Shown piece after piece: positions 1 to 64,000 of a stretch of 64,000 bases of DNA. Origin of the DNA: Curtobacterium sp. UNCCL20 (GTDB taxonomy: Bacteria > Actinomycetota > Actinomycetes > Actinomycetales > Microbacteriaceae); the NCBI RefSeq assembly GCF_900101675.1, contig NZ_FNKG01000001.1:434001-498000 (forward strand), read 5' to 3'. A model generated the notes under the pieces. The model saw nothing but the letters and a program-made list of their open reading frames with translations, searched no databases and had not been told where the DNA came from. The stretch's first letter is position 1; every line of letters begins with the position of its first letter. The position numbers were made by a program, and so were the translations under genes.

Positions 1-230
1 AGCGACAGCACGGCGATCCGCTTCGACCGGGTGCCGAGGGCGAGGACCGCGACGGGGACGAGCAGGAGTGCGAGCCAGGGGAGCAGCGACCCGATGACGG
101 AGCCGGCGGTGCCGAGGACACCGAGCACGGCGGGGAGGACGAGGACGACGATCCCGGCGAGCAGCACGATCCCGACGACACCGATGACGAGCGAGCGGCC
201 GGGACTCCGTCGTGGGGAACGGAAGGGCAC
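1..230 (-). CDS. membrane protein, N-terminal part (runs off the window)
   Basis: The open frame on the minus strand starts at a GTG and continues past the window edge; 76 codons are visible. After a basic start ([12 protein letters not shown]) come two hydrophobic segments at about residues 15-42 and 48-66, then a basic loop (GTRSKR). Nearly every codon ends in G or C, so the frame looks real. A TATGCT hexamer (237-242) ends exactly six bases before the GTG, which fits a leaderless promoter and supports this start. The arrangement resembles membrane-anchored endonuclease/exonuclease/phosphatase proteins of actinobacteria, but the diagnostic part is outside the window, so that is only a guess. 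Confidence 0.6.
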
Positions 231-314
231 CCGAGGAGCATACGAACCGGTCCTGACAGCGCGCGGGGGACACCGTTCCAGGGACCGTTCGACGGCGCGG
301 CGTACACCGGTGAC

Positions 315-1196
315 ATGACCACAGGGACCGACACCACGAACCGTCCGGCCGCAGCGTCCGGCACATTCCGCATCGGCGGGGACCTCGAAGTCCACCGTCT
401 CGGCTACGGCACCATGCAACTCACGGGTCCCGGCGTCTGGGGTCCGCCGAAGGACCACGACGAGGCCGTCCGCGTGCTGCAGCGCGCCGTCGACCTCGGC
501 GTCGACTTCTTCGACACCGCCGACAGCTACGGCCCGTACGTCGCCGAGGAACTCCTCAAGGAGGCCCTGCACCCGTACGGCGACGACATCGTCATCGCCA
601 CCAAGGCCGGGCTGACCCGCACCGGCCCGAACAAGTGGCCGCCGGTCGGCCGCCCGGAGTACCTCCGGCAGGAGGCCGAGATGAGCCTCCGCCGCCTCGG
701 CCTCGAGCGCATCGACCTGTTCCAGCTGCACCGCATCGACCCGAAGGTTCCGCTCGAGGACCAGGTCGGTGAGCTGAAGAAGCTGCAGGACGAGGGCAAG
801 ATCCGGCACATCGGGCTGTCCGAGGTCTCCGTCGACGAGGTCAAGGCGGCGCAGGAGATCGCGACGATCGTGACCGTGCAGAACCTCTACAACCTGCAGA
901 AGCGTGACGCCGAGGAGCTCCTGGACTGGTCCGAGGAGCAGGGCATCGGCTTCATCCCGTGGTTCCCGCTCGCGACCGGCGGCCTGACCGGCGAGCACTC
1001 GCCGCTCACCGAGCTCGCCGAGCGGAAGGGTGCGACGCCCGCACAGCTCGCGCTCGCGTGGCTGCTCAAGCGCTCGCCGGTGATGCTGCCGATCCCGGGA
1101 ACGTCGAGTGTCGCCCACCTGGAGGACAACCTCCAGGGAGCGACGGTCGAGCTGACGGACGAGGAGTTCGAGGAGCTGTCGAAGCTGGGGAGCTGA
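315..1196 (+). CDS. aldo/keto reductase
   Basis: A 293-residue cytosolic NADPH-dependent oxidoreductase of the aldo/keto reductase superfamily, of normal length. The catalytic tetrad is visible: D67 and Y72 in DTADSYG, K97 in IATKAG and H139 in FQLHRID. The C-terminal part has the usual cofactor-binding stretch (LPIPGTSS). The substrate cannot be read from sequence; the family reduces aldehydes and ketones. It stands alone and is followed by a perfect hairpin (1222-1269). A paralogue with the same N-terminal pattern (TIGGDL, GAMQLTG) lies at 61678-62556 and a third, truncated and more distant one at 14622-15420. Confidence 0.92.
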
Positions 1197-1221
1197 CCGC
1201 ACGTCGTCGACGTGACCAGGT

Positions 1222-1269
1222 GACGGACTGGAGGCCCGTGGCGACACCGCCACGGGCCTCCAGTCCGTC
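1222..1269. repeat. GC-rich hairpin, family copy 1
   Basis: Perfect 22-bp inverted repeat with a 4-base loop; the arms contain GACTGGAGGCCCGTGGCG and its complement. It begins 26 bases after the aldo/keto reductase stop. First of eight related hairpins with a GGAGGCGCG-like core. No T-run follows, so if it terminates transcription it does so by the stem alone or with help from a factor. Confidence 0.9.
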
Positions 1270-1285
1270 TGGCGCTTGCGCTTGC

Positions 1286-1311
1286 ATACTCAGTATGGGC
1301 ATACTGCGTAT
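1286..1311. promoter_or_regulatory. probable PadR operator
   Basis: Two dyads, ATACTCAGTAT (1286-1296) and ATACTGCGTAT (1301-1311), lie 15 bp apart (start to start), just upstream of the PadR gene. ATAC...GTAT dyads are the usual PadR-type site, so autoregulation and control of the downstream exporter is the likely role. Confidence 0.6.
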
Positions 1312-1340
1312 GTCCATAGTGGACACGACTGGGGGAAGAC

Positions 1341-1934
1341 GTGAGCGTACGGATGGGCGTCCTGGCACTGCTGGTGCGGGGACCCGGCTACGGGTACCAG
1401 CTCCGGGGGGAGTTCGAGCACCGGACCGGCGGCAGCTGGCCGCTGAACATCGGGCAGGTGTACACGACCCTCGACCGCCTCGAGCGGGACGGTCTCGTCG
1501 CCCGCGGCGACACGGACGACGACGGCCACGTGGTCTACACCGCGACCGACGCCGGGCGCGACGAAGTCGCCCGCTGGTTCAGCGAGCCGGTCCCGCCGAA
1601 GCGCGGTCGCGACGAGCTCGCGATCAAGTTCGCGCTGGCCGTCACCGTCCCGGGTGTCGACGTGACGCACCTCGTGCAGGTGCAGCGGACGGCGGCGGTG
1701 CGGAACCTGCAGGACCTCACGCGGCTGAAGCGGACGGCGGACCCGTCCGAGGACCTCGCGTGGTCACTCGTCCTCGAGTCGATGCTCCTCCAGGCCGAAG
1801 CCGACGTCCGCTGGCTCGACCACGTCGAGTCGAGCGTCGCCCGGTACCGTCCGGACGAGCACCCGGCACCCGCGCAGCGGACGTCCTCCGCGCGCCCGAC
1901 GTCGTCCGATGCGACCGCGCGGAGCGCACGGTGA
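1341..1934 (+). CDS. PadR family transcriptional regulator
   Basis: A 197-residue regulator with the N-terminal PadR winged helix (about residues 1-75: GYGYQLR, IGQVYTTLDRLERDGLV, YTATDAG) and a helical C-terminal dimerisation part. The GTG start has a purine-rich GGGGGAAG just upstream. It overlaps the following ABC-transporter ATPase gene by four bases (GTGA), the common arrangement in which a PadR protein represses its own exporter operon. Two dyad operators lie upstream at 1286-1311. The last 25 residues are low-complexity. Confidence 0.9.
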   Translation: MSVRMGVLALLVRGPGYGYQLRGEFEHRTGGSWPLNIGQVYTTLDRLERDGLVARGDTDDDGHVVYTATDAGRDEVARWFSEPVPPKRGRDELAIKFALAVTVPGVDVTHLVQVQRTAAVRNLQDLTRLKRTADPSEDLAWSLVLESMLLQAEADVRWLDHVESSVARYRPDEHPAPAQRTSSARPTSSDATARSAR

Positions 1935-2663
1935 ACGCGGCGGCTCCGCTCCTCGAGCTCGACGCCGTCAGCGTGCAGTACGGCACCCGGAGCGAAGGCG
2001 GTCACCGCGCTGGCCGGCATCGACCTGCAGATCCGTCGCGGTGAGATGGTCGCGGTGATGGGGACGTCCGGGTCGGGCAAGTCGACCCTGCTCGCCTGCG
2101 CCGGCACGCTGCTCCCACCCACCAGCGGCGAGGTCGTCATCGACGGCGCCTGGGTCTCCGACCGACCGGCGAAGGACCTCGCTGCACTGCGGCGACGGCT
2201 CGTCGGGTTCGTCTTCCAGGACCTCAACCTCATCCCCTCGCTCACCGCGGTCGAGAACGTGGCACTGCCGCTCGAACTCGACGGTTGGAAGGCCTCACGC
2301 GCACGCCGAGCCGCGGAACTGGCACTCGAGAACGTCGAACTCGGCCACCGCGCCGACGCCTTCCCGGACGACCTGTCCGGCGGGCAGCAGCAGCGGGTGG
2401 CGATCGCCCGCGGTGTCGTCGGCGAGCGCCGCCTGGTGCTCGCCGACGAGCCGACCGGTGCGCTCGACTCGCAGACCGGCGAGGTCGTCCTGCGGATGCT
2501 GCGGCGGCACGTGGACGCCGGGGCCGGCGCCCTGCTGGTGACGCACGACGCCCGGCACGCGGCGTGGGCGGACCGGATCGTCTTCCTCCGCGACGGTCGC
2601 GTGGTGGACGAGACCGTGTACTCGGGCGTCGAGATGGCGCTCACGGACCGGACCGCCTCGTGA
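1931..2663 (+). pseudogene. ABC transporter ATP-binding protein, frameshifted near its start
   Basis: The ATPase partner of the FtsX-like permease that follows. Reading from GTG 1931 gives a typical beginning (LLELDAVSVQYGTRSE), but after codon 22, near 1996, one extra G throws the frame; the rest (AVTALAGIDLQIRRGEMVAV...) continues in the next frame to 2663. Downstream everything is intact: Walker A GTSGSGKST, signature LSGGQQQR, Walker B LVLADEPTGALDS and H-loop LLVTHD. Translation starting at ATG 2046 would give 205 residues without the first strands and the adenine-stacking tyrosine. Either a sequencing error in GAAGGCGG or a genuine recent inactivation. The GTGA overlap with PadR supports start 1931. 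Confidence 0.75.
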
Positions 2664-5527
2664 GCGGGCGTCGGCGCGCTGCCGACGCCGAGCCGACCGG
2701 CCGGGACCGTCCCGCCCGGACGGACCGTGGTCGGGACCGGACGCCGTTCGCATTCCGGCCCGCCCTGCGGCTCGGGCGGCGGCTGGCGTTCGCCAAGGCC
2801 GGACGGGCGGCGCTCATCGTCGCGCTGATCGGGATCCCGGTGGCCGGGTTCGCCGCGGTCTCCGTCGTGGTCCAGTCGACGCAGCCCACGACCGCCGAGC
2901 ACCTCCGCTACGACCTCGGGCACGCTGCGGCGCAGATGACCGTGATGGGTCCGGATCTGCCCGGTATGCGGCAGGACCCGGTGAGCTGGCAGAGCACCGA
3001 CACCGTGAAGGGCAGTCCGGCGTCGAAGGACGACGGCAGCGCCCGGTCGGTGAACGTCCTCGACCACGTGCCCGGTGGCGCGGTGTCGATCCCGGTGGCC
3101 TCCACCGCGGTCGTGCTGGCCGGGCCGAAGGGCCCGGTCGGGATCCAGGCCGTCGAGGGCGCGGTGTGGTCGACGGTGCTCGACGGGCACTGGCACGTGC
3201 TCGACGGCGCCGCACCGAGCCGGCGGGACGAGCTGATGGTCACCCCGGCCACGCTCCGACGCCTCGGAGCGTCGATCGGCGACACCGTCGACCTCACGGA
3301 CCCGGTGACGAAGCGGTTCACCATCACCGGGACGATGCGCGACCTCGCCAGTGACGCCGACGCCCAGGGCGTGTTCCTGCCGTGGGGGACGACGCTCGCA
3401 CCGGCCACGGGTGAGGACCGCACCGGCGCCACCGACGTCACCGTCTACCTGGCTTCCGACGCGCCGACCTGGTCGGAGATCCAGCGGCTGAACGCCCGCG
3501 GGATCGCCGTGGAGTCGCGACCGGTCGTGCTCGACCCGCCGGACGCACGGCTGTCGAGCGGGCAGGTCGGCTCGTCACTCGGGTGGTACCTGGGCGCGCT
3601 CGGGCTCCTCGGCGTCTTCGCGATGTTCGAGGTCGCCCTGCTCGCCGGTGCCGCGTTCCTGGTCGGCACGCGCGCAGACACCCGTTCGTACGCGATCGTG
3701 ACGAGCGTCGGCGGGGACCGGCGGTTCGTCCGGACGATCGTCGCCGGGTCCGGACTGGTGCTCGGCGTCACCGGGGCGGTACTCGGGGTCGGGCTCGGGA
3801 CCGTGATCGGGATCGTCGCGTTCCGGCTGATGGACAACGGCAACGTCGCGACGTGGCCCGGGCTGCACGTGCCGGGGCTCCTGCTCCTCTCGATCGGTGC
3901 CGCCGGGGTGCTCGCGGGGCTCGTGTCCGCCCTGGTCGCCGCCCGGGCCGCGACGCGGATCAACGTCCTCGCAGCCCTCCGCGGCTCGCTCCGTCCGGCA
4001 TCGGCGAACCCCCGGGCCGAACGCCGCCGCCGCGTCTGGGCGCCGCTCCTCATCGGCGTCGGGACCGTGATGACGCTCGCCTGCGGCGTCGGGGTGCTCG
4101 TGCTCAACGACCGACCCGTCCAGCACGACCAGTGGGCGCTCCTGGTCGGCGCCGGGGTCGCCATCGGACCGTGCCTCGTGCAGGGCGGTGTCGCCATGTG
4201 CTCCCCGTGGCTCCTCGCACTCGTCGCGCGGCTCTCGACGCGACTCGGGCTGTCCGCCCGGCTCGCAGCGCGGGACGCCCGCCGCAACCCGGTGCGCACG
4301 GTGCCGGTCCTGGCGAGCGTGATGAGCGTGGTGTTCGTGGCGTCGGTCGCGATCACCTGGAGCGCGTCCTCCCACGCGCAGTTCCTCCGCGACTACGAGT
4401 ACAACACCGCGGTCGGCGTGGCGACGGCGGACGTGTCACTGTCGGACGACGACGGGAACTCCCTCGGCTTCGACCCGGCCGTGACCGAGCACGCAGCCAA
4501 GGTCGTCTCCGGGGTCCTGACCCACGACGCCGTCCGCGTGCTCGGTGCCGTGCCGGAGCAGGCCGGGGACCGTCCGTCGACGGTGGTGCTCCCGCACGAC
4601 TGGGCCACCACGTCGTGCCCGGTGAACAACACCACGACGTGCGCGCGGTACCTGCAGTCGACCGGCACCACGTCACCGCACATCTGGACGGGCACGATCG
4701 ACGACTACGGGCTGCTCACCGGACACCGGCCGTCCGCCGCCGTGCGGGACGCGCTCGCACAGGGGAAGGCGGTGTCGCTCTGGCCCGAGTACGCGCACGA
4801 CGGCGCAGTGCGGCTCGACACCTTCCGCGGGCAGACCTGGGACAGCCCGGTGATCACCCGCTCGACGAAGCCGGACGCCTCGACGACGATCCCCGCCGTC
4901 CTCGACGTGCAGACACCCCGGATCCAGGTCGGCGTGTTCATGACCCGCGAGACGGCGGTGCAGTACCGGGTCCCCGCGGTGGACGGCATGCTCGTCACCG
5001 AACTGCCCGCCGCGCTGACGCCGACGCAGTGGGACGAGCTGTCATCGGCGTGGCAGGGCTCCGGCGGGGCCGACCGTGACCGCTGGGGCGGGCCGAACTT
5101 CACGTACGAGACCGGTCCCGTGGACGCGCAGGGCATCGTGAAGGCGCTCGTGCTCGCACTGGCGGCCGCGGTGACGATCGGGGCCACCGCGGTCGCGATC
5201 GGCCTGGCACGATCGGACGGCCGGCGGGACGACGAGGTCCTCGACGCCGTCGGAGCCGCCCCGGTGCTCCGGCGACGGGTGTCGGCGTGGCAGGCCGCGA
5301 TCCTCACCACGGTCGGCGCGGTGATCGGCACGCTCCTCGGGCTGTTGCCCATCCGGGCGCTGACGCTGCGGTTCACGGCCGGCCCGGTCGGCACCTCGCA
5401 CCTGCCGTTCGTGGCGGACTGGCCGGTGCTCGCGCTCCTCGCACTCGGACTCCCGCTCCTGGTGACGGTGGGCACGTGGCTGACCGCGGGCCGGAGCCGG
5501 CGGGTCGCCGTCCGCCGCACGCTGTGA
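2660..5527 (+). CDS. FtsX-like ABC transporter permease
   Basis: A 955-residue membrane protein of the MacB/FtsX permease class: one N-terminal membrane helix (about residues 50-75, GRAALIVALIGIPVAGFAAV), a large extracytoplasmic domain, three helices around residues 310-440, further helices near 475-535, a second extracytoplasmic domain, and three C-terminal helices. This duplicated FtsX layout is usual for long actinobacterial exporters. The GTG at 2660 overlaps the ATPase stop (GTGA), so it is preferred over the much longer upstream open frame. It needs the ATPase encoded just upstream, whose frame is broken here. Confidence 0.88.
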   Translation: MSGRRRAADAEPTGRDRPARTDRGRDRTPFAFRPALRLGRRLAFAKAGRAALIVALIGIPVAGFAAVSVVVQSTQPTTAEHLRYDLGHAAAQMTVMGPDLPGMRQDPVSWQSTDTVKGSPASKDDGSARSVNVLDHVPGGAVSIPVASTAVVLAGPKGPVGIQAVEGAVWSTVLDGHWHVLDGAAPSRRDELMVTPATLRRLGASIGDTVDLTDPVTKRFTITGTMRDLASDADAQGVFLPWGTTLAPATGEDRTGATDVTVYLASDAPTWSEIQRLNARGIAVESRPVVLDPPDARLSSGQVGSSLGWYLGALGLLGVFAMFEVALLAGAAFLVGTRADTRSYAIVTSVGGDRRFVRTIVAGSGLVLGVTGAVLGVGLGTVIGIVAFRLMDNGNVATWPGLHVPGLLLLSIGAAGVLAGLVSALVAARAATRINVLAALRGSLRPASANPRAERRRRVWAPLLIGVGTVMTLACGVGVLVLNDRPVQHDQWALLVGAGVAIGPCLVQGGVAMCSPWLLALVARLSTRLGLSARLAARDARRNPVRTVPVLASVMSVVFVASVAITWSASSHAQFLRDYEYNTAVGVATADVSLSDDDGNSLGFDPAVTEHAAKVVSGVLTHDAVRVLGAVPEQAGDRPSTVVLPHDWATTSCPVNNTTTCARYLQSTGTTSPHIWTGTIDDYGLLTGHRPSAAVRDALAQGKAVSLWPEYAHDGAVRLDTFRGQTWDSPVITRSTKPDASTTIPAVLDVQTPRIQVGVFMTRETAVQYRVPAVDGMLVTELPAALTPTQWDELSSAWQGSGGADRDRWGGPNFTYETGPVDAQGIVKALVLALAAAVTIGATAVAIGLARSDGRRDDEVLDAVGAAPVLRRRVSAWQAAILTTVGAVIGTLLGLLPIRALTLRFTAGPVGTSHLPFVADWPVLALLALGLPLLVTVGTWLTAGRSRRVAVRRTL

Positions 5528-5637
5528 CCGGAGCACCCGGGACACCTGGGAACGGCCGCGAGGACCCACAGCCAGCCGCCCGGTTCCCCAGGTCTGGGGA
5601 CTGGTACCGGACCCCGATCCGCGGGATACATGGAGTC

Positions 5638-6447
5638 GTGTCCCGCACCCGTCGGCTCGCGCTCGCCGCGAGCATCGTCACCTCCGCCTGCCTCGTCGCC
5701 GCCGGCACGTTCGTCGTCGTCTCCGCCAGGACCGCCTCGGCCGAGAGCACCGGCGCAGCGGCGGCCGCCGTGCACGGTCCAGCGGCCGCCGGTCCAGGGG
5801 CGGCCGCCGGCCGCACCTCCGTGGAACCCGCGGACACCCGAGCGGGCGGCCGTATCCCGGTCCGTGACCAGGTCATCCGCGGCCCCCTCGGCTCCGGAGC
5901 GCGGCCCGACGCGGTCACCTTCGCCTACGCCGGCGACTCGATCACCGCACGACCGGACTCGTGGTTGCACGTCCTCGAGTCCGACGTTCGTCTCCATGCC
6001 GTCGGCGGGTACGCCCACAGCGGGTACCGCGCCGACCAGGTGCTCCACGAGATCGGTCCGGTGCCGAGCGCAGACGTGCTGGTCGTGGAGCTCGGCACGA
6101 ACGACGTGAACCAGGCGGTCCCGAACGCCACCACGATCGCGAACATCAACGCCCTCGTCCGGAAGGTCGGGGCGAAGCGCGTCCTCGTCGTCGCCGGACC
6201 GCCGTCGGACTGGACCTCCAGCCGCTGGGGCGCCGACCGCCGGACCGGGCAGATCGTGCTGAGCCGTGCACTGGAACACGACGCCACGGAGCACGGCTGG
6301 TCCTCCGTCGACCCGTTCGTGGAGTTCCGTGCGACCGACGGAGCGTGGGTGCGAGGGTCATCGCCGGACGGCATCCACGGCACGGCCGCGACCAACGTCG
6401 TCGTGGCCCGGGTGATGGCAGCGGCGATCACGACCGCTGCGGAGTGA
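5638..6447 (+). CDS. secreted SGNH/GDSL hydrolase
   Basis: A 269-residue exported esterase-like protein. A signal peptide or membrane anchor covers residues 1-35 (LALAASIVTSACLVAAGTF). The SGNH blocks are present: GDSIT (block I, nucleophile serine), VVELGTNDV (block III) and PDGIHG (catalytic D and H, block V). Members of this family deacetylate or de-esterify lipids and polysaccharides; the substrate is not evident. A GATACA hexamer ends seven bases before the GTG, compatible with a leaderless start. The stop lies inside the first of three 14-bp tandem repeats (6441-6482). Confidence 0.85.
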   Translation: MSRTRRLALAASIVTSACLVAAGTFVVVSARTASAESTGAAAAAVHGPAAAGPGAAAGRTSVEPADTRAGGRIPVRDQVIRGPLGSGARPDAVTFAYAGDSITARPDSWLHVLESDVRLHAVGGYAHSGYRADQVLHEIGPVPSADVLVVELGTNDVNQAVPNATTIANINALVRKVGAKRVLVVAGPPSDWTSSRWGADRRTGQIVLSRALEHDATEHGWSSVDPFVEFRATDGAWVRGSSPDGIHGTAATNVVVARVMAAAITTAAE

Positions 6448-6482
6448 CCGCCGTGGAGTGACGGCCGCGGAGTGACGGTCGG
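6441..6482. repeat. three tandem 14-bp repeats
   Basis: Three consecutive 14-base units beginning GGAGTGAC, with one to four differences between copies, spanning the stop codon of the SGNH hydrolase gene. Each unit brings another in-phase-shifted TGA. Confidence 0.7.
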
Positions 6483-6501
6483 ACATCCACAAAGAAGTCA
6501 C

Positions 6502-6533
6502 TGCAAAGAAATGCTTGCAAAGGTTTCTTTGCA
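6502..6533. promoter_or_regulatory. operator/promoter of the ArsR-like regulator
   Basis: Perfect 10-bp inverted repeat, TGCAAAGAAA (6502-6511) and TTTCTTTGCA (6524-6533), with a further TGCAAAGG half-site in between. It lies directly upstream of a TAGTCT -10 hexamer (6538-6543) that ends six bases before the ATG at 6550, so a bound regulator would cover the promoter. Confidence 0.7.
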
Positions 6534-6549
6534 GTCGTAGTCTCGGAGC

Positions 6550-7134
6550 ATGGCCCCCGAAGCACGCCTCCTCGACCTCCCGTCGATGAAGGCCCTGAAC
6601 CACCCCCTGCGCACCCAGCTCTTCAACGAGCTCGCCGCACACGGCCCCGCGACGGCCACGACCCTGGCCGATCGCGTGGGAGAGTCAACCGGCTCGACCA
6701 GTTACCACCTTCGCCAGCTCGAGAAGCACGGCTTCATCGAAGAGGTCGAGGGCCGCGGGAACGGCCGTGAACGGTGGTGGCGCCGGGTGCCCGTCGCCGT
6801 CCAGACCAACTACTCGGACACGCCCGCGGGCGTCGCCGCAGCACGGCTCGTCGCCACCGGATCGAACGACTTCGCCGAGCAGATCGTGCGTGAGTTCATC
6901 GCCCGCGACCAGGAGACGATGGATGCCCGGTGGCGTGACGCGAGCGACCTCTCGGTCGCGATCATGCGGCTCCGACCCGAGGAACTGGTCGAACTGATGG
7001 ACGGTCTCCACGCCGTCGTCGAGACATTCCGCCAGCGGCATGTGCTCGACGACGACTCCGACGCGGACACGAAACGCGTCTTCGTCCGCCTCGCGGCGGT
7101 ACCGATCTTCGACCACGAACCGCAGGGATCATGA
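6550..7134 (+). CDS. ArsR-like winged-helix transcriptional regulator
   Basis: A 194-residue DNA-binding protein. The winged helix is at residues 12-75 (LNHPLRTQLFNELAAHGPAT, STGSTSYHLRQLEKHGFIEE, then a wing with GRERWWRR). The C-terminal two-thirds is helical and is the usual sensor/dimer part of HTH_20-type actinobacterial regulators; no metal-binding cysteine pair is seen. A strong dyad covers the promoter, implying autoregulation. The gene overlaps the next small gene by ATGA. Confidence 0.85.
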   Translation: MAPEARLLDLPSMKALNHPLRTQLFNELAAHGPATATTLADRVGESTGSTSYHLRQLEKHGFIEEVEGRGNGRERWWRRVPVAVQTNYSDTPAGVAAARLVATGSNDFAEQIVREFIARDQETMDARWRDASDLSVAIMRLRPEELVELMDGLHAVVETFRQRHVLDDDSDADTKRVFVRLAAVPIFDHEPQGS

Positions 7135-7367
7135 GCGCAGCACTCCACCTCGAACACGTCGGCCCGGTCGAACGGACCGCGCACCGCATCGGCCTCGCGC
7201 TGCTCCACTGGAGCGAGTCGCGCGCCGCCCGCACCAGCACCCCCACGAGCCCCGCCGCAGTGCGCGACCGGACGACGGCTCGGCTCGCCTTCGAGCAGCG
7301 CACCGCACTGGAGGCACGCCACCGGCACTGGGACGAGCTCGCCTCCGCCGCGCCCCGTCTTCGCTGA
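7131..7367 (+). CDS. small hypothetical protein partnered with the regulator
   Basis: A 78-residue arginine- and alanine-rich soluble protein with no motif I recognise. It starts at the ATGA overlap with the upstream regulator, so the two are translationally coupled. A similar arrangement of a regulator plus a short charged protein occurs at 16314-16520. Coding bias is good, function unknown. Confidence 0.6.
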   Translation: MSAALHLEHVGPVERTAHRIGLALLHWSESRAARTSTPTSPAAVRDRTTARLAFEQRTALEARHRHWDELASAAPRLR

Positions 7368-7403
7368 TCCGGCGACCTCACGGATGGTCGCGACGACGAC
7401 CTC

Positions 7404-7601
7404 TCACGGTGCCGGCGGGCACCGGGGGCGGAAGAAGTCCGAGTAGGTCGGATCGCTCGGGAGGAGGCTGTGCATCTGTGCGCGCGTCTCGACGAGGTCC
7501 CGGATCTCGGCAGGGCTCCGGAGTCCGACTGCGTGCCAGGCCTCCGCTGCACGGAGATCGGGGTCGTCGCTGAGCGTGTCGGACCGGAACGACACGTTCA
7601 T
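7404..7601 (-). CDS. small protein of unknown function, last gene of the surface-protein unit
   Basis: A 65-residue soluble protein (MNVSFRSDTLSDDPDLRAAE...). The ATG at 7601 overlaps the stop of the preceding gene as ATGA; an earlier ATG at 7619 would overlap more. No domain recognised. Its only clue is position: fourth gene of a unit in which every junction is a short overlap. Confidence 0.5.
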   Translation of the reverse strand: MNVSFRSDTLSDDPDLRAAEAWHAVGLRSPAEIRDLVETRAQMHSLLPSDPTYSDFFRPRCPPAP

Positions 7602-8008
7602 CCCCGAGCCGACCACCACTGGGCGACGAGCCGAGCGACTGCGTCCGTCTCCAGCACCACGCGGTGCACTTCGCGAAGCAGGAGCGGTCGGGTCGACAGG
7701 GACGCCCCCTGCAGCAGGTCATCGAGACTCACCGCCCCCTCCGGACCGTCGACCCCCTCGAGGATCGCGTGGAAGACGACGATGGCGGCAGTGACGTGCT
7801 GGTCGGATCCCGCGCCCTTGCCAGGCTTCCTCCGGAGGCCCCGTCGATGCACCGGCAGCGCCGCGATCGTGCTGGCGACAAGTTCGATCACCTCGGTGGA
7901 GGCCGGATCCAGACCGATTCCGGTGACAGCCGTGCGAAGCGCCGAGGTGCCTCCGAGCGACGACACACTCCCATGCGACGGGAGCTGCGCCCGCTCCTCA
8001 ACCGTCAT
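7598..8008 (-). CDS. protein of unknown function, third gene of the surface-protein unit
   Basis: 136 residues with mixed helices and a basic patch (HRRGLRRKPGKGAG) at about residues 54-67. No signal peptide or membrane helix. The ATG at 8008 lies 11 bases inside the end of the GntR-like regulator gene. I do not recognise the family. The downstream small gene starts at its stop codon (ATGA). Confidence 0.55.
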   Translation of the reverse strand: MTVEERAQLPSHGSVSSLGGTSALRTAVTGIGLDPASTEVIELVASTIAALPVHRRGLRRKPGKGAGSDQHVTAAIVVFHAILEGVDGPEGAVSLDDLLQGASLSTRPLLLREVHRVVLETDAVARLVAQWWSARG

Positions 8009-8687
8009 CGCCCGCACGACGAGCATGCGCTGCTCGCATGGTCCTGACGTGTGCCTGGGTCGCACGCCCCAGCAGGCGGAGCCCTCCCGCGAGGGCCGCA
8101 CCGTCCCGGGCGAGCAACGCCGCACGGAATGCCTCGAGCTGATCTCGGACGTCCCAGTAGTGGAATCCCGCAGCGGTCAGGAAGAGGAAGCGGCACCGCG
8201 TGAGCAGTTGGACCGCCGCCTCTTCGAACAGCGCGTTCGGGGTCGCCGTGAGCAACTGGCCGATGAAGTCGTCGACCGCGAAGTTGAGACCGACCGGATC
8301 GCCACGTTCCGCGGCTTCCCGGAGGTCCTCGAGCACGTCGCAGAGCGCGGCGACCTCGTCGTCCCGCATGTCGGGGACACTCCACCGGGCAGCGAGTTCC
8401 GCGTACGCGAAGAGCAGTTGGAGGGCTTGGTCGAACTCCTCGGCGCTCGGCTGGGCGACTGTTGCCCGCCCGTCGGGCGCGATGGTGACGAGGTGTTCGT
8501 CCGACAACCGGTGCAGCGCCTTCGCCACCATCGGTTCCGTCACGTCGAACGACTGGCAGATGTCGCGGCTGTCGAGCTGCTGACCGGACGGGAGACGGCC
8601 TGCGACGATCAAGCTCAGGATCTGCTCGTACAGCGGGTCGTCGTGCGAGGTCGGCAACAGGATCCATTCCGTGCGTGGAGCGTTCAT
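7998..8687 (-). CDS. GntR-type transcriptional regulator
   Basis: 229 residues. The N-terminal winged helix (about residues 14-75) has the GntR pattern: LYEQILSLIVAGRLPSGQQL, then SFDVTEPMVAKALHRLSDEH and a wing. The C-terminal all-helical region resembles a FCD-type effector domain, with acidic and histidine residues (DMRDDEVAALCDVLEDLR), but the metal-binding set cannot be confirmed by eye. The ATG at 8687 overlaps the stop of the surface-protein gene (ATGA) and has GGGGAGG just upstream. Co-translation with a wall-anchored protein is unusual for a regulator. Confidence 0.8.
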   Translation of the reverse strand: MNAPRTEWILLPTSHDDPLYEQILSLIVAGRLPSGQQLDSRDICQSFDVTEPMVAKALHRLSDEHLVTIAPDGRATVAQPSAEEFDQALQLLFAYAELAARWSVPDMRDDEVAALCDVLEDLREAAERGDPVGLNFAVDDFIGQLLTATPNALFEEAAVQLLTRCRFLFLTAAGFHYWDVRDQLEAFRAALLARDGAALAGGLRLLGRATQAHVRTMRAAHARRAGDDG

Positions 8688-11041
8688 CGACCTACCTCCC
8701 CCTCCGTTCTTGCTTCCGGATCCTTCCGGGATCGACGGAGGACCAGGAGTGCGCCGGTGCCGATGCACGCGCTCGCGAGCAGGAGGAGCCCCGCGAGTCG
8801 AGCACCCGGGACACCGGTGAAGGCGAGCTCGCGGAGTGTGCTCGCGTCGGTCATCGGTGCGGCCGGGAGAACGCCGCCCACAGCGGTGGAGGCGACCCGG
8901 ACCCGGAAGACCGTCAGGGGCGAACGGTTCCCGGCGGCGTCGACCGACCATGCGGTGAGACCTGCCGATCCCGACTCGAGCGCGGGCCTGAGCGAACACT
9001 CCCAGCGGCCGTCGCCTCGCACGGTGGCGGTGCAGTGCGAACCGTCGTCGCCGGAGACCGTCGTGGTGCTCCCAGGCTCGCCCGTGCCGGAGATCGGTCC
9101 TGCACCGGACGGGAGCAGGGAAGGAGAGGTGATGATCGGCCGCGCAGGCGCGACGGTGTCGAGCACGAACGTCGTCCGTGCGGGCTCGCTCTCGTTGCCT
9201 GCGCCGTCGCTCGCGGTTGCCTCGATCGTGTACCGACCGTCCTCGAGCGCCGACAGCGTGCAGGTCCACTCGCCACGTGAATCGGCCTTCGCGATGCACA
9301 CGACACCGGCGCCGGCCAGCGTCACCGTGATGCTCGAGCCGGGTTCGGCCGTTCCGGTCACCGTCGGTGATCGATCGTTGACCTGAGAACCGTTCGAGGG
9401 TCCGGTGATGCTGGGCACGGCCGGCGCAGTGCGATCCGGAGAGACCACCTCCGCAACCACGGAGGGAGAGACGTTCCCGGCGTCATCGGTCGCCGCCACT
9501 GCGATGCTGTTCGGCCCTTCCGGGAGAGGATCGGTCGTCGAACAGGTCCAGGTACCGGTGTCGTCGGCTGCCACACGGCACAGCTCACTCCCGTCGGCAG
9601 CCGTGACCATGACGGTCGATCCTGCTTCAGCGGTCCCCGAGAGGGGTCCGGTGGCGGACGGTAGTGCCGTCGTCGTCACCGACGGTGCGGCTGGTGGGGC
9701 GGTGTCGACGCGCAGCGCCACCGGGGCGCTCGATGCCGTCGCTCCGAGTGCGTTCGACGCGATCGCCCGAAGCGTGTTGTCGCCGTCCGGGAGCGCTCCG
9801 TCGGGTTCGCAGGACCATCGTCCGTCTGGCGCGACCGTCGAGGTGCAGACCGTCCTGCCCTCGTCGTCCTGCACCGTGACCGCGTCCCCCGGACTCCCCT
9901 GGCCAGCGACGACGGGACGAGGGTCGTTCGTGACGGTGCCCTCGCCGGGCGAGGTGATGCTCGGGACGCCGGGCGCGGCCACGAGGTGGACCTGGCTGAC
10001 GGCGGTGATCCCGTCGACCGTCGCCGCGGTGACCGCGGCGTCCCCGGCCACCGCGTTCGCTGCGATCGGGAGCGATCCTCCGATCGATCCGTCCGCGTCG
10101 GTGTGCAGCGTCACGGAGCCCACCGGGCTGCCGCTCTGGTCGGTGATCGTCACCGAGACGTCCGTGTCGGGCGGGAACCCACCGATCGTGACCGCGACGG
10201 ACGTACCGACCGACGCTTCCGGAGCGCCGACGGCGAGTGTGGGAGTCGGGCAGGCCGCGGCATCCTGCGTGGACGCTGCGCCGTACATGGAGAACCCGGC
10301 GGTGACCACGTCCGTCGTGCCGAGGGGGTCGGTCGACGGCGAGGTGGGGAGCGTCTCCACACGTCGGAGGGTGCCGTCCGCCCCGGCGAGGTACACGGTG
10401 CCCCCGGAGAAGGCAGCGCCGTAGGACACGGGCACTGAGCCGATGACCGTCGACGTACCGTCCGGAAGGAGCCGGACGAGGAAGTCGTCCGAGCTCGAGA
10501 CGTTCGCAGCGACTGCGAGGAGGTCGCCGTCGCCGAGGACGAAGAAGTCACCTGCTGAGGTGTAGCCAGCTGGCAGTGCGCGTTCGTAGGTCGTGCTCGC
10601 GCCGGTGACGGGGTCGATCTCGTACAACACGGACGAGCCCTGGATGCCTGCGAGAAGCAGACCGCTCGGGAGCGAGGACAGACCGTTGGGGCCGCCGGGT
10701 ACCGGTCCGGAGATCGCGACCACGTCCGAGGCCGCCCCGGTCGCGGGGTCGAGCTCCTCGATCCGTGGCGTGCCGTAGAGCGGTGCTCCGTACAGCGTGC
10801 CGTCTGCACCGTAGGCGATGTCCCCGAGCACGTCCACGGTCGTGGCCGTCGAGAGGAGCGTGCCACTGACGCTGTAGGTGTCGAGCTGGTTCCCCGCTCC
10901 GTTGACGGTGAGAGCAGCGGGTGTCCCGCACCCGGGTACGGCGGCCGCCGCCGCGCCCGGTACCGCAGTGGCAGCGATCAACCCTGCGGGGACCAGCGCC
11001 GCGATCACAGCCCAAGTCGGTACATGCCGTGTGAACACCAT
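8684..11041 (-). CDS. cell-wall-anchored surface protein with Ig-like repeats
   Basis: 785 residues. A signal peptide spans about 1-34 (AVIAALVPAGLIAATAVPGA). Residues about 38-275 look like a beta-propeller (repeated GADGTLYGAP, DPATG, DPVTG units). Then come several Ig-like domains of about 85 residues with DTAPPAAPSV, VAATDDAGNVSPS and VDTVAPARPI boundaries, each with a cysteine pair around a tryptophan (CRVAADDTGTWTC). The C-terminus is a sorting signal: LAFTG (739-743), a hydrophobic stretch and a basic tail, the LAxTG form used by class E sortases. Start at ATG 11041 has GGAGC eight bases upstream; an upstream in-frame start is less likely. Probably an adhesin or sensor on the wall. Confidence 0.88.
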   Translation of the reverse strand: MVFTRHVPTWAVIAALVPAGLIAATAVPGAAAAAVPGCGTPAALTVNGAGNQLDTYSVSGTLLSTATTVDVLGDIAYGADGTLYGAPLYGTPRIEELDPATGAASDVVAISGPVPGGPNGLSSLPSGLLLAGIQGSSVLYEIDPVTGASTTYERALPAGYTSAGDFFVLGDGDLLAVAANVSSSDDFLVRLLPDGTSTVIGSVPVSYGAAFSGGTVYLAGADGTLRRVETLPTSPSTDPLGTTDVVTAGFSMYGAASTQDAAACPTPTLAVGAPEASVGTSVAVTIGGFPPDTDVSVTITDQSGSPVGSVTLHTDADGSIGGSLPIAANAVAGDAAVTAATVDGITAVSQVHLVAAPGVPSITSPGEGTVTNDPRPVVAGQGSPGDAVTVQDDEGRTVCTSTVAPDGRWSCEPDGALPDGDNTLRAIASNALGATASSAPVALRVDTAPPAAPSVTTTALPSATGPLSGTAEAGSTVMVTAADGSELCRVAADDTGTWTCSTTDPLPEGPNSIAVAATDDAGNVSPSVVAEVVSPDRTAPAVPSITGPSNGSQVNDRSPTVTGTAEPGSSITVTLAGAGVVCIAKADSRGEWTCTLSALEDGRYTIEATASDGAGNESEPARTTFVLDTVAPARPIITSPSLLPSGAGPISGTGEPGSTTTVSGDDGSHCTATVRGDGRWECSLRPALESGSAGLTAWSVDAAGNRSPLTVFRVRVASTAVGGVLPAAPMTDASTLRELAFTGVPGARLAGLLLLASACIGTGALLVLRRSRKDPEARTEGEVGR

Positions 11042-11181
11042 CGTGCAGCTCCATCGCTCGCGGGTCCACCACAACGGCGTGGCGGTACCCGATGGGCACA
11101 GACCGTATCCGCGTTCGCGCGCTGTGCAAATCGCAAGTGATATTGATATGGAGCGCTCGTGAGCGACTTCGGTAGCGAGAC
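11042..11181 (-). promoter_or_regulatory. upstream region of the surface-protein unit
   Basis: The 5' region on the minus strand is AT-richer than its surroundings and holds a direct repeat ATATCAATATCA (about 11137-11148) next to CTTGCGATTTGCACAG. This is where the promoter and a GntR-like site should be, but I cannot assign hexamers firmly. Confidence 0.35.
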
Positions 11182-11243
11182 GGTCCAGGACAGACTGGAG
11201 GCGCGTGGCCGGGTCACCACGCGCCTCCAGTCCGTCTGGGACC
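11182..11243. repeat. GC-rich hairpin, family copy 2
   Basis: Imperfect long inverted repeat with the core GACTGGAGGCGCGTGG and CCACGCGCCTCCAGTC, extended outward by GGTCC/GGACC with a few mismatches. It begins just beyond the stop of the SDR gene on the minus strand. Confidence 0.85.
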
Positions 11244-11251
11244 CGTCCCGG

Positions 11252-11917
11252 TCAGGCCGGCAGCGGCTCCGCGTACGTGCGGAAGTCGCCGCGCTCGGTG
11301 TGGATCGCCCACAGGCGCTCGGCGATCGACTCCCCGGAGTGCTCCGGCTTCCCGTCGTCGATGCCGAACGGGATGATGAGCTGGCCGACGTGGACCTGCT
11401 CCTCGCGGACGGCGTCGTGGAGGAGCTGGGCGTACGCGCTCTCACCCGCGAAGGCGACCGACGTGCCGGTGACCCGAGCGCCGGGACGCACGGCGCTCCC
11501 GCCGTTCACGAACAGGATCGTGCCGTGGCCGATCGCACGCATCCCGGGCAGGACCTGGCGGACCGCGTTCACCGATCCGTAGACCGAGAACTCGATCGGA
11601 CCGACCAGGTCCTCGGCGGTGGTCTCGAGCACGGGCCGCATGTACTCCTTCGCGGGGAGCGGGCTGTACTGCAGCACCTCGATCGGGCCGAGCTGCTCCG
11701 TGGCCTGCTCGAGCGCGTGGCGGAGGGAGTCACCGTCGCGGACGTTCGCCGCGAAGCCGGCCGCCTGGTGGCCCTGCGCGCGGAGCGAGGCGGCGAGCTC
11801 GTCGAGTCGCGCCTGGTTGCGGGAGATCAGGGCGACGGCGAACCCTTCGCGGGCGAAGCGCCCCGCGACGGCGAGCCCGAGGCCCTTGCCGGCGCCGACG
11901 ATTGCGATGGTGGTCAT
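11252..11917 (-). CDS. short-chain dehydrogenase/reductase
   Basis: 221-residue Rossmann-fold oxidoreductase. It opens with the nucleotide-binding motif GAGKGLG (residues 8-14) and keeps the NVRDGD acidic turn, but the usual catalytic YxxxK is not clear (the region reads GESAYAQLLHD), so it may be an atypical SDR without normal activity. The ATG at 11917 overlaps the stop of the upstream cupin gene by ATGA; the two are one transcription unit. Hairpin copy 2 follows. Confidence 0.82.
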   Translation of the reverse strand: MTTIAIVGAGKGLGLAVAGRFAREGFAVALISRNQARLDELAASLRAQGHQAAGFAANVRDGDSLRHALEQATEQLGPIEVLQYSPLPAKEYMRPVLETTAEDLVGPIEFSVYGSVNAVRQVLPGMRAIGHGTILFVNGGSAVRPGARVTGTSVAFAGESAYAQLLHDAVREEQVHVGQLIIPFGIDDGKPEHSGESIAERLWAIHTERGDFRTYAEPLPA

Positions 11918-12324
11918 GCGGTGGTACCTCCGGTGTACTGCTCGTCCGTGACGTGCTCGAGCCAGGTGGTGGTGGTCGTGGGGTCGTCCGCCGAGTCGAG
12001 CATGGCCAGGTGCTCCATGGGATCGGTGGGGGTGGCACCGTGCCAGTGCTCCTCGCCGGCGGGGGTGTAGACGGTCTGTCCAGCCTGGACCTCGATGACG
12101 TCGCCGTCCCGGGTCCCCATGCGCGCGACACCCTCGGTCACGTGCAGTGTCTGGCCCTTGGCGTGCGAGTGCCACGCGGTCCGGGCACCGGGCAGAAAGC
12201 GGACCCTGGCGACGGTCATCGTCTGACCGTCCTCACGCGGCGAGGCGATGGCGTCGAGGTACACGTCCCCGGTGAACTGCTCGGGCGGGTTCTTGACCGT
12301 CGGCTGCTTCGGTTGGATCTCCAT
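11914..12324 (-). CDS. cupin-domain protein
   Basis: 136 residues forming one cupin barrel. Metal-binding motif 1 is WHSHAKGQTLHV and motif 2 includes AGEEHWHG. Proteins of this type are often fused or paired with carboxymuconolactone decarboxylases or dehydrogenases. A TACCGT hexamer ends seven bases before the ATG, which fits a leaderless start. First gene of the cupin-SDR unit and divergent from the sugar dehydrogenase lipoprotein. Confidence 0.85.
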   Translation of the reverse strand: MEIQPKQPTVKNPPEQFTGDVYLDAIASPREDGQTMTVARVRFLPGARTAWHSHAKGQTLHVTEGVARMGTRDGDVIEVQAGQTVYTPAGEEHWHGATPTDPMEHLAMLDSADDPTTTTTWLEHVTDEQYTGGTTA

Positions 12325-12433
12325 GTCGCCGACGGTAGGCCGCCTGGCGCACCCGAGGGAGGGGCGGACGGAACCCCTCAGGCGATTCCCGAGCGCAGCG
12401 TGTGTGATCGACGGACGACCAGGGAGGCTCACC

Positions 12434-13573
12434 GTGGACACCACGCCGCACCGTAGGCGGATCCGACGCATCTGGCCCGTCGCGGGGCTCGCCGCGGTCG
12501 CAGCGCTCGCTCTGGCCGGCTGCACCGACGACTCGGCGCGGACGCTCGAGGGCACGGCATCGGCGAGCGCCGCCCCGACGAACCCGACCGCGGGAGGGCC
12601 CCAGCCGGGCGGCGAGACGAGCGACATCGTCACCGGCCTGGACGCGCCGTGGTCGGTGGTCCGCACCGGGGACGGCGACGACGCCCTGATCAGCGAGCGC
12701 GACTCGGCGAAGGTGCTCGAGTTGACCGCCGCGGGGAAGACGCGCACGGTCGGCACCGTCGAGGGTGTCAGCCACGGCGGGGAGGGCGGTCTGCTCGGAC
12801 TCGCGCTGCACGAGGGTGACCTGTTCGTCTACTCGACCGCCGAGGGCGGCAACCGGATCCAGCGGTACGAGCTCACCGGGACCACCGGCTCGTACGGGCT
12901 CGGTGCGGCGACGACGGTGGTGGACGGCCTCCCGTCGAACAGCTTCCACAACGGCGGGCGCATCGCGTTCGGCCCGGACGGGATGCTCTACGCGAGCGTC
13001 GGGGACGCCGGCGACGGCGAGGACGCGCAGGACCGCGACTCCCTGGCGGGCAAGATCCTCCGGTTCACGCCGGACGGCCAGGTCCCCGGCGGCAACCCGT
13101 TCCGGGGCTCGCCGGTGTGGAGCCTCGGGCACCGGAACGTGCAGGGCATGGCGTGGACGGCCGACGGCACGATGTTCGCCTCGGAGTTCGGGCAGGACAC
13201 CTGGGACGAGCTCAACGTCATCGAGAAGGGACAGGACTACGGCTGGCCGGAGGTCGAGGGGAAGGGCGGCGAGGACCAGGGCTTCGTGGACCCGGTGCAG
13301 CAGTGGTCGACCGACGATGCCTCGCCGAGCGGCATCACGGTGATCGACGACACCGTGTTCATCGCGAACCTCCGCGGCGAGGTGGTGCGCGCGGTCCCGG
13401 CTTCGGCGCCGACGACGTCGACGGAGTTCTTCGCGGGTGACTTCGGTCGGATCCGGACGGTCCTGGCCGGGCCGGAGGGGGCACTCTGGTTCGTCACGAA
13501 CAACACCGACGGCCGCGGCGACCCCACGGCGGGCGACGACCGGATCGTGTCCGTCCCCCTCGCCACGAGCTGA
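12434..13573 (+). CDS. PQQ-dependent sugar dehydrogenase-like lipoprotein
   Basis: 379 residues. A lipoprotein signal ends in LAGC (about residues 30-33), so it is anchored outside the membrane. The rest is a six-bladed propeller of the glucose/sorbosone dehydrogenase family: GGEGGLLGLALH, HNGGRIAFGPDG with YASVGDAGD, SLGHRNVQGMAW and SEFGQDTWDELN. Such enzymes oxidise aldose sugars with PQQ; no PQQ synthesis gene is in the window, so the cofactor would come from elsewhere, or the protein may have another role. The GTG start has GGGAGG seven bases upstream; the frame is open further back but antisense to the cupin gene. Confidence 0.88.
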   Translation: MDTTPHRRRIRRIWPVAGLAAVAALALAGCTDDSARTLEGTASASAAPTNPTAGGPQPGGETSDIVTGLDAPWSVVRTGDGDDALISERDSAKVLELTAAGKTRTVGTVEGVSHGGEGGLLGLALHEGDLFVYSTAEGGNRIQRYELTGTTGSYGLGAATTVVDGLPSNSFHNGGRIAFGPDGMLYASVGDAGDGEDAQDRDSLAGKILRFTPDGQVPGGNPFRGSPVWSLGHRNVQGMAWTADGTMFASEFGQDTWDELNVIEKGQDYGWPEVEGKGGEDQGFVDPVQQWSTDDASPSGITVIDDTVFIANLRGEVVRAVPASAPTTSTEFFAGDFGRIRTVLAGPEGALWFVTNNTDGRGDPTAGDDRIVSVPLATS

Positions 13574-13665
13574 CCGGGCGAGCCGGGCGACCCGGGCCGG
13601 CGGCACCGGACGGGGGTTCCGGCAGCACCTCGCTCCCGCCCCGACGGGACGGCTACCGTGACGGC

Positions 13666-14544
13666 ATGGACCACCGCGACGAAGCCCGCGACTTCCTCTC
13701 CAGCCGTCGCGCCCGCATCACCCCGGAGCAGGCCGGCGTCGAGACCTTCGGCACCCGTCGCCGTGTCACCGGACTCCGCCGTGAGGAAGTGGCTCGGCTC
13801 GCCGGCGTCAGCATCGACTACTACACGCGGCTCGAGCGGGGGAACCTGCAGGGCGTCTCGGACAGCGTCCTCGACGCCATCGCCGGCGCACTGCAGCTCG
13901 ACTCCGCCGAGCACGAGCACCTGCGGGACCTCGCGCGGCACCAGAACGCGACACCCCGCCGTGCCGGACGGGTGACACCGGTCGCCGCGGTCCGTCCGGA
14001 GCTGCAGTACCTGCTCGACGCGGTGACCGACGCCCCGGCGATGATCATCAACAACCGGCAGGACATCGTCGCCGCGAACGCGCTCGGCTGGGCGATGCAC
14101 TCCGACCTCGTGACGGCGTCGGCTCGGCCGATCAACTTCGGACGGTTCATCTTCCTCGACCCGCAGGCCCGGAACTTCTACCTCGACTGGCAGCGAGCGG
14201 CGCACACGAACGTCGCGATCCTGCGCCGCGAGGCGGGTCGGACGCCGAACGACCCCGAGCTCGCGGCGCTGATCGGCGAGCTGTCGATGCGGAGCGACGA
14301 CTTCCGGGAGCTGTGGGCATCGCACGACGTCCGCCGGCACTACGCGGGCGTGAAGTCCTTCCGGCACCCCGTCGTCGGCGACCTCGAGCTGCACTTCCAG
14401 ACGCTCGAGCTCGCCGAGGACCCGGGTCTCTCGCTGACGATCTACCCGGCGACGCCGTCGTCGCCGACAGCGGACGCGCTGCGGGTGCTCGCCTCGTGGG
14501 CAGCGACGGAACGGATCGCGGAACGCGCGCGCGAACTCGCCTGA
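13666..14544 (+). CDS. XRE family regulator with MmyB-like ligand domain
   Basis: 292 residues. The Cro/C1 helix-turn-helix is at about 10-75 (RRVTGLRREEVARLAGVSIDYYTRLERGN) and an MmyB-like PAS-related ligand domain at about 105-270 (NNRQDIVAANALGWAM, FLDPQARNFYLDW, HPVVGDLELHF). A TACCGT hexamer (13654-13659) ends six bases before the ATG, suggesting a leaderless mRNA. It is about half identical by eye to the regulator at 15427. Converges on the truncated aldo/keto reductase. Confidence 0.9.
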   Translation: MDHRDEARDFLSSRRARITPEQAGVETFGTRRRVTGLRREEVARLAGVSIDYYTRLERGNLQGVSDSVLDAIAGALQLDSAEHEHLRDLARHQNATPRRAGRVTPVAAVRPELQYLLDAVTDAPAMIINNRQDIVAANALGWAMHSDLVTASARPINFGRFIFLDPQARNFYLDWQRAAHTNVAILRREAGRTPNDPELAALIGELSMRSDDFRELWASHDVRRHYAGVKSFRHPVVGDLELHFQTLELAEDPGLSLTIYPATPSSPTADALRVLASWAATERIAERARELA

Positions 14545-14560
14545 CGGGGTGGTCGCGACC

Positions 14561-14610
14561 ACGGCGGCCTGGAGGCGCGGGGCGGGCCCGACCCGCGCCT
14601 CCCGGCCGTC
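14561..14610. repeat. GC-rich hairpin, family copy 3
   Basis: Stem of GGCCTGGAGGCGCGGG against CCCGCGCCTCCCGGCC, with a small bulge. It sits between two converging genes (regulator on plus, aldo/keto reductase fragment on minus), where a bidirectional terminator would be expected. Confidence 0.8.
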
Positions 14611-14621
14611 ACCTGGTCGCG

Positions 14622-15420
14622 TCAGGCCTCCGGGATCACCCGCTCGAAGCGGCTCGCGTCCGCCCCGTCGGGATCGGGACCGTTCCGACGGCCCGTGTCG
14701 AGACCGTCCAGCGACGCGAGCTCCTCGTCCGACAGGACGAAGTCGAAGAGGTCGAAGTTCTCGGCGATGCGGCCCGGGTTCGTCGACTTCGGGATCGCGT
14801 TCCGGCCCTGCTGGACGTGCCACCGCAGCATGACCTGCGCCGGCGTCTTGCCGTGCGCCTCGGCGACGGCCCGGATCGTGGGGTCGTCCATGACGCTGAC
14901 CCGCTCGTCGCCCCAGCCCGGGTAGAAGGTGATCCCGCCGATGGGCGACCAGGCCTGGTCGAGGATGCCGTGCTCGGCGTCCGCGCGTTGCACGTCCGGC
15001 TGGGTGAAGTACGGGTGCAGCTCGATCTGGTTGAGCGCCGGGACGACCTCGGTCTGCTCGAGCAGCGAGCGGAGGTGGTGCGGCATGAAGTTGCTCACGC
15101 CGATCGAGCGGACGCGCCCGTCGGCGTACAGGGTCTCGAGGGCCTCGTACGCCTGCACGGTGCGGTCGAACCGGTCCGGAGCGGGCTGGTGGAGGATCAG
15201 CACGTCGATCGTGTCGAAACCGAGCTTGCCGGTGGCCTTGTCGAAGGCGTGCAGCGTCTCGTCGTAGCCGAAGTCGGAGACCCAGATCTTGGTCTCGACG
15301 ACGATGTCGTCGCGGTCGACGCCGGAGGCGCGGATGCCGTCGCCGACCTCGCGCTCGTTGCCGTGCGCGGGTGACGGGTACCAGCAACCCCTGCTCCGCG
15401 CAGCCGAACGGACCTACCGT
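14622..15420 (-). pseudogene. aldo/keto reductase lacking its N-terminus
   Basis: The frame reads HGNEREVGDGI..., VVETKIWVSDFGYDETL, IDVLILHQPAPD, IGVSNF, NQIELHPYF and ends at 14622. This is the 2,5-diketogluconate-reductase-like branch, with catalytic lysine (ETKIW) and histidine (LILHQ) present. The first 45-50 residues, which should carry the first strands and the catalytic Asp and Tyr, are missing: the homology stops near 15370 and an in-frame stop lies at about 15420, right at the next gene's start. No suitable start codon exists before GTG 15203, which would give 193 residues. Looks like a deletion that removed the 5' end and the spacer to the regulator gene. Confidence 0.75.
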
Positions 15421-15426
15421 GGAGGC

Positions 15427-16317
15427 ATGGACACGACCACCGAAGTGCGGGACTTCCTCCGCACCCGCCGCGAGCGCCTGACGCCGCAGCAGGTCGGCCT
15501 GCCCGACTTCGGCGGCGCCCGACGCGTCAAGGGGCTGCGCCGCGAGGAACTCGCCCTCATCGCGGGCATGAGCGTCGACTACTACATCCGGCTCGAGCGC
15601 GGGAACCTCACCGGCGTCTCGGAGAGCGTCCTCGAGTCGCTCTCGCGCGCGCTCCGCCTGGACGACGCCGAGCACGCACACCTGTTCGACCTCGCCCGCA
15701 CGCAGAACGCCTCGGCCACCACCCGTCGCCGCACCCCGACGTCGAAGGTGCGGCCGAACGTCCAGCGGGTGCTCGACTCGATGACCGCTCCGGCCTGGGT
15801 CCGGAACGGCCGGTCGGACTTCCTCGCCGGCAACGCCCTCGCCCGCGCGCTCTACTCGCCGCTGTTCCTCGAGCCGTCCGGCACCCCGAACTCCGCCCGC
15901 TTCGCCTTCCTCGACCCCCGCGGACGGGAGTTCTGGCGCGACTGGGACGTCGTCGCGAGCGACATGGTCGCCGTGCTCCGCGCCGAGGCCGCCCGCACCC
16001 CGTACGACAAGGGACTCACCGACCTCATCGGGGAGCTCTCGACCCGCAGCGAGGAGTTCCGGCAGCGGTGGGCCGCGCACGACGTGACGCGGCACCGCAC
16101 CGGGCAGAAGCGGGTGCACCACCCGGAGGTCGGCGACCTCGACCTCACCTACGAGGCGATGGAGCTGGTCACCGACACCGGTCTGACCCTCGTCGTCTAC
16201 AGCACCGAACCCGGCTCACCGTCCGAGGAGCGCCTGCAGCTGCTCGCGAACCTGGTGGCCACCACGGCCGTGACCGTCCCGGGGCGCCCAGTCGTCCCGG
16301 AACCGGAGGAAGCATGA
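15427..16317 (+). CDS. XRE family regulator with MmyB-like ligand domain
   Basis: 296 residues, same two-domain layout as the paralogue at 13666: helix-turn-helix at about 8-75 (RRVKGLRREELALIAGMSVDYY) and ligand domain about 100-265 (FLDPRGREFWRDW, HHPEVGDLDL). TACCGT (15415-15420) ends six bases before the ATG, though GGAGG also lies there. First gene of a run of four, each overlapping the next by four bases: regulator, 68-residue protein, MFS transporter, carboxymuconolactone-like protein. It probably controls that run. Confidence 0.9.
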   Translation: MDTTTEVRDFLRTRRERLTPQQVGLPDFGGARRVKGLRREELALIAGMSVDYYIRLERGNLTGVSESVLESLSRALRLDDAEHAHLFDLARTQNASATTRRRTPTSKVRPNVQRVLDSMTAPAWVRNGRSDFLAGNALARALYSPLFLEPSGTPNSARFAFLDPRGREFWRDWDVVASDMVAVLRAEAARTPYDKGLTDLIGELSTRSEEFRQRWAAHDVTRHRTGQKRVHHPEVGDLDLTYEAMELVTDTGLTLVVYSTEPGSPSEERLQLLANLVATTAVTVPGRPVVPEPEEA

Positions 16318-16520
16318 GCGAGACCGAGTCGATCGAGACCACCGCCCGCGCTGCCAATCGCTCGTTGGTCGGACGGCTCCGGTTCTGGCTGCGGGCCGAG
16401 CGGGAGATCCACGAACTCACCCGCGACCGCGAGCGCGAGGACCGGGTGTACGACGCGGCCGCGGTGCACCTCGCGCCCGGGCCGTGGCAGATCGCCCAGC
16501 TGTTCCGGCGGCGCCGGTGA
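16314..16520 (+). CDS. small hypothetical protein between regulator and transporter
   Basis: 68 residues, highly charged, with a central RLRFWLRAEREIHELTRDRERED helix and no membrane segment. It begins at the ATGA overlap with the regulator and ends at a GTGA overlap with the MFS gene. Family unknown; translational coupling argues that it is a real gene. Confidence 0.65.
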   Translation: MSETESIETTARAANRSLVGRLRFWLRAEREIHELTRDREREDRVYDAAAVHLAPGPWQIAQLFRRRR

Positions 16521-17764
16521 CCGCGGGCGCCGGGATGACCCGCGGCCGGACACTGCTCTTCGCGATCGCCGGGGGAGCGGCCGTCGGCAACCTGTACTGG
16601 TCGCAGCCGCTCCTCGACGACATCTCGTCCTCGCTCGACACGTCGGCCGCCGTCGCCGGGCTGCTGGTCACCCTGACCCAGGTCGGGTACGCGCTCGGCA
16701 TCCTGCTCGTCGTGCCCCTCGGCGACGTGCTCGACCGCCGGAAGCTCGTGCCCGCGGTCCTCGTCGCTTCGGCCGTGGCGCTCCTCGGTGCCTCGCTCGC
16801 CCCGACGTTCGCAACGATGCTCGTCGCCCTGGCCCTCGTCGGGCTGACCACCGTCGCCGGGCAGCTCCTCATCCCGCTCGCCGGCGACCTCGCCGACCCG
16901 GCTGCGCGCGGCCGGGTGGTCGGCACGATCGCGTCCGGCGTCCTGACCGGGATCCTGGTCTCGCGGACCGTCAGCGGACTCGTCGCGGACGCGTTCGGGT
17001 GGCGGGCGATCTACGTCGTCGCGGCGGTCGCCGCCCTGGTGTTCGCGGTGCTGCTCCGGCGGGCGATCCCCGAACTCGAGCGGCGTGACCGGGTGCCGTA
17101 CCCGACGCTCATCGCCTCGGTGTTCCGTGCCGTCGCCGCACACCGGTCCGTGCAGGTCACCCTGGTGATCAGCGCGACCGTGTTCGCGGTGTTCACGATG
17201 TTCTGGACCGCGCTGACCTTCCTGCTCAGCGCCGCACCCTACGAGTACTCCACCACCGGCATCGGCCTGGTCGGGTTGGCCGGGCTCGCCGGGGCGGTCG
17301 CCGCGCAACGGGTGGGACGCCTGCACGACCGGGGGCTGTCGGTGCCGGTCACCGGGGCGGCACTCGTGCTCGTGCTCGTCTCCCTCGTGATCGCCGGCAT
17401 CGGTGCGCGGTCGATCGTGGTGGTCCTGGTGGCCGTCGTCCTGCTCGACGTCGGGGTGCAGGCCGCCAACGTCCTCAACCAGACCCGGCTCTTCGCCGTC
17501 GACCCGGCCGCCCGGAGCCGCCTCAACACGGCGTTCGTCACCGGCAACTTCATCGGCGGCGCGATCGGCTCGGCCGTGGCGTCGGTGCTCTGGAACGTCG
17601 GCGGGTGGACCGCGGTCACCGTCGGCGGCGCGGTCCTGATCGGCTTCGCGGTCACCGTGTGGGCCGTGCACCGTCGTCGGGCCCTCGTCGTCCGGTCGCC
17701 CCGCTCAGGGGTGCGGACAACACCTCCCTCCTGCGCGGTGCCGGTCGTAGCGTCGACGGCATGA
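16517..17764 (+). CDS. MFS transporter
   Basis: 415 residues with about twelve hydrophobic segments, the first at residues 11-35 (TLLFAIAGGAAVGNLYWSQPLL). The loop after helix 2 carries the MFS signature in the form GDVLDRRKLVP. The family match is to sugar/drug efflux members of the DHA type (NLYWSQPLL is typical). The GTG at 16517 gives a four-base overlap; ATG 16535 is an alternative. The stop overlaps the next start by ATGA. Confidence 0.88.
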   Translation: MTAGAGMTRGRTLLFAIAGGAAVGNLYWSQPLLDDISSSLDTSAAVAGLLVTLTQVGYALGILLVVPLGDVLDRRKLVPAVLVASAVALLGASLAPTFATMLVALALVGLTTVAGQLLIPLAGDLADPAARGRVVGTIASGVLTGILVSRTVSGLVADAFGWRAIYVVAAVAALVFAVLLRRAIPELERRDRVPYPTLIASVFRAVAAHRSVQVTLVISATVFAVFTMFWTALTFLLSAAPYEYSTTGIGLVGLAGLAGAVAAQRVGRLHDRGLSVPVTGAALVLVLVSLVIAGIGARSIVVVLVAVVLLDVGVQAANVLNQTRLFAVDPAARSRLNTAFVTGNFIGGAIGSAVASVLWNVGGWTAVTVGGAVLIGFAVTVWAVHRRRALVVRSPRSGVRTTPPSCAVPVVASTA

Positions 17765-18459
17765 GCATCACCGAGACCGATCCCGAGTTCGCCCGGTACT
17801 CCGCCGCCTTCGTCGAGGAGACGCTGCAGCACGCCGCGCTCAGCGTGCACGACCGGTTTGTCGTACAGCTCGGCGCCGTCGTCGCGGTCCGGGCGCACGG
17901 AGCGTTCCGTGACCTGCTGGGTGCCGCGCTCGACGAGTCGGTGGCACCGGTGGCGGCGAAGGAGGTCGTCTACCAGGCGGTCGCCTACGTCGGGTTCGCC
18001 CGCGCGTCGGAGTTCGTCGGCATCGCCAACGAGGTCCTGACGGCGCGCGGGGTGGCCCTGCCGCTCCCGGGGCAGTCGACGACCACGCCGGAGAACCGGC
18101 TCGACCGGGGCCGGTCGGTCCAGGGCGCCGTCGTCGGGTCGGACGTCGTCGACTCGCTGTACGAGAACGCGTCCGAGGACACACTGCACTTCCAACGGTT
18201 CCTGTCCGGCAACTGCTTCGGCGACACCGTCGGGCGGAGCGGACTCGACCTGCGGACGCGGGAGCTCCTGACCTTCGCGATGCTCGTCGCACTCGGCGGC
18301 GCGGACAGCCAGGCGCGCAGCCACGTCGCCGCCAACCTGCGGGTCGGGAACACCCGCGCTGACCTGCTGGGCGTCCTCACCGTGCTCGTGCCCTGGATCG
18401 GCTACCCGCGGACGCTCAACGGCCTGGCCGCGGTGAACGAGGGCGCGCCGGCTGTCTGA
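17761..18459 (+). CDS. carboxymuconolactone decarboxylase family protein
   Basis: 232 residues with two CMD-like helical modules (about 25-95 and 140-225; RTRELLTFAMLVALGGADSQARSHV is the typical second one). The CxxC of peroxidase-type members is absent, so it is nearer the decarboxylase or uncharacterised branch. ATGA overlap with the transporter gene. A TAGCGT hexamer inside the end of that gene (17748-17753) lies seven bases before the ATG, so a separate leaderless promoter is possible. Confidence 0.85.
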   Translation: MSITETDPEFARYSAAFVEETLQHAALSVHDRFVVQLGAVVAVRAHGAFRDLLGAALDESVAPVAAKEVVYQAVAYVGFARASEFVGIANEVLTARGVALPLPGQSTTTPENRLDRGRSVQGAVVGSDVVDSLYENASEDTLHFQRFLSGNCFGDTVGRSGLDLRTRELLTFAMLVALGGADSQARSHVAANLRVGNTRADLLGVLTVLVPWIGYPRTLNGLAAVNEGAPAV

Positions 18460-18474
18460 CTCGACGACCGGGCG

Positions 18475-19446
18475 TCAGACGACGAGAGGGCCGGCCACGT
18501 CGAGCTCGCCGTGGCCGACCAGCCAGCGGACGGCGTCGAGGACGGTCTCCTCGGCCGTGAACGCCGGGGCGTACCCGAGCAGCCGCTCGGGCTTCTCGAT
18601 GCTGAACACCTGGCTGCGGGACAGGTGCTCCCAGCTCGCACCGGCGTGCTCCGGAGCCGTGGTCGCTCGGAACCGGTCCCACGAGACGGACTCGAGCCGC
18701 GCCTCCTGGCCGAACCACGACGCTGCCAGGTGGGCGTACCCGCGCGCGGTGAGCGCCGTCGGAGCCGTGATGAAGAAGTCCTCGCCGGTGGCTGCACCGC
18801 GGTGCTCGACCGCGAGCTGGAACGCCTGCGCGACGTCGTCGGCATGGACGTGCGCCATGGTCTCGGCGCCGAGGCCGGGGACCTCGAGCTTCTCGCCGGC
18901 GGACAGCTTCGTCAGCACCGTCGGGTCGAGGTTGCCGAGCGGGCCGATCGGCATCCAGCCAGGCCCGCTGATGTGTCCCGGGTGGATCGAGGTCGTGGCG
19001 AGACCACCTGAGGCGGTTTCCTGCCGGAGCATCCGGGCGATGGCGTCCTTCTGCGTGCCGTACTCGCCGAACGGAGGCGTGGCGGTGTCCTCGGTGATCG
19101 GCAGCACGTGGGAGACGCCCGCGCGCCAGATCGAGCCGCAGTGCACCAGGTGCGAGTCCGTTCCGCGCAGTGCGGTGACGAGCGCTTCGGCCGACGACAG
19201 GGTGAAGCAGACCAGGTCGATGACAGCGTCGGCGTGGAGCCCGACGATGCGGTCCCCGAACGTGCCGTCGCGGTCCTCCTGCTCGCGGTCGGCGGTGACC
19301 CGCTCCACCTGCTGCCACTCCGGTGCGTCGGCGTACGCCGAGCGGGTGCCGCGGGTGATGGTCACGACCTCGTGGCCGGCGCGGACGAGGCGGGGGACGA
19401 GGAAGGTGCCGATGTGGCCGGTGGCTCCGATGACGACGATGCGCAT
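18475..19446 (-). CDS. NAD-dependent epimerase/dehydratase family protein
   Basis: 323 residues of the extended-SDR class. The Rossmann motif is GATGHIG (8-14). The usual YxxxK appears in the form YGTQKDA (about residues 148-154). NAD-binding ERVTADREQED and HADDVAQAF regions follow. Substrate unknown; could act on a nucleotide sugar or other small molecule. TAACGT (complement of 19453-19458) ends six bases before the ATG, a leaderless-type start. Transcribed away from padC and towards the CMD gene. Confidence 0.85.
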   Translation of the reverse strand: MRIVVIGATGHIGTFLVPRLVRAGHEVVTITRGTRSAYADAPEWQQVERVTADREQEDRDGTFGDRIVGLHADAVIDLVCFTLSSAEALVTALRGTDSHLVHCGSIWRAGVSHVLPITEDTATPPFGEYGTQKDAIARMLRQETASGGLATTSIHPGHISGPGWMPIGPLGNLDPTVLTKLSAGEKLEVPGLGAETMAHVHADDVAQAFQLAVEHRGAATGEDFFITAPTALTARGYAHLAASWFGQEARLESVSWDRFRATTAPEHAGASWEHLSRSQVFSIEKPERLLGYAPAFTAEETVLDAVRWLVGHGELDVAGPLVV

Positions 19447-19511
19447 GCCGTCACGTTAGGCCCGGGGTGCTGTGCGAGGGAGGCCGCGGCGATGCCTCCC
19501 TCGCAGAGCGC

Positions 19512-20024
19512 TCAGTTCGTGCGGTCGGCGAACCCGTCCGGCAGCTCGCTCGGCGCGACCGAGACGACCGCCTCGTCGTCGGCGCCGACGTACTCGAAGA
19601 GGGTGATGCGCGCGAACTCGGGGACGACGTAGATCGGGTAGGTCGGGCCGGCGTCACGGTACGCCCGCATCTCGTCGAGGTGCTCGTTCTGGAACAGCAC
19701 GGTCTTCGAGCCGTCCTGCTCGATCCACTGCGGGAAGAAGATCGTCCCGTGCAGGCGACGCTTGCCCGGCAGGACGTTCACCACGACGCTCGTGCCGGTC
19801 GGTTCGTTCCACGACACCTTGTAGACGTCGTCGTCGAGCTGGACGAGGTCGACGGTCTGGTCCTTGACCCAGCGGCCGCCGACCATGCCGGTGTGGATCC
19901 GGTAGTCGATCGTTGTCGCGTTCTTGACGTACATCTCGTACTGCCAACCGTTGGCGTACGTGTAGATGAACCGGTGTCCGACGATGCCGGAGAGGTCCTG
20001 TGGTGGGTCGATGTCCTCAGTCAT
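19512..20024 (-). CDS. padC: phenolic acid decarboxylase
   Basis: 170 residues, the full length of bacterial phenolic acid decarboxylases, which convert ferulic, p-coumaric and caffeic acids to vinyl phenols. Diagnostic stretches are [53 protein letters not shown] and [16 protein letters not shown]. These include the conserved Tyr, Arg and Glu residues of the active barrel. Transcribed divergently from a MarR gene, which probably senses phenolic acids and represses it (in many bacteria the regulator is PadR instead). A likely detoxification trait for life on plants. Confidence 0.95.
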
Positions 20025-20032
20025 CCTTTGAT

Positions 20033-20073
20033 TTTGTCACCAAACTGATTTTAGTGCAAACACATGCGATACT
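20033..20073. promoter_or_regulatory. shared padC/marR regulatory region
   Basis: The 55-bp divergent spacer is AT-rich. It holds the dyad TTTGTCACCAAA (20033-20044) and a nearby TTTTAGTGCAAA half-site. On the plus strand GATACT (20068-20073) ends six bases before the MarR ATG, so that mRNA is probably leaderless. A regulator bound to the dyad would affect both genes. Confidence 0.55.
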
Positions 20074-20079
20074 GGCCGC

Positions 20080-20520
20080 ATGAGTGAGCGTGCCGCGAGT
20101 CTGAGCCACCTCCTCGGCCCGCTGCGCCGGAGTCTCCTCCGCGCCGCCCAGGGAGCCGGTGACCTGCCGGACATCCCGGACGCACAGATCGAGCTGCTGC
20201 GGACCCTGGCGCAGTCCGGCGGTGCGACCCCCGGCGCCCTGGCTACCGAACTTGGCCTGGCGCGGTCGACGGTGAGCAACCTCGTCAAGACCATGGCGGC
20301 GAGCGGTCTCGTCGACCGCAGCCTCAGCGACAGTGACGGCCGGAGCACGGTCCTGTCGCCGTCCCCGGCCGCCCTCGCCCTGCTGGACCGGTACGACCGC
20401 GCGAGCGCGACGCTGCTCGACGAGGTGTTCGACCGACTCTCCGCCGACGAACGCGCCCGGATCGACAGAGCACTGCCGGTGCTGCAGCGGCTGCGCGACG
20501 AACTCGGCCGCCGCGCCTGA
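20080..20520 (+). CDS. MarR family regulator
   Basis: 146 residues with the MarR winged helix in the middle (GATPGALATELGLARSTVSNLVKTMAASGLVDR, wing DSDGRSTVLSPS) and dimerisation helices at both ends. Divergent from padC with a dyad between them, so the natural hypothesis is phenolic-acid-responsive repression of padC and itself. Confidence 0.88.
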   Translation: MSERAASLSHLLGPLRRSLLRAAQGAGDLPDIPDAQIELLRTLAQSGGATPGALATELGLARSTVSNLVKTMAASGLVDRSLSDSDGRSTVLSPSPAALALLDRYDRASATLLDEVFDRLSADERARIDRALPVLQRLRDELGRRA

Positions 20521-20576
20521 CCGAGGACTACCCGTCCGCTAGGGTCGTCGTGTTCGGCACTCCGGGGGGATGACAC

Positions 20577-21416
20577 GTGTACGCGACGCAGCACCACCTC
20601 AGGGAAGTCCTGCCGTCGGACATCCGTCGGATCCACCTCGTGACCGGCCCGCAGTCGCAAGCACGACTCGACTTCACCGCGCCACTCCTGCGCCCGCACC
20701 GCGCGCTTGTCGAGCATCATCGTGTGGCGCTGGAGTCGCCGGCCTCGGCACCGCTGCTCGCCGCTCTGGTATCAGGGCTCCCCGCACGTGACCACGCGAT
20801 CGTCGTGATCACTCGCGGTGGCGGCGACCTCAGCATCTTCGACGACCCGGCCGTGGTCGACGCCATCCGCATGTCGATCCTCCCCGTCGTGACCGCCCTG
20901 GGACATACGTCGGACTCGACCCGCTCCGACGAAGTCGCCGACGCGAGCCTGCCCACGCCGAGTCTGGCGGGCGCCGAGCTGCGGCGACTCCTCGCTGCCC
21001 AGTACCACGAGCGTGTCCGGACCGTGCCGCCCGCACCCCGACCGACGCCGACTGCGGCCGCGGCGACCCCACCGACTCCGGTGGCTCCACCCAGTCCCGC
21101 ACCGCTGTTCCCGATGCGGCCCGCCGGTCTCGCGGGCACACCCGCTGCGCCCGCCCACTGCGGCACCTACGGCACGTCTCCACGTCGTTCGAACAGCCTG
21201 GGGACCGCCGCGCTCGTCCTCGGCATCATCTCGATGGTCGCGTTCGGTGGCTTCGGCGTCGGTGCACTCGTCGGCTTCGTCCTGGGCATCGTCGCCGTCC
21301 GACACCGCCCACGCACCGCAGCGGTCTGGGGGATCGTCCTGAACGGACTGTGGCTGCTCGGGGTCGCGGCGTGGATCGGGCTCGTGGTCGCTCTGGGGAG
21401 TGGCCCCCAGAGCTGA
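20577..21416 (+). CDS. exonuclease VII large subunit-like domain fused to a membrane domain
   Basis: 279 residues. Residues about 15-135 match the catalytic core of the XseA large subunit: DIRRIHLVTGPQSQARLDF, VVITRGGGDLSIFDDP, PVVTALGHTSDSTRSDEVAD and TPSLAGAE. R80, H110 and D113 fall in the RGGG and GHxxD motifs that carry active-site residues. The N-terminal OB fold and the long C-terminal coiled coil of true XseA are absent. A Pro/Ala linker (150-190) leads to two hydrophobic segments (about 209-241 and 247-272) like a DUF4190 domain. A membrane-tethered nuclease core is not a layout I know. GTG start with GGGGGA seven bases upstream. Stands alone. Confidence 0.8.
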   Translation: MYATQHHLREVLPSDIRRIHLVTGPQSQARLDFTAPLLRPHRALVEHHRVALESPASAPLLAALVSGLPARDHAIVVITRGGGDLSIFDDPAVVDAIRMSILPVVTALGHTSDSTRSDEVADASLPTPSLAGAELRRLLAAQYHERVRTVPPAPRPTPTAAAATPPTPVAPPSPAPLFPMRPAGLAGTPAAPAHCGTYGTSPRRSNSLGTAALVLGIISMVAFGGFGVGALVGFVLGIVAVRHRPRTAAVWGIVLNGLWLLGVAAWIGLVVALGSGPQS

Positions 21417-21427
21417 CCCGACACCGG

Positions 21428-21916
21428 TCAGTCGGCGGTGATCACCTTCACGGAGCCGGCGATGGTCGCGGCGTCCTCGGCGAGCGCCACCATCGGGTCG
21501 GGCAGCTTCGTCGCGCCACCGATGGCCTTGCGGAGCCCCCAGCCGACGAACGAGCCGACGACGGCTCCGACGCCGCCGAGGATCGCGCCCTCGATGCGGA
21601 GGTCACGCTTGCCGGTGGTGCCGAGCGCTGCGCCGGCGAGCGCACCCGAGGCAACGCGGCCCAGCAGTGCTCCGGGGGCGATGCGGCTCGGGGTCTTCGG
21701 GAGCTTGTCACCGATGAGCTCGCCGACGGCCGAGGCCACGAGCAGTCCGCGGCCGAGCGGGGTGCTGAACACGTTCCACTCCTGCCACGAGCCCTTCAGC
21801 GAGGACCGGTCGTGGTTCAGCGCCATCACGGCCAACGGGGTGGCACTCCGGCCACCGCTCATGATGCCCAGCACCAGGGTGCGGACCAGGGTGTGCTGCT
21901 CGTTCTTCTTGCTCAT
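21428..21916 (-). CDS. DUF4126-type membrane protein
   Basis: 162 residues, glycine- and alanine-rich with weak membrane helices (GIMSGGRSATPLAVMAL, GALAGAALG, GAILGGVGAVVGSFVGW). The phrase GELIGDKLPKTPSRIAP is typical of DUF4126 proteins, which have no known function. The ATG has AAGGAG seven bases upstream. Divergent from the PadR operon and sharing its operator region, so PadR may control it too. Confidence 0.75.
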   Translation of the reverse strand: MSKKNEQHTLVRTLVLGIMSGGRSATPLAVMALNHDRSSLKGSWQEWNVFSTPLGRGLLVASAVGELIGDKLPKTPSRIAPGALLGRVASGALAGAALGTTGKRDLRIEGAILGGVGAVVGSFVGWGLRKAIGGATKLPDPMVALAEDAATIAGSVKVITAD

Positions 21917-21980
21917 CGTCACTCCTTGTCGTGTCCGTTCGGAAAGTACTCTTGCGCTCCTGGTACTCAGCGTTACTATG

Positions 21981-22010
21981 TACTGGTAGTCAACGTCACT
22001 GAATACCAGT
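21981..22010. promoter_or_regulatory. probable PadR operator, divergent promoter region
   Basis: Inverted repeat TACTGGTA (21981-21988) and TACCAGT (22004-22010), followed by repeated GTCACTGA units (21996-22003 and 22011-22018). It lies between the DUF4126 gene and the PadR gene. Confidence 0.55.
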
Positions 22011-22054
22011 GTCACTGACTACTGCTCACACCCACCACCACTCAGGAGGCACGG

Positions 22055-22402
22055 ATGCCCAAGCAGGAGACCGAGATGCTCAAGGGCATCCTCGAGGGGA
22101 TCGTCCTCGCCGTGCTCGTCGGCCGACCGGCCCACGGGTACGAGATCACCGCCTCGCTCCGGGAGCAGGGCTTCAGCGACATCGCCGAAGGCACCGTCTA
22201 CGCGCTGCTCGTCCGCATCGAGCAGCGCGGCTTCGTCGACGTCGAGAAGGTCCCGTCGGAGAAGGGCCCGCCGCGCAAGGTGTTCAGCCTGAACGCCCGC
22301 GGCCAGGAACAGCTCGACGGCTTCTGGGCGGCGTGGACGTTCCTCTCCACCCGACTCGAGCAGCTCCGGAACCACACCGACCACACCAACGGACAGGACT
22401 GA
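22055..22402 (+). CDS. PadR family transcriptional regulator
   Basis: 115 residues, a short PadR protein that is mostly the winged helix (ILEGIVLAVLVGRPAHGYEI, EGTVYALLVRIEQRGFV, wing with GPPRKVFSL). ATG with GGAGG eight bases upstream. Heads a four-gene operon with a DUF1048 protein and a two-component ABC exporter. PadR-DUF1048-ABC is a recurring drug-efflux arrangement. Confidence 0.92.
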   Translation: MPKQETEMLKGILEGIVLAVLVGRPAHGYEITASLREQGFSDIAEGTVYALLVRIEQRGFVDVEKVPSEKGPPRKVFSLNARGQEQLDGFWAAWTFLSTRLEQLRNHTDHTNGQD

Positions 22403-22404
22403 TC

Positions 22405-22815
22405 ATGGGCATCTCGCTCTCGGACATCACGACCAAGCTCATCGGCGACAAGAGGCGCTGGAAGCAGTACAAGGCCCGCACGGCATCGCTGCCGACGAGT
22501 CACCGCACCGCCGTCGACGGCATCGAGCGGTACCTCATGTACACCGGCCCGAGCGACGGCGAGCAGTTGATGCGCATGCTCGACGACCTCGCGGACCTGT
22601 TCGAGCAGAGCGCGACGGACGGCACGAGCGTCCGCACGGTGGTGGGCGACGACCCGATCGCCTTCGCCGAGGAGTTCAAGGCCAACTACGGCCTCGGCTC
22701 GTGGCTCAGCAAGGAGCAGCAGCGGCTCGTCGCCGCGATCGACGAGGCGGACGAGGCCGACGAGGCCGACAAGGCCGACGGCCACGAGACCCCGACGGGA
22801 GGCGACCCCGCATGA
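22405..22815 (+). CDS. DUF1048 family protein
   Basis: 136 residues, helical and acidic, starting two bases after the PadR stop and overlapping the ATPase gene by ATGA. It has the DUF1048 pattern (LSDITTKLIGDKRRWKQYKAR, LPTSHRTAVDGIERYLMY). The C-terminal 25 residues are an acidic repeat (DEADEADEADKADG). Role unknown, but such genes almost always accompany PadR-controlled operons. Confidence 0.88.
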   Translation: MGISLSDITTKLIGDKRRWKQYKARTASLPTSHRTAVDGIERYLMYTGPSDGEQLMRMLDDLADLFEQSATDGTSVRTVVGDDPIAFAEEFKANYGLGSWLSKEQQRLVAAIDEADEADEADKADGHETPTGGDPA

Positions 22816-23603
22816 CCATAGCGATCCGGGTCCGAGGGCTCGAGAAGTCCTTCGGCGACCTGCACGTCCTCCGTGGCGTCGACCTCGACGTCGAGGGCGG
22901 CACCGTGTACGCCCTGCTCGGCTCCAACGGCGCGGGCAAGACCACGACGATCCGGATCCTCGCCACCCTCGCGAAGGCCACTGCGGGCTCCGCGACCGTC
23001 GCCGGCCACGACGTCGCGACCGACCCCGGTGCGGTCCGCGAGGCGATCAGTCTCACCGGCCAGTTCGCCGCGGTCGACGAGGTCCTCACCGGCCGCGAGA
23101 ACCTCGTCCTCGTCGCCCGGCTCCGGCACCTCCCGAACGCCGGCCGCATCGCCGACGACCTGCTCGCCCGGTTCTCGCTCACCGACGCCGGTGGACGTCG
23201 CGCCGGCACCTACTCGGGCGGCATGCGACGACGGCTCGACATCGCGATGAGCCTGATCGGTGACCCGTCCGTGGTGTTCCTCGACGAACCGACGACCGGC
23301 CTCGACCCCGAGGCCCGCCTGGAGGTCTGGGACGCCGTCCGCTCCCTCGCCGCGAGCGGCACCACCGTCCTGCTCACCACGCAGTACCTCGACGAGGCCG
23401 AACAGCTCGCCGACCGGATCGCGATCCTGCACGAGGGCCGCATCATCGCCGACGGCACCCTCGCCGAACTGCAGCGACTGCTCCCGCCCGCGGAGGTCGA
23501 GTACGTCGAGAAGCAACCCACACTCGAGGACGTCTTCCTCGCCGTCATCGGACACGGCTCCGGTGACACCGACACCGCTGCGCACCAGAAGGAGGTCGCG
23601 TGA
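22812..23603 (+). CDS. ABC transporter ATP-binding protein (DrrA-like)
   Basis: 263 residues. Walker A GSNGAGKTT, signature YSGGMRRRL, Walker B VVFLDEPTTGLD and a Q in place of the H-loop histidine (LLTTQYLDEAE), a substitution common in the DrrA/daunorubicin-resistance branch. ATGA overlap upstream and GTGA overlap downstream with the permease. Probably powers efflux of a drug or lipid. Confidence 0.92.
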   Translation: MTIAIRVRGLEKSFGDLHVLRGVDLDVEGGTVYALLGSNGAGKTTTIRILATLAKATAGSATVAGHDVATDPGAVREAISLTGQFAAVDEVLTGRENLVLVARLRHLPNAGRIADDLLARFSLTDAGGRRAGTYSGGMRRRLDIAMSLIGDPSVVFLDEPTTGLDPEARLEVWDAVRSLAASGTTVLLTTQYLDEAEQLADRIAILHEGRIIADGTLAELQRLLPPAEVEYVEKQPTLEDVFLAVIGHGSGDTDTAAHQKEVA

Positions 23604-24364
23604 TGTCCGCTCACCCCGTCCACGACACCGTCGTCCTGACCGGTCGCTCCCTGAAGCACGTCCTGCGGAGCCCCGACACGATCATCACGACCGCCGTGAT
23701 GCCCATCGCCTTCCTGCTGCTCTTCGTGTACGTCTTCGGCGGCGCGATCGACACCGGCACCACGTCGTACGTCGACTACCTGCTGCCCGGCATCCTCCTC
23801 ATCACGGTCGCGTCCGGCGTCGCGTACACCTCGTACCGCCTGTTCCTCGACCTGCAGGCCGGCATCGACGAACGCTTCCGTTCGATGCCGATCGTCCGCG
23901 CAGCGTCGCTCTGGGCGCACGTGCTGACGTCCCTCGTCGCCAACACCGTGTCGGTGACGGTGGTGGTCGGCGTCGCGCTGCTCATGGGGTTCCGGAGCAG
24001 TGCCGGCATCGGCGCGTGGCTGTCCGTCCTCGGCATCCTGGTGCTGTTCACGCTCGCGCTGACCTGGATCGCGGTGGTCGCGGGCCTGTCGGCGAAGTCG
24101 GTGGACGGTGCGAGCGCATTCTCGTACCCGCTCGTGTTCCTGCCGTTCATCAGCTCGGCGTTCGTCCCGACCGACACGATGCCGGCTCCGGTCCGCTGGT
24201 TCGCGGAGCACCAGCCGGTGACGTCGATCGTGAACTCGATCCGGGCGCTCTTCGTCGGGCAACCGCTCGACGCCGACCTGTGGGTCGCGCTCGCCTGGTG
24301 CGTCGGGATCCTGCTCGTCGCCTTCGGCGCCGCCACCCTCATCCAGCGACGCCGCATCCGGTGA
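23600..24364 (+). CDS. ABC-2 type transporter permease (DrrB-like)
   Basis: 254 residues with six hydrophobic segments and the ABC-2 layout (ITTAVMPIAFLLLFVYVFGG, YLLPGILLITVASGVAYTS, FLPFISSAFVPTDTMP). GTG 23600 overlaps the ATPase stop; ATG 23603 is equally possible, and AGGAGG lies upstream of both. Last gene of the operon, followed after a few bases by hairpin copy 4. Confidence 0.9.
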   Translation: MMSAHPVHDTVVLTGRSLKHVLRSPDTIITTAVMPIAFLLLFVYVFGGAIDTGTTSYVDYLLPGILLITVASGVAYTSYRLFLDLQAGIDERFRSMPIVRAASLWAHVLTSLVANTVSVTVVVGVALLMGFRSSAGIGAWLSVLGILVLFTLALTWIAVVAGLSAKSVDGASAFSYPLVFLPFISSAFVPTDTMPAPVRWFAEHQPVTSIVNSIRALFVGQPLDADLWVALAWCVGILLVAFGAATLIQRRRIR

Positions 24365-24375
24365 CGCGGCCATCA

Positions 24376-24421
24376 ACGGACTGGAGGCGCGGTGCCAGCG
24401 GGCACCGCGCCTCCAGTCCGT
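24376..24421. repeat. GC-rich hairpin, family copy 4
   Basis: Perfect stem of 21 bp with an AGCG loop; arms contain GGACTGGAGGCGCGGTGCC and its complement. Starts 12 bases after the permease stop. Confidence 0.9.
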
Positions 24422-24482
24422 CCGCCGGTCACCCGCAGGGCGTCACCCGGTCCACGGAGCCGCCACGAGTAGCGTCCGCCAC

Positions 24483-25124
24483 ATGAGCGACATCATCCTG
24501 TTCGGTGGCCACGGCAAGGTCGCGCTCCTCGCGACGCGCATCCTCAGCGACCGCGGCCACACGGTCACCTCCGTCATCCGCAACCCCGACCAGGCCGACG
24601 AGGTCCGCGCCCACGGCGGACAGCCGCACGTCGCCGACATCCAGCAGCAGTCCCTCACGGACTTCGCCGAGCTGATCCACGGACACGACGCCGTGGTCTG
24701 GTCCGCCGGCGCCGGTGGCGGGTCCGCCGACCGCACCTGGGCCATCGACCGCGACGCTGCCGTGCTCTCCGTGCAGGGTGCCGCGAAGGCCGGTGTCGAC
24801 CGCTACGTGATGGTCTCCTGGTCCGGATCGGTCCTCGACCACGGGGTGCCGCAGGACAACGACTTCTTCGCGTACGCGCAGTCGAAGATGATCGCCGACG
24901 CGGTCGTCCGCGACTCCGGACTCCGCTGGACCGTCGTCGCCCCGAGCACCCTCACCGACGACGAGCCGACCGGATCGATCGACTGGGACGGCTCGTCGAC
25001 GCAGGTGCCGCGCGGCGACGTCGCGCACGTGGTCGCCGACGCGCTGGAGGACAACGGCACGGTCGGGAAGACCATCCGCTTCAACACCGGTTCCACGCCG
25101 ATCGCCGACTTCCTGCGCGGCTGA
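24483..25124 (+). CDS. NAD(P)-binding protein, atypical SDR
   Basis: 213 residues of the NmrA/atypical-SDR type. The nucleotide-binding motif is GGHGKVA (8-14), followed by the acidic SVIRNPDQAD turn. YAQSKMIAD contains the YxxxK. Such proteins act as NAD(P)-binding oxidoreductases or redox sensors. A TAGCGT hexamer ends seven bases before the ATG. Confidence 0.85.
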   Translation: MSDIILFGGHGKVALLATRILSDRGHTVTSVIRNPDQADEVRAHGGQPHVADIQQQSLTDFAELIHGHDAVVWSAGAGGGSADRTWAIDRDAAVLSVQGAAKAGVDRYVMVSWSGSVLDHGVPQDNDFFAYAQSKMIADAVVRDSGLRWTVVAPSTLTDDEPTGSIDWDGSSTQVPRGDVAHVVADALEDNGTVGKTIRFNTGSTPIADFLRG

Positions 25125-25232
25125 CGCCATGGCGACGCCGACGCCGACCGGGGCGACCTCCGGGACGACGCGGCGGCGCTCCGGCGAGCGCTCGACGAGG
25201 TGGCTGCATCCGACTCCGGCGTGCTCGGCCGA

Positions 25233-25934
25233 TCAGGCGAACTGCGCGTAGAAGGCCTCGGGCTCGCGCGCGAGGGAGGCCTTCACCAGTGCGCTCCACT
25301 CGTCGACGATGACCTCGGCCGCACCCTGCTCGACTCCGTCCAGCGACGCCTTCGCGACCTCGGCCGGGTCGACCATCGGGCCCTCGTAGCCGGCCATGAT
25401 GTCGGTGTCGGCCGCGCCGAGGTGCAGCCCCTGCACGGCGATGCCCTTGCTCGCCAGTTCGAGCCGCACCGCGTTCGTCATGTTCCACTCCGCTGCCTTG
25501 GCGGCTGCGTAGCCGCCGGAGCCCGGGTAGACGAACCACGACAGCGCCGACAGCACGTTGACGATCGCGCCGCCGCCGTTGTGCTCGATGACCGGTGCGA
25601 ACGCCCTGACCATCGCGAGGTTCCCCCAGAAGTGCGTGTCCATCTCGCGACGGACGTCGTCGAGGGGGTCGCTCACCAGGGACCCCGTCGTCGCGATCCC
25701 GGCGTTGTTGACCAGCAGCGTGACGTCGGACGCCGCTGCTGCCGCGGCGGTGATGGACGCATCGTCCGTGATGTCGAGCGGCAGCACCTCGACGCCCGGG
25801 ATGTCGACGAGCTCGGGGCGCCGTGCGGTGGCGTAGACCTTGGCCGCGCCGCGCTCGAGCAGCTGCACGGCGAAGCGTCGTCCGATGCCCCGGTTCGAGC
25901 CGGTGACGAGTGCGACGGATCCAGCGATGTCCAT
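25233..25934 (-). CDS. short-chain dehydrogenase/reductase
   Basis: 233 residues, classical SDR: cofactor motif TGSNRGIG (10-17), NNAGIA, and catalytic YAAAK. The usual serine sits in the NVLSALS strand. SD sequence GGAGGAA before the ATG. Its promoter lies between it and the divergent MerR gene and has a 19-bp spacer, so it is probably activated by that MerR protein. Confidence 0.9.
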   Translation of the reverse strand: MDIAGSVALVTGSNRGIGRRFAVQLLERGAAKVYATARRPELVDIPGVEVLPLDITDDASITAAAAAASDVTLLVNNAGIATTGSLVSDPLDDVRREMDTHFWGNLAMVRAFAPVIEHNGGGAIVNVLSALSWFVYPGSGGYAAAKAAEWNMTNAVRLELASKGIAVQGLHLGAADTDIMAGYEGPMVDPAEVAKASLDGVEQGAAEVIVDEWSALVKASLAREPEAFYAQFA

Positions 25935-25979
25935 GGTGTTCCTCCTGCCGCGCGGGCGCTTCCCGCTCCGGCTCGGTTA

Positions 25980-26010
25980 CGCTAAGACCTCACATGGATG
26001 TCAGGGGCAA
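25980..26010 (-). promoter_or_regulatory. MerR-type promoter with 19-bp spacer
   Basis: On the minus strand TTGCCC (complement of 26005-26010) and TTAGCG (complement of 25980-25985) are separated by 19 bp. The spacer holds the near-perfect dyad CCTGACATCCATGTGAGG (25988-26005). An overlong spacer with an internal dyad is the hallmark of promoters that MerR proteins untwist. It faces the SDR gene. Confidence 0.7.
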
Positions 26011-26036
26011 GCCCTGATCTCGGACCCGGAGGAACC

Positions 26037-26426
26037 ATGCGCATCGGAGACCTCGCCGCCGAGACCGGGGTGAGCGTCCGCTCGCTCCGGTACTACGAGG
26101 AACAGGGACTGCTCGCGGCCGACCGCACGCCGAGTGGACAGCGCGTGTACGGCGCGTCGGCACTCGACCGGGTGCGGCTCGTCCAGCAGCTGTTCGGCGC
26201 CGGTCTGCCCAGCCGCACCATCGTCCAGCTGCTGCCCTGCGTCGACGCCGGGGTGTCGACCCCGGAGTCGTTCGCGCTGCTCGTGTCGGAGCGCGACCGC
26301 ATCACGGCGCAGCTCGCGGAGCTCGAGGCCGCCCGGGACCGCCTCGACGAGGTCATCGCGATCACCGAGCACCCGACGGCCGAGCACTGCCCGGCGCTCC
26401 GCGAGCCGGAGGCCGCTGCGGCCTGA
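26037..26426 (+). CDS. MerR family regulator
   Basis: 129 residues. The N-terminal winged helix is typical (MRIGDLAAETGVSVRSLRYY, YEEQGLLAADRTPSGQRVY), followed by the dimer coiled coil (about 85-112). A single cysteine (C75) sits near the helix start and a second near the end (HCPAL), so a metal or thiol sensor is possible but not shown. SD GGAGGA before ATG 26037. Divergent from the SDR gene, its likely target. Confidence 0.88.
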   Translation: MRIGDLAAETGVSVRSLRYYEEQGLLAADRTPSGQRVYGASALDRVRLVQQLFGAGLPSRTIVQLLPCVDAGVSTPESFALLVSERDRITAQLAELEAARDRLDEVIAITEHPTAEHCPALREPEAAAA

Positions 26427-26492
26427 CTGCGTCCCGCTGCTTCGTGGTGCGAGGTGCCTCGCGCGGTGCGAGGTGCTCCGCGCGGTGCGAGG

Positions 26493-26879
26493 TCAGACGA
26501 GCGCGGCGATGAGCAGCGCGAGGAGCGCCAGCGCGGGCAGCGTGCCCTGCGTGATCGCAGCACGGCGCTTCGTGGCGTCACTGGCGAACAGCACGACCGC
26601 GGCGCCCAGCATGCTGCCGGTGCCGGCGACGACGAGGGCGATGCCCGCCGCAGCCGCACCGGCCGCGACGACGATGATCCCGATGAACGCCAGCAGCGCC
26701 AGGAACAGGTTGTAGAAGCCCTGGTTGAACGCGAGCTGGCGGGTGGCCCGGGCCTCGTCGTCGGTGGTGCCGAAGACCCCCTGCGCCCGCGGGGTCGTCC
26801 AGAGCACGGACTCCAACACGAAGATGTAGACGTGCAGCAGGGCGGCGAGCGCTGCGAGGACGAGGGCTGCGATGGTCAC
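26493..26879 (-). CDS. DUF1304 family membrane protein
   Basis: 128 residues and four membrane helices. The motif HVYIFVLESVLWTTPRA...VFG and NQGFYNLFLA are characteristic of DUF1304. GTG start with TAGGGT (complement of 26886-26891) ending six bases upstream, so probably leaderless. Between this gene and MerR are two copies of a GCGCGGTGCGAGGT sequence. Confidence 0.88.
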   Translation of the reverse strand: MTIAALVLAALAALLHVYIFVLESVLWTTPRAQGVFGTTDDEARATRQLAFNQGFYNLFLALLAFIGIIVVAAGAAAAGIALVVAGTGSMLGAAVVLFASDATKRRAAITQGTLPALALLALLIAALV

Positions 26880-26937
26880 GCGGCGACCCTACTGCAGGCG
26901 ATCGTCGGGGGGAGGGGCACGGTGCGAGGATCCGGAC

Positions 26938-26984
26938 GTGGTGCGAGGTGCGAAGGCCTCACCGGGTCCACGACCTCGCACCAC
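26938..26984 (-). terminator. hairpin after the secreted glycosidase gene
   Basis: 12-bp perfect stem GTGGTGCGAGGT/ACCTCGCACCAC with a loop of about 23 bases, ten bases past the stop of the minus-strand gene. The GTGCGAGGT unit recurs at 26446-26490 without forming a stem. Confidence 0.6.
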
Positions 26985-26993
26985 GCCACCGCG

Positions 26994-28676
26994 TCAGGGC
27001 TGGAACACCTGGATCTGGTCGAGCTCGGCGAACCCGGTCCCCTTCGTGAACGTCAGCGTGTTCGCGCCGGCCTTCAGGGTGACGGTCTTCTGCGCCCAGC
27101 CGAAGCGACCCCAGTTGACGGTCGGCGGGTAGCTGACCGAACCGGCCGAGGTGCCGTTGACCGCGAGCGCGTGCGTGCTCGTCGCGCCGGTGCCGTTGTC
27201 GTACCGCACGTTCACCGTGTAGGTCCCCGCGGTCGCCGCCTGAACCGTGAACTGCACGGAACTCGTCGGGTTGTTGATGTTGCCGACCTTGGCGCCACCG
27301 ACGGCGTCGGCTTGCGTGACGGTGCTGGTGTCGGTGCGGGTGGCGGACTCGGCCTCGTACCGTGCGGCGTTGATCGGGATCGACCCGACCCGCACGTCGT
27401 TGTACGTGGTGGTGAGGTTCTCGACGTTGGTTGCCTGGTAGAGCGTCTTCCCGTCGGCACTGGAGTCGAAGCTCTGTGCGAACCCGCTGAACGTGCCGCC
27501 CTCAGCGTCCCGGGCGTCGTACGTCACGGCGTAGGGCAGCTGCTCCCACGACCCCGAGCCCTGGTTCCGGTTGACGACGAAGTTCTGCCCACCGTCGATG
27601 TTGCCGGCGCTGTCGAGGGACCACTTCGACGAGACGACGATCATGCCGTTCGCGTTGCCGGCGGTGGGGATCCACCGGACCTCGGGCGACGAGCCCACAC
27701 CGCGGCCGTCGGGCAGCGCGATCTTCGTACCGATGCTCGTCTCCGGGCTCCAGTTCAGGCCGTCAGGCGAGACCTTGAAGTACACGGGAGCGGTGTTGTT
27801 CGTCTGGCTCGGGCGGTTGACGACCTCGAAGGTGGCGACGTAGTTGCCGTTCGGGATCCGGGTAACCGTGATCATGCCGGGTCGGTCACTCTTGTTCGTC
27901 GGCGCCGACACGTTGACCAGGGGACCCCAGGTCAGGCCGCCGTCCGTCGACCGTCGGTAGCTGACGGCCTGCAGCACACCGTTCGCCTTCTGCCGCTCGT
28001 CCGAGAAGTAGGTCACCAGTCCGCCGTTCGCGTCCACGGCGACCGACGGCTCCCACACCGTGGAGGTCGTCGACGTCGGGCTCGGGTCGTAGGTCGCGGG
28101 GCCGCCGGTGTCGACCGTGCTGAGGTACGACCAGGTCAGTCCGTGGTCGAGGCTCTTGTACGTGACGAGCCGGCTGCTGGAACGGTCGCTCGGCATGATC
28201 ATGCCGCTGAGCAGCAGTGTGCCGGCGGGCATGCTGCCGAGCTGGATCGGGGTCTCGTAGAGCGACGGCTGCGCGGTGCGAGTGAGCGTCGGGAACTGGG
28301 TGCTCGGCTTGACCGTGGCGACGCGGCTCCACGAGGTGCCGTTGTCGGTGCTCCGGTAGATCGGGTAGACCTGCACGCCGTTCTCGAGCACGAGTTGATC
28401 GAACGTGACGAACTGCTGGCCGTTCGCCGACCCGCTGTTCTTCAGGACGATCATCTTCGCGTAGGTCGTGCCCGCAGCGCGGCCGCCCTCGGGGTTGAAC
28501 GAGGAGCCCGCTGCCGGCGAGTACACGAGGGCTCCGTTGCCGGTCGTGACCGCCTGGGCGGGGAGGGGGCTGGCGACGCCGGCGACGAGGGCTGCCGCGG
28601 CGGCGGCAGCGGTGACGACGAGCGCGAGCGTTCGGCGTCGACGAGGCGCCGGAGCGGCGCCGAGGCGGAGGGACAT
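26994..28676 (-). CDS. secreted sialidase-superfamily glycosidase with C-terminal CBM
   Basis: 560 residues. Signal peptide about 1-42 (TLALVVTAAAAAAALVAGVASPLPAQA). Residues about 45-420 form a BNR/Asp-box propeller: YRSTDNGTSW, YKSLDHGLTW, RRSTDGGLTW and VSPDGLNW. The last 130 residues are a CBM35-like beta sandwich (ARYEAESATRTDTSTV ... TVNVRYDNG ... AELDQIQVFQ). Families with this fold include GH33 sialidases and GH93 exo-arabinanases; I cannot tell them apart by eye. It lies downstream of the sugar-uptake/GH1 operon, so a plant polysaccharide substrate is a fair inference. Confidence 0.85.
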   Translation of the reverse strand: MSLRLGAAPAPRRRRTLALVVTAAAAAAALVAGVASPLPAQAVTTGNGALVYSPAAGSSFNPEGGRAAGTTYAKMIVLKNSGSANGQQFVTFDQLVLENGVQVYPIYRSTDNGTSWSRVATVKPSTQFPTLTRTAQPSLYETPIQLGSMPAGTLLLSGMIMPSDRSSSRLVTYKSLDHGLTWSYLSTVDTGGPATYDPSPTSTTSTVWEPSVAVDANGGLVTYFSDERQKANGVLQAVSYRRSTDGGLTWGPLVNVSAPTNKSDRPGMITVTRIPNGNYVATFEVVNRPSQTNNTAPVYFKVSPDGLNWSPETSIGTKIALPDGRGVGSSPEVRWIPTAGNANGMIVVSSKWSLDSAGNIDGGQNFVVNRNQGSGSWEQLPYAVTYDARDAEGGTFSGFAQSFDSSADGKTLYQATNVENLTTTYNDVRVGSIPINAARYEAESATRTDTSTVTQADAVGGAKVGNINNPTSSVQFTVQAATAGTYTVNVRYDNGTGATSTHALAVNGTSAGSVSYPPTVNWGRFGWAQKTVTLKAGANTLTFTKGTGFAELDQIQVFQP

Positions 28677-28694
28677 GGTGCTCCGTTCGGTCAG

Positions 28695-28736
28695 GTGGTG
28701 CGGTGGTGGTGCGGTGGTGGTGCGGTGGTGGTGCGC
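28695..28736. repeat. 11-bp tandem repeat, about four copies
   Basis: Nearly four perfect copies of an 11-base unit (GGTGGTGCGGT) lie 20 bases upstream of the secreted glycosidase start, in its promoter region. Copy number in such arrays can change by slippage and so alter spacing between promoter elements. Confidence 0.85.
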
Positions 28737-28741
28737 GGAGA

Positions 28742-28785
28742 CGGACTGGAGGCGTGGGACCGACCCGACCCGCGCCTCCAGACCC
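28742..28785. repeat. GC-rich hairpin, family copy 5
   Basis: Stem CGGACTGGAGGCGTGGG against CCCGCGCCTCCAGACC with mismatches. It touches the stop codon of the GH1 gene on the minus strand and separates it from the tandem repeats. Confidence 0.75.
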
Positions 28786-30063
28786 TCAGCTGGTCGCCGT
28801 CAGGGCCGCTACCTCGGCTCGTGCCTGCCGCGCGTGCGCGGCGAAGGCGTCGGCGACCGGGTTGCGGCGACGGTCCAGGCCGCCGTCGCCGTCCTCGACG
28901 AGGTCGAAGAGGCCCATCGTGAGCAGGTGGTCCTGCCGGGGGGCGTCGCTGTGCCGCCAGGTCCACTCGTACATGTCGAACAGCGGCCACCAGGTGTACC
29001 CGACGACGGGTACCCCCTCGGAGCGGAGCTCGTGCACTGCGGCGACGGAGTCGTCGAGCCAGGCGATCCGCTCCGCCACGGAGCCGGTCACGCACGTCTC
29101 GGTCAGCATCACCGGGGCGCCGTACCGTTCGGCGTAGGTGGTGAGGACGTCGCGGAGTCCCTCGGTCCCGGTGTCCTCGTAGGGCCGCGGGTCGGCGAAC
29201 CCGCCGCCGTGGTGGACGCCGCGTTCGAAGACCTCGGTGGAGTGCAGCGGGTAGTAGTTGACGCCCATCACGTCCGGCCGGACCGCGTGCTCCCGGAACC
29301 AGGCCAGGTCGGCGTCGGTGACCCCACCGGACCGGAGCCGTCCGACGAGCGGGTGGTCGTCGTCGACGCCCCCGGTGACGAGGTCCTCGACGAGGAACGT
29401 CTGCGCGCGGAGCCTCGCCACCGTCTCCCGGTGCTCGGGCGCGTCGACGGCCCCGACGTACCGGATGCCGGCGTCGACGTGCACGAACGTCGCCGCGTCG
29501 CCGAGCTCCCGGGTGATCGCGTGCTGGGTCGTCACGAAGCCCTTCGCCAGGGCCGCGGCGATCCGGGCGGATCCCTCGGCGCCCGTCATGTACGGGGGCC
29601 AGTAGCCGTACTCGCCGGAGAACAGCGCGTGGATCACGGGCTCGTTGACGGGCGTGTAGTCCGTGGCGACGTCTCCGTACCGGGCGGCGAACCGGGCGGC
29701 GTACTCGGTGACGTGCGCGGGGTAGTCGGGGTTCGCGAACTGCCCGTCGAGCCAGAGCGGTGTGCCGTAGTGCAGCAGGTCCACCACCGGTCGGAGGCCC
29801 GTCTCGCGGAACCGCCGCATGACGCCGTCGACCCAGGACCAGTCCCAGACTCCCGGCTCCGGGGCGACGCGGTGCCACGGGACGCCCCAGCGCAGCAGCT
29901 CGGCACCGACGTCGACGGCGAGACCGAGGTCGGCGGCGTACTGCCGGTAGTGGTCGGTCAGCTCGTACTCGTCGATGGGCCGTTCTCCCGGCCGGGCCTG
30001 CGGGACGAAGGTGTCCTCGATGCCCAGGGCGAAGTGCAGGCGGCCGTCGGCGGACCAGTGCAT
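28786..30063 (-). CDS. glycoside hydrolase family 1 enzyme
   Basis: 425 residues, a TIM-barrel retaining glycosidase. The acid/base glutamate is E141 in TPVNEP and the nucleophile E322 in VMLTET. No signal peptide, so it works on imported oligosaccharides. Members hydrolyse beta-glucosides, galactosides or related sugars; the rather divergent N-terminus (FALGIEDTFVPQARPGERPIDEYELT) is a form seen in actinobacterial beta-glycosidases. Follows the two permease genes by 50 bases, so part of the same uptake operon. Confidence 0.85.
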   Translation of the reverse strand: MHWSADGRLHFALGIEDTFVPQARPGERPIDEYELTDHYRQYAADLGLAVDVGAELLRWGVPWHRVAPEPGVWDWSWVDGVMRRFRETGLRPVVDLLHYGTPLWLDGQFANPDYPAHVTEYAARFAARYGDVATDYTPVNEPVIHALFSGEYGYWPPYMTGAEGSARIAAALAKGFVTTQHAITRELGDAATFVHVDAGIRYVGAVDAPEHRETVARLRAQTFLVEDLVTGGVDDDHPLVGRLRSGGVTDADLAWFREHAVRPDVMGVNYYPLHSTEVFERGVHHGGGFADPRPYEDTGTEGLRDVLTTYAERYGAPVMLTETCVTGSVAERIAWLDDSVAAVHELRSEGVPVVGYTWWPLFDMYEWTWRHSDAPRQDHLLTMGLFDLVEDGDGGLDRRRNPVADAFAAHARQARAEVAALTATS

Positions 30064-30113
30064 GGTGTCTCGTTTCGTCGTGGTGCCGGTACCGGCGGGG
30101 TCCGCTGCGGTCG

Positions 30114-30986
30114 TCACTTGAGTCCGGTGCTGGCGACGCTCTCGATGAAGCGCCGCTGCACGAGCAGGAACATCACGGCCAGGGGCAGCACGGCGATCAG
30201 GGCGCCGGCCATCATCACGCCCTGCGGGATGATCCCGCCGGGCCCGGTCAGCAGGGTCAGCCCCGAGGTGATCGTCCCCATGTCCTGGTCGGTGGTGAAG
30301 ACCAGCGGCCAGAGCAGGTCGTTCCAGTTGTTGACGAACGTGAAGATCCCGAGGGTGAGGAGCGCGGGGACGGCGTTCGGCAGGATGACGCTCCGGAAGA
30401 TCCGCCACTCCGAGGCACCGTCGATGCGCGCCGCGTTGTCGAGGTCTCGGGGGAGGCCCGTGAAGAACTGTCGGAGGAAGAAGATCCCGAAGGCGTCGGC
30501 GGCGCGCGGTGCGATGAGGCCCGCGAAGGTGTTCACCCACCCGAGGTCGGAGACCAGCTGGTAGATCGGGATCAGGGTCGCCTGGAACGGGATCATCAGG
30601 CTCGCGATGATCACGATGAGCAGCACCTTGCTGCCCCGGAAGTCGAGCCGGGCCAGGGCGTACGCGGCGAGCGCGTCGAACGCCAGCGCGAACACGGTGA
30701 CCCCGCCGGCGAAGGCGAAGCTGTTGAGGATGAGCCGCCCGAAGGGCAGCTGGGTGAAGATCGCGCGGAAGTTGTCGAGCGTCCACGCGTGCGGGAAGAG
30801 CGTCGGCGGGTAGGCGTTCACCTCGCTCGCCGGCTTGAAGGCGGTGAGGACGATGATCGCCACGGGCAGCAGCACGGCGACGGTGACGACGAGGACGGCA
30901 GCGAAGCCGATCCACCGGAGGGACGGCTGCTTCCGCGTCACGGTGCGCCGCCGTGCTGCGGTGACGGGGCGGGCGAGAGCGGTCAT
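30114..30986 (-). CDS. carbohydrate ABC transporter permease (MalG-like)
   Basis: 290 residues, six membrane helices, with the EAA-loop sequence NAARIDGASEWRIFRSVILP that contacts the ATPase. Start ATG 30986 overlaps the partner permease stop (ATGA). No ATPase gene is in the operon, as is usual for actinobacterial sugar importers that share one ATPase (MsiK type). Confidence 0.92.
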   Translation of the reverse strand: MTALARPVTAARRRTVTRKQPSLRWIGFAAVLVVTVAVLLPVAIIVLTAFKPASEVNAYPPTLFPHAWTLDNFRAIFTQLPFGRLILNSFAFAGGVTVFALAFDALAAYALARLDFRGSKVLLIVIIASLMIPFQATLIPIYQLVSDLGWVNTFAGLIAPRAADAFGIFFLRQFFTGLPRDLDNAARIDGASEWRIFRSVILPNAVPALLTLGIFTFVNNWNDLLWPLVFTTDQDMGTITSGLTLLTGPGGIIPQGVMMAGALIAVLPLAVMFLLVQRRFIESVASTGLK

Positions 30987-31936
30987 GACGCGGTGTCCTC
31001 TCCGCGCTTCCCGAAGAACAGGAACTGCACGAGGCTGAGCAGCAGGGTCGCGATGAGCAGCACGTACGCGAGCGCCGACGCGAACCCGAGGTCGAGGTCC
31101 TTGAACCCGGACTGGTACACCTGCATGACGATGGTCTCCGTCGAGCGGTAGGGCCCACCGCCGGTGAGCACGTAGATCTGGTCGAACGCCTGCAGGGCCG
31201 CGATGAGGGCGACGATGACGACGAACGCCATCGTGTTGCTGAGCATCGGGAACGTCACGTTCGTGAACCGTTGGCGACCGTTCGCGCCGTCGAGCTGCGC
31301 GGCCTCGTACAGGCTGGTCGGGATCTCCTGCAGGCCGGCCAGGAAGATCACCATGTAGAAGCCGAAGCTCTTCCACACCGCGACGAGCACCACGGTCGGC
31401 ATCGCCAGCGTCGGGTCCTGCAGCACGTTGCCGAGGCGGATGCCCACGACCTGCAGCCAGTGGTTGAGCAGGCCGATCTGCGGGTCGAGCAGGTACGACC
31501 ACGCGAACGCCGCGACGGCCAGGGACACGATGAACGGCAGGAAGAGCGCCGACCGGAAGAAGCCGCGGAAGGGCAGCGCCGGATGGTTCAGCGCGAGGGC
31601 GAGCGCCAGTGCGACGGCGATCGCGACCGGGGTGAACAGGACCGCGTAGAGCGCCGTGTTCCCGATCGAGCGGAGCACGTCCGGGTCGGTGAAGACCCGG
31701 ACGTAGTTCGCCAGGCCGACGAACGACGGGTCGCCGAAACCGCTCGCATCGGTGAATGACAGCCGGAGCGCCGAGATCATCGGCCAGAGCACGAACGCGC
31801 CGAGGATGACGATCGCGGGGGCGAGGAAGCCGACGATGGTGGCTCGGCGCTTGAAACTGCCGCCGATCGGGGTCCGGCCGCCGAGCTGTCCCGGTGGCCG
31901 GTACCGACGTCGTCGGCCGAGTTGCTGCGTGGTCAC
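30983..31936 (-). CDS. carbohydrate ABC transporter permease (MalF-like)
   Basis: 317 residues, six helices after a basic cytoplasmic start; EAA loop EAAQLDGANGRQRFTNVTFP. Overlaps both neighbours by ATGA. Works with the 30114 permease and the binding protein at 31933. Confidence 0.92.
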   Translation of the reverse strand: MTTQQLGRRRRYRPPGQLGGRTPIGGSFKRRATIVGFLAPAIVILGAFVLWPMISALRLSFTDASGFGDPSFVGLANYVRVFTDPDVLRSIGNTALYAVLFTPVAIAVALALALALNHPALPFRGFFRSALFLPFIVSLAVAAFAWSYLLDPQIGLLNHWLQVVGIRLGNVLQDPTLAMPTVVLVAVWKSFGFYMVIFLAGLQEIPTSLYEAAQLDGANGRQRFTNVTFPMLSNTMAFVVIVALIAALQAFDQIYVLTGGGPYRSTETIVMQVYQSGFKDLDLGFASALAYVLLIATLLLSLVQFLFFGKRGEDTAS

Positions 31937-33195
31937 TTCAGTGCCGACTGGATGGTCGAGTCGGCGGTGGCGAGCAGCGCTGCCGGGTCACCACCGGCCA
32001 TGGACTTCTGCGTGGCGGTGTCGATCGCGGTGAGCACGTCCCCGCTGTCCACGACGCCGGGCAGGAGCGGGACGGTCTTGCCGGGCAGTCCGGTCAGGGT
32101 CGCCACGGTCGGGTTCGCGTCCACGTCGGCGGCCGTGACGTCGGTCCGCAGCGGCGGCCACCCGGAACCGAGCGCCCACTTCGCGGCGACGGTCTTCTCG
32201 TTGAAGTAGCTGAGGAACTGCTCGGCGGCGGCGCGCTTCGGGTCGTCCGTCTGGGCGGTGACGCCGAGGGAGATCCCGATCGCGGAGGCGACCTGCGCCT
32301 TCGGGCCGGCGGGGATCGCCGCGATGCCGTAGTCGATCTTCGATGCCTGGGCGACGCCGGCCATCCACGGGCCGCCGATCTCCATCGCGGTCTTGCCGGC
32401 GGTGAAGAGCTTGTCCGCGGCGATGCCGTCGACCCCGGTGGGCGAGATCTTGTCGTCCCGCACCGCCTTCGACCAGTACTCGAGCGTCTCCTTGTTGGCC
32501 GCGGAGTCGATCGTCGACTTCGTGCCGGCGGCGTTCGTGATCGAGCCGCCGTTGCCCGCGAACAGGCTCGGCCAGATGCCGTTGCCGACGGTCTGGTGGT
32601 CGGGCAGGACGAGGCCGTACTGCTCCGGGGTGCCGTCGCCGTTGGTGTCCTTCGTCAGCTTCTTCGCGTCCGCGACCCACTCGTCCCACGTGGTCGGGAA
32701 CGAGCTGATGCCGGCGTCGGCGAACAGCTTCTTGTTGTAGATCACGGAGAGGGGGACGAAGCCGCTGGGGACGCCGTACTCCTTGCCGTCGACGGTCTCC
32801 ATCGCGACGGCCTGCTCCTTGAGCTTCCCCGTGTTGCTGGAGTCCTTCGCGTAGAAGTCGCTGAGGTCGACGAGCGCCTTCTTCTCGGCGTAGACGGGCA
32901 GCCGGTCGGAGGTCATCGCGACGATGTCCGGCCCCTTCTTCGCCGACAGCGCGGGGAGCATCGTGTCGTCGATGACCGCCCACGTCTTGGTCTGGGTGGT
33001 GATCGTGACCTTGCTCTGCGACGCGTTGAAGTCCTTGACGATCTTGTCGAGGACCTTGCCGTCCGCCTCGGTGTACCCGTGCCAGAACGTCAGGTCGACG
33101 TGCGCGTTCGAGGACGAACCGGGCGAGCCGGCGCATCCGGCGAGGGAGATCGCCGCTGCTGCTGCGAGCGCGACGACCGCGATGTGCTTCTTCAT
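31933..33195 (-). CDS. sugar-binding lipoprotein of an ABC importer
   Basis: 420 residues. The lipoprotein signal ends in LAGC (residues 18-21). The mature part is a group-1 (MalE-like) solute-binding protein: LTFWHGYTEADGK, VTITTQ, GPDIVAM, YNKKLFADAG, TTWDEWVADAKKLT and GGPWMAG. First gene of the operon, preceded by a perfect 26-bp palindrome. The sugar is not evident; the coregulated GH1 enzyme suggests a beta-linked oligosaccharide. Confidence 0.92.
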   Translation of the reverse strand: MKKHIAVVALAAAAAISLAGCAGSPGSSSNAHVDLTFWHGYTEADGKVLDKIVKDFNASQSKVTITTQTKTWAVIDDTMLPALSAKKGPDIVAMTSDRLPVYAEKKALVDLSDFYAKDSSNTGKLKEQAVAMETVDGKEYGVPSGFVPLSVIYNKKLFADAGISSFPTTWDEWVADAKKLTKDTNGDGTPEQYGLVLPDHQTVGNGIWPSLFAGNGGSITNAAGTKSTIDSAANKETLEYWSKAVRDDKISPTGVDGIAADKLFTAGKTAMEIGGPWMAGVAQASKIDYGIAAIPAGPKAQVASAIGISLGVTAQTDDPKRAAAEQFLSYFNEKTVAAKWALGSGWPPLRTDVTAADVDANPTVATLTGLPGKTVPLLPGVVDSGDVLTAIDTATQKSMAGGDPAALLATADSTIQSALK

Positions 33196-33244
33196 TGAAC
33201 ACCTGCCATCCGTCCCGCACGTCGGTGTGGGGACCTCGTCTGCA

Positions 33245-33270
33245 CCAGATTTACACCGGTGTAAATCTGG
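33245..33270. promoter_or_regulatory. perfect 26-bp LacI-family operator
   Basis: CCAGATTTACACC followed by its exact reverse complement; centred CCGG with TTTACAC half-sites. It lies 50 bases upstream of the binding-protein start, between it and the LacI gene. LacI-family operators have this size and central CG, so the adjacent regulator is the obvious ligand. Confidence 0.85.
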
Positions 33271-33305
33271 ACAGTAGCCCCACTCGGAGACGGCGTCAAG
33301 GGTCG

Positions 33306-34355
33306 CTACGCCGACACGGCGCGCATCGGTGCCGCGGGTGCCGACGAGGCACGCACCACGAGCCGGTGCGGTGACCGGACGACCCCGGGTGCCGGCTGCT
33401 CGTCGTCCTCGAGTTGCGCCACGAGCATCCCGACGGCGGTCGACGCGACACGGTCGAGGTCGGCGGACACCGTGGTCAGGGCCGGCGTCGCGTACGCGGA
33501 CTCCTCGATGTCGTCGAACCCGACCACGGCGACGTCGTCCGGGACCGTGCGGCCCGCGAGCTGCAGCGCGCTCATCGCCCCGAGCGCCAGGGCGTCGTTG
33601 CAGCACACGATCGCGTCGACCTCGGTCCCCGCTTCGAGCAGCTGCCGTGCGGCCGCCGCCCCTTCGGCACGGTGCCAGAGGGCCGTCGGGACGATCCGTT
33701 CCGCCCGGTACGGGATCCCGTGCTCGGCCAGCGCCTCGCGATAGCCACGCAGGCGCTCCTCGGCCGTCCGCACCGGGCCGGCCGGCTCGGACCCGATGAA
33801 CGCGATGGCACGACGGCCCTCGTCGAGGAGGTGCCCGGTGGCGTCCCGGAGCGCGTCGGCGTTCGACATGGTGATGAAGGTGGCGGCACTGCCGGGGATC
33901 GGCTCACCGAGGACCACGAGCGGGAACTTCGCCTCGAGCGCGGCGGCATCGCTCGGCCGCACGGCGAGCGGGCTGTAGATGATCCCGTCGATCGAGTGCT
34001 CCCGCATCCGGGTGATCGCGTCCGCCTCGCGCACGCCGCTCGCCGTCTGCTCGATGAGGACCGTGTAGCCGACCGCACCGGCAGCGCGGATCACGGCGTC
34101 GGCGAGCTCGGCGAAGTACGCCTGCCGCAGCTCGGGGACCGCCAGCCCGAGGACCCGGGAGCGCCCGGCACGGAAGTTCCGGGCCGAGACGTTGATCTCG
34201 TACCCGAGCTCGTCCACCGCGGCCATCACCCGGTCGTGGGTCCGCGCGGAGACGTGCTCGTACCCGGCGAGGACGTTCGACACCGTCTTCTTGGAGACCC
34301 CGGCGAGGGCGGCGACGTCGCTCATCGTCGGCGGCGAGCGGTGGCCCTGGGCCAT
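33306..34355 (-). CDS. LacI family transcriptional regulator
   Basis: 349 residues. The helix-turn-helix is at about 10-35 (TMSDVAALAGVSKKTVSNVLAG) with hinge ELGYEINVSARNFRAGRS, then the periplasmic-binding-like sugar domain (VLGLAVPELRQAYFAELADAV ... IVCCNDALALGAM ... VVGFDDIEESAYATPALTTV). ATG 34355 has GGAGGTGAG upstream. Likely represses the sugar operon at 33195 until the inducer binds. Confidence 0.92.
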   Translation of the reverse strand: MAQGHRSPPTMSDVAALAGVSKKTVSNVLAGYEHVSARTHDRVMAAVDELGYEINVSARNFRAGRSRVLGLAVPELRQAYFAELADAVIRAAGAVGYTVLIEQTASGVREADAITRMREHSIDGIIYSPLAVRPSDAAALEAKFPLVVLGEPIPGSAATFITMSNADALRDATGHLLDEGRRAIAFIGSEPAGPVRTAEERLRGYREALAEHGIPYRAERIVPTALWHRAEGAAAARQLLEAGTEVDAIVCCNDALALGAMSALQLAGRTVPDDVAVVGFDDIEESAYATPALTTVSADLDRVASTAVGMLVAQLEDDEQPAPGVVRSPHRLVVRASSAPAAPMRAVSA

Positions 34356-34460
34356 GCGGCACTCACCTCCGGACGGTACGACTGCTGTCCGCAGGAACCT
34401 ACCGCACGCCCGTCCCCACACCGAGTACGGAGCCTCGCACCATCGCTCGGCGCCCGCAGG

Positions 34461-35408
34461 TCACCTCCGCCGTGCGGCCTGCCAGGTCTCCCGCGGCAGC
34501 ACGCCGAACTCGTCGCGGTAGCTGCCCGCGAACCGGCCGAGGTGCGCGAACCCCGAGGCCCGGGCCACGTCGCCCACGCTCCGGTCGTCCCCGGACTCGA
34601 GCTGCTCACGGGCGAGCAGGAGCCGGATGCGCCGAAGGTACGTCGTCGGCGAGATGCCGTGGTGCCGGCGGAACGCCTCCTGCAGCCCCCGGACGCTCAG
34701 CCCGGCCGCCGCCGCGACGTCGTCGACGGTGATCGGTTCGGTGGCGTGGTCGAGCAGGAAGCCCTCGGCACGCGCGAACCGCGCCGCCGCTGCCGTCCGG
34801 GGCTCGTGCTGCCCCACCGGCCAGTGCGGGATCGCCGTGAGGAGTCCGGCCGCGGCGAACCGGGTGAGCTCGCGCTCCCGTTCGACGGTGACCTCGGTCG
34901 GGCCGCCCAGCACCTCGGACGCGACGGCGCGGACCATCAGCCACCAGGCGGCGAGCGCCGGCCCCTCGGGGATGTGGTGCGGGCGGAACTCCAGCGGCCC
35001 GGGGTGCCAGGCGCCGCGTTCGGCTGCGACCTGCTCGACCACGGTGCGGTCGATGCGGATGAGGTCGAGCTGGAACCGGTCCCACTGGACGTGCTGCCGG
35101 TCGTGGCGGAACAGGACGGGTCGGCCGGTCGTCACCTGCTCGCCGTCGACGCGGCCGACCCCGGACTTCATCCAGAAGACGACCATCGCCGACTCGGCCT
35201 GGAGATCTGCGGACACCACGCCGCTGCACGCGAGCGACACCAGGGAGAGCAGGTCGGTGCCGCGGCGGCGCTCCTCGAGGACGAGCTCCGACCGGCCGCC
35301 CTCGACGTGGGCGCTCCGGACGTCCGGGAGCCTGGTGACCAGTTCGGCCGCGGTCTTCGGGTCCGAAGCGGTACCGGACCACTGTGCGCGTTGCAGCGTG
35401 CCCTCCAC
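34461..35408 (-). CDS. AraC family regulator
   Basis: 315 residues. The C-terminal 100 residues hold the double helix-turn-helix (ITVDDVAAAAGLSVRGLQEAFRRHHG, YLRRIRLLLAREQLESG, VGDVARASGFAHLGRFAGSYRDEFG). The N-terminal 200 residues are a poorly conserved sensor domain shared with the paralogue at 41622. It starts three bases after the TmrB-like gene, so they are co-transcribed. Confidence 0.88.
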   Translation of the reverse strand: MEGTLQRAQWSGTASDPKTAAELVTRLPDVRSAHVEGGRSELVLEERRRGTDLLSLVSLACSGVVSADLQAESAMVVFWMKSGVGRVDGEQVTTGRPVLFRHDRQHVQWDRFQLDLIRIDRTVVEQVAAERGAWHPGPLEFRPHHIPEGPALAAWWLMVRAVASEVLGGPTEVTVERERELTRFAAAGLLTAIPHWPVGQHEPRTAAAARFARAEGFLLDHATEPITVDDVAAAAGLSVRGLQEAFRRHHGISPTTYLRRIRLLLAREQLESGDDRSVGDVARASGFAHLGRFAGSYRDEFGVLPRETWQAARRR

Positions 35409-35411
35409 GGC

Positions 35412-35996
35412 TCAGCCCTCCCCGACGGTGCGGACGGCGGAGACCGGACCAGCGCCGGAACCGGAGACCGGCGCAGCACCCAGCACGGCGTCCGCGATCG
35501 TGCGAGCGGTCTGCTCGGGGGAGATGTGGGTCGTGTCGACCACCTCGGCGTCGGCGTGCAGCCAGGTGCGCGCGGCCTCGGCGTAGGGCTCCATCCGGCT
35601 GAACCGGAACGTGGACGGGCCGAGGTCCTCGTCGTGCTCGATGCGGTGCCGCAGGGTGGCCTGGTCGGTGTGCAGCACGAAGTGCCGGACGGGGATGCCG
35701 TGTCCGGCGAGTCCGCCGGAGATCTCCCGCCAGTACCGCTCGACCAGGACGGTCTGCGGCATCACGAGGATGCCGCCGACGTACGCCAGGACCTGCCTGG
35801 CGGTCTCGACCACCAGGGGCCGCCACGGGTCCCAGTGCTGGAAGTCGTCGGTCGTCCGCAGCGTGGGCCGGACGTCCATCAGGGTCTCGCCGACCTTCTC
35901 GGGATCGAGGACCCGGGCGCCCGGGAGGAGCGGCTGCAGGAGCCGGCTCGTGGTCGTCTTCCCGACGCCGTGGGTGCCGTTGAGCCACACGATCAT
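35412..35996 (-). CDS. P-loop kinase-like ATPase, TmrB-like
   Basis: 194 residues. Walker A GTHGVGKTTT at residues 7-16 after MIVWLN, the pattern of TmrB-type proteins (tunicamycin resistance) and related small kinases. A second-strand acidic motif and the lid region (TLRHRIEHDEDLGPST ... RMEPYAEAARTWL) follow. TACGGT (complement of 36003-36008) ends six bases before the ATG, a leaderless-type start that favours ATG 35996 over an upstream in-frame one. Whether it gives drug resistance cannot be said. Confidence 0.8.
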   Translation of the reverse strand: MIVWLNGTHGVGKTTTSRLLQPLLPGARVLDPEKVGETLMDVRPTLRTTDDFQHWDPWRPLVVETARQVLAYVGGILVMPQTVLVERYWREISGGLAGHGIPVRHFVLHTDQATLRHRIEHDEDLGPSTFRFSRMEPYAEAARTWLHADAEVVDTTHISPEQTARTIADAVLGAAPVSGSGAGPVSAVRTVGEG

Positions 35997-36071
35997 GCTC
36001 GGACCGTAGCGCACGAAGTCGCACGACCGGGAGAGGACCGAGCAGACTTCCGGCTGGGCGGAGCGCGGCGT

Positions 36072-36599
36072 TCAGTCCAGGGCGGCGCGCACGGCCTCGA
36101 CGACGTCGCGGTGACGGATCGCCGCGACGCACGGGAAGCACAGCAGATCACCCTCACGGACGTCCGACGGCAGGGGTGCCGGCAGGCGGTGGAAGGGTCC
36201 GTCGACGCCGGTCGCGAGCGGGTTGACGACGTGGGTGCGCGTCGCCGGTGCGGTGCTGACACGACCGATGAGCCGCACCTGGTCGAGCACGGCGCACGAC
36301 GGGAGTGCGGCGTCGAGTTCGAGGAGGACCACGCCGGGCCGGGGCCGACTCACGCGGACGACCGAGGCGACGGCGACGCTGACCGCACGCGGGGTCCAGC
36401 CGCGGGGTCGGTACCGCGGCGGGGCCTGGTCGGCGGTGTGCACGCAGGGCGTGCCGGTCAGTGCGGCGAGTCGCAGCATCGACACGGCCGCGACGACCAC
36501 GTCCTCCGTGGTCGTCTCGGTGTGGGCGGGCCAGAGGAACGGGTCCACGGGGTCCGGCAGGGTGGCGCGGAGCGTCGGCAGGATGGTCGTGAGGGTCAC
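36072..36599 (-). CDS. conserved-looking protein of unknown function
   Basis: 175 residues, soluble, proline- and valine-rich, without a motif I recognise. Three cysteines (in GTPCVH, PSCAVL, CFPC) include a CFPC pair near the C-terminus. GTG start preceded by CACCGT six bases upstream (a weaker form of the leaderless pattern) and also by GAGGAG. Transcribed divergently from CopC with hairpin copy 6 in the spacer. Confidence 0.6.
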   Translation of the reverse strand: MTLTTILPTLRATLPDPVDPFLWPAHTETTTEDVVVAAVSMLRLAALTGTPCVHTADQAPPRYRPRGWTPRAVSVAVASVVRVSRPRPGVVLLELDAALPSCAVLDQVRLIGRVSTAPATRTHVVNPLATGVDGPFHRLPAPLPSDVREGDLLCFPCVAAIRHRDVVEAVRAALD

Positions 36600-36689
36600 C
36601 TCCTCACGGTGCGCCCCACGGGCGCGACCGCGTGTGGTCCTGACGGACTCCGTACGCTGCAGGCGCGGTTCCGGACGCGGTGCTCACGG

Positions 36690-36729
36690 GCCTGGAGGCG
36701 CGTGGCGGCCTGGCACCGTGCCTCCAGGC
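36690..36729. repeat. GC-rich hairpin, family copy 6
   Basis: Stem GCCTGGAGGC/GCCTCCAGGC extended by an imperfect GCGTG/CACCG part. Unlike the other copies it sits in a divergent spacer, upstream of both neighbours, so it cannot terminate either annotated gene. Confidence 0.75.
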
Positions 36730-36800
36730 TGCGACTGAACGGCTTGACAGCATCCCGCACAATTGATGCGGACCCGTCCCGTCCGTGACGAAAGGCCGTC

Positions 36801-37421
36801 GTGTCGCTCCGCGCCCTCCTCGCTGCCGCCCTGCCGGCAGCCCTCCTCGTCGTCGTGCTCGGCGCCGCCACCCCGGCGGCCGCCCACGACGTGCTCTCCT
36901 CAGCGGTCCCGGCCGCCGACAGCTCCGTCTCCGGGGACCTCGACGAGGTCGCCCTGACCTTCACGGAACCGCCGCTCGCCGGGTTGGAGTCCGGCATCGT
37001 GGTGAGCGTCCTCGGGCCCGACGGCTCCGAGGTCAGCAGCGGGCGCGTGCGCGTCGACGGCAGCACGCTCCGCAAGTCCGTCGACCTGACCGAGCGCGGC
37101 GACTACACGCTCGCGTGGCGGAGTGTCTCGGTCGACGGCCACCCGATCTCCGGCGGCCACCGGTTCACGTCGGCCGGTCTGGTCGTGGCGACGACGGCTC
37201 CGACCACACCGGCCCGTTCCACACCGTCTCAGAGCACGGAGTCCCCGGCCTCGCCGGCTCCGAGCACGACCACGGACGCGTCCCCGAGTCCGGCTGCCGC
37301 GGCCGCACCGAGCGGCACCGGTGCGGCGCCCTGGGTCCTCGGTGGGATCGCGGCCCTCGCCGCCGCGGCACTCGTCGTGACGCTGCTGCTCACCCGGCGT
37401 CGGGCGGGGTCGCCCGACTGA
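36801..37421 (+). CDS. CopC-domain copper-binding protein
   Basis: 206 residues. Signal peptide 1-28 ending AAAHD; the mature protein starts with the copper-binding histidine (HDVLSSAVPAADSSV). The CopC barrel covers residues 29-128 and includes TFTEPP and SVDGHPISGGHRF with the second histidine. Then a Thr/Ser/Pro linker and one C-terminal membrane helix (about 175-200), so it is tethered on the outer face. No CopD or YcnI partner follows. GTG start with GAAAGG upstream; a TTGACA lies at 36744-36749 next to a GCATC/GATGC dyad. Confidence 0.9.
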   Translation: MSLRALLAAALPAALLVVVLGAATPAAAHDVLSSAVPAADSSVSGDLDEVALTFTEPPLAGLESGIVVSVLGPDGSEVSSGRVRVDGSTLRKSVDLTERGDYTLAWRSVSVDGHPISGGHRFTSAGLVVATTAPTTPARSTPSQSTESPASPAPSTTTDASPSPAAAAAPSGTGAAPWVLGGIAALAAAALVVTLLLTRRRAGSPD

Positions 37422-37644
37422 CCGGGGCGTACCGCCCGCGGCCGTTCCGGTGGTCGACGAGGGCGACCACCAGCTGCAGCCCACCCACCGCGATCCAGGC
37501 GCCGCCGACGACCCAGCGCCACGGTTCCGGACCCGCCAGAGCGAGCCAGATGATGCCGAGCACGAGGAACCCGGCGCCCTGCCAGATCCGCGGGCGGCCG
37601 ACGAGGGCTCGCCCGATGCTCGTGGTCTCGGCGTCGTTGCTCAT
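37390..37644 (-). CDS. small two-helix membrane protein
   Basis: 84 residues with two hydrophobic segments (about 22-40 and 44-63). The 3' end overlaps the CopC gene by 32 bases on the opposite strand. TAGCCT (complement of 37651-37656) ends six bases before the ATG. Function unknown. Confidence 0.7.
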   Translation of the reverse strand: MSNDAETTSIGRALVGRPRIWQGAGFLVLGIIWLALAGPEPWRWVVGGAWIAVGGLQLVVALVDHRNGRGRYAPVSRATPPDAG

Positions 37645-37653
37645 GGCACCAGG

Positions 37654-39705
37654 CTAGCCCGCACGGACCATCGCGTCGATGGTCCGCATCGCGGTGGCGA
37701 AGATCGTCAGGACCGGGTTCACCCCGGCGTTCGTGACGTGCACGGACCCGTCGGCGACGCGGAGCTCGTCGTGGCCCCAGACCCTGCCGGACGGGTCGAC
37801 GACCGACGTCGCCGGGTCGGTGCCCATCCGGAGCGTCCCCGCCTGGTGCTGCCCACCGCTCGTGCCGTGCACCGGCCCGCGCAGCTCGGCGACGCGGGTG
37901 GCCCCTGCGGCGCGGAGCCAGTCGGCACTCCGGGCGCTGGTGTGGTCGCGGGCGCGGACGTCCTCGGGGTGCACGCCGCCGCTGAACCACGCCACCGGTG
38001 TGCCGTACCGGTCGGTGACGGACGGGTCGACGCGGACCCGTGCGTCCGCGGTCGTGACCTCCTGGATCGGCCCCATGATCCGCATGCTGCGGCGGGCGAG
38101 GTCGCGCATGCCGTGCTTGCTCGTGAGGCCGGACCGGGGGATCAGTCCGGCGCCGACCAGGTACTGGTAGGTGTTCGACGGGGTGGCGATGAACTCGTTC
38201 GCCAGGATCCCGCCGCCGACCTGACCGTCCACGCCGTGCCGGAAGTCGGTCGTGGCGATCGACGGGCCGGGGCCGAGGCCGTCGTCGACCACGTCGTCGA
38301 AGACGCCCATCGCACCGCCGTACACGTGGCCCTGCAGGTGGCGTCCGACCTGGTCGGTGCCGTTCCCGATGCCGTCCGGCTCCTGGTCGCTCCGGCTGTT
38401 GAGGAGCAGCCGTGCCGACTCGACCGCGCCCGCCGCCAGGACGACCTCGGCGGCGTCGATCTCCGTCCGCCAGTCCGCACCGTCGACGGTGCCGACGATC
38501 GTCACCCCGACGACCTTCCCGGAGGAGTCGGTCCGGAGGCGTGCCACCCGGCTGCCGAGCAGGATCGACGCGTTCCCGGTCGCGAAGGCCCGGGTGAGCA
38601 TCGTGTTCTGACTGCCGTTCTTCGCGTCCACCGGGCAGGCGAAGCCGACGCACATGCCGCACTGCTCGCACGCCCGGCGTCCGAGGTACGGGGTCGAGTT
38701 CACCAGCAGCGGCACGTGCACGGTCGAGATCCCGAGCACCCCGGCGGCGTCCGCCAGTCGCTGGCGTGCGGCTCCGGAACGGACGGGTGGCATCGGGAAC
38801 GGGCGGTTCCGCGGTCCGGACCACGGCCCGTCGGTGTCGCCGCCGCTGACGCCGACCTCCCACTCGGCGCGCTCGTACCAGCGCTCGAGCTCGTCGTACC
38901 CGAACGGCCAGTCCGCCAGGCTGCTGCCCGCCGGCACCCCGTACGTCGACGCCATCGTGAAGTCGCGCGGACCGAACCGCCACGCCTGCGCGCCGTAGAC
39001 CCGGGTGCCGCCGCCCGCCGTCGCCGCGTTGCTGTGCCAGCCCGGCGACGAGGGGCGGAGGAGCAGTCGCTCGCGCCCCTCCGAGACCGTGCGGGGGTGG
39101 CCGTCGTCCGCCGGCCCGGAGCGCGCCGCGAGGCCCCAGCTCGAGCGCGGGTTCCGGATGTGGTCGCGGCTGAGCTCGGCGGTGCCGGGCCACTGTCCGG
39201 CCTCGACCACTAGGACGCGTCGACCGGACTCGGCGAGCCCGCACGCGGCGACGCCCCCGCCGGCCCCGGAGCCGATGACGACCGCGTCGTACCGGGGCGC
39301 CAGGTCCGCCGGGTGCACCACGGTCGGCGGCGCGGTCGGGACGGGGACCGCAACGCTCCAGCCGTCCGGGGGACCGGGCTGCCAACCGACCATCTCCCAG
39401 GACCGCTCACCCGCGTTCCCGCCGTTCGCGGCGTCGGCGTAGTACCCCGCCGACGCGAGTTCGGCGAACCAGGTCCAGTCCGGGTGGTCGTCGTCGAGGT
39501 CGGCGTCGTCCGCGTCCACCAGCGTCTGCAGGCGATCGAGCCAGTCCGGCCGCTCGTGGAGGGCCGTCGTCAGGAAGTCGAGGGCACCGGCCTCGGCGGC
39601 GGACGGGTGGTCGTCGGCCGGGACCACCCGGTCGACGAGCGTGCGCAACCGTCCGTCGTTCGCCAGGACGAACGCGTGCTGCGCGGTGACGGCACGTTCC
39701 GTCAT
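37654..39705 (-). CDS. GMC oxidoreductase with fused gluconate-dehydrogenase subunit-3-like domain
   Basis: 683 residues. Residues 1-115 resemble the gluconate 2-dehydrogenase subunit 3 (LRTLVDRVVPADDHPSAAEAGALDF). From 138 on it is a GMC flavoprotein: FAD motif GSGAGGG (145-151), NAATAGGGTRVYGAQ, CEQCGMCVGFACPVDAKNG and the C-terminal GGQHQAGTLRMG ... NPVLTIFATAMR with the active-site histidines. In proteobacteria these are separate subunits plus a cytochrome; here they are one protein and no cytochrome gene follows. It probably oxidises a sugar or sugar acid. Confidence 0.88.
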   Translation of the reverse strand: MTERAVTAQHAFVLANDGRLRTLVDRVVPADDHPSAAEAGALDFLTTALHERPDWLDRLQTLVDADDADLDDDHPDWTWFAELASAGYYADAANGGNAGERSWEMVGWQPGPPDGWSVAVPVPTAPPTVVHPADLAPRYDAVVIGSGAGGGVAACGLAESGRRVLVVEAGQWPGTAELSRDHIRNPRSSWGLAARSGPADDGHPRTVSEGRERLLLRPSSPGWHSNAATAGGGTRVYGAQAWRFGPRDFTMASTYGVPAGSSLADWPFGYDELERWYERAEWEVGVSGGDTDGPWSGPRNRPFPMPPVRSGAARQRLADAAGVLGISTVHVPLLVNSTPYLGRRACEQCGMCVGFACPVDAKNGSQNTMLTRAFATGNASILLGSRVARLRTDSSGKVVGVTIVGTVDGADWRTEIDAAEVVLAAGAVESARLLLNSRSDQEPDGIGNGTDQVGRHLQGHVYGGAMGVFDDVVDDGLGPGPSIATTDFRHGVDGQVGGGILANEFIATPSNTYQYLVGAGLIPRSGLTSKHGMRDLARRSMRIMGPIQEVTTADARVRVDPSVTDRYGTPVAWFSGGVHPEDVRARDHTSARSADWLRAAGATRVAELRGPVHGTSGGQHQAGTLRMGTDPATSVVDPSGRVWGHDELRVADGSVHVTNAGVNPVLTIFATAMRTIDAMVRAG

Positions 39706-39759
39706 CGATGACCTGCCCTCCGGGCGGCTCCGCTGCCGCCCTCGGACACGGTACCGGTG

Positions 39760-39992
39760 CGCGGTCCGGTGACGGGCCGTGGACCGTGCCGGACCGGGAG
39801 GCGCGGTGCGGGAAAGCACTCCTGACGCGGCTGACCGACCGCGGGCGGCGGCAGCTCGCGGAGGCGTCGGCCGCCGTAGGCGCCGTCGAGGTGCGGATGA
39901 CGAGCGGGATGACCGACGACGAGCCGGCGGTCGCACTCCGGGTGCTGCGGAGCACGCTCCGGGCGCTCCGGGCGCTCCGGCCGTGGGACCCG
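39760..39992 (+). pseudogene. MarR regulator remnant (C-terminal part)
   Basis: In one frame the sequence reads KALLTRLTDRGRRQLAEASA, then VGAVEVRMTSGMTDDEPAVA and LRVLRSTLRALRALR, the wing end and C-terminal dimer helices of a MarR protein. The recognition helix and N-terminus are missing and the frame runs without its own stop into the antisense of the LCP gene. A decayed fragment. Confidence 0.5.
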
Positions 39993-41522
39993 TCAGTTGA
40001 TGCAGGTGCCCTGCTTGCCGTAGGCGTTCCCGACCGGGGTGGCGGACGGCTTGGCTGCCGGCGCCTTCGCGGGGGCCTTCGACGGGGCAGCGGCGCTGGC
40101 ACCGCTTCCGGCACCGCCCGTCCCGGTGGTCCCGCCGCTCGCGGTCGTCGCGACCGTGTGGCCGTCGGTGCCGAGCACCAGCGTCACGGTGCTCACCGAG
40201 GCGGAGAGGACAGCCGTGGCCCCGGGGACGACGTCGGCCACGGCCTTCGCCTGCGCCTCGGCGCCCTTCGGGTACTCGACCGTGGTCGTCGTGGTCGTCG
40301 TGGTGTCCGACGGGGGAGCGACGACGAAGCCCTTCGCGGTCAGCGCCGTCGAGGCAGCGGTCGCCCCGCCCGGGGTCGACCCGCCGTTCTGCACGGCGAC
40401 GTGCACGCTCGACGGCGCCGCCGCCCGCGCTGCCGTGTACGCCGCCGGGGGCCCGACGATGCTCTGGATGAACCCCGGCATCGCCTGGAAGTCGACCGCC
40501 ACCGTCGAGTAGCCGTCGACCATCGGCGTCCCGGAGGTCGGGATCGCGGTCGACCGGATGTTCGACAGGTCGATGCTCCGGAACGTGTTCACCAGGCTCG
40601 GGATGCTCAGCCCGTCGTCGATCTGGATCGACTGCCCGACGCCCTGCAGCAGGGACGAGACCTTCACCGGGTTGAGGAGCGTGTCGGCCGACAGCGCCTT
40701 GCGTGCCTCCTGCGACAGGAAGTACTGCTGCCGGACCTCACGGTCGAGGTCGCCGCGGGGCAGACCGTCCCGCTGCCGGACGAAGGAGAGCGCCTGCGAG
40801 GCGTTCAGCGTGGACTCGCCCTTCGGCAGGTCGACGTTCGAGTTCGTGTCGTGCACCGCTTCGTTCAGGCAGACGTCGATCGGCCCGAGCGCCTTCACCA
40901 GCTGGTAGAAGCCGAGCAGGGACACCCGGACGAAGTGGTCGATCGAGAGGCCGCTCATGTTCTCGATCGTCTGGATCAGCAGGCGCATGCCTCCCGCGTC
41001 GCCACCGCCGTTCGCCGCGCCGTCCGAGAACGCGCTGTTGAGCTTGAACGTGCCGTGGCCCGGGATCGGCACCCACGAGTCGCGCGGGAACGAGATCATC
41101 GTCGCGCTCCCACCGCCCGCCGGGATGTGCAGCACGATCATCGAGTCGGTGTTCGTCGCGCCGCCGTCGAGCTGCGTGCCGAGCTCGGCGAGCTCCTGCG
41201 GGGTGGCGTCCGCCGGGCGGTGGTCGTCGCCGACCAGCAGGATGTTCTCCGCGGCGCCGTCGGCGTCCGGCGACTTCGAGGAGTGCGGCAGCGCCACGTG
41301 CACCTTCGTCAGGCTGTCGTCGAGCTGCGCGTACGACCAGGCCGCGTACCCGCCCGTCAGCACGAGCGCCATCGCCAGCACCCCGCCGATCGCCGGCAGG
41401 ACGACGCGGCCGGTCCGGCGCTGACGGCCGTGGCGGACCGCGGGACGCTTCCGTCCACCCGCCGTGTCGGCGGCCTGCTCGGGCTCGATCGGGTTCGACG
41501 ACTCGAAGGGGTCCTGGTTCAT
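39993..41522 (-). CDS. LytR-CpsA-Psr family protein
   Basis: 509 residues. One membrane helix at about 40-65, then the extracytoplasmic LCP domain (about 90-310): NTDSMIVLHIPAG, MISFPRDSWVPIPG, KLNSAFSDG, DGLPRGDLDREVRQQ with the conserved Arg and Asp residues. A LytR_C domain (about 370-460) and a Pro/Ala/Lys-rich tail follow. LCP proteins attach glycopolymers to peptidoglycan. TATGGT (complement of 41529-41534) ends six bases before the ATG, a leaderless-type start. Confidence 0.92.
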   Translation of the reverse strand: MNQDPFESSNPIEPEQAADTAGGRKRPAVRHGRQRRTGRVVLPAIGGVLAMALVLTGGYAAWSYAQLDDSLTKVHVALPHSSKSPDADGAAENILLVGDDHRPADATPQELAELGTQLDGGATNTDSMIVLHIPAGGGSATMISFPRDSWVPIPGHGTFKLNSAFSDGAANGGGDAGGMRLLIQTIENMSGLSIDHFVRVSLLGFYQLVKALGPIDVCLNEAVHDTNSNVDLPKGESTLNASQALSFVRQRDGLPRGDLDREVRQQYFLSQEARKALSADTLLNPVKVSSLLQGVGQSIQIDDGLSIPSLVNTFRSIDLSNIRSTAIPTSGTPMVDGYSTVAVDFQAMPGFIQSIVGPPAAYTAARAAAPSSVHVAVQNGGSTPGGATAASTALTAKGFVVAPPSDTTTTTTTTVEYPKGAEAQAKAVADVVPGATAVLSASVSTVTLVLGTDGHTVATTASGGTTGTGGAGSGASAAAPSKAPAKAPAAKPSATPVGNAYGKQGTCIN

Positions 41523-41621
41523 GGCGTCACCATAGGGTCGGGTGCTGCACGCGTGGCCTGCGGCGCTGAGCCGATGTTCAGCCCGACAGGGTGCAGGGTG
41601 GACCATGGGACTCGGGGAGAG

Positions 41622-42563
41622 GTGGTCTGGTTGCTGTCGATCGACTTCACGACGCGCGACGCCGAACGGGCGTCGGCCTCGCTCTCCTCGCTGTACGACC
41701 GGCCGGACCTCCACGACGTCGGCCCGGGCTTCCGGTACGAGCAGCACGTGCGCGGCGACGGTGAGATGACGATCGAGCGCTACCACTTCGGCGGTGCGGT
41801 CGAGACGACCGCCGAGATCCCGGACGCCCTCGTGTCCGTGCAGGTGCACAGCGGGTCGTTCACCACACGCGACCGGGGCCGGGTGCCGAACGGCTCCCTG
41901 CACGGGTTCGGGATGGTGTTCAACGAGACCGTCGAGGCCGAGTTCACCGTGGTGAGCCTGCCGTCCCAGGTCCTCCTCCGGGCCGGACTGCAGCTCGAGG
42001 GCGCCGAGCGCGGGCGCCTCGTCGTCACCGACCGGGCACCGCGACCCGAGCTCGCCGGGTACTGGGCGGATGTGATCGACCACGTGCACGCGGTGACGAA
42101 CGACGAAACCGCCTTCCGGAACGACATCGTCCGCGCCGAGGCCTTCCGCTACCTGGCGTCCGCCGCGTTCGCGGTCTTCCCCCTGCACATCGACGAGCAG
42201 GCCACCGTCCCCACGGCCGCAGCGGCCGGCGGCGTCGTCCGGCGTGCCGCGCAGTACGTCGAGGACCACCTCGCCGAACCGATCACCCTCGCGGACATCG
42301 CCGTGGCCGCGCGGGTCTCGCCGCGCGGCCTGCAGTTCGCGTTCCAGCGGGAGCTCGGGACGAGTCCGATGGCGTACGTCAGGCGCGCCCGTCTCACGGA
42401 GGCCCACCACGACCTGGTCCGGGCAGACCCGTCGCGTGGCGCGACCGTCGCCTCGGTCGCGCTGCGCTGGGGCTTCAGCAACGCGACCCGGTTCTCCGCG
42501 GCGTACCGCGAGGCCTACGGCCGGTCACCCAGCCGCACCCTGCGCGACGACGCGACCAGTTGA
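41622..42563 (+). CDS. AraC family regulator
   Basis: About 313 residues. The C-terminal AraC domain is clear (ITLADIAVAARVSPRGLQFAFQRELG, YVRRARLTEAHHDLVR, VASVALRWGFSNATRFSAAYREAYG). The N-terminal sensor part resembles the regulator at 34461. Start uncertain: GTG 41622, TTG 41631 or GTG 41598 are all in frame. Hairpin copy 7 follows. Confidence 0.82.
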   Translation: MVWLLSIDFTTRDAERASASLSSLYDRPDLHDVGPGFRYEQHVRGDGEMTIERYHFGGAVETTAEIPDALVSVQVHSGSFTTRDRGRVPNGSLHGFGMVFNETVEAEFTVVSLPSQVLLRAGLQLEGAERGRLVVTDRAPRPELAGYWADVIDHVHAVTNDETAFRNDIVRAEAFRYLASAAFAVFPLHIDEQATVPTAAAAGGVVRRAAQYVEDHLAEPITLADIAVAARVSPRGLQFAFQRELGTSPMAYVRRARLTEAHHDLVRADPSRGATVASVALRWGFSNATRFSAAYREAYGRSPSRTLRDDATS

Positions 42564-42606
42564 CGGCCGGGAGGCGCGGGGCGAGTCCGCCACGCGCCTC
42601 CAGGCA
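42564..42606. repeat. GC-rich hairpin, family copy 7
   Basis: Arms GGCCGGGAGGCGCGGGG and CCACGCGCCTCCAGGC with mismatches; starts at the AraC stop and lies between two converging genes. Confidence 0.75.
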
Positions 42607-42708
42607 GTCAGTCCTGTCCGACGCGCGCAGGGCGCGTCGCGGCGGCGTACCGGCCGGAGTCGCGCTGACGACTGCTACCCGGTCCCGACCTCGGCGTCCT
42701 GCCCGCAC

Positions 42709-43638
42709 CTAGGCGAGGACGACGACCTTGCCGGCGATACGTCCGGCTGCCGCCTCGGCGTGAATCGCGGGCAGTTCGGTCAGCGGGACCCGTCGGGTCA
42801 CCTCGACGGTGAGCGCACCGGCGTCGACGAGGGACACCAGTTCCGTGAGCCGTTCGCGGTTCGGCAGGACGAAGACCGTCGCGGCACGCACACCGCGCGC
42901 GTCGTCGCCCGGTGTCGCCATGAACGCGGTCGTGCTGACGACCGCGCCCCCGTCACGCACCGCAGCCACGTCGGCCGCGAACTGCTCGGGCTCGATCGGC
43001 GCGAGGTTGAGCAGCACGTCGACCTGGCCGTCGAGCGCTCCGAGCAGGTCCGTGTCCGTGTGGTCGATGACCTGGTCCGCACCGGCCGCCCGCACCGCGT
43101 CGATGCTGCGCGGGCTCGCCGTCGCGATGACGTGCACGCCGGCACGCTTCGCGAGCTGGATCGCGTACCCGCCCACCACGCCGCCCGCACCCACGATGAG
43201 CACCCGCTGCCCCGCCCGGAGCTGGCCGTCGTCGAAGAGGGCCTGCCAGGCGGTCAGAGCCACCGAGGGCAGCGCTGCCGCGTCCGCCAGCGGGATGGTC
43301 GTGGGCGCTGCGACGACCGACTCCGCGGGGGCGACGACGTACTCCGCGGCGCCACCGTTCCGCTCCATCGGGAGGAACGCGATCACCGCGTCCCCGACCT
43401 CGACGCCCGTGACGCCGTCACCGAGCGCGTCGACGGTGCCGGACACGTCGTAGCCCGGGACGTGCGGGAGCTCGACGGGGATCGGGAGGAAGCCCGCACG
43501 CATGCCGTTGTCGGCCGCGTTGAACGCCGACGCCGCGACCCGCAGCCGGACCTGCCCGGCTGCCGGGACGGGCTGCTCGACGTCTTCGTACCGGAGGACC
43601 TCGGGTCCGCCGACTTCGTGGAACTGCACTGCCTTCAT
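42709..43638 (-). CDS. zinc-independent quinone/alkene reductase of the MDR superfamily
   Basis: 309 residues. N-terminal GroES-like domain (HEVGGPEVLRYED, VPGYDVSGTV) without zinc ligands, then a Rossmann domain with the NADPH motif GAGGVVGG. This is the QOR-like branch that reduces quinones or enones. Divergent from a MarR gene with two palindromes between them, so it is probably induced by a reactive or phenolic compound. SD GAGGAC upstream of the ATG. Confidence 0.9.
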   Translation of the reverse strand: MKAVQFHEVGGPEVLRYEDVEQPVPAAGQVRLRVAASAFNAADNGMRAGFLPIPVELPHVPGYDVSGTVDALGDGVTGVEVGDAVIAFLPMERNGGAAEYVVAPAESVVAAPTTIPLADAAALPSVALTAWQALFDDGQLRAGQRVLIVGAGGVVGGYAIQLAKRAGVHVIATASPRSIDAVRAAGADQVIDHTDTDLLGALDGQVDVLLNLAPIEPEQFAADVAAVRDGGAVVSTTAFMATPGDDARGVRAATVFVLPNRERLTELVSLVDAGALTVEVTRRVPLTELPAIHAEAAAGRIAGKVVVLA

Positions 43639-43686
43639 GATCGTGTCCTCGTGCTGGGTGTTCCGGCCGTCGCGATCGCGGCGGTT

Positions 43687-43740
43687 GCTTCGAATTCGAA
43701 GCGATACCGAGGAACCTAGCACTGCTTCGAATGTGAAGCA
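43687..43740. promoter_or_regulatory. double MarR operator between quinone reductase and MarR
   Basis: Perfect 16-bp palindrome GCTTCGAATTCGAAGC (43687-43702) and a second, imperfect site TGCTTCGAATGTGAAGCA (43723-43740). The second abuts the TAGGAT -10 hexamer (43745-43750) of the MarR gene; the first lies upstream of the reductase start. One site per promoter. Confidence 0.8.
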
Positions 43741-43756
43741 ACCCTAGGATGGGCTC

Positions 43757-44248
43757 ATGTCCGCGACGCCCTCCGCCCTCACCCCGACCCAGCTCGGCGC
43801 GTACTTCGCCTTCACCGAGGTCGGCAGCCTGCTCCGGCCCGCGGTCGAGCAGCAGCTCCGGGACGCCGGCGGACTGAGCTCCGTGCAGTTCCAGCTGCTG
43901 GCACGCCTCGGCGACAGTGCGGAGGGGCAGCAGCGGATGACGGACCTCGCGGACGGTGTCGTCTACAGCCGGAGCGGGCTGACCTACCAGGCGCAGCTGC
44001 TCGAACAGCGGGGACTCATCAGCCGAGGGCCATCACCGGACGACGAGCGCAGCACCGTCGTGACCCTCACCGATGCGGGGCGCGACGTGTTGGCCGCGGT
44101 GTTCCCGGGGCACATCGCGACGGTGTACGGGCTCCTCTTCTCGGCGATCACGGACGAGGACGCGAGCGACCTCGCGCGGATCCTCGGCCGGGTGAGCGAG
44201 CACCTGCGGGCGGCGCCGCCTCGGTCCGCGTCCCGTCGTCGGAAGTGA
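43757..44248 (+). CDS. MarR family regulator
   Basis: 163 residues with the MarR winged helix in the middle (RMTDLADGVVYSRSGLTYQAQLLEQRGLI, wing SPDDERSTVVTLTDAG). TAGGAT (43745-43750) ends six bases before the ATG, so the mRNA is probably leaderless. Likely represses itself and the divergent quinone reductase through the two palindromes. Confidence 0.9.
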   Translation: MSATPSALTPTQLGAYFAFTEVGSLLRPAVEQQLRDAGGLSSVQFQLLARLGDSAEGQQRMTDLADGVVYSRSGLTYQAQLLEQRGLISRGPSPDDERSTVVTLTDAGRDVLAAVFPGHIATVYGLLFSAITDEDASDLARILGRVSEHLRAAPPRSASRRRK

Positions 44249-44301
44249 CGTTCGGTCTGTCTCCCTGCAGGTGCGCTTCGGCTGCGTGGCAGGGTGGACG
44301 G

Positions 44302-45165
44302 GTGCAGATCAGCTTCGACTCCGCGACCGACGTCGTCACCGGCATCCGCTTCCCCGAGGGCAACCGCTGGCACGGCGGGCGGCTCTGGTACTCGGACATG
44401 CACACCGGCCAGGTCTTCTCGATCGACCCGGACGGCGCCGCCGAACCCCGCCTCGAGGCCACGGTCGACGGGCAGTCCTCGGGGCTCGGCTGGCTCCCCG
44501 ACGGCCGGCTGATCATCAGCGCGATGGAGTCCCGCACGGTCGTCGCCGTGCAGGAGGACGGCTCCACCGAGGTCTTCGCCGACCTCTCCGCCTCCGAACC
44601 GTCGCTCGTCAACGACCTCGTCGTCGACCCGGAGACCGGCCGGACCTACATCGGCGCCTTCGGCTACGACCTGTACGGCGGTGAGGAACTCCGACCCGGG
44701 CCGCTGTACGTCATCGAGTCCGACGGGTCCTTCCGGCTCGCGGCCGATGGACTGGTCTTCCCGAACAGTGCGAACGTGCTCCCCGGCACCCGGACCCTGG
44801 TGGTCAGCGAGACCTGGGGCGGCAGGTTGACCGCGTTCGACATCGAGGCGGACGGGTCGCTCACCGGACGGCGCGAATGGGCGGCACTCCCCGAGGGCGT
44901 GACGCCGGACGGCAGCACGGTCGACGCAGAGGGCGCGATCTGGGTCTGCTCCGTCGACACGGGGGAGTTCCTCCGCGTGGTCGAGGGCGGCGAGGTCACC
45001 GACCGGATCGACGTCCCCGGTCGGTGCGCGATCGACTGCGCACTCGGTGGGCCGGACGGGCGGACGCTCTACCTGGCGACCGCGGACAGCTACGACCCCG
45101 CCACGACGGCCACGACCCGGGCCGGGCGGATCAGCGCCGTCCGGGTCGGCGTGCCCGGAGCCTGA
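44302..45165 (+). CDS. SMP-30/gluconolactonase-like protein
   Basis: 287 residues forming a six-bladed propeller. Metal ligands typical of the family: FPEGNRWHGGRLWYSDM (first Glu), the Asn in SLVNDLVVDPETGRTY, and the Asp in ATADSYDP. Enzymes of this family hydrolyse lactones such as gluconolactone. GTG start; a CAGGGT six bases upstream is a weak version of the leaderless -10. Confidence 0.88.
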   Translation: MQISFDSATDVVTGIRFPEGNRWHGGRLWYSDMHTGQVFSIDPDGAAEPRLEATVDGQSSGLGWLPDGRLIISAMESRTVVAVQEDGSTEVFADLSASEPSLVNDLVVDPETGRTYIGAFGYDLYGGEELRPGPLYVIESDGSFRLAADGLVFPNSANVLPGTRTLVVSETWGGRLTAFDIEADGSLTGRREWAALPEGVTPDGSTVDAEGAIWVCSVDTGEFLRVVEGGEVTDRIDVPGRCAIDCALGGPDGRTLYLATADSYDPATTATTRAGRISAVRVGVPGA

Positions 45166-45169
45166 CCCG

Positions 45170-45349
45170 TCAGCGCTTCGACGCGTCCTGGCGGCGGGGT
45201 GATCGCTGGCGTCGAGCCGACGTGAGCATCGCGATCAGCGCGACGCCGATCAGGACCGGGATCCACACCGACCCGGCTGCCACCGACGCCACGACGCTTC
45301 GTGCCCTACGACTGCACGACACGCTACCCCGAGGGGCGCTCGTGGTCAC
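45170..45349 (-). CDS. possible small single-helix membrane protein
   Basis: 59 residues from GTG 45349, with one hydrophobic helix (about 22-41, VASVAAGSVWIPVLIGVALI) and a very basic tail. Convergent with SMP-30 with a 4-base gap. No recognisable promoter or SD; might be a remnant. Confidence 0.4.
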   Translation of the reverse strand: MTTSAPRGSVSCSRRARSVVASVAAGSVWIPVLIGVALIAMLTSARRQRSPRRQDASKR

Positions 45350-45628
45350 CGATGCCGAGCGTGGGCGCGCGTTCCGCTCGTTCCGCTCGTGCCGCTTGCC
45401 GGGTCCCGCGACACGGACGCCGCGGACGGTTCGGTCGCGACCGTCACCAACAGCGGATGAACGACTCGGGCCCGGCGATCGGGACCTCCACGACATCCTC
45501 GTCCACGCGCGGGTGGTCCTCACCTCGTCCGAGGTCAGACCCGCTCGCTGGTCAGCGGGACCGACTCCCCGCGCGCCCGCTCGCGTCACGATCCGGTGAC
45601 AGGGCACCCGGAGCGGCCGGGGCGATGA
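45350..45628. other. gene-free stretch
   Basis: About 280 bases with no convincing coding frame or hairpin. It includes short GTTCCGCTC repeats (about 45370-45390). Confidence 0.4.
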
Positions 45629-45640
45629 CAGGATGCGACC

Positions 45641-46189
45641 ATGGGGGAACGCAGGACGATGGCCTCGGCGACCGGGGCACTGATGGTCACGCTGACGCTG
45701 CTGACGGGCTGCGCGTCCGCCGGTGGTGCAGCATCCACTGACCCGTCGACCGGGACCGGGATCGCACAGGGCAGCACCATCCCGGATGCGCCCACCGGTG
45801 CCGCCGGGACGTACGCGGCGTCGGGTGACGGCGCCGGACCGGGCGCGGACAGTCCGCCGCAGTACCGGCTGAACAAACGACACCACGACCGCACCGTGCT
45901 GTCTGCGGACGCCGCCGCAGCGTTGGACGTCGCGCGCGCGGACGTCGAACGGGAGCTCGCTGCTCTGCAGCGTCCAGTGCTCCAGCCGGCCGTCGAGGAG
46001 ATCCTCGACGGCGTCGGCGCACCAGACCCGTGGATCGTGACGACGACGTCCGACGAGGAGGTGCTGTTCGAGGCCCAGGTGGGGATGACCGGGTGCCTCA
46101 TCGGTGCGGTCCAGCAGGACGGCACCGCAGAGGTCACCACCGCGGGGTGGGTCCTCGACGGTGGGTGCCACGCTCTCGACGGCCACTGA
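45641..46189 (+). CDS. hypothetical lipoprotein
   Basis: 182 residues. Lipobox LTGC at about residues 21-24; then a low-complexity Ser/Thr/Gly linker (about 25-70) and a soluble domain with two cysteines (MTGCLIG and DGGCHAL) that could form a disulfide. Family unknown. CAGGAT six bases before the ATG fits the leaderless pattern. Confidence 0.65.
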   Translation: MGERRTMASATGALMVTLTLLTGCASAGGAASTDPSTGTGIAQGSTIPDAPTGAAGTYAASGDGAGPGADSPPQYRLNKRHHDRTVLSADAAAALDVARADVERELAALQRPVLQPAVEEILDGVGAPDPWIVTTTSDEEVLFEAQVGMTGCLIGAVQQDGTAEVTTAGWVLDGGCHALDGH

Positions 46190-46306
46190 GCAGCGGCCGT
46201 TCGATGCCGGAGCGAGCACCACTCGGGTCGGCGACGGGTGAAGTGGCTGTGCCCTGACCCTGGGATTGACGGTCCACCGCACGCTGCCGTCCGTGGTCGA
46301 GGTTCG

Positions 46307-46451
46307 TCAGTGAACCGTTCCCGGGGCGAGCGCTGCGAAAGCGTCCTCAGCCAGGGCGCTGAGGCGTTCGGATCCGCCGCTCTCCACCCATCCGTCGTAC
46401 GCGACCATGACGCAGCCGAGGGCAGCCATCACGAGTGTCTGCACCGCGAGC
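46307..46451 (-). pseudogene. TetR regulator remnant (C-terminal end)
   Basis: On the minus strand the last 45 or so codons read TLVMAALGCVMVAYDGW, VESGGSERLSALAEDAFAAL and then a stop at 46307, the usual last helices of TetR-family proteins. The upstream part is gone and the sequence abuts the GAF-domain gene on the other strand. Confidence 0.5.
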
Positions 46452-47195
46452 CGCACGACGAACACCGCGGTCGTCGGCGCCGCCGAGGAAGCCCTCGTCC
46501 TGGTCGATCAGCTCCGACCACGGCTGGCGCCGACCACCGAGATCGTGCTCGCGTTGGCGCACAAGGAAGACCAGTCCGCGTTGGTGACCGCACTGCAGCA
46601 GGCGCGGCGAGACCTGGTCGTGCTCGGCGTCGACACCGACGTGACCGAGTGCGCCCCGCCGCTGTTCGTCGAGGTCGTTCACCTGTTGCTCGAGCAGCAA
46701 CGTGCCCGAGCCGGCAGCCCGCAGTGGCTCCGCTCGAGGCCGCAGCGGGTGGAGGACCGGTACGACGCCATCCGTCGCCTGGGCGTCGTCGACGCGCCGG
46801 CCGACGCCGCGCTCGACCGGATGGTGCAGCAGATGACGGAACTCTTCCACACGAGGGGTGCTGCGATCACGTTCCTGCCGCTGGGACGGCAGTGGTCCGC
46901 TGCGAGTGCGTGGTTCCCACGCGGGACGGGAGCGCTGCAGGACTCCTTCTGCCGTTCGACCGTGCTGCGCTCGGGACCGATGGTCATCGAGGACGCATGG
47001 GACAGGAGCCGTCCGCAGGTCGTACGGCGGGGACGGATCCGCTTCTACGCGGGGCATCCGTTGGAGGACCTGGACGGCACCCGCGTCGGCGCGGTCTGCG
47101 TGTTCGACCCCGCTCCACGCGATGCGGGCACCGTGGAGCTCGACCTCCTGCGCGACTTCGCCGTCCTGGCACGCGACACCCTCTACAGCCCCTGA
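46407..47195 (+). CDS. GAF-domain protein, N-terminus doubtful
   Basis: 262 residues as read. A helical region (about 25-90) is followed by EDRYDAIRRLGVVDAPADAALDRMVQQMTELF and a GAF domain (about 130-250: AAITFLPLGRQWSAAS, FCRSTVLRSGPMVIEDAW, FYAGHPLED, VGAVCVFD). Such proteins bind small ligands or sense redox. The first 20-25 codons lie antisense to the TetR remnant, so the true N-terminus was probably lost at a junction near 46455. Confidence 0.65.
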   Translation: MTQPRAAITSVCTASRTTNTAVVGAAEEALVLVDQLRPRLAPTTEIVLALAHKEDQSALVTALQQARRDLVVLGVDTDVTECAPPLFVEVVHLLLEQQRARAGSPQWLRSRPQRVEDRYDAIRRLGVVDAPADAALDRMVQQMTELFHTRGAAITFLPLGRQWSAASAWFPRGTGALQDSFCRSTVLRSGPMVIEDAWDRSRPQVVRRGRIRFYAGHPLEDLDGTRVGAVCVFDPAPRDAGTVELDLLRDFAVLARDTLYSP

Positions 47196-47257
47196 GGACT
47201 TCACCAGTTTCGGGTCTGGTGGAGTGCCCGGCGCCGGACGGCGCGGGCGGATCGACT

Positions 47258-47305
47258 GACGGACTGGAGGCGCGGTGCCAGCCCGCACCGCGCCTCCAGT
47301 CCGTC
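47258..47305. repeat. GC-rich hairpin, family copy 8
   Basis: Perfect 21-bp stem with a 6-base loop; arms contain GACGGACTGGAGGCGCGGTGC. Nearly identical to copy 4. Last copy; none occurs in the remaining 16.7 kb. Confidence 0.9.
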
Positions 47306-47355
47306 TCGTCAGCCGTCCAGAGCAGGTGGCCGTCCGGACGGGACCACCTGCGACG

Positions 47356-47619
47356 TCAGCTCTGCCTGAGGTTGGTCACGAGGTTGATGGCCACCGCGAT
47401 CGGCACCGTGCCGAAGAAGTACGACAGCAGCGCGTGCGGCAACGCCTTCCGCCGGGTCTCGCTGTCGTCCGGCTCGACCTCCGGTGCCGCGAACGAGCCA
47501 CCGCCGCGATGGAGGCGGGGTCCTGCCGCGCGCACTTGCGCCACACCTGCGTCAACGAGATGAGTCCCGATCGCCACGGACACCGTGACTCGGCGCGGGG
47601 ACAGTGTCCGGTCGTTCAT
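47356..47619 (-). CDS. short membrane protein, possibly a DUF1345 C-terminal fragment
   Basis: 87 residues. The last 30 (ALPHALLSYFFGTVPIAVAI) resemble the final helix of DUF1345 proteins, which are about 220 residues long; the first 50 residues are unlike that family. So probably a truncated gene. The start region has three GAACGAT tandem units. Confidence 0.4.
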   Translation of the reverse strand: MNDRTLSPRRVTVSVAIGTHLVDAGVAQVRAAGPRLHRGGGSFAAPEVEPDDSETRRKALPHALLSYFFGTVPIAVAINLVTNLRQS

Positions 47620-47645
47620 CGTTCATCGTTCACCCGGGGCGTCGG

Positions 47646-48806
47646 TCAGGCCGGCGCCGGAACGGACTCGGGGTGGAGGACCACCTTCGTCCAGCCGTCG
47701 TCGCGGGCGTCGAAGTGGGCGTAAGCCTCCGGTGCCTGCTCGAGCGGGAGCTCGTGGCTGACGATCCAGGACGGGGTCGCGCGTCCGCTCGCGATGAGGT
47801 CGCGGAGTGCCCGGTTGTACCGCTTGACGGGACACTGCCCGGTCCCCATCGTCTGGCCGCGGAACCAGAACTCGCCGAAGTCGAAGGCGACGGCACCCTG
47901 CTTCGCCAGCTCGTCGGGGGAGCCGGGGTCCTGTGGGACGTAGACACCGACGACGCCGATCGACCCGGTGAACCGAACGGACCGCACCAGTTGGTTCAGG
48001 GTCGAGTTCGGGCGTTCCCGTCCGTCGGGATCGTGAGCCTGGTAACCGACGCACTCGCACCCGTTGTCCGCCCCGAGCCCCATCGTCAGGTCGTTCACGG
48101 CCTGGACGGGATCGACCGCGGAATCGTCGATCGGGATCGCTCCGATCTCCTCGACCTTCCGGAGTCGGTCGGGCTGCCGGTCGACGACCATGACCTTGCT
48201 CGCACCCTTGAGGATCGCGGAGTACGCGGCCATGCAGCCGACCGGACCAGCGCCGTAGACCACGGTCTGGTCGCCCGGGCCGACGTGGGCGAGTTCGGTC
48301 GCGTGGTACCCGGTCGGGAAGATGTCGGCCAGCATCACGTAGTCCGTCTGCTTCTCCTCGGCGTCCTCACCCAACCGGAGGCAGTTGAAGTCCGCCCACG
48401 GCACGCGGAGGAGTTCGGCCTGTCCGCCGGCCCAGGGACCCATGTCGGCGAAGCCGTACGCTGCGCCGGCGAGTGCCGGTTCGGGTTGCGCCGTGAGGCA
48501 GTAGTTCGTCAGCCCGCGTTCGCAGTTCTTGCAGTGTCCACACGCGACGTTGAACGGCAGGACGACCCAGTCGCCGACCTGCACCTTGTCCACACCGTCG
48601 CCGACCTCGATCACCTGCCCGAGGTTCTCGTGGCCGAACCACCGTCCGGTCTCGAAGTCGGTGCGGCCCTCGTACATGTGCAGGTCCGAGCCGCAGATGT
48701 TCGTGGTGGTGATCCGGACCAGAGCGTCCGTCGGGCGCTCGATGCGGGCGTCGGGGACGTCCTTGACGCTGACCCTGCGCGGGCCGTCGTACACGACTGC
48801 TTTCAT
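47646..48806 (-). CDS. zinc-dependent dehydrogenase, glutathione-independent formaldehyde dehydrogenase type
   Basis: 386 residues of the medium-chain dehydrogenase family. Catalytic zinc ligands: the Cys in NICGSD and His-Glu in FGHENLG. Structural zinc: CGHCKNCERGLTNYC. NAD-binding motif GAGPVGC. The long insert with YQAHDPDGRERPNSTLNQLV is typical of the FdhA group. SD AGGAACG. Sits 34 bases downstream of another zinc dehydrogenase gene; the two plus the anchored protein form a likely aldehyde-detoxification operon. Confidence 0.9.
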   Translation of the reverse strand: MKAVVYDGPRRVSVKDVPDARIERPTDALVRITTTNICGSDLHMYEGRTDFETGRWFGHENLGQVIEVGDGVDKVQVGDWVVLPFNVACGHCKNCERGLTNYCLTAQPEPALAGAAYGFADMGPWAGGQAELLRVPWADFNCLRLGEDAEEKQTDYVMLADIFPTGYHATELAHVGPGDQTVVYGAGPVGCMAAYSAILKGASKVMVVDRQPDRLRKVEEIGAIPIDDSAVDPVQAVNDLTMGLGADNGCECVGYQAHDPDGRERPNSTLNQLVRSVRFTGSIGVVGVYVPQDPGSPDELAKQGAVAFDFGEFWFRGQTMGTGQCPVKRYNRALRDLIASGRATPSWIVSHELPLEQAPEAYAHFDARDDGWTKVVLHPESVPAPA

Positions 48807-48839
48807 CGTCGTTCCTGCTCTCTCCGTCGGCCAACGCCG

Positions 48840-50015
48840 TCACGCGCCGGGGCGGAAGACGGCGCGGACGCACCCGTCCTCCTTCTTCTTGAACATGTCG
48901 TAGCCACGCGGACCCTCTTCGAGCGGGAGGACGTGCGTCGCGAGGTGCTCGGTGCTGATCTCACCGGCGGCGATGCGGTCGAGGATCATCGGGATGTACC
49001 GGTGTCCGTGCTGCTGCGCACCGCGGACGGTCATCCCCTTGTTCATGATCGCGCCGAAGGGGAACTTGTCGACGAGGCCGCCGAACACCCCGAGGGAGAA
49101 GAGACTCCCGCCCTTCCGGCACGCGTAGATCGCCTCACGGAGTGCGGTTGGACGGTCGGACTGCAGCCGGAGCTGTTGCTTGACCTGGTCGTACAGGTAC
49201 TGCGGGCCGGTGCTGTGCGCCTCCATGCCGACGGCTTCGATGCACACGTCGGGTCCGCGGCCGCCCGTCCGCTCCTTGAGTTCCGCGGGCACGCTGTCCC
49301 GCGTGTAGTCGATCGTCTCCGCACCGATGTGTTCGCGGACCTGGCGGAGGCGCTCGGGCAGCCGGTCGATGACGACCACCTGTTCGGCACCGAGCAGCAT
49401 CGCGGCTCGCGCGGCCATCTGACCGACACCGCCGGCACCCCAGACCGCCACGGTGTCGCCGGGCGTGATCCCGGCGAGGTCGGCGCCGGTCCAACCGGTC
49501 GGGGCCGCGTCGGAGGCGAACAAGGCCGCGGTGTCGGAGACGCCGTCGGGGACCGGGAAGGCGCCCTGGTCGGCATACGGCACCCGGACGTACTCGGCGT
49601 GGCTACCGGCGAACCCGCCGAGTGCGTGGCTGTACGCGAAGCAGCCGCCGATGGGTGATCCCCACATCGCCTCGGTCAGGCCGGGGTTGGGGTTCCCGTT
49701 GTCGCAGAGCGAGAACTGGCCGTGCGCGCAGTACCAGCACTTCCCGCAGGCGATGAAGGAACAGACGACGACCCGGTCGCCGACGCGGTGCTTCGTGACC
49801 GCCGACCCGGTCTCGACCACCTCGCCCATGAACTCGTGTCCGAGGACGTCCCCGGCACGCATCGTCGGGATGTACCCGCCGAGCAGGTGCAGATCGGACC
49901 CACACGTCGTCGTGAGCCGGACCTTCAGGATCACGTCGTGGTCGTTGAGGAGCTTCGGGTCGTCCACCGTCTCGACCGCGGTCTCGTTGACCCCGGTCCA
50001 ACAGAGCGCCTTCAC
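48840..50015 (-). CDS. zinc-dependent alcohol dehydrogenase
   Basis: 391 residues of the same superfamily: CGSDLHLLGG and GHEFMG (catalytic zinc), CGKCWYCAHGQFSLC (structural zinc), GAGGVGQ (NAD motif). GTG 50015 overlaps the stop of the upstream gene (GTGA) and has GGGAGG upstream. Confidence 0.9.
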   Translation of the reverse strand: MKALCWTGVNETAVETVDDPKLLNDHDVILKVRLTTTCGSDLHLLGGYIPTMRAGDVLGHEFMGEVVETGSAVTKHRVGDRVVVCSFIACGKCWYCAHGQFSLCDNGNPNPGLTEAMWGSPIGGCFAYSHALGGFAGSHAEYVRVPYADQGAFPVPDGVSDTAALFASDAAPTGWTGADLAGITPGDTVAVWGAGGVGQMAARAAMLLGAEQVVVIDRLPERLRQVREHIGAETIDYTRDSVPAELKERTGGRGPDVCIEAVGMEAHSTGPQYLYDQVKQQLRLQSDRPTALREAIYACRKGGSLFSLGVFGGLVDKFPFGAIMNKGMTVRGAQQHGHRYIPMILDRIAAGEISTEHLATHVLPLEEGPRGYDMFKKKEDGCVRAVFRPGA

Positions 50016-50485
50016 AGTGTGCCTCCCTCGTTGCTGCGTGCGGATGCGAGGTCGACGAGCAGACCCGTCGGTGTCGCGGTCCTCCGGCCGTGGGGCACCG
50101 GGTCCACCCGGAGCACCTCGCCGACCTCGATGCGTTGTTTCGCTTCGCGGAGTGCGGCGCGCAGCCGACCCCGTCCGTCGTGTGCGCCCCCGTGTGAGCC
50201 GCTCTGCCCGTCCGGCCGGAACCGGGCGCGCAGCTCGGTCCCCTTGTCGCCGGGGGCGGGACGGACCTCGACCTCGAGGCCGTCGCCGAAGCCGGTGAGC
50301 GGCGGCGGGACGCGTCCACCGGGCATCACGTCGCCTGCGTCGCGGTACACCGTCACACTGAGCCATCCGGATCGCGGTGCCGATGGTGTGCCGGCACCGG
50401 AAGACGCCCCGGACCGTCGTCGTGCGACCACCACTGCGGCGATCGCGGAGGCCGCCACCGCGGCTCCGAACACCTTGGCCCTCAT
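50012..50485 (-). CDS. membrane-anchored protein of unknown function
   Basis: 157 residues. One N-terminal helix (about 4-22, VFGAAVAASAIAAVVVA) then a basic stop-transfer RRR and a soluble domain (WLSVTVYRDAGDVMPG ... GLEVEVRPAPGDKGTELRARF) that recalls polyketide-cyclase/START-like proteins. ATG with GGGGGAGG upstream. First gene of the unit with the two zinc dehydrogenases. Confidence 0.65.
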   Translation of the reverse strand: MRAKVFGAAVAASAIAAVVVARRRSGASSGAGTPSAPRSGWLSVTVYRDAGDVMPGGRVPPPLTGFGDGLEVEVRPAPGDKGTELRARFRPDGQSGSHGGAHDGRGRLRAALREAKQRIEVGEVLRVDPVPHGRRTATPTGLLVDLASARSNEGGTL

Positions 50486-51010
50486 CGCGGACCTCCCCCA
50501 CGCGGGACCCGGACGGCGAGCCGGAACCGATCCGGTCGCCTGGGAACTGACGTCTTCATCGCGGCCTCCCTGAGTCGCATCGATGCTGATCAACGAGTCG
50601 AGGGCCACGGCACGCGCACGGTCCGGACCCGCGAGTTCAGGCTGCGACGGGCGGCGTCGGCGCGGGATCAGGTCTGTCCGGGACACGAGGCGCCCATACG
50701 CGGTTCCGTGGACCGGCGGTCACCACCGCGGCGACCGCCTCAGCGCGGACCGGACAGGATCCGTGCAGTGCCGTCACGGGGGCGCTGGCACATCCGCGAT
50801 CCTTCTTCATCTGTTCGTCACCAGTCCGGCCGGTGAGCGCATCGTCGGGTCGTCGCCGACTCGATCACCGCGGCTCGGTCCCGGTGGTCTGCCCGGTGGA
50901 AGATCGGCTTTCGGACACGTCATCGGCGCTTCGGTGAACGTATCCACTTCGCTGGTGCCGCGCGTCGATGACCGATAGACAAAGAGCCCTGGCCAACGAA
51001 GGAGTTGTCG
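50486..51010. other. gene-free stretch at the edge of the accessory region
   Basis: 525 bases with no supported gene; open frames here have poor codon bias. The base composition becomes less GC-rich from about 50.8 kb on. AAGGAG at 50999-51004 is the SD for the next gene. Confidence 0.5.
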
Positions 51011-51523
51011 ATGCTGGTTCAGGTTTGTGGTCTTCCCGGCGCAGGGAAGTCAACGCTCTCTGCTGCGATCGCGGGGTTGACGCCCGCGCTGACCCTTCGC
51101 GTTGATGCGATCGAAGGCGCAATGTGGGAGTACCAGATCCCGCGCGAGCAGTCCGGGATCGCCGCGTACTCGATCATGCACGCCATCGCAGTGCCGAATC
51201 TGCAGCGAGGTCAGGTGGTCATCGCGGACGCGGTGAGTGGCGTTGAACCCGCTCGGGCGGGGTGGGTGTCAACCGCGGGTGCCGCTGGGGTACCGCTGCG
51301 CGTGATCGAGGTCGTGTGTGCGGACGTCGACGAACTCCGTCGCCGCGTGGAACAGCGTGCGAACGACCTGCCCGGGTTCACCTTGCCGACGTGGGACGAA
51401 GTCCAGCGCACGGCCGAAGAGTACGAGCCCCGCACGGACGATCGGCTCGTCATCGACAGTACCCGCCCCCTCGAAGAAGCGATCCGCCAGGCCCTTGACT
51501 ACCTCGAACTCCACGCCCGGTAG
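51011..51523 (+). CDS. small P-loop kinase-like protein
   Basis: 170 residues of the AAA_33/kinase type. Walker A GLPGAGKST (residues 7-15), followed by RVDAIE and, further on, VIADAV with a probable Walker B aspartate; lid region DELRRRVEQRANDLPGFTLPTWDEV. Substrate unknown; some relatives phosphorylate antibiotics or nucleosides. ATG 51011 with AAGGAG six bases upstream. Confidence 0.82.
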   Translation: MLVQVCGLPGAGKSTLSAAIAGLTPALTLRVDAIEGAMWEYQIPREQSGIAAYSIMHAIAVPNLQRGQVVIADAVSGVEPARAGWVSTAGAAGVPLRVIEVVCADVDELRRRVEQRANDLPGFTLPTWDEVQRTAEEYEPRTDDRLVIDSTRPLEEAIRQALDYLELHAR

Positions 51524-52011
51524 GCGATGCTCGACCGGGCGCTCGGCTCGCTCAGACGGGGTCCGCGAGGAACGCGAGCGGAGCGGAACCACGGTGGAAC
51601 CGGAACTCCCAATCGGAACGGAGCGAGAATGAGCCACGTCGACAGCTCGTCGATGTCGCACGAGGCGTCGCCAGCTCGTCCTGCAGCGGCAGCAACCGTC
51701 ATCAGGCCGCCTGGCTGCCTGGTGTGCTGCTCCAAGAACAGGGGCCCGATCGCACGCTCTCCTTCTCGCTCGTGCAGGCCGCTGGCGGGCGGGCTCAGAG
51801 TCGACCCTTGTGCCTCTCGCGAATCGCAGACCTTCTCTCGGTAGCTCGATCGCCGTGTCGAACGAAGTTGCCGCACAAAGTCGGCGTTCCGGCTCGAAGG
51901 CTTGTCCGCGCGTCAGCAACTGGGCAGCGCCTTCCGCGCCGTCGTGACGGCTATGACAGGTGGCCTTCCGGCCGCCTCGCCCGTGTCCACGTCCGGTCCG
52001 TCATTGCGGAG
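51524..52011. other. gene-free stretch
   Basis: 488 bases without a convincing gene on either strand. Confidence 0.4.
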
Positions 52012-53109
52012 TCATGATGCAGGAATTCCGCCAGCATCCGAGCTCGCTCCAGGCGCGCGGTCAGACCTGATCTGAAACTCATGCACCAGCACGAAGACAG
52101 CGGCCGGGATGATGATCCACAACGCCAAGCCGACGAACGCACTTGCGACGCCATCGTTCTGGAAATAGGCACCACCGCGCAGTGCTCGCACCGCGATGCC
52201 AACGGGCAGCACATGGGTGAACGGCTCGAGCCAATCGGGCAAGAACTGTGCGGGCAGGACACCTGTGCTCGTCGCGTTACCCAAAGCCAGCAGGACGATC
52301 GACGCCACGAATGTTCCGGCGCCGCCGAACACCCGCAACAGTGTGGCGGTCGACACCGCGATCGCGAGTCCGAGCATGGCGATGATGCTGGCCGCCAGCA
52401 GGAACGGGGCGGGAAGCGCGCCGAAAACGGTGTCCACCAGCCACGCCACGACGAGCCCGGCGAGGACCGCGAACACCACCGCGCTCGCTGCGCGCCAGAC
52501 GTGGGGCAGCGAGCGGCCGACGCCCATGATCGTCAACCCGAAGAGGAACGCACCGAGCACGATACCGAAAGCAGCGTAGAAGACCGACAGGCCCCGGGTG
52601 TCGCCGGCGGGTAGCGGTTTCAGGTCTGTCGTTGAGAGTTCGATGTGCAGCGCGGTCGCCACGGGGGTGAGCGCGCCGACCAAGGTCTGCGTTACCGCGG
52701 GTCCGTTCGCACCGGCGACGAACAGGTGCGCCCGTCCGTCGTCGACGATGAGTGCACCGTCGACGGTGTGATCGGTGACCCCGTCGCGTGCATCGCGCTC
52801 GGTGGGGAACGTCGTGACCGCGAATGCGTCGCCGTGTTCAGCGGAGTGCTGCTCGATTGAAGTGACCACCTGCTCAGGCGCGACCACGCCGATCGGCAAA
52901 TGGTGCGGAACCGGTGCATGGAACGCAGCGAGGTACAGCGCGACAAAGACCGGACCGATGACCAGACCGACCACCAGCGGAATGACGGCCCCGGGGAGAT
53001 GACGCCGGTGCCCCCGACGGGGTGGTCGCTGCGGGACGTGGCGGCCATGGTGGCGCTCGGGTGGTGTCTGCTCGCCCGTTGTGGCGGACGAGTCGGGTAC
53101 GCTGCTCAA
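52012..53109 (-). CDS. ABC-2/YhgE-like membrane protein
   Basis: 365 residues. Basic, histidine-rich cytoplasmic start, one helix (about 41-65), an extracytoplasmic domain (about 66-185) and five or six helices in the C-terminal half. This is the layout of YhgE/Pip or DUF3533-type proteins, which resemble ABC-2 permeases without an ATPase. Divergent from a MarR gene that probably controls it. Confidence 0.75.
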   Translation of the reverse strand: MSSVPDSSATTGEQTPPERHHGRHVPQRPPRRGHRRHLPGAVIPLVVGLVIGPVFVALYLAAFHAPVPHHLPIGVVAPEQVVTSIEQHSAEHGDAFAVTTFPTERDARDGVTDHTVDGALIVDDGRAHLFVAGANGPAVTQTLVGALTPVATALHIELSTTDLKPLPAGDTRGLSVFYAAFGIVLGAFLFGLTIMGVGRSLPHVWRAASAVVFAVLAGLVVAWLVDTVFGALPAPFLLAASIIAMLGLAIAVSTATLLRVFGGAGTFVASIVLLALGNATSTGVLPAQFLPDWLEPFTHVLPVGIAVRALRGGAYFQNDGVASAFVGLALWIIIPAAVFVLVHEFQIRSDRAPGASSDAGGIPAS

Positions 53110-53149
53110 ATCATCCTCAATCTGTGATCATGTCAGGTGACTGATAAAA

Positions 53150-53641
53150 ATGTACCATGAGCTTCCCGACCCGACCGGCCGTTTCGGCTACCTGCTGTGG
53201 CAGGCGGCGCACCTTGTGGGGCGCGTGATGGTCGAGGCACTGCAGCCTGTCGAGTTGACGGTCGCGCAACTCGGCGTACTGTCGTACACCGCCCAGGAAC
53301 CCGGTATCTCCTCGGCGGAACTCGCCCGGCGGCTGTTCATCACACCGCAGTCGGTGCACACCGCTGTGAAGCCCCTGGTAGAACGCGGGCTACTGGAGCG
53401 CCGCCCCCATCCAGTGAACAGAAAGGTCATCGGCGTTTTCCTCACCCCTGACGGCACCGACGTCGCGGATCAAGCGACCGAGTTGCTCGACATTGCCAAC
53501 AAACAGCTGCTCGCAGACTTCACGCCCGATGCCGCGGCGGACCTCCGGCAGGCGCTTCGCCGCGTGATGGTCACGGCGAACCCGATTGCGCTCGACCGCA
53601 GCTCCGTGCGCTCCGTACCCGCGCCGCCGATCGAACGCTGA
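53150..53641 (+). CDS. MarR family regulator
   Basis: 163 residues. MarR winged helix at about 50-105 (ISSAELARRLFITPQSVHTAVKPLVERGLLERR, wing HPVNRKVIGVFLTPDG). Start ATG 53150 in an AT-rich spacer of 40 bases containing GTCAGGTGAC. Ends 190 bases before the IS3 element. Confidence 0.85.
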   Translation: MYHELPDPTGRFGYLLWQAAHLVGRVMVEALQPVELTVAQLGVLSYTAQEPGISSAELARRLFITPQSVHTAVKPLVERGLLERRPHPVNRKVIGVFLTPDGTDVADQATELLDIANKQLLADFTPDAAADLRQALRRVMVTANPIALDRSSVRSVPAPPIER

Positions 53642-53900
53642 ACCCCGATCTGAGTGAAGCCGCCCGTGGTCAGTGGCGACCAGGGGGCAGGCCGAACCCG
53701 CCGAGGCCGATCGTCATGTCACTAGGGGCCGAACCGGCGCATCAACATCGGAAGGACGGGACGGTGGGGCTCGGGAGCGTATCGGCTCACGACGCAGCAA
53801 CAACGCACCTACCAATGGATACGCAGACGGTGGATGACCTGTCCCGGGTTTCCCGGACACCTGAGTTGGGGCGATGATCGTCCCGGAGAAGGAGTCCGTG

Positions 53901-54187
53901 ATGCCTGCTGCGAGCCTGAGGAGTTCCGCCGCCGCGCTGTGGCTCTTGCCCGGCAGGGTGAGAAACCGGTCCGGGAGATCGCGAAGGATCTCGGGATCAG
54001 CGAGTCCGGTCTGCGCCGCTGGATGAGCGAGGCCGACATCGAGGAGGGCCGCGCCGAGGGCATGACCCGTGATGAGCGGGCCGAGCTGGTCCGATTGCGT
54101 CGGGAGAACCGGGTCCAGGCGATGGAGATCGAGATCCTCAAACGCGCGAGCGCGTACTTCGCGCGGGAGAACGTGCTCCCAAAATAG
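53901..54187 (+). pseudogene. IS3 orfA, probably frameshifted
   Basis: The helix-turn-helix protein of the element: EEFRRRAVALARQGEKPV, DLGISESGLRRWMSEAD and the leucine-rich end of the usual kind. The expected ATG (53901), with AAGGAG seven bases upstream, is one base out of frame with it; related proteins start M-P-x-x-x-P-E-E-F, so one C seems lost near 53916. The only in-frame ATG (53834) is made by the target-duplication base and the end repeat. A deletion or a sequencing error. Confidence 0.7.
54178..54184 (+). promoter_or_regulatory. -1 ribosomal frameshift site of the IS3 element
   Basis: The heptamer CCCAAAA is read C CCA AAA in the orfA frame, followed at once by the orfA stop TAG. 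This is a canonical X XXY YYZ slippery site; slippage joins orfA to orfB as in other IS3 elements. Confidence 0.75.
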
Positions 54188-54222
54188 GGTTCCGGCTCGT
54201 TCGCGAGCTCGCCGATGACGGG

Positions 54223-55059
54223 GTGCCCGTCGCGGTGACGTGCCGGGTCCTGCAGGCCTCACCATCGGGCTATTACGAGTGGCGCTCCCGTCGCCCGTGT
54301 GAGCGTGATGTCGACGACGCGCTTTTGGTCGACCGTATCCGGGTCGTCCATGCCCGCTCCCGCGGCACCTACGGCGTCCGGCGTGTGCATGCGGAACTGG
54401 TCCTCGGACAGCGGTGCCGGATCGGTCACGGTCGTGTCGAGAGGCTGATGCGGATCGCCGGCTTGCAGGGCGTGCACCACCGGAAGTGGCGCACTGGCGG
54501 GGCGGGTCGGTTGCCGGCGGTGTTCCAGGACCGGGTGAAGCGGGTGTTCGTCGCGGACGCTCCCGACAAGCTCTGGGTCACTGACATCACCCAGCACCGC
54601 ACCGGCGAGGGGTGGGTGTATTGCGCGGCCGTGATCGACGTGTTCTCCCGCCGCTGCGTGGGCTGGTCGATTGCGGATCACCTCCGCACCGAGCTCGTCG
54701 TCGACGCGGTCCAGATGGCCACCTGGCGTCATCAGCCCACGGGAACCATCGTCCACTCGGATCGTGGAGCGCAGTTCACGTCCTGGCTGTTCGGCAGCCG
54801 GCTCCGCGAAGCCGGGCTCCTGGGATCGATGGGGCAGGTCGCGTCCGCGTATGACAACGCGCTGATGGAGTCGTTCTTCGGATCGATGCAGATCGAGCTC
54901 CTCGACCGATGCGACTGGCCAACCCGTGCGGACCTGGCGTCGGCGATGTTCGAGTGGATCGAAGCGTTCTACAACCCCACTCGCCGCCACTCCGCCCTGG
55001 CCTACTACTCACCCATCGAGTTCGAGAATCTCTACAACGCCGCCGAAACCGCGGCATGA
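54223..55059 (+). CDS. IS3 family transposase, orfB
   Basis: 278 residues from the first possible start; the open frame extends back to the slippery site. The rve integrase core has D121 in WVTDIT, D180 in HSDRGAQF and E216 in NALMESFFG, with 35 residues between the last two, the DD(35)E pattern. The N-terminal HTH_21 region has RSRGTYGVRRVHAEL. Normally made as an OrfAB fusion. Confidence 0.93.
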   Translation: MPVAVTCRVLQASPSGYYEWRSRRPCERDVDDALLVDRIRVVHARSRGTYGVRRVHAELVLGQRCRIGHGRVERLMRIAGLQGVHHRKWRTGGAGRLPAVFQDRVKRVFVADAPDKLWVTDITQHRTGEGWVYCAAVIDVFSRRCVGWSIADHLRTELVVDAVQMATWRHQPTGTIVHSDRGAQFTSWLFGSRLREAGLLGSMGQVASAYDNALMESFFGSMQIELLDRCDWPTRADLASAMFEWIEAFYNPTRRHSALAYYSPIEFENLYNAAETAA

Positions 55060-55102
55060 TCAACACAAAGAACGTGTCCGGAAAACCCGGGACAGGTCAG
55101 GA

Positions 55103-55693
55103 CGAATTGGCGATGACCGGCAGACCGCTTGTGTTCCGCCCCGGATTTACTGGAGGCTCAGTGGTGCCGCTTCGACGGTAGTCGGAGCTGGGTTGTGCCG
55201 GTAGTGGTTGGTGTCGTACTCGACCGTGAGATCGAGCAGTCCCACGCGACCTTCGTGCAGATCGAGACCCCCGCAGAGGGTAGCGCGCAACCGAAGCTGC
55301 GCAGAGCTCATACCGTCGCAGGCTTTCCCCTCGGCGCTCGCGTCGAAATCGAACTGGTCGCCGCTACTCCTCCGTGAGGTCGACCCGTCCCGATAACCGA
55401 TCCGCTACCAGCTCCCGTGCCGTTCTCTGCGCGCAAGCTTCGCGAGATAGAAGCGCGTCGAATACCGCGCTGCCCTCCGAACCGATCCGTAGCCGGTGAG
55501 GAGCCCGCCCCCATCGACGCCCACGTTGCACCCCAGCACGGTATCGGTGACTGTCAACTGCCAGAACGGGCCAAAGAGGTGTCGAGGTTGCACGTCGAAT
55601 CGCGCATCGACATCCGGGAACTGAGCACCGCCGCCGAGGACCACGGACTGAGTATGACACCACGCTCACCCGTCTCGATAGCCGATGGCGGTT
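55103..55693. other. degraded stretch right of the IS3 element
   Basis: No full gene. One plus-strand frame (55129-55377, 82 residues, GTG start) ends PLGARVEIELVAATPP, which faintly recalls the end of RidA proteins, but the rest does not match. Composition is less GC-rich. Confidence 0.3.
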
Positions 55694-55890
55694 TCAAGGG
55701 GTCGGTGCAACGGGTGGTTGTTTCGGGTCTGACAGGAGCTGCTCGAATGCTTCTGCCGGGGTGCGGTAGCGGAGCGTTTTGCGGGGTCGGCCGTTGAGTT
55801 CAGCAGCGACGTCGAGGAGACGGTCCGGGCTGTGGACGGTGAGGTCGGTTGACTTGGGGAAGTACTGCCGGAACAGGCCGCGCTCGGCAC
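55694..55890 (-). pseudogene. IS30 family transposase, C-terminal remnant
   Basis: The minus strand reads GLFRQYFPKSTDLTVHSPDR, LLDVAAELNGRPRKTLRYR and TPAEAFEQLLSD before a stop at 55694. These are the invariant last 60 residues of IS30 transposases, including the final part of the DDE core. The upstream part of the gene is absent beyond about 55890, so only the end of the element remains. Confidence 0.85.
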
Positions 55891-56366
55891 GCGGAAGTAG
55901 GACTCGCCTCCTGCTGGGTCTGGGAAGGAGTAGGAGTGCCGGTCACCGGTATCTCGGAGCCGCGTGATCCGGATTCGGTTCGTTGATGCCGCTGAGTAAG
56001 CGGCTGAGGGGGTGCTGCAGCGGGGTGTGGCGCTTTGCAGTGTCCAGCCGCGGCGCCGTGGCCGAACTGTTCGACCCTCGGCGCCGCGTTCACAACCTCA
56101 GGGGAACTGCAGCTAGCGCTCGCTCGTGCCGACAGCGGCCCTGCTCATCGTCGCCGTGATAGGCCTCGGCAGGATGGCGATCACGGGCGGGATCCACCTG
56201 ATCCGTGGCCCAAAGGCGTCAGCGAGCAGTAATTAGCAGAGTGCGCATCCGTTGCCAGCACCCACCGCCCCTCATCGGTCAACTCCATCAGGGATGGACC
56301 GGTCAACCACGAACGGCTGCTGACGCCGGCCGTCGTGCAGATGCCGACGAAGTTCTGCGGCGAAGC
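55891..56366. other. gene-free stretch with one possible tiny peptide
   Basis: A 36-codon frame (56126-56236, GTG start; PTAALLIVAVIGLGRMA) would give one hydrophobic helix and a basic end, but has no clear SD. Otherwise nothing recognised. Confidence 0.3.
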
Positions 56367-57446
56367 TCACTCTCCGGCCAGTGTCCTGCGCAGCCAGAGC
56401 AGCGCCTCCGGTATCACCGTGCCGAGGTGTTCAGCTGCGCAGTGCGTGGCTTCAGGGATCAGTCGCACGGTTGCGCCTGGGATGGACCGGAGTGGATCCA
56501 CGTCCGTCGGCGTTGAGTGTTGATCTCTATCCCCGTTGATGAACAGTAGCGGCGCGCTTCTGGCACCGTCCTCGAGCAGCCCTTGCGAGCGCAGCGAGAA
56601 CTTCGCCATCTCCTTGACCAGGGTCTCGTCGTCGAGTGGGGCCTCGGGTCGAAGTGAGTTTCCCCAGATTCCCTTCATGCCGAATCGCAGCGCCCGTACG
56701 TTCGGCTCCTGCAGCGCGTCGTCGATCATCCCTCCAATCGAGACTGCAGCGTCAACACGCTGCATGAGGGCGAGCTTGATCGTCCAATGCCCGGCAAAGC
56801 TGAACCCGAAGGCGGCGACCTTCCGAGCCGCGGGCCAGTACTCGCGGTAAGCGGCGAGGACGGCTTCGACGTACCGTTCGCCGTGCATGGAGTTCGCCAC
56901 GAGGGCCTCGCCCGTACCAGGCATGTCGATGGTCAGAACTCGCGCGCCGATGATCCGTGCGGCCGAGCGTGCGACGTCGTCGATCTCGATCTTCCAGGTG
57001 TCGACGCCGCTGAAGACCAGGACGATCGGTGCGTCCGCGTTCAGGCCTGGTTCACCGTAGGCGTGTGCTGCGACTTCGACAGCCATGCCGCCGATGTCGG
57101 CGAGCAACGTGATGCGTTCGAAGACCACCGTGTCCTGCGTCTGCGGCGCGTGTTCCAAGAACTCTGCGACTTGAGCTCGGTACGCCTCTGCATGGGCCGG
57201 GCTGCCGAGTACGGGGAACTTCGCTGCACCGTAGAGCGCGACCGCAAGAGCATGATTGCCCTCGTCCGCAGCTCGCTGCGCTTCACGGCTCCATTCCGTT
57301 GCCCAGCACCCCGACCCGCTGTTCCACATGTCGGTGACTCGTGCACCGACGGAATCCATGATGGCGTCCGTGATGCCAAGCACATGCCACTGCTGACGAC
57401 GCTCTTCGATCAGTTCGGCCGCGTCCAGTTCCATCTCGTATTGCAT
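56367..57446 (-). CDS. alpha/beta hydrolase, FrsA/DUF1100-like
   Basis: 359 residues. A helical N-terminal domain of about 110 residues is followed by the hydrolase fold. Nucleophile S216 in GFSFAGH, acid about D306-D308 in NGDRDQH, and H335 in PEATHCA. This architecture fits the FrsA/polyketide-hydrolase group, which cleaves esters, ketones or toxins. Start ATG 57446 has no strong SD. Isolated gene between degraded regions. Confidence 0.85.
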   Translation of the reverse strand: MQYEMELDAAELIEERRQQWHVLGITDAIMDSVGARVTDMWNSGSGCWATEWSREAQRAADEGNHALAVALYGAAKFPVLGSPAHAEAYRAQVAEFLEHAPQTQDTVVFERITLLADIGGMAVEVAAHAYGEPGLNADAPIVLVFSGVDTWKIEIDDVARSAARIIGARVLTIDMPGTGEALVANSMHGERYVEAVLAAYREYWPAARKVAAFGFSFAGHWTIKLALMQRVDAAVSIGGMIDDALQEPNVRALRFGMKGIWGNSLRPEAPLDDETLVKEMAKFSLRSQGLLEDGARSAPLLFINGDRDQHSTPTDVDPLRSIPGATVRLIPEATHCAAEHLGTVIPEALLWLRRTLAGE

Positions 57447-57714
57447 GATCGGAGGCTTTCACGTCCTCGGGACGGGCACCGGGGGCGGACGCTACGAAGA
57501 CGCTCATCAACGGGCTGCTCGTCGTCGCCGAGCTATCAACAACGTCTGCACCCATGTGAGCAGACCGGATCCTCCGTCGAGGCGCTGCAAGCGCGCAGTT
57601 CTGATGTCGGCACTCGGGTTGGCGTTCCCGGGTGCATCCGTATGAGCCGGTTGACCAGACATGACGAGGCTCGAACCCTGCAGGGATCGAGCCTCGTCGT
57701 GGAGGATCGTCCGC
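57447..57714. other. gene-free stretch with a strong hairpin
   Basis: No gene recognised. It contains the hairpin at 57663-57698. Confidence 0.4.
57663..57698 (-). terminator. hairpin after a hydrolase remnant
   Basis: Perfect 12-bp stem GACGAGGCTCGA/TCGAGCCTCGTC with a 12-base loop, 17 bases past the stop at 57715. Confidence 0.65.
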
Positions 57715-57845
57715 TCAGCGCTCCGAGTTCGTCGGGTCGAGGGTGTTCCTGCCGGTCTGGGCCGAAGACCGTTCGATGAAGTGCTCGAGGGTGTCGATGA
57801 ACGCATCAGGGCGGGCGAGGTGGACGACTGGCTTCCGTGCTCGCC
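57715..57845 (-). pseudogene. remnant, possibly the end of an alpha/beta hydrolase
   Basis: A minus-strand frame reads VVHLARPDAFIDTLEHFIER and ends at 57715. HLxRPDAFxxxLExFI is the usual last segment of alpha/beta hydrolases after the catalytic histidine. Upstream the homology is lost. It is followed by a terminator-like hairpin, as expected for a former gene. Confidence 0.4.
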
Positions 57846-57975
57846 GACCAATCCGGTACCCATGCTTGCTGGATGGGATCGCCTTCAGGACTGATGTTTG
57901 GTCCGGTCGTCGACGCGTGGCGAACGCTGTCCGGTAAGCGATCGGCTGTCGAGACAGACTCTCGCGCTTCGATGG

Positions 57976-58419
57976 TCAGCTACCGGCGACCACTCCTCCG
58001 TCGAGTACGCAGATCAGCATCCCGAATAAGCAGGCGAAGAGGGCGGGGAGCAGACCAACCCCGCCGACGATGAGCGCCACCCAGCCAACTCGTCGACCGG
58101 CGACCCAGCCTCGGACCACGCCGCGGTACCCGAGCGCGATCACGGCGAGGGCGATGGGGAGCGCGGCGACACCGACGAGCCCGACCACGAACTCCGCCCG
58201 AGCAACCAGGACCGGAGGGTCATCGAACGGGTGCCGTGTTGCGCCTGCGCTGGCGAGATCCGCCGCCGTGACACTATTCGCGACCGAGAGCACGAGCGCC
58301 AGCAGCGCCGAGTAGAGCGCTACGAGCACGAGGGCCACCCACCCGGCAGACGCTCGCCCCGACCCATCATGGCTGCGCACCTCCATCGGATCGCGTTGCT
58401 GCCAGAACCGGTCTGTCAC
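57976..58419 (-). CDS. membrane protein of unknown function
   Basis: 147 residues with three hydrophobic segments (about 27-48, 75-98 and 112-140), the last rich in glycine and cysteine. GTG 58419 is preceded by TAGTCT (complement of 58426-58431) ending six bases upstream, a leaderless-type start that confirms the choice. Family not recognised. Confidence 0.7.
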   Translation of the reverse strand: MTDRFWQQRDPMEVRSHDGSGRASAGWVALVLVALYSALLALVLSVANSVTAADLASAGATRHPFDDPPVLVARAEFVVGLVGVAALPIALAVIALGYRGVVRGWVAGRRVGWVALIVGGVGLLPALFACLFGMLICVLDGGVVAGS

Positions 58420-58481
58420 GTGCCGAGACTACGGGTCGAAGCGGCCTACGAGTGAGGTGTCAGGTGACCGATCCTCAACCG

Positions 58482-59357
58482 TCAGCGTTGAGCCGCGATG
58501 GCCTGTGCGGCGTCGACGAATGCCGTGATGCGCTCCGAGAAGCGGCTAGCCTCCCAGGCGATGTGCACCGCGGTGGGTGCCAGGTCGGCGATGACACAGA
58601 AAGCCACATCCGGGCGGCGGTAGAACCGGGCAGTCGATAGCGGCAGGATCGCGATACCGGTACCGCCGGCGACGAGTTCAAGCTTCTCCTCAACGGTTCG
58701 TGATTTACGCTGGGTAGCGCCTTCGAGCGCACGCCGAACGGGCGCAGCGGTGGACCATTCGGGCACGGCTGCCGGGTCCTGCAGGAGCACCTCAGCGCTC
58801 AGGTCCTCCATCGTCACCTGGTCGGCACTGATGAGGGGATGCCCCGTCGGGAGCATCAGGACCCTGGGTTCCTCGTGGAGGAACACGGTCTGGATGCCCG
58901 CACTGTCGAAGGGTTCCCGGAGGTAGCTGACGTCTGCACGACCGTCATGCAGAACCGCGACCTGTTCCTCCCACCCGGTACGCATCACCCGGACGTCGAC
59001 GGACGGCGCACCGCGTCGGAACGTCCGCACTGCGTCGGTGACGGTTAGCCCGGGCATGAAGCCCACCTTGAAGACGTCTTCGCCGCGCGCGGCGATCGCG
59101 ACGCGTCGACGCACCGCGGCGGCAGAAGCGAGCAGCGAGCGCGCCTCGGTGAGAAGGAGGCGTCCGCTGTCGGTGAGTTCGGTCCCGCGGGTATCGCGGA
59201 CGAAGAGCTGCATGCCGAGTTCCTGCTCGAGCGCACGGATCTGGCGAGACAGCACCGGCTGAGCGATGTGGAGCTGATCCGCGGCGCGACCGAAGCTCAA
59301 CGTGTCCGCGACAGCAGCGAAGTACCGCAGCTTCCGGAGGTCGAGATCGGCGTTCAC
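58482..59357 (-). CDS. LysR family regulator
   Basis: About 291 residues. N-terminal winged helix (LRKLRYFAAVADTLSFGRAADQLHIAQPVLSRQIRALE) and the two-lobed effector domain (VGFMPGLTVTDAVRTF, VSYLREPFDSAG, VAGGTGIAILPLS). GTG 59357 is chosen because the longer frame (ATG 59375) begins inside a TATGAG sequence that may be a -10 element. Divergent from an SDR gene at 110 bases, the classic LysR target arrangement. Confidence 0.9.
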   Translation of the reverse strand: MNADLDLRKLRYFAAVADTLSFGRAADQLHIAQPVLSRQIRALEQELGMQLFVRDTRGTELTDSGRLLLTEARSLLASAAAVRRRVAIAARGEDVFKVGFMPGLTVTDAVRTFRRGAPSVDVRVMRTGWEEQVAVLHDGRADVSYLREPFDSAGIQTVFLHEEPRVLMLPTGHPLISADQVTMEDLSAEVLLQDPAAVPEWSTAAPVRRALEGATQRKSRTVEEKLELVAGGTGIAILPLSTARFYRRPDVAFCVIADLAPTAVHIAWEASRFSERITAFVDAAQAIAAQR

Positions 59358-59466
59358 ACCCTCATCATGGCTCATACCCGTTGGGTCTCACCACGTGATG
59401 AAGAGGTCTTGGACGGGCTGGCGATCGAGCGCACACACTCGATCCTGTTCGATCGAAAGGAACACT

Positions 59467-60186
59467 TTGTCCCTCACCAATCAGCGCGTCGTGATCATCG
59501 GCGGCACCTCCGGAATCGGTCTCGCAACGGCACATGCAGCCGTGGATGCCGGCGCGGAGGTCGTCATCGCCTCGCGCCGCCAGTCCAGCGTCGATGCCGC
59601 ACTGGGCGAACTCACCGCTTCCGCCACGGGCCGGGCACTCGACGTGCTCGACGCCGACCACGTCGCGTCGTTCTTCGAAGAGATCGGCGGGTTCGACCAC
59701 CTCGTCTACACCGCCGGCGACCCCCTCACGCTGCTGCCCGTCGACGGCCTGGACCTCGACCAGGCCCGCGGGTTCTTCCAAGTGCGCTACTTCGGCGCGC
59801 TCAACGCGGTCAGCAAGGCCGCGCAGCACATCCGGCCGGGAGGCTCGATCACCCTGACCTCCGGGTCAGCGCGCACCCGACCGGGTGCCGGCTGGGCGGT
59901 CGCATCGAGCCTGTGCGGCGCGACGACGAGTCTCGCCGGCGCTCTCGCCGTCGAGCTGGCGCCGACCCGTGTCAACGTCGTCGAGCCCGGCATCATCCGC
60001 AGCCCCCTCTGGGCGGGAATGACTGCCGAAGACCAGCAGGCCATGTTCGACCAGCAGGCCCAGATGCTCCCGGTCGGCCGCGTCGGCGAGGTGAGCGACG
60101 TCGCGCAGGCGTTCCTGTACGCGATGACGCAGCCCTTCATCACGGCGACCTCGATCCCCGTCGACGGCGGAGCGCTCCTCGTCTGA
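59467..60186 (+). CDS. short-chain dehydrogenase/reductase
   Basis: 239 residues. Cofactor motif GGTSGIG, VYTAGDP in place of NNAG, and SGSARTRPGAGWAVASS where YxxxK is expected; the catalytic Tyr is not seen, so it belongs to the atypical group lacking it. C-terminal SIPVDGG is typical. TTG 59467 is preceded by AAAGG at a good distance; upstream ATGs overlap the LysR gene. Probably activated by the LysR protein. Confidence 0.85.
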   Translation: MSLTNQRVVIIGGTSGIGLATAHAAVDAGAEVVIASRRQSSVDAALGELTASATGRALDVLDADHVASFFEEIGGFDHLVYTAGDPLTLLPVDGLDLDQARGFFQVRYFGALNAVSKAAQHIRPGGSITLTSGSARTRPGAGWAVASSLCGATTSLAGALAVELAPTRVNVVEPGIIRSPLWAGMTAEDQQAMFDQQAQMLPVGRVGEVSDVAQAFLYAMTQPFITATSIPVDGGALLV

Positions 60187-60204
60187 ACGATCAGGCGCCC
60201 CGGC

Positions 60205-60238
60205 TGCCTCGCGTCGCGAACCCCCGCGACGCGAGGCA
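60205..60238. terminator. bidirectional hairpin terminator
   Basis: Perfect 14-bp stem TGCCTCGCGTCGCG/CGCGACGCGAGGCA, 6-base loop, between the convergent SDR and esterase genes. Confidence 0.7.
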
Positions 60239-60249
60239 CTCGCTTGCGG

Positions 60250-60903
60250 TCAGCGACGAGCGATCTGATCGGTGACGAACGCTGCCAGGTCGGGGACTTC
60301 CCGGCCAGCAACATCGTGCCCGAGATCCGGGTACACCCGCTCCGTGATGGACAAATGCTGCGTGCTGAACATGGCGGTACGTCGCACCGCGGCAGCGGGG
60401 ATCACCCCGTCGTGGACGCCTCGACCCCAGAACACCGGTGGGCGTCCCGATCGGAGGGCACCGTCGCCTGGCTGGGTGTCGTTGACGACGAACCCGCCGA
60501 GCTGCACCCCGTACGCGAATACGCCGGGACGCCGGCGCATCATCTGTAGCACCATCGCGCCTCCCTGCGAGAAGCCCAACAGCCCCACCGATCGGGGTGT
60601 GGGCAACGAGTCGTACCAGTCCAGGACGGCGTCCGCAGCAGCGTTGGCCACTGCCGGCTGCGGGTCACCGATCGGGTTCCCGGCGCTGGGGAACCAGGCG
60701 TATCCGCCCGCCTCGGGGATCGGTGCCCGCACGGACGCGATGACCAGGTCCTCGGGGAGCTCGTCGCGAAGCGTGAACAGGTGCCGTTCGTCGTAGCTCC
60801 ACCCGTGCATCATGATCAGCAGATCAGATCCGGCCAAGAGGCGGGACGACCAAAGCACGGCGGTCGGATCAAGCAGCGGGTACGGAGTGTGCGGGGAGCG
60901 CAT
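60250..60903 (-). CDS. phospholipase/carboxylesterase family hydrolase
   Basis: 217 residues, alpha/beta hydrolase of the carboxylesterase type. Catalytic residues: S112 in GFSQGG, D165 in GVHDGVIP and H196 in DLGHDV. Oxyanion-loop motif MMHGWSYDE. ATG 60903 with AAGGGA at good distance; a start 21 bases upstream is less likely. Intracellular. Confidence 0.88.
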   Translation of the reverse strand: MRSPHTPYPLLDPTAVLWSSRLLAGSDLLIMMHGWSYDERHLFTLRDELPEDLVIASVRAPIPEAGGYAWFPSAGNPIGDPQPAVANAAADAVLDWYDSLPTPRSVGLLGFSQGGAMVLQMMRRRPGVFAYGVQLGGFVVNDTQPGDGALRSGRPPVFWGRGVHDGVIPAAAVRRTAMFSTQHLSITERVYPDLGHDVAGREVPDLAAFVTDQIARR

Positions 60904-60991
60904 GGAAGTCCCTTCGTGTCCCACTCACCGTGTCGCTTGGCCGCCGCTCGCGTCCAAGACCTCTTCCGTGACCGGTGATACCTGGACTGCA

Positions 60992-61588
60992 TCACCCCGT
61001 GAAATCGCAGTCGGACGCAGGCGCCCGAATTCCGTCGAGGACGATCTGGAGTGCACGGCCCCGCTGTGCAGCGTCGCGGTAGAGTCCACCAGTGACCGCG
61101 AAGATGACCCGCATCACGTCATCAGCATCGATTCCCCCGCGGATCTGCCCATCCTCCCGAGCGCGCTCGAACAGCGGCTCGGCAATGCCGTAGATCGCGT
61201 CACGGGTGGGCTCGTACACCTCGGACTGCTCGGTCAGGACCGAGACCACCGGGTGCTTGGTCCGCATGAAGTCAACGAACTTCTCAAGCCACCGACGCAA
61301 CGCCGTCCAGGAATCGACGTCGCCGCTGCCCGAGCTGGAGCTCACGAGCTCGTCCACGGAAGCCAGATAGACCGCTTCCATCAGGGCGATCCGAGTTGGG
61401 AAGTTCCGGTACAGCGTCGCGACGCCCACGCCTGCTCGAAGCGCGATCTCTTCCGTCCCCACGTCCGCACCAGCTTCACCGAAGGCTTCCGTGGCCGCGG
61501 CGATGACCGCGTCGAAGTTGCGCCGCGCATCAAGGCGTCGAGGACGCCGAGCTTCCAACATCGCCGCCAAAGTCACAGTCCTCATCAT
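60992..61588 (-). CDS. TetR family regulator
   Basis: 198 residues. N-terminal helix-turn-helix (AFGEAGADVGTEEIALRAGVGVATLYRNFPTR) and a C-terminal ligand domain of the TetR_C type. Start may be one of three nearby ATGs. Divergent from the aldo/keto reductase at 61678 with a dyad between them. Confidence 0.9.
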   Translation of the reverse strand: MMRTVTLAAMLEARRPRRLDARRNFDAVIAAATEAFGEAGADVGTEEIALRAGVGVATLYRNFPTRIALMEAVYLASVDELVSSSSGSGDVDSWTALRRWLEKFVDFMRTKHPVVSVLTEQSEVYEPTRDAIYGIAEPLFERAREDGQIRGGIDADDVMRVIFAVTGGLYRDAAQRGRALQIVLDGIRAPASDCDFTG

Positions 61589-61619
61589 GCCCTACATGTG
61601 ATAGACCTGCTACCATTTA

Positions 61620-61640
61620 ACCGAGAGACAGCCTCTCGGT
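61620..61640. promoter_or_regulatory. probable TetR operator
   Basis: 8-bp inverted repeat ACCGAGAG/CTCTCGGT with a 5-base centre, in the spacer between the TetR gene and the aldo/keto reductase gene. Confidence 0.6.
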
Positions 61641-61677
61641 TCTGAACTTGGCCGGCTAACGGCTGGGAGGCACAGCC

Positions 61678-62556
61678 ATGACCACACTCACCACCTCGAC
61701 CCTCACCATCGGCGGAGACCTCACTGTCGGCCGCATCGGCTTCGGCGCCATGCAGCTCACCGGCAAGCAGGTCTGGGGCGAATACCCCGACCACAACGGC
61801 GGCATCGCCCTGCTCCGAGCAGTCGTCGACGCCGGCGTCACGTTCATCGACACCGCAGACGTCTACGGACCGCACTCGAACGAACTCCTCGTCCGAGAGG
61901 CCCTGCACCCTTACCCCGAGAACCTGGTCATCGCGACCAAGGGCGGCTTCGTCCGCGGCGGCTACGACTACTCCACCCTCGACGCGGTCGGCAACCCGAA
62001 CTACCTCCGCCAGTCGGCCAACATGAGCGCGCGGCGACTTGGAGTCGACAGCATCGACCTGTACTACCTGCACAGCGGGCAAGCCACGGACGTCCCGTTC
62101 GAGGAACAGGTCGCCACTCTCGCCGCCCTCAAGGAAGAGGGCCTGATCCGGCACATCGGCCTGTCGAACGTCACTCTCGAGCAGTTCGAGCTCGCGCAGA
62201 CGATCACCCCGATCGCTGCCGCGACGGCGCTCTACAACCCGGGTATCCGCCGGGGTGTGGACCTGCTCCGTGCGACCGAGAAGACCGGTGCGGTCTTCTC
62301 GCCGTGGCACCCCATGAGCATCGCCGATGGCGGCGAGCCGGAACGGATCACCGCGGCCCTGGAGCCGATTGCGCAGAACCACGACGCCACCGTCCAGCAG
62401 GTCGCCCTCGCCTGGCACCTGCACCGTGCGCCGAACACGCTGCCCATCCCCGGAACCACCAGCCTCGAGCACCTCCGAACAAACCTTGCTGCGGCCGAAA
62501 TCACCCTCACTTCTTATGAGGTCGCCATGATCACCGACCTCGCGTCCGAGGGCTGA
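61678..62556 (+). CDS. aldo/keto reductase
   Basis: 292 residues, paralogue of the gene at 315. Catalytic D58 and Y63 (IDTADVYG), K88 (IATKGG) and H132 (YYLHSG). SD GGGAGG before the ATG. It is probably controlled by the divergent TetR gene. TetR with this reductase is a common stress-response pair. Confidence 0.92.
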   Translation: MTTLTTSTLTIGGDLTVGRIGFGAMQLTGKQVWGEYPDHNGGIALLRAVVDAGVTFIDTADVYGPHSNELLVREALHPYPENLVIATKGGFVRGGYDYSTLDAVGNPNYLRQSANMSARRLGVDSIDLYYLHSGQATDVPFEEQVATLAALKEEGLIRHIGLSNVTLEQFELAQTITPIAAATALYNPGIRRGVDLLRATEKTGAVFSPWHPMSIADGGEPERITAALEPIAQNHDATVQQVALAWHLHRAPNTLPIPGTTSLEHLRTNLAAAEITLTSYEVAMITDLASEG

Positions 62557-62586
62557 GCGTCGCACTGTTGGCATAGTCCGGCTGCG

Positions 62587-62616
62587 GCGACCGGTAGTGG
62601 ATCGGCTACCGGTCGC
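62587..62616 (+). terminator. hairpin after the aldo/keto reductase
   Basis: 11-bp perfect stem GCGACCGGTAG/CTACCGGTCGC with an 8-base loop, 30 bases past the stop. Confidence 0.7.
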
Positions 62617-62679
62617 CCGGACTCCGGTACGGCCTCGGGGTGGGACCCGTCCGATAACGTGCGGGACGGCGGTGAAGAT

Positions 62680-63180
62680 TTGACCAACACAATCGTTCGG
62701 CCGGCGGTGTCGTCGGACGAGGCGTTCCTCCGCAGGATGGTGTTCATCGCATGGCGATGGGATCGCGCCTGGGACGAGGCCGCCTACGCGCAACACCGTT
62801 TCCGCAATGAACCGGACACCTACATCGATGGCTTCGGTACCGACGCCGGTGATGTCGGAGCTGTGGCGGAAGTAGACGGCGAGGCCGTTGGGGCGGCTTG
62901 GTGTCTTCTCCTTACGGCGGAGGCGGCCAGATCGGGTCATGTTGATGACGCGTTCCCGGAGCTGGTGATTGGCGTGGTCGAGGAGCGACGTGGACTTGGT
63001 CTGGGGTGTCGCCTCCTCGAGGCGATGATCGAGGCGTGCCGTCTGCAGGGCGTCGAAGCGGTCAGCCTTCACGTTGCGCGCCGGAACCACCGAGCCCGGG
63101 GGATGTACGAACGGTTCGGTTTCGAGACCGTGCGGGAACACACCTCCGGCACCGTGATGATCCTCCGGCTCATCGTTTGA
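62680..63180 (+). CDS. GNAT family acetyltransferase
   Basis: 166 residues. Acetyl-CoA-binding motif A is VVEERRGLGLGCRLLEAMI (the R/Q-x-x-G-x-G/A core is RRGLGLG), with the later ARRNHRARGMYERFGFE motif B. TTG 62680 gives the usual TNTIVRPA beginning and has GGCGGTGAAG upstream; GTG 62659 is an alternative but lies on a GATAAC that may be the -10. Target unknown. Confidence 0.85.
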   Translation: MTNTIVRPAVSSDEAFLRRMVFIAWRWDRAWDEAAYAQHRFRNEPDTYIDGFGTDAGDVGAVAEVDGEAVGAAWCLLLTAEAARSGHVDDAFPELVIGVVEERRGLGLGCRLLEAMIEACRLQGVEAVSLHVARRNHRARGMYERFGFETVREHTSGTVMILRLIV

Positions 63181-63202
63181 CCGCCACGCTTGCATCGCGA
63201 AA

Positions 63203-63225
63203 CATCGGACGCGACCCGTCCGATG
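63203..63225 (+). terminator. hairpin after the acetyltransferase gene
   Basis: Perfect 9-bp stem CATCGGACG/CGTCCGATG with a 5-base loop. Confidence 0.65.
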
Positions 63226-63386
63226 CGGGATCCCCTGCCGGACGGCTGGGAGGCGGTTCTTGCTGCCGCCAGCTTTGGGGACTCCGGCTGCTCGTGGTCG
63301 CTCGGTGCGGTGGTCGCCCTGAGGCTCTGGCGGGTACGGCCGGATGCGCGCTGATCACGCCGACCAGCGGACGGGAGGTCCTCAAG

Positions 63387-63914
63387 TCAGTCGTGGACGT
63401 TGCCGGACGCACCGTCCACCGAGGACCCGTCCTCGACGCGGTTGGCTGCGTGGTCGGTTTCGAGCAGTCGCAAGCGACGGACCTGTGGACGGAACCAGAA
63501 CAGGAAGATCGCCACGACGTAGACGGCGGTGAGCACGATGCTGATCGCCACGTTCCAGTCGCGCACGGGGCCGTCGAGCACGGCGTCGTTGAGGCCGTGG
63601 ATCGCTGCGGCACCGAGGTAGGCCAGGCTCCCGACGCCGACGGCGCGGCCCTTCGGGAGTGACCTGGCGGCAATCCAGATGATGACGGCCGCGCCGACCG
63701 TGATCAAGGGATGTGACACCTCCGCGATCGTCCGGACGATGACGTCCACCATCATGTCGAAGGGCGGATCAGAGGGGACCGTTGCCCCGTCGAGGAACGG
63801 GGTCACCACCCCGACGATGTAGCTGATGCCCTCGACGAACCCCAACCACGCGGCGGTGACGAACACCAGCCACGCCGCAAGGAGCGGCGACCGGTAGGCG
63901 CGGGAGGTCAGCAA
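63387..63914 (-). CDS. PrsW-like membrane protein, probably truncated
   Basis: About 175 residues with four hydrophobic segments. GFVEGISYIVG, SHPLITVGAAVIIW and AAIHGLNDAV match the second and third parts of PrsW-type intramembrane proteases (conserved E, HP and HxxxD/N). The first motif (EExxK) of full proteins is missing. The TTG start is weak and TAGCGT lies close by. Either a short relative or a beheaded gene. Confidence 0.5.
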   Translation of the reverse strand: MLTSRAYRSPLLAAWLVFVTAAWLGFVEGISYIVGVVTPFLDGATVPSDPPFDMMVDVIVRTIAEVSHPLITVGAAVIIWIAARSLPKGRAVGVGSLAYLGAAAIHGLNDAVLDGPVRDWNVAISIVLTAVYVVAIFLFWFRPQVRRLRLLETDHAANRVEDGSSVDGASGNVHD

Positions 63915-63929
63915 GACACGCTAATCTCG

Positions 63930-63944
63930 CTTGCGTATCGCAAG
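63930..63944. promoter_or_regulatory. dyad between divergent genes at the window end
   Basis: Perfect palindrome CTTGCG TAT CGCAAG between the PrsW-like gene and the partial gene at 63968. Confidence 0.5.
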
Positions 63945-63967
63945 TCAGAGGTATTCCTGGAGGAGAT

Positions 63968-64000
63968 ATGAATCTCGACAGTGCAGTAGTGTTCGTCACC
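63968..64000 (+). CDS. start of a further gene (cut by the window)
   Basis: ATG with a strong GGAGGAGA just upstream; the 11 visible codons read MNLDSAVVFVT, which could open a short-chain dehydrogenase, but that is a guess from the VVFVT strand. Confidence 0.5.
   Translation, partial: MNLDSAVVFVT

Follow-up and report, generated by a model that had tools for sequence, protein, structure and literature searches.

At the locus considered here, a gene encodes an exonuclease VII (ExoVII)-type catalytic core joined through a Pro/Ala-rich linker to a membrane domain. It lies in the window, that is, the whole stretch of 64,000 nucleotides from Curtobacterium sp. UNCCL20 that was analyzed, and its features are collected in Table 1. 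Translation of the reading frame, which has a GTG start, gave 279 amino acids with no internal stop. The GC content at the three codon positions (0.754/0.575/0.818) is coding-like, and the third-position value is lower than the 0.85-0.95 measured in frame in neighboring genes.

Table 1. Features of the fusion gene and its surroundings, in positions of the window
Feature	Position	Strand	Basis or remark
Approximate insert relative to related stretches, between NmrA-like and DUF4126 genes	19505..21414		Homology breaks, gene order
Phenolic acid decarboxylase gene	19512..20024	-	PF05870, E 5.1e-78; divergent from MarR gene
MarR-family regulator gene	20080..20520	+	PF12802, E 2.4e-14; 56 bases upstream of fusion gene, same strand
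Probable ribosome-binding site GGGGGG	20564..20569	+	7 bases ahead of GTG; inferred from reading the sequence
Fusion gene: XseA-type core, Pro/Ala linker, membrane domain	20577..21416	+	ORF, PF02601, full-length relatives P0002 and P0003
XseA-type catalytic core, residues 1-146 (profile match 10-134)	20577..21014	+	
D32 codon	20670..20672	+	Aligned with XseA D155; D in 55/55 canonical cores
RGGG codons, R80-G83	20814..20825	+	Aligned with XseA R205-G208; each in 55/55 canonical cores
G109-H110-T-S-D113 codons	20901..20915	+	Aligned with XseA G237-D241; G, H and D each in 55/55 cores
Pro/Ala-rich linker, residues 147-203, varies among relatives	21015..21185	+	Shares 19 of 48 aligned residues with P0003; 22 gap columns
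Membrane domain with three helices predicted, residues 204-279	21186..21413	+	Basic residues 203-204 and 242-246; similar modules elsewhere in genome

A variable insert holds the fusion gene

The fusion gene shares an insert of about 2 kb with the phenolic acid decarboxylase and MarR regulator genes. Homology to three related stretches (L066, L067, and L068) ends at 19497, 19504, and 19469, respectively, and restarts at 21415, 21424, and 21422; these stretches carry 135-139 bases in place of the insert, and L069, L074, and L078 carry 6-82. The DUF4126 gene was found in 14 of 17 related stretches (L066-L078 and L082), in 10 of which no more than about 205 bases separate the NmrA-like and DUF4126 matches. 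The two are 1.3-2.8 kb apart in L070, L071, L073, and L077, where the slot holds other material of that size; L071 and L077 show an SDR-like match. Because other material fills the slot in 4 of the 14, genes may have been exchanged repeatedly at this position. The decarboxylase-MarR pair is present without the core in the remaining three stretches (L079-L081), and at E <= 1e-8 the fusion matched none of the 17. Given the short distance from the MarR gene and the shared strand, it is possible that the fusion gene is cotranscribed with this regulator and coregulated by phenolic stress.

Other features were observed around the insert. A 16-nt inverted repeat at its left edge (19469-19509; 94% complementary, 9-nt gap) could form a terminator or belong to the junction. 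Beside the DUF4126 gene, a PadR/DUF1048/ABC transporter block (22055-24364) constitutes another variable block: 9 of the 14 DUF4126-anchored relatives have it, L072 incompletely, and the other 5 (L075-L078 and L082) show no match. From 52 kb to the end of the window the GC content is lower (0.64-0.68); this region contains an integrase ORF (54223-55059) that reads as IS3 type (rve, HTH_21).

Two possible origins were rejected. No anti-phage defense family in PADLOC-DB 2.0.0 matched the fusion at E <= 1, and matches of the MarR protein to CRISPR-associated regulators look like generic helix-turn-helix similarity, so a defense gene was discarded. A phage or plasmid gene was discarded because neither phages nor viral contigs gave a match to the fusion and the plasmid matches, two in number and each carrying the annotation exodeoxyribonuclease VII large subunit, cover only 20%.

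An XseA-type core joined to a membrane domain

The initial annotation had described the product as an XseA catalytic core fused to a membrane domain, and for the protein as a whole this observation was confirmed. Pfam family PF02601 (Exonuc_VII_L) matched residues 10-134 well beyond chance (E 5.5e-19; 69.2 bits against a gathering cutoff of 35.9), covering profile positions 8-137 of 315 only. The match is real, yet the protein scored 70.7 bits against TIGR00237 (xseA; NCBIfam), under the full-length equivalog cutoff of 180, indicating that it has the domain and is not a full XseA. As annotated, the 279-residue protein keeps the RGGG (residues 80-83), GHxxD (GHTSD, 109-113), and TPS (127-129) motifs and, again as annotated, has no detected OB fold or coiled coil. 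No domain besides PF02601 was found in Pfam at E <= 1, the core beginning at about residue 10, and neither the XseB-binding coiled coil nor the XseA C-terminal domain was detected, the match stopping at profile position 137; what follows residue 146 is the linker and then a hydrophobic part. The sole PF02609 (XseB) match in the genome (G000:C6:1488346-1488495) sits next to the canonical XseA, in agreement with the statement that no XseB-like partner adjoins the fusion. Since about 1 Mb separates canonical XseA (a 439-aa frame) and its XseB neighbor from the fusion gene, the latter is an addition and not a replacement. A fourth PF02601 match in the same genome (C4, 23.1 bits, profile positions 160-274) fell under the cutoff.

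The fusion was aligned by phmmer to the solved E. coli XseA (PDB 8txr; E 4.4e-7), in a register that pairs D32 with D155, R80 with R205, H110 with position 238, and D113 with D241; position 238 is Ala in the 8txr chain, the entry being titled ExoVII(H238A). R205, H238, and D241 were reportedly identified as catalytic residues of XseA by Poleszak et al. in 2012, and we take R205 and D241, the counterparts of R80 and D113, to be catalytic. D155A is given as a catalytic-domain mutation of XseA in PMC11077951. This alignment supports retention, in register, of all four presumed catalytic residues (D32, R80, H110, and D113). Moreover, of 19 alignment columns that are at least 95% uniform among 55 canonical cores, 14 were kept by all three known fusion proteins (P0001, the window protein, and its relatives P0002 and P0003). 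The kept columns include D32, R80-G83, G109, H110, and D113, so the losses spare the presumed catalytic residues. The five columns not kept throughout are P16, V and G within VQG (each in 55/55 canonical cores and changed in the fusions), E91, and D118, which is D in P0001 and P0002 and E in P0003. Among less uniform columns, the fusions kept 18 of 62 at 50-95% uniformity and 5 of 52 below 50%. Compared with XseA, the fusion thus shares the core fold, the aligned residues, and the three motifs, whereas it has an altered VQG motif, is missing the three residues that follow RGGG, has no detected OB fold, coiled coil, C-terminal domain, or adjoining XseB, and has gained a membrane domain.

A different fold, which the initial annotation had named as grounds for withdrawing its reading, was not found: the closest structural match of the predicted core was the solved XseA (8txr), whose core fold it has at fold level. 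Model confidence was low to moderate (mean pLDDT of 55.5 for the full length and 68.9 for the core, with residues 113-128 under 50). At its end the structural match pairs residue 120 with 242, in disagreement with the sequence register, which pairs 113 with 241; the match therefore stands at the level of the fold and not of active-site superposition.

The linker described in the initial annotation was recovered at residues 147-203, with 17 Pro and 12 Ala among 57 residues. The "two-helix DUF4190-like" description of what follows stood only in part, as a membrane segment was predicted but with three helices (207-222, 227-243, and 245-274, in a low-confidence model) and with DUF4190 below the cutoff. 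In Pfam, DUF4190 (PF13828) matched neither the whole fusion at E <= 1 nor its C-terminal piece at E <= 10; the label derives from a weak match to P0003 (E 9.2e-4; 19.4 bits against a gathering cutoff of 35) and from the UniRef name of P0003 as DUF4190 containing. The fusion does share a C-terminal hydrophobic module with small Pro-rich, DUF4190-like membrane proteins, and similar modules occur at two other sites in the same genome (46% and 47% identity). Unlike PF13828 proteins, both the fusion and P0003 are without a match over the PF13828 cutoff, and the usable DUF4190-like relatives, six out of ten frames, have Pro/Gln-rich or other N termini, with no XseA core noticed. A literature search found no paper on DUF4190. 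Basic residues (203-204 and 242-246) flank the helices, and acidic ones are absent from position 196 on, P0003 having one in the corresponding region (D244); by the positive-inside rule, a cytoplasmic location of the core would be predicted.

Relatives, rarity, and descent

Relatives were sought among 5.8 billion proteins, with only candidates sharing short words being scored (8000, 3601, and 3415). Two full-length relatives were recovered, P0002 from a metagenome (96% identity) and P0003 from Curtobacterium sp. L1-20 (59% by BLASTP and 61% in the alignment); scans of genome contigs with the fusion and with P0003 found no relative. P0001 and P0003 are identical at 100 of 146 core positions, 19 of 48 aligned linker positions, and 45 of 76 membrane positions. 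The core and membrane part are thus more conserved than the linker, which suggests selection on both ends of the protein.

Surveys of related genomes showed that the design is rare. Matches to the fusion at E <= 0.001 were found in 65 of 66 genomes of the genus and, at E <= 1e-11, in 21 of 299 genomes of the family, but full-length matches were in each case confined to the own genome. With a core profile, no genome other than the own one was recovered among 398 family genomes (E <= 1e-16) and 396 order genomes (E <= 1e-15), and in 394 class genomes (E <= 1e-14) the profile added one 454-aa frame of canonical XseA length. Across the phylum, 32 of 80 genomes had a PF02601 match at E <= 1e-5, with a second, solitary core only in the own genome. 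The genome sets overlap one another, and strict cutoffs, together with scoring limited to the top candidates of each genome, may have let diverged copies escape notice. XseA itself looks patchy in the phylum, 48 of the 80 genomes being without a PF02601 match at that threshold. No membrane-fused ExoVII core was described in the literature searched, among the matches listed, which comprised titles, the starts of abstracts, and parts of PMC5684230, PMC11077951, and PMC12619643.

Several candidate solitary cores were set aside. P0006 (259 aa) and P0007 (129 aa) were read as ordinary XseA pieces, with less certainty for the short P0007, and a 278-aa frame in G792 was an ordinary XseA truncated where its contig stops. 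A weak partial PF02601 match in G795 (30.7 bits) fell under the cutoff. Weak matches to residues 46-152 in G042, G047, and G048 were taken as chance, lying mostly in a 241-residue frame without RGGG or GHxxD that looks like a transcription regulator.

Descent from the host's own XseA by duplication was unsupported, as the branch that carries the fusions has a length of 4.2 and falls outside every other row of the tree. This tree had 60 rows (3 fusions, 2 fragments, and 55 canonical cores), used 7 of 27 XseA loci from other genus members and 11 of 12 from other family members, and came with a program warning of long branches. With only two diverged sequences known and so long a branch, the function may have shifted. 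Among its canonical relatives, the P0003 core scored best against P0008 (E 5e-7), a 422-aa protein from an ENA contig. P0008 is an unusual relative of XseA, full length and carrying GHLRD and EEVAD motifs; its branch, too, is long, and it was not grouped with the fusions.

Possible functions of the fusion protein

The earlier interpretation, that of a membrane-tethered XseA nuclease core, was partly supported. The support concerns the XseA-type core, with its presumed catalytic residues in register and solved XseA as its best structural match, and the membrane segment behind it; cleavage of DNA and the suggested roles at the envelope, in competence, or in defense are conjectural, and the genes that share its insert encode a phenolic acid decarboxylase and a MarR regulator. 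On balance, the evidence favors an ExoVII-type active site that is working, or was until recently, at the cytoplasmic membrane face. The explanation that we consider best, and to which we give slightly less than an even chance, is a minimal membrane-held ExoVII-type nuclease acting on single-stranded DNA ends near the membrane. Its Rossmann-like catalytic core would work without the OB fold and the coiled coil/XseB scaffold, and the D32/R80/H110/D113 set would hydrolyze phosphodiester bonds. The flexible Pro/Ala arm and hydrophobic helices would hold the core at the cytoplasmic side, the anchor replacing the OB fold and scaffold in keeping it near its putative substrate, single-stranded DNA ends that, for example, enter the cell or are freed under stress. 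It is a more tentative proposal that the protein represents a new minimal ExoVII-type class, in which the anchor takes over from the OB fold and coiled coil/XseB and a lone core trims or destroys DNA at that membrane face.

The strongest points against the predicted function as a working nuclease are the lost OB fold and coiled coil, the altered VQG motif, and the model confidence. ExoVII is known to be an assembly that includes parts for DNA binding and for scaffolding (PMC5684230). In two studies of E. coli (PMC5684230; PMC11077951), the XseA OB fold is said to bind DNA and the coiled coil to bind XseB. Loss of any XseA determinant needed for ExoVII function, XseB binding included, is described there as causing ciprofloxacin hypersensitivity, and a mutant of F63, an OB-fold DNA-binding residue, as behaving like a deletion.

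The missing OB fold and coiled coil, the changes in VQG, P16, and E91, and the three-residue deletion after RGGG would fit a binding or sensing module, as would the resemblance of the C-terminal module to small Pro-rich membrane proteins of the same genome and family. Such a module would capture DNA ends or nucleotides at the membrane through its retained XseA pocket and either signal or interfere with the cell's own XseA/XseB. We consider this unlikely, as all four presumed catalytic residues that binding alone would not obviously require were kept along a very long branch and no recognizable signaling partner adjoins the gene. It is rather improbable that the protein is instead a phosphodiesterase using the ExoVII active site on another substrate (RNA, oligonucleotides, or nucleotides); the retained active-site residues, together with the loss of the DNA-binding OB fold and conserved VQG, would fit such an enzyme, but nothing points positively to another substrate and the best-matching solved fold is ExoVII. 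A chance fusion with no selected role, borne along by an accessory insert, would accord with the full-length match in 1 of 66 genus genomes (its own), the recovery of no genome but its own in the family and order searches, and the variable slot, but is very improbable given that P0003, at 61% identity, has the same architecture with its linker drifting and its ends conserved, as selection predicts, and that the metagenomic P0002 is full length.

As a membrane-held ExoVII-type nuclease, the fusion would show an ExoVII active site moved to the membrane, a significance limited by its rarity and by its activity being predicted. The protein is a rare domain fusion, a variant of the ExoVII core, that carries a testable prediction: a naturally occurring core, some 146 residues long, that keeps all presumed active-site residues without the DNA-binding and scaffold parts would open the question of a minimal ExoVII catalytic unit to direct testing.
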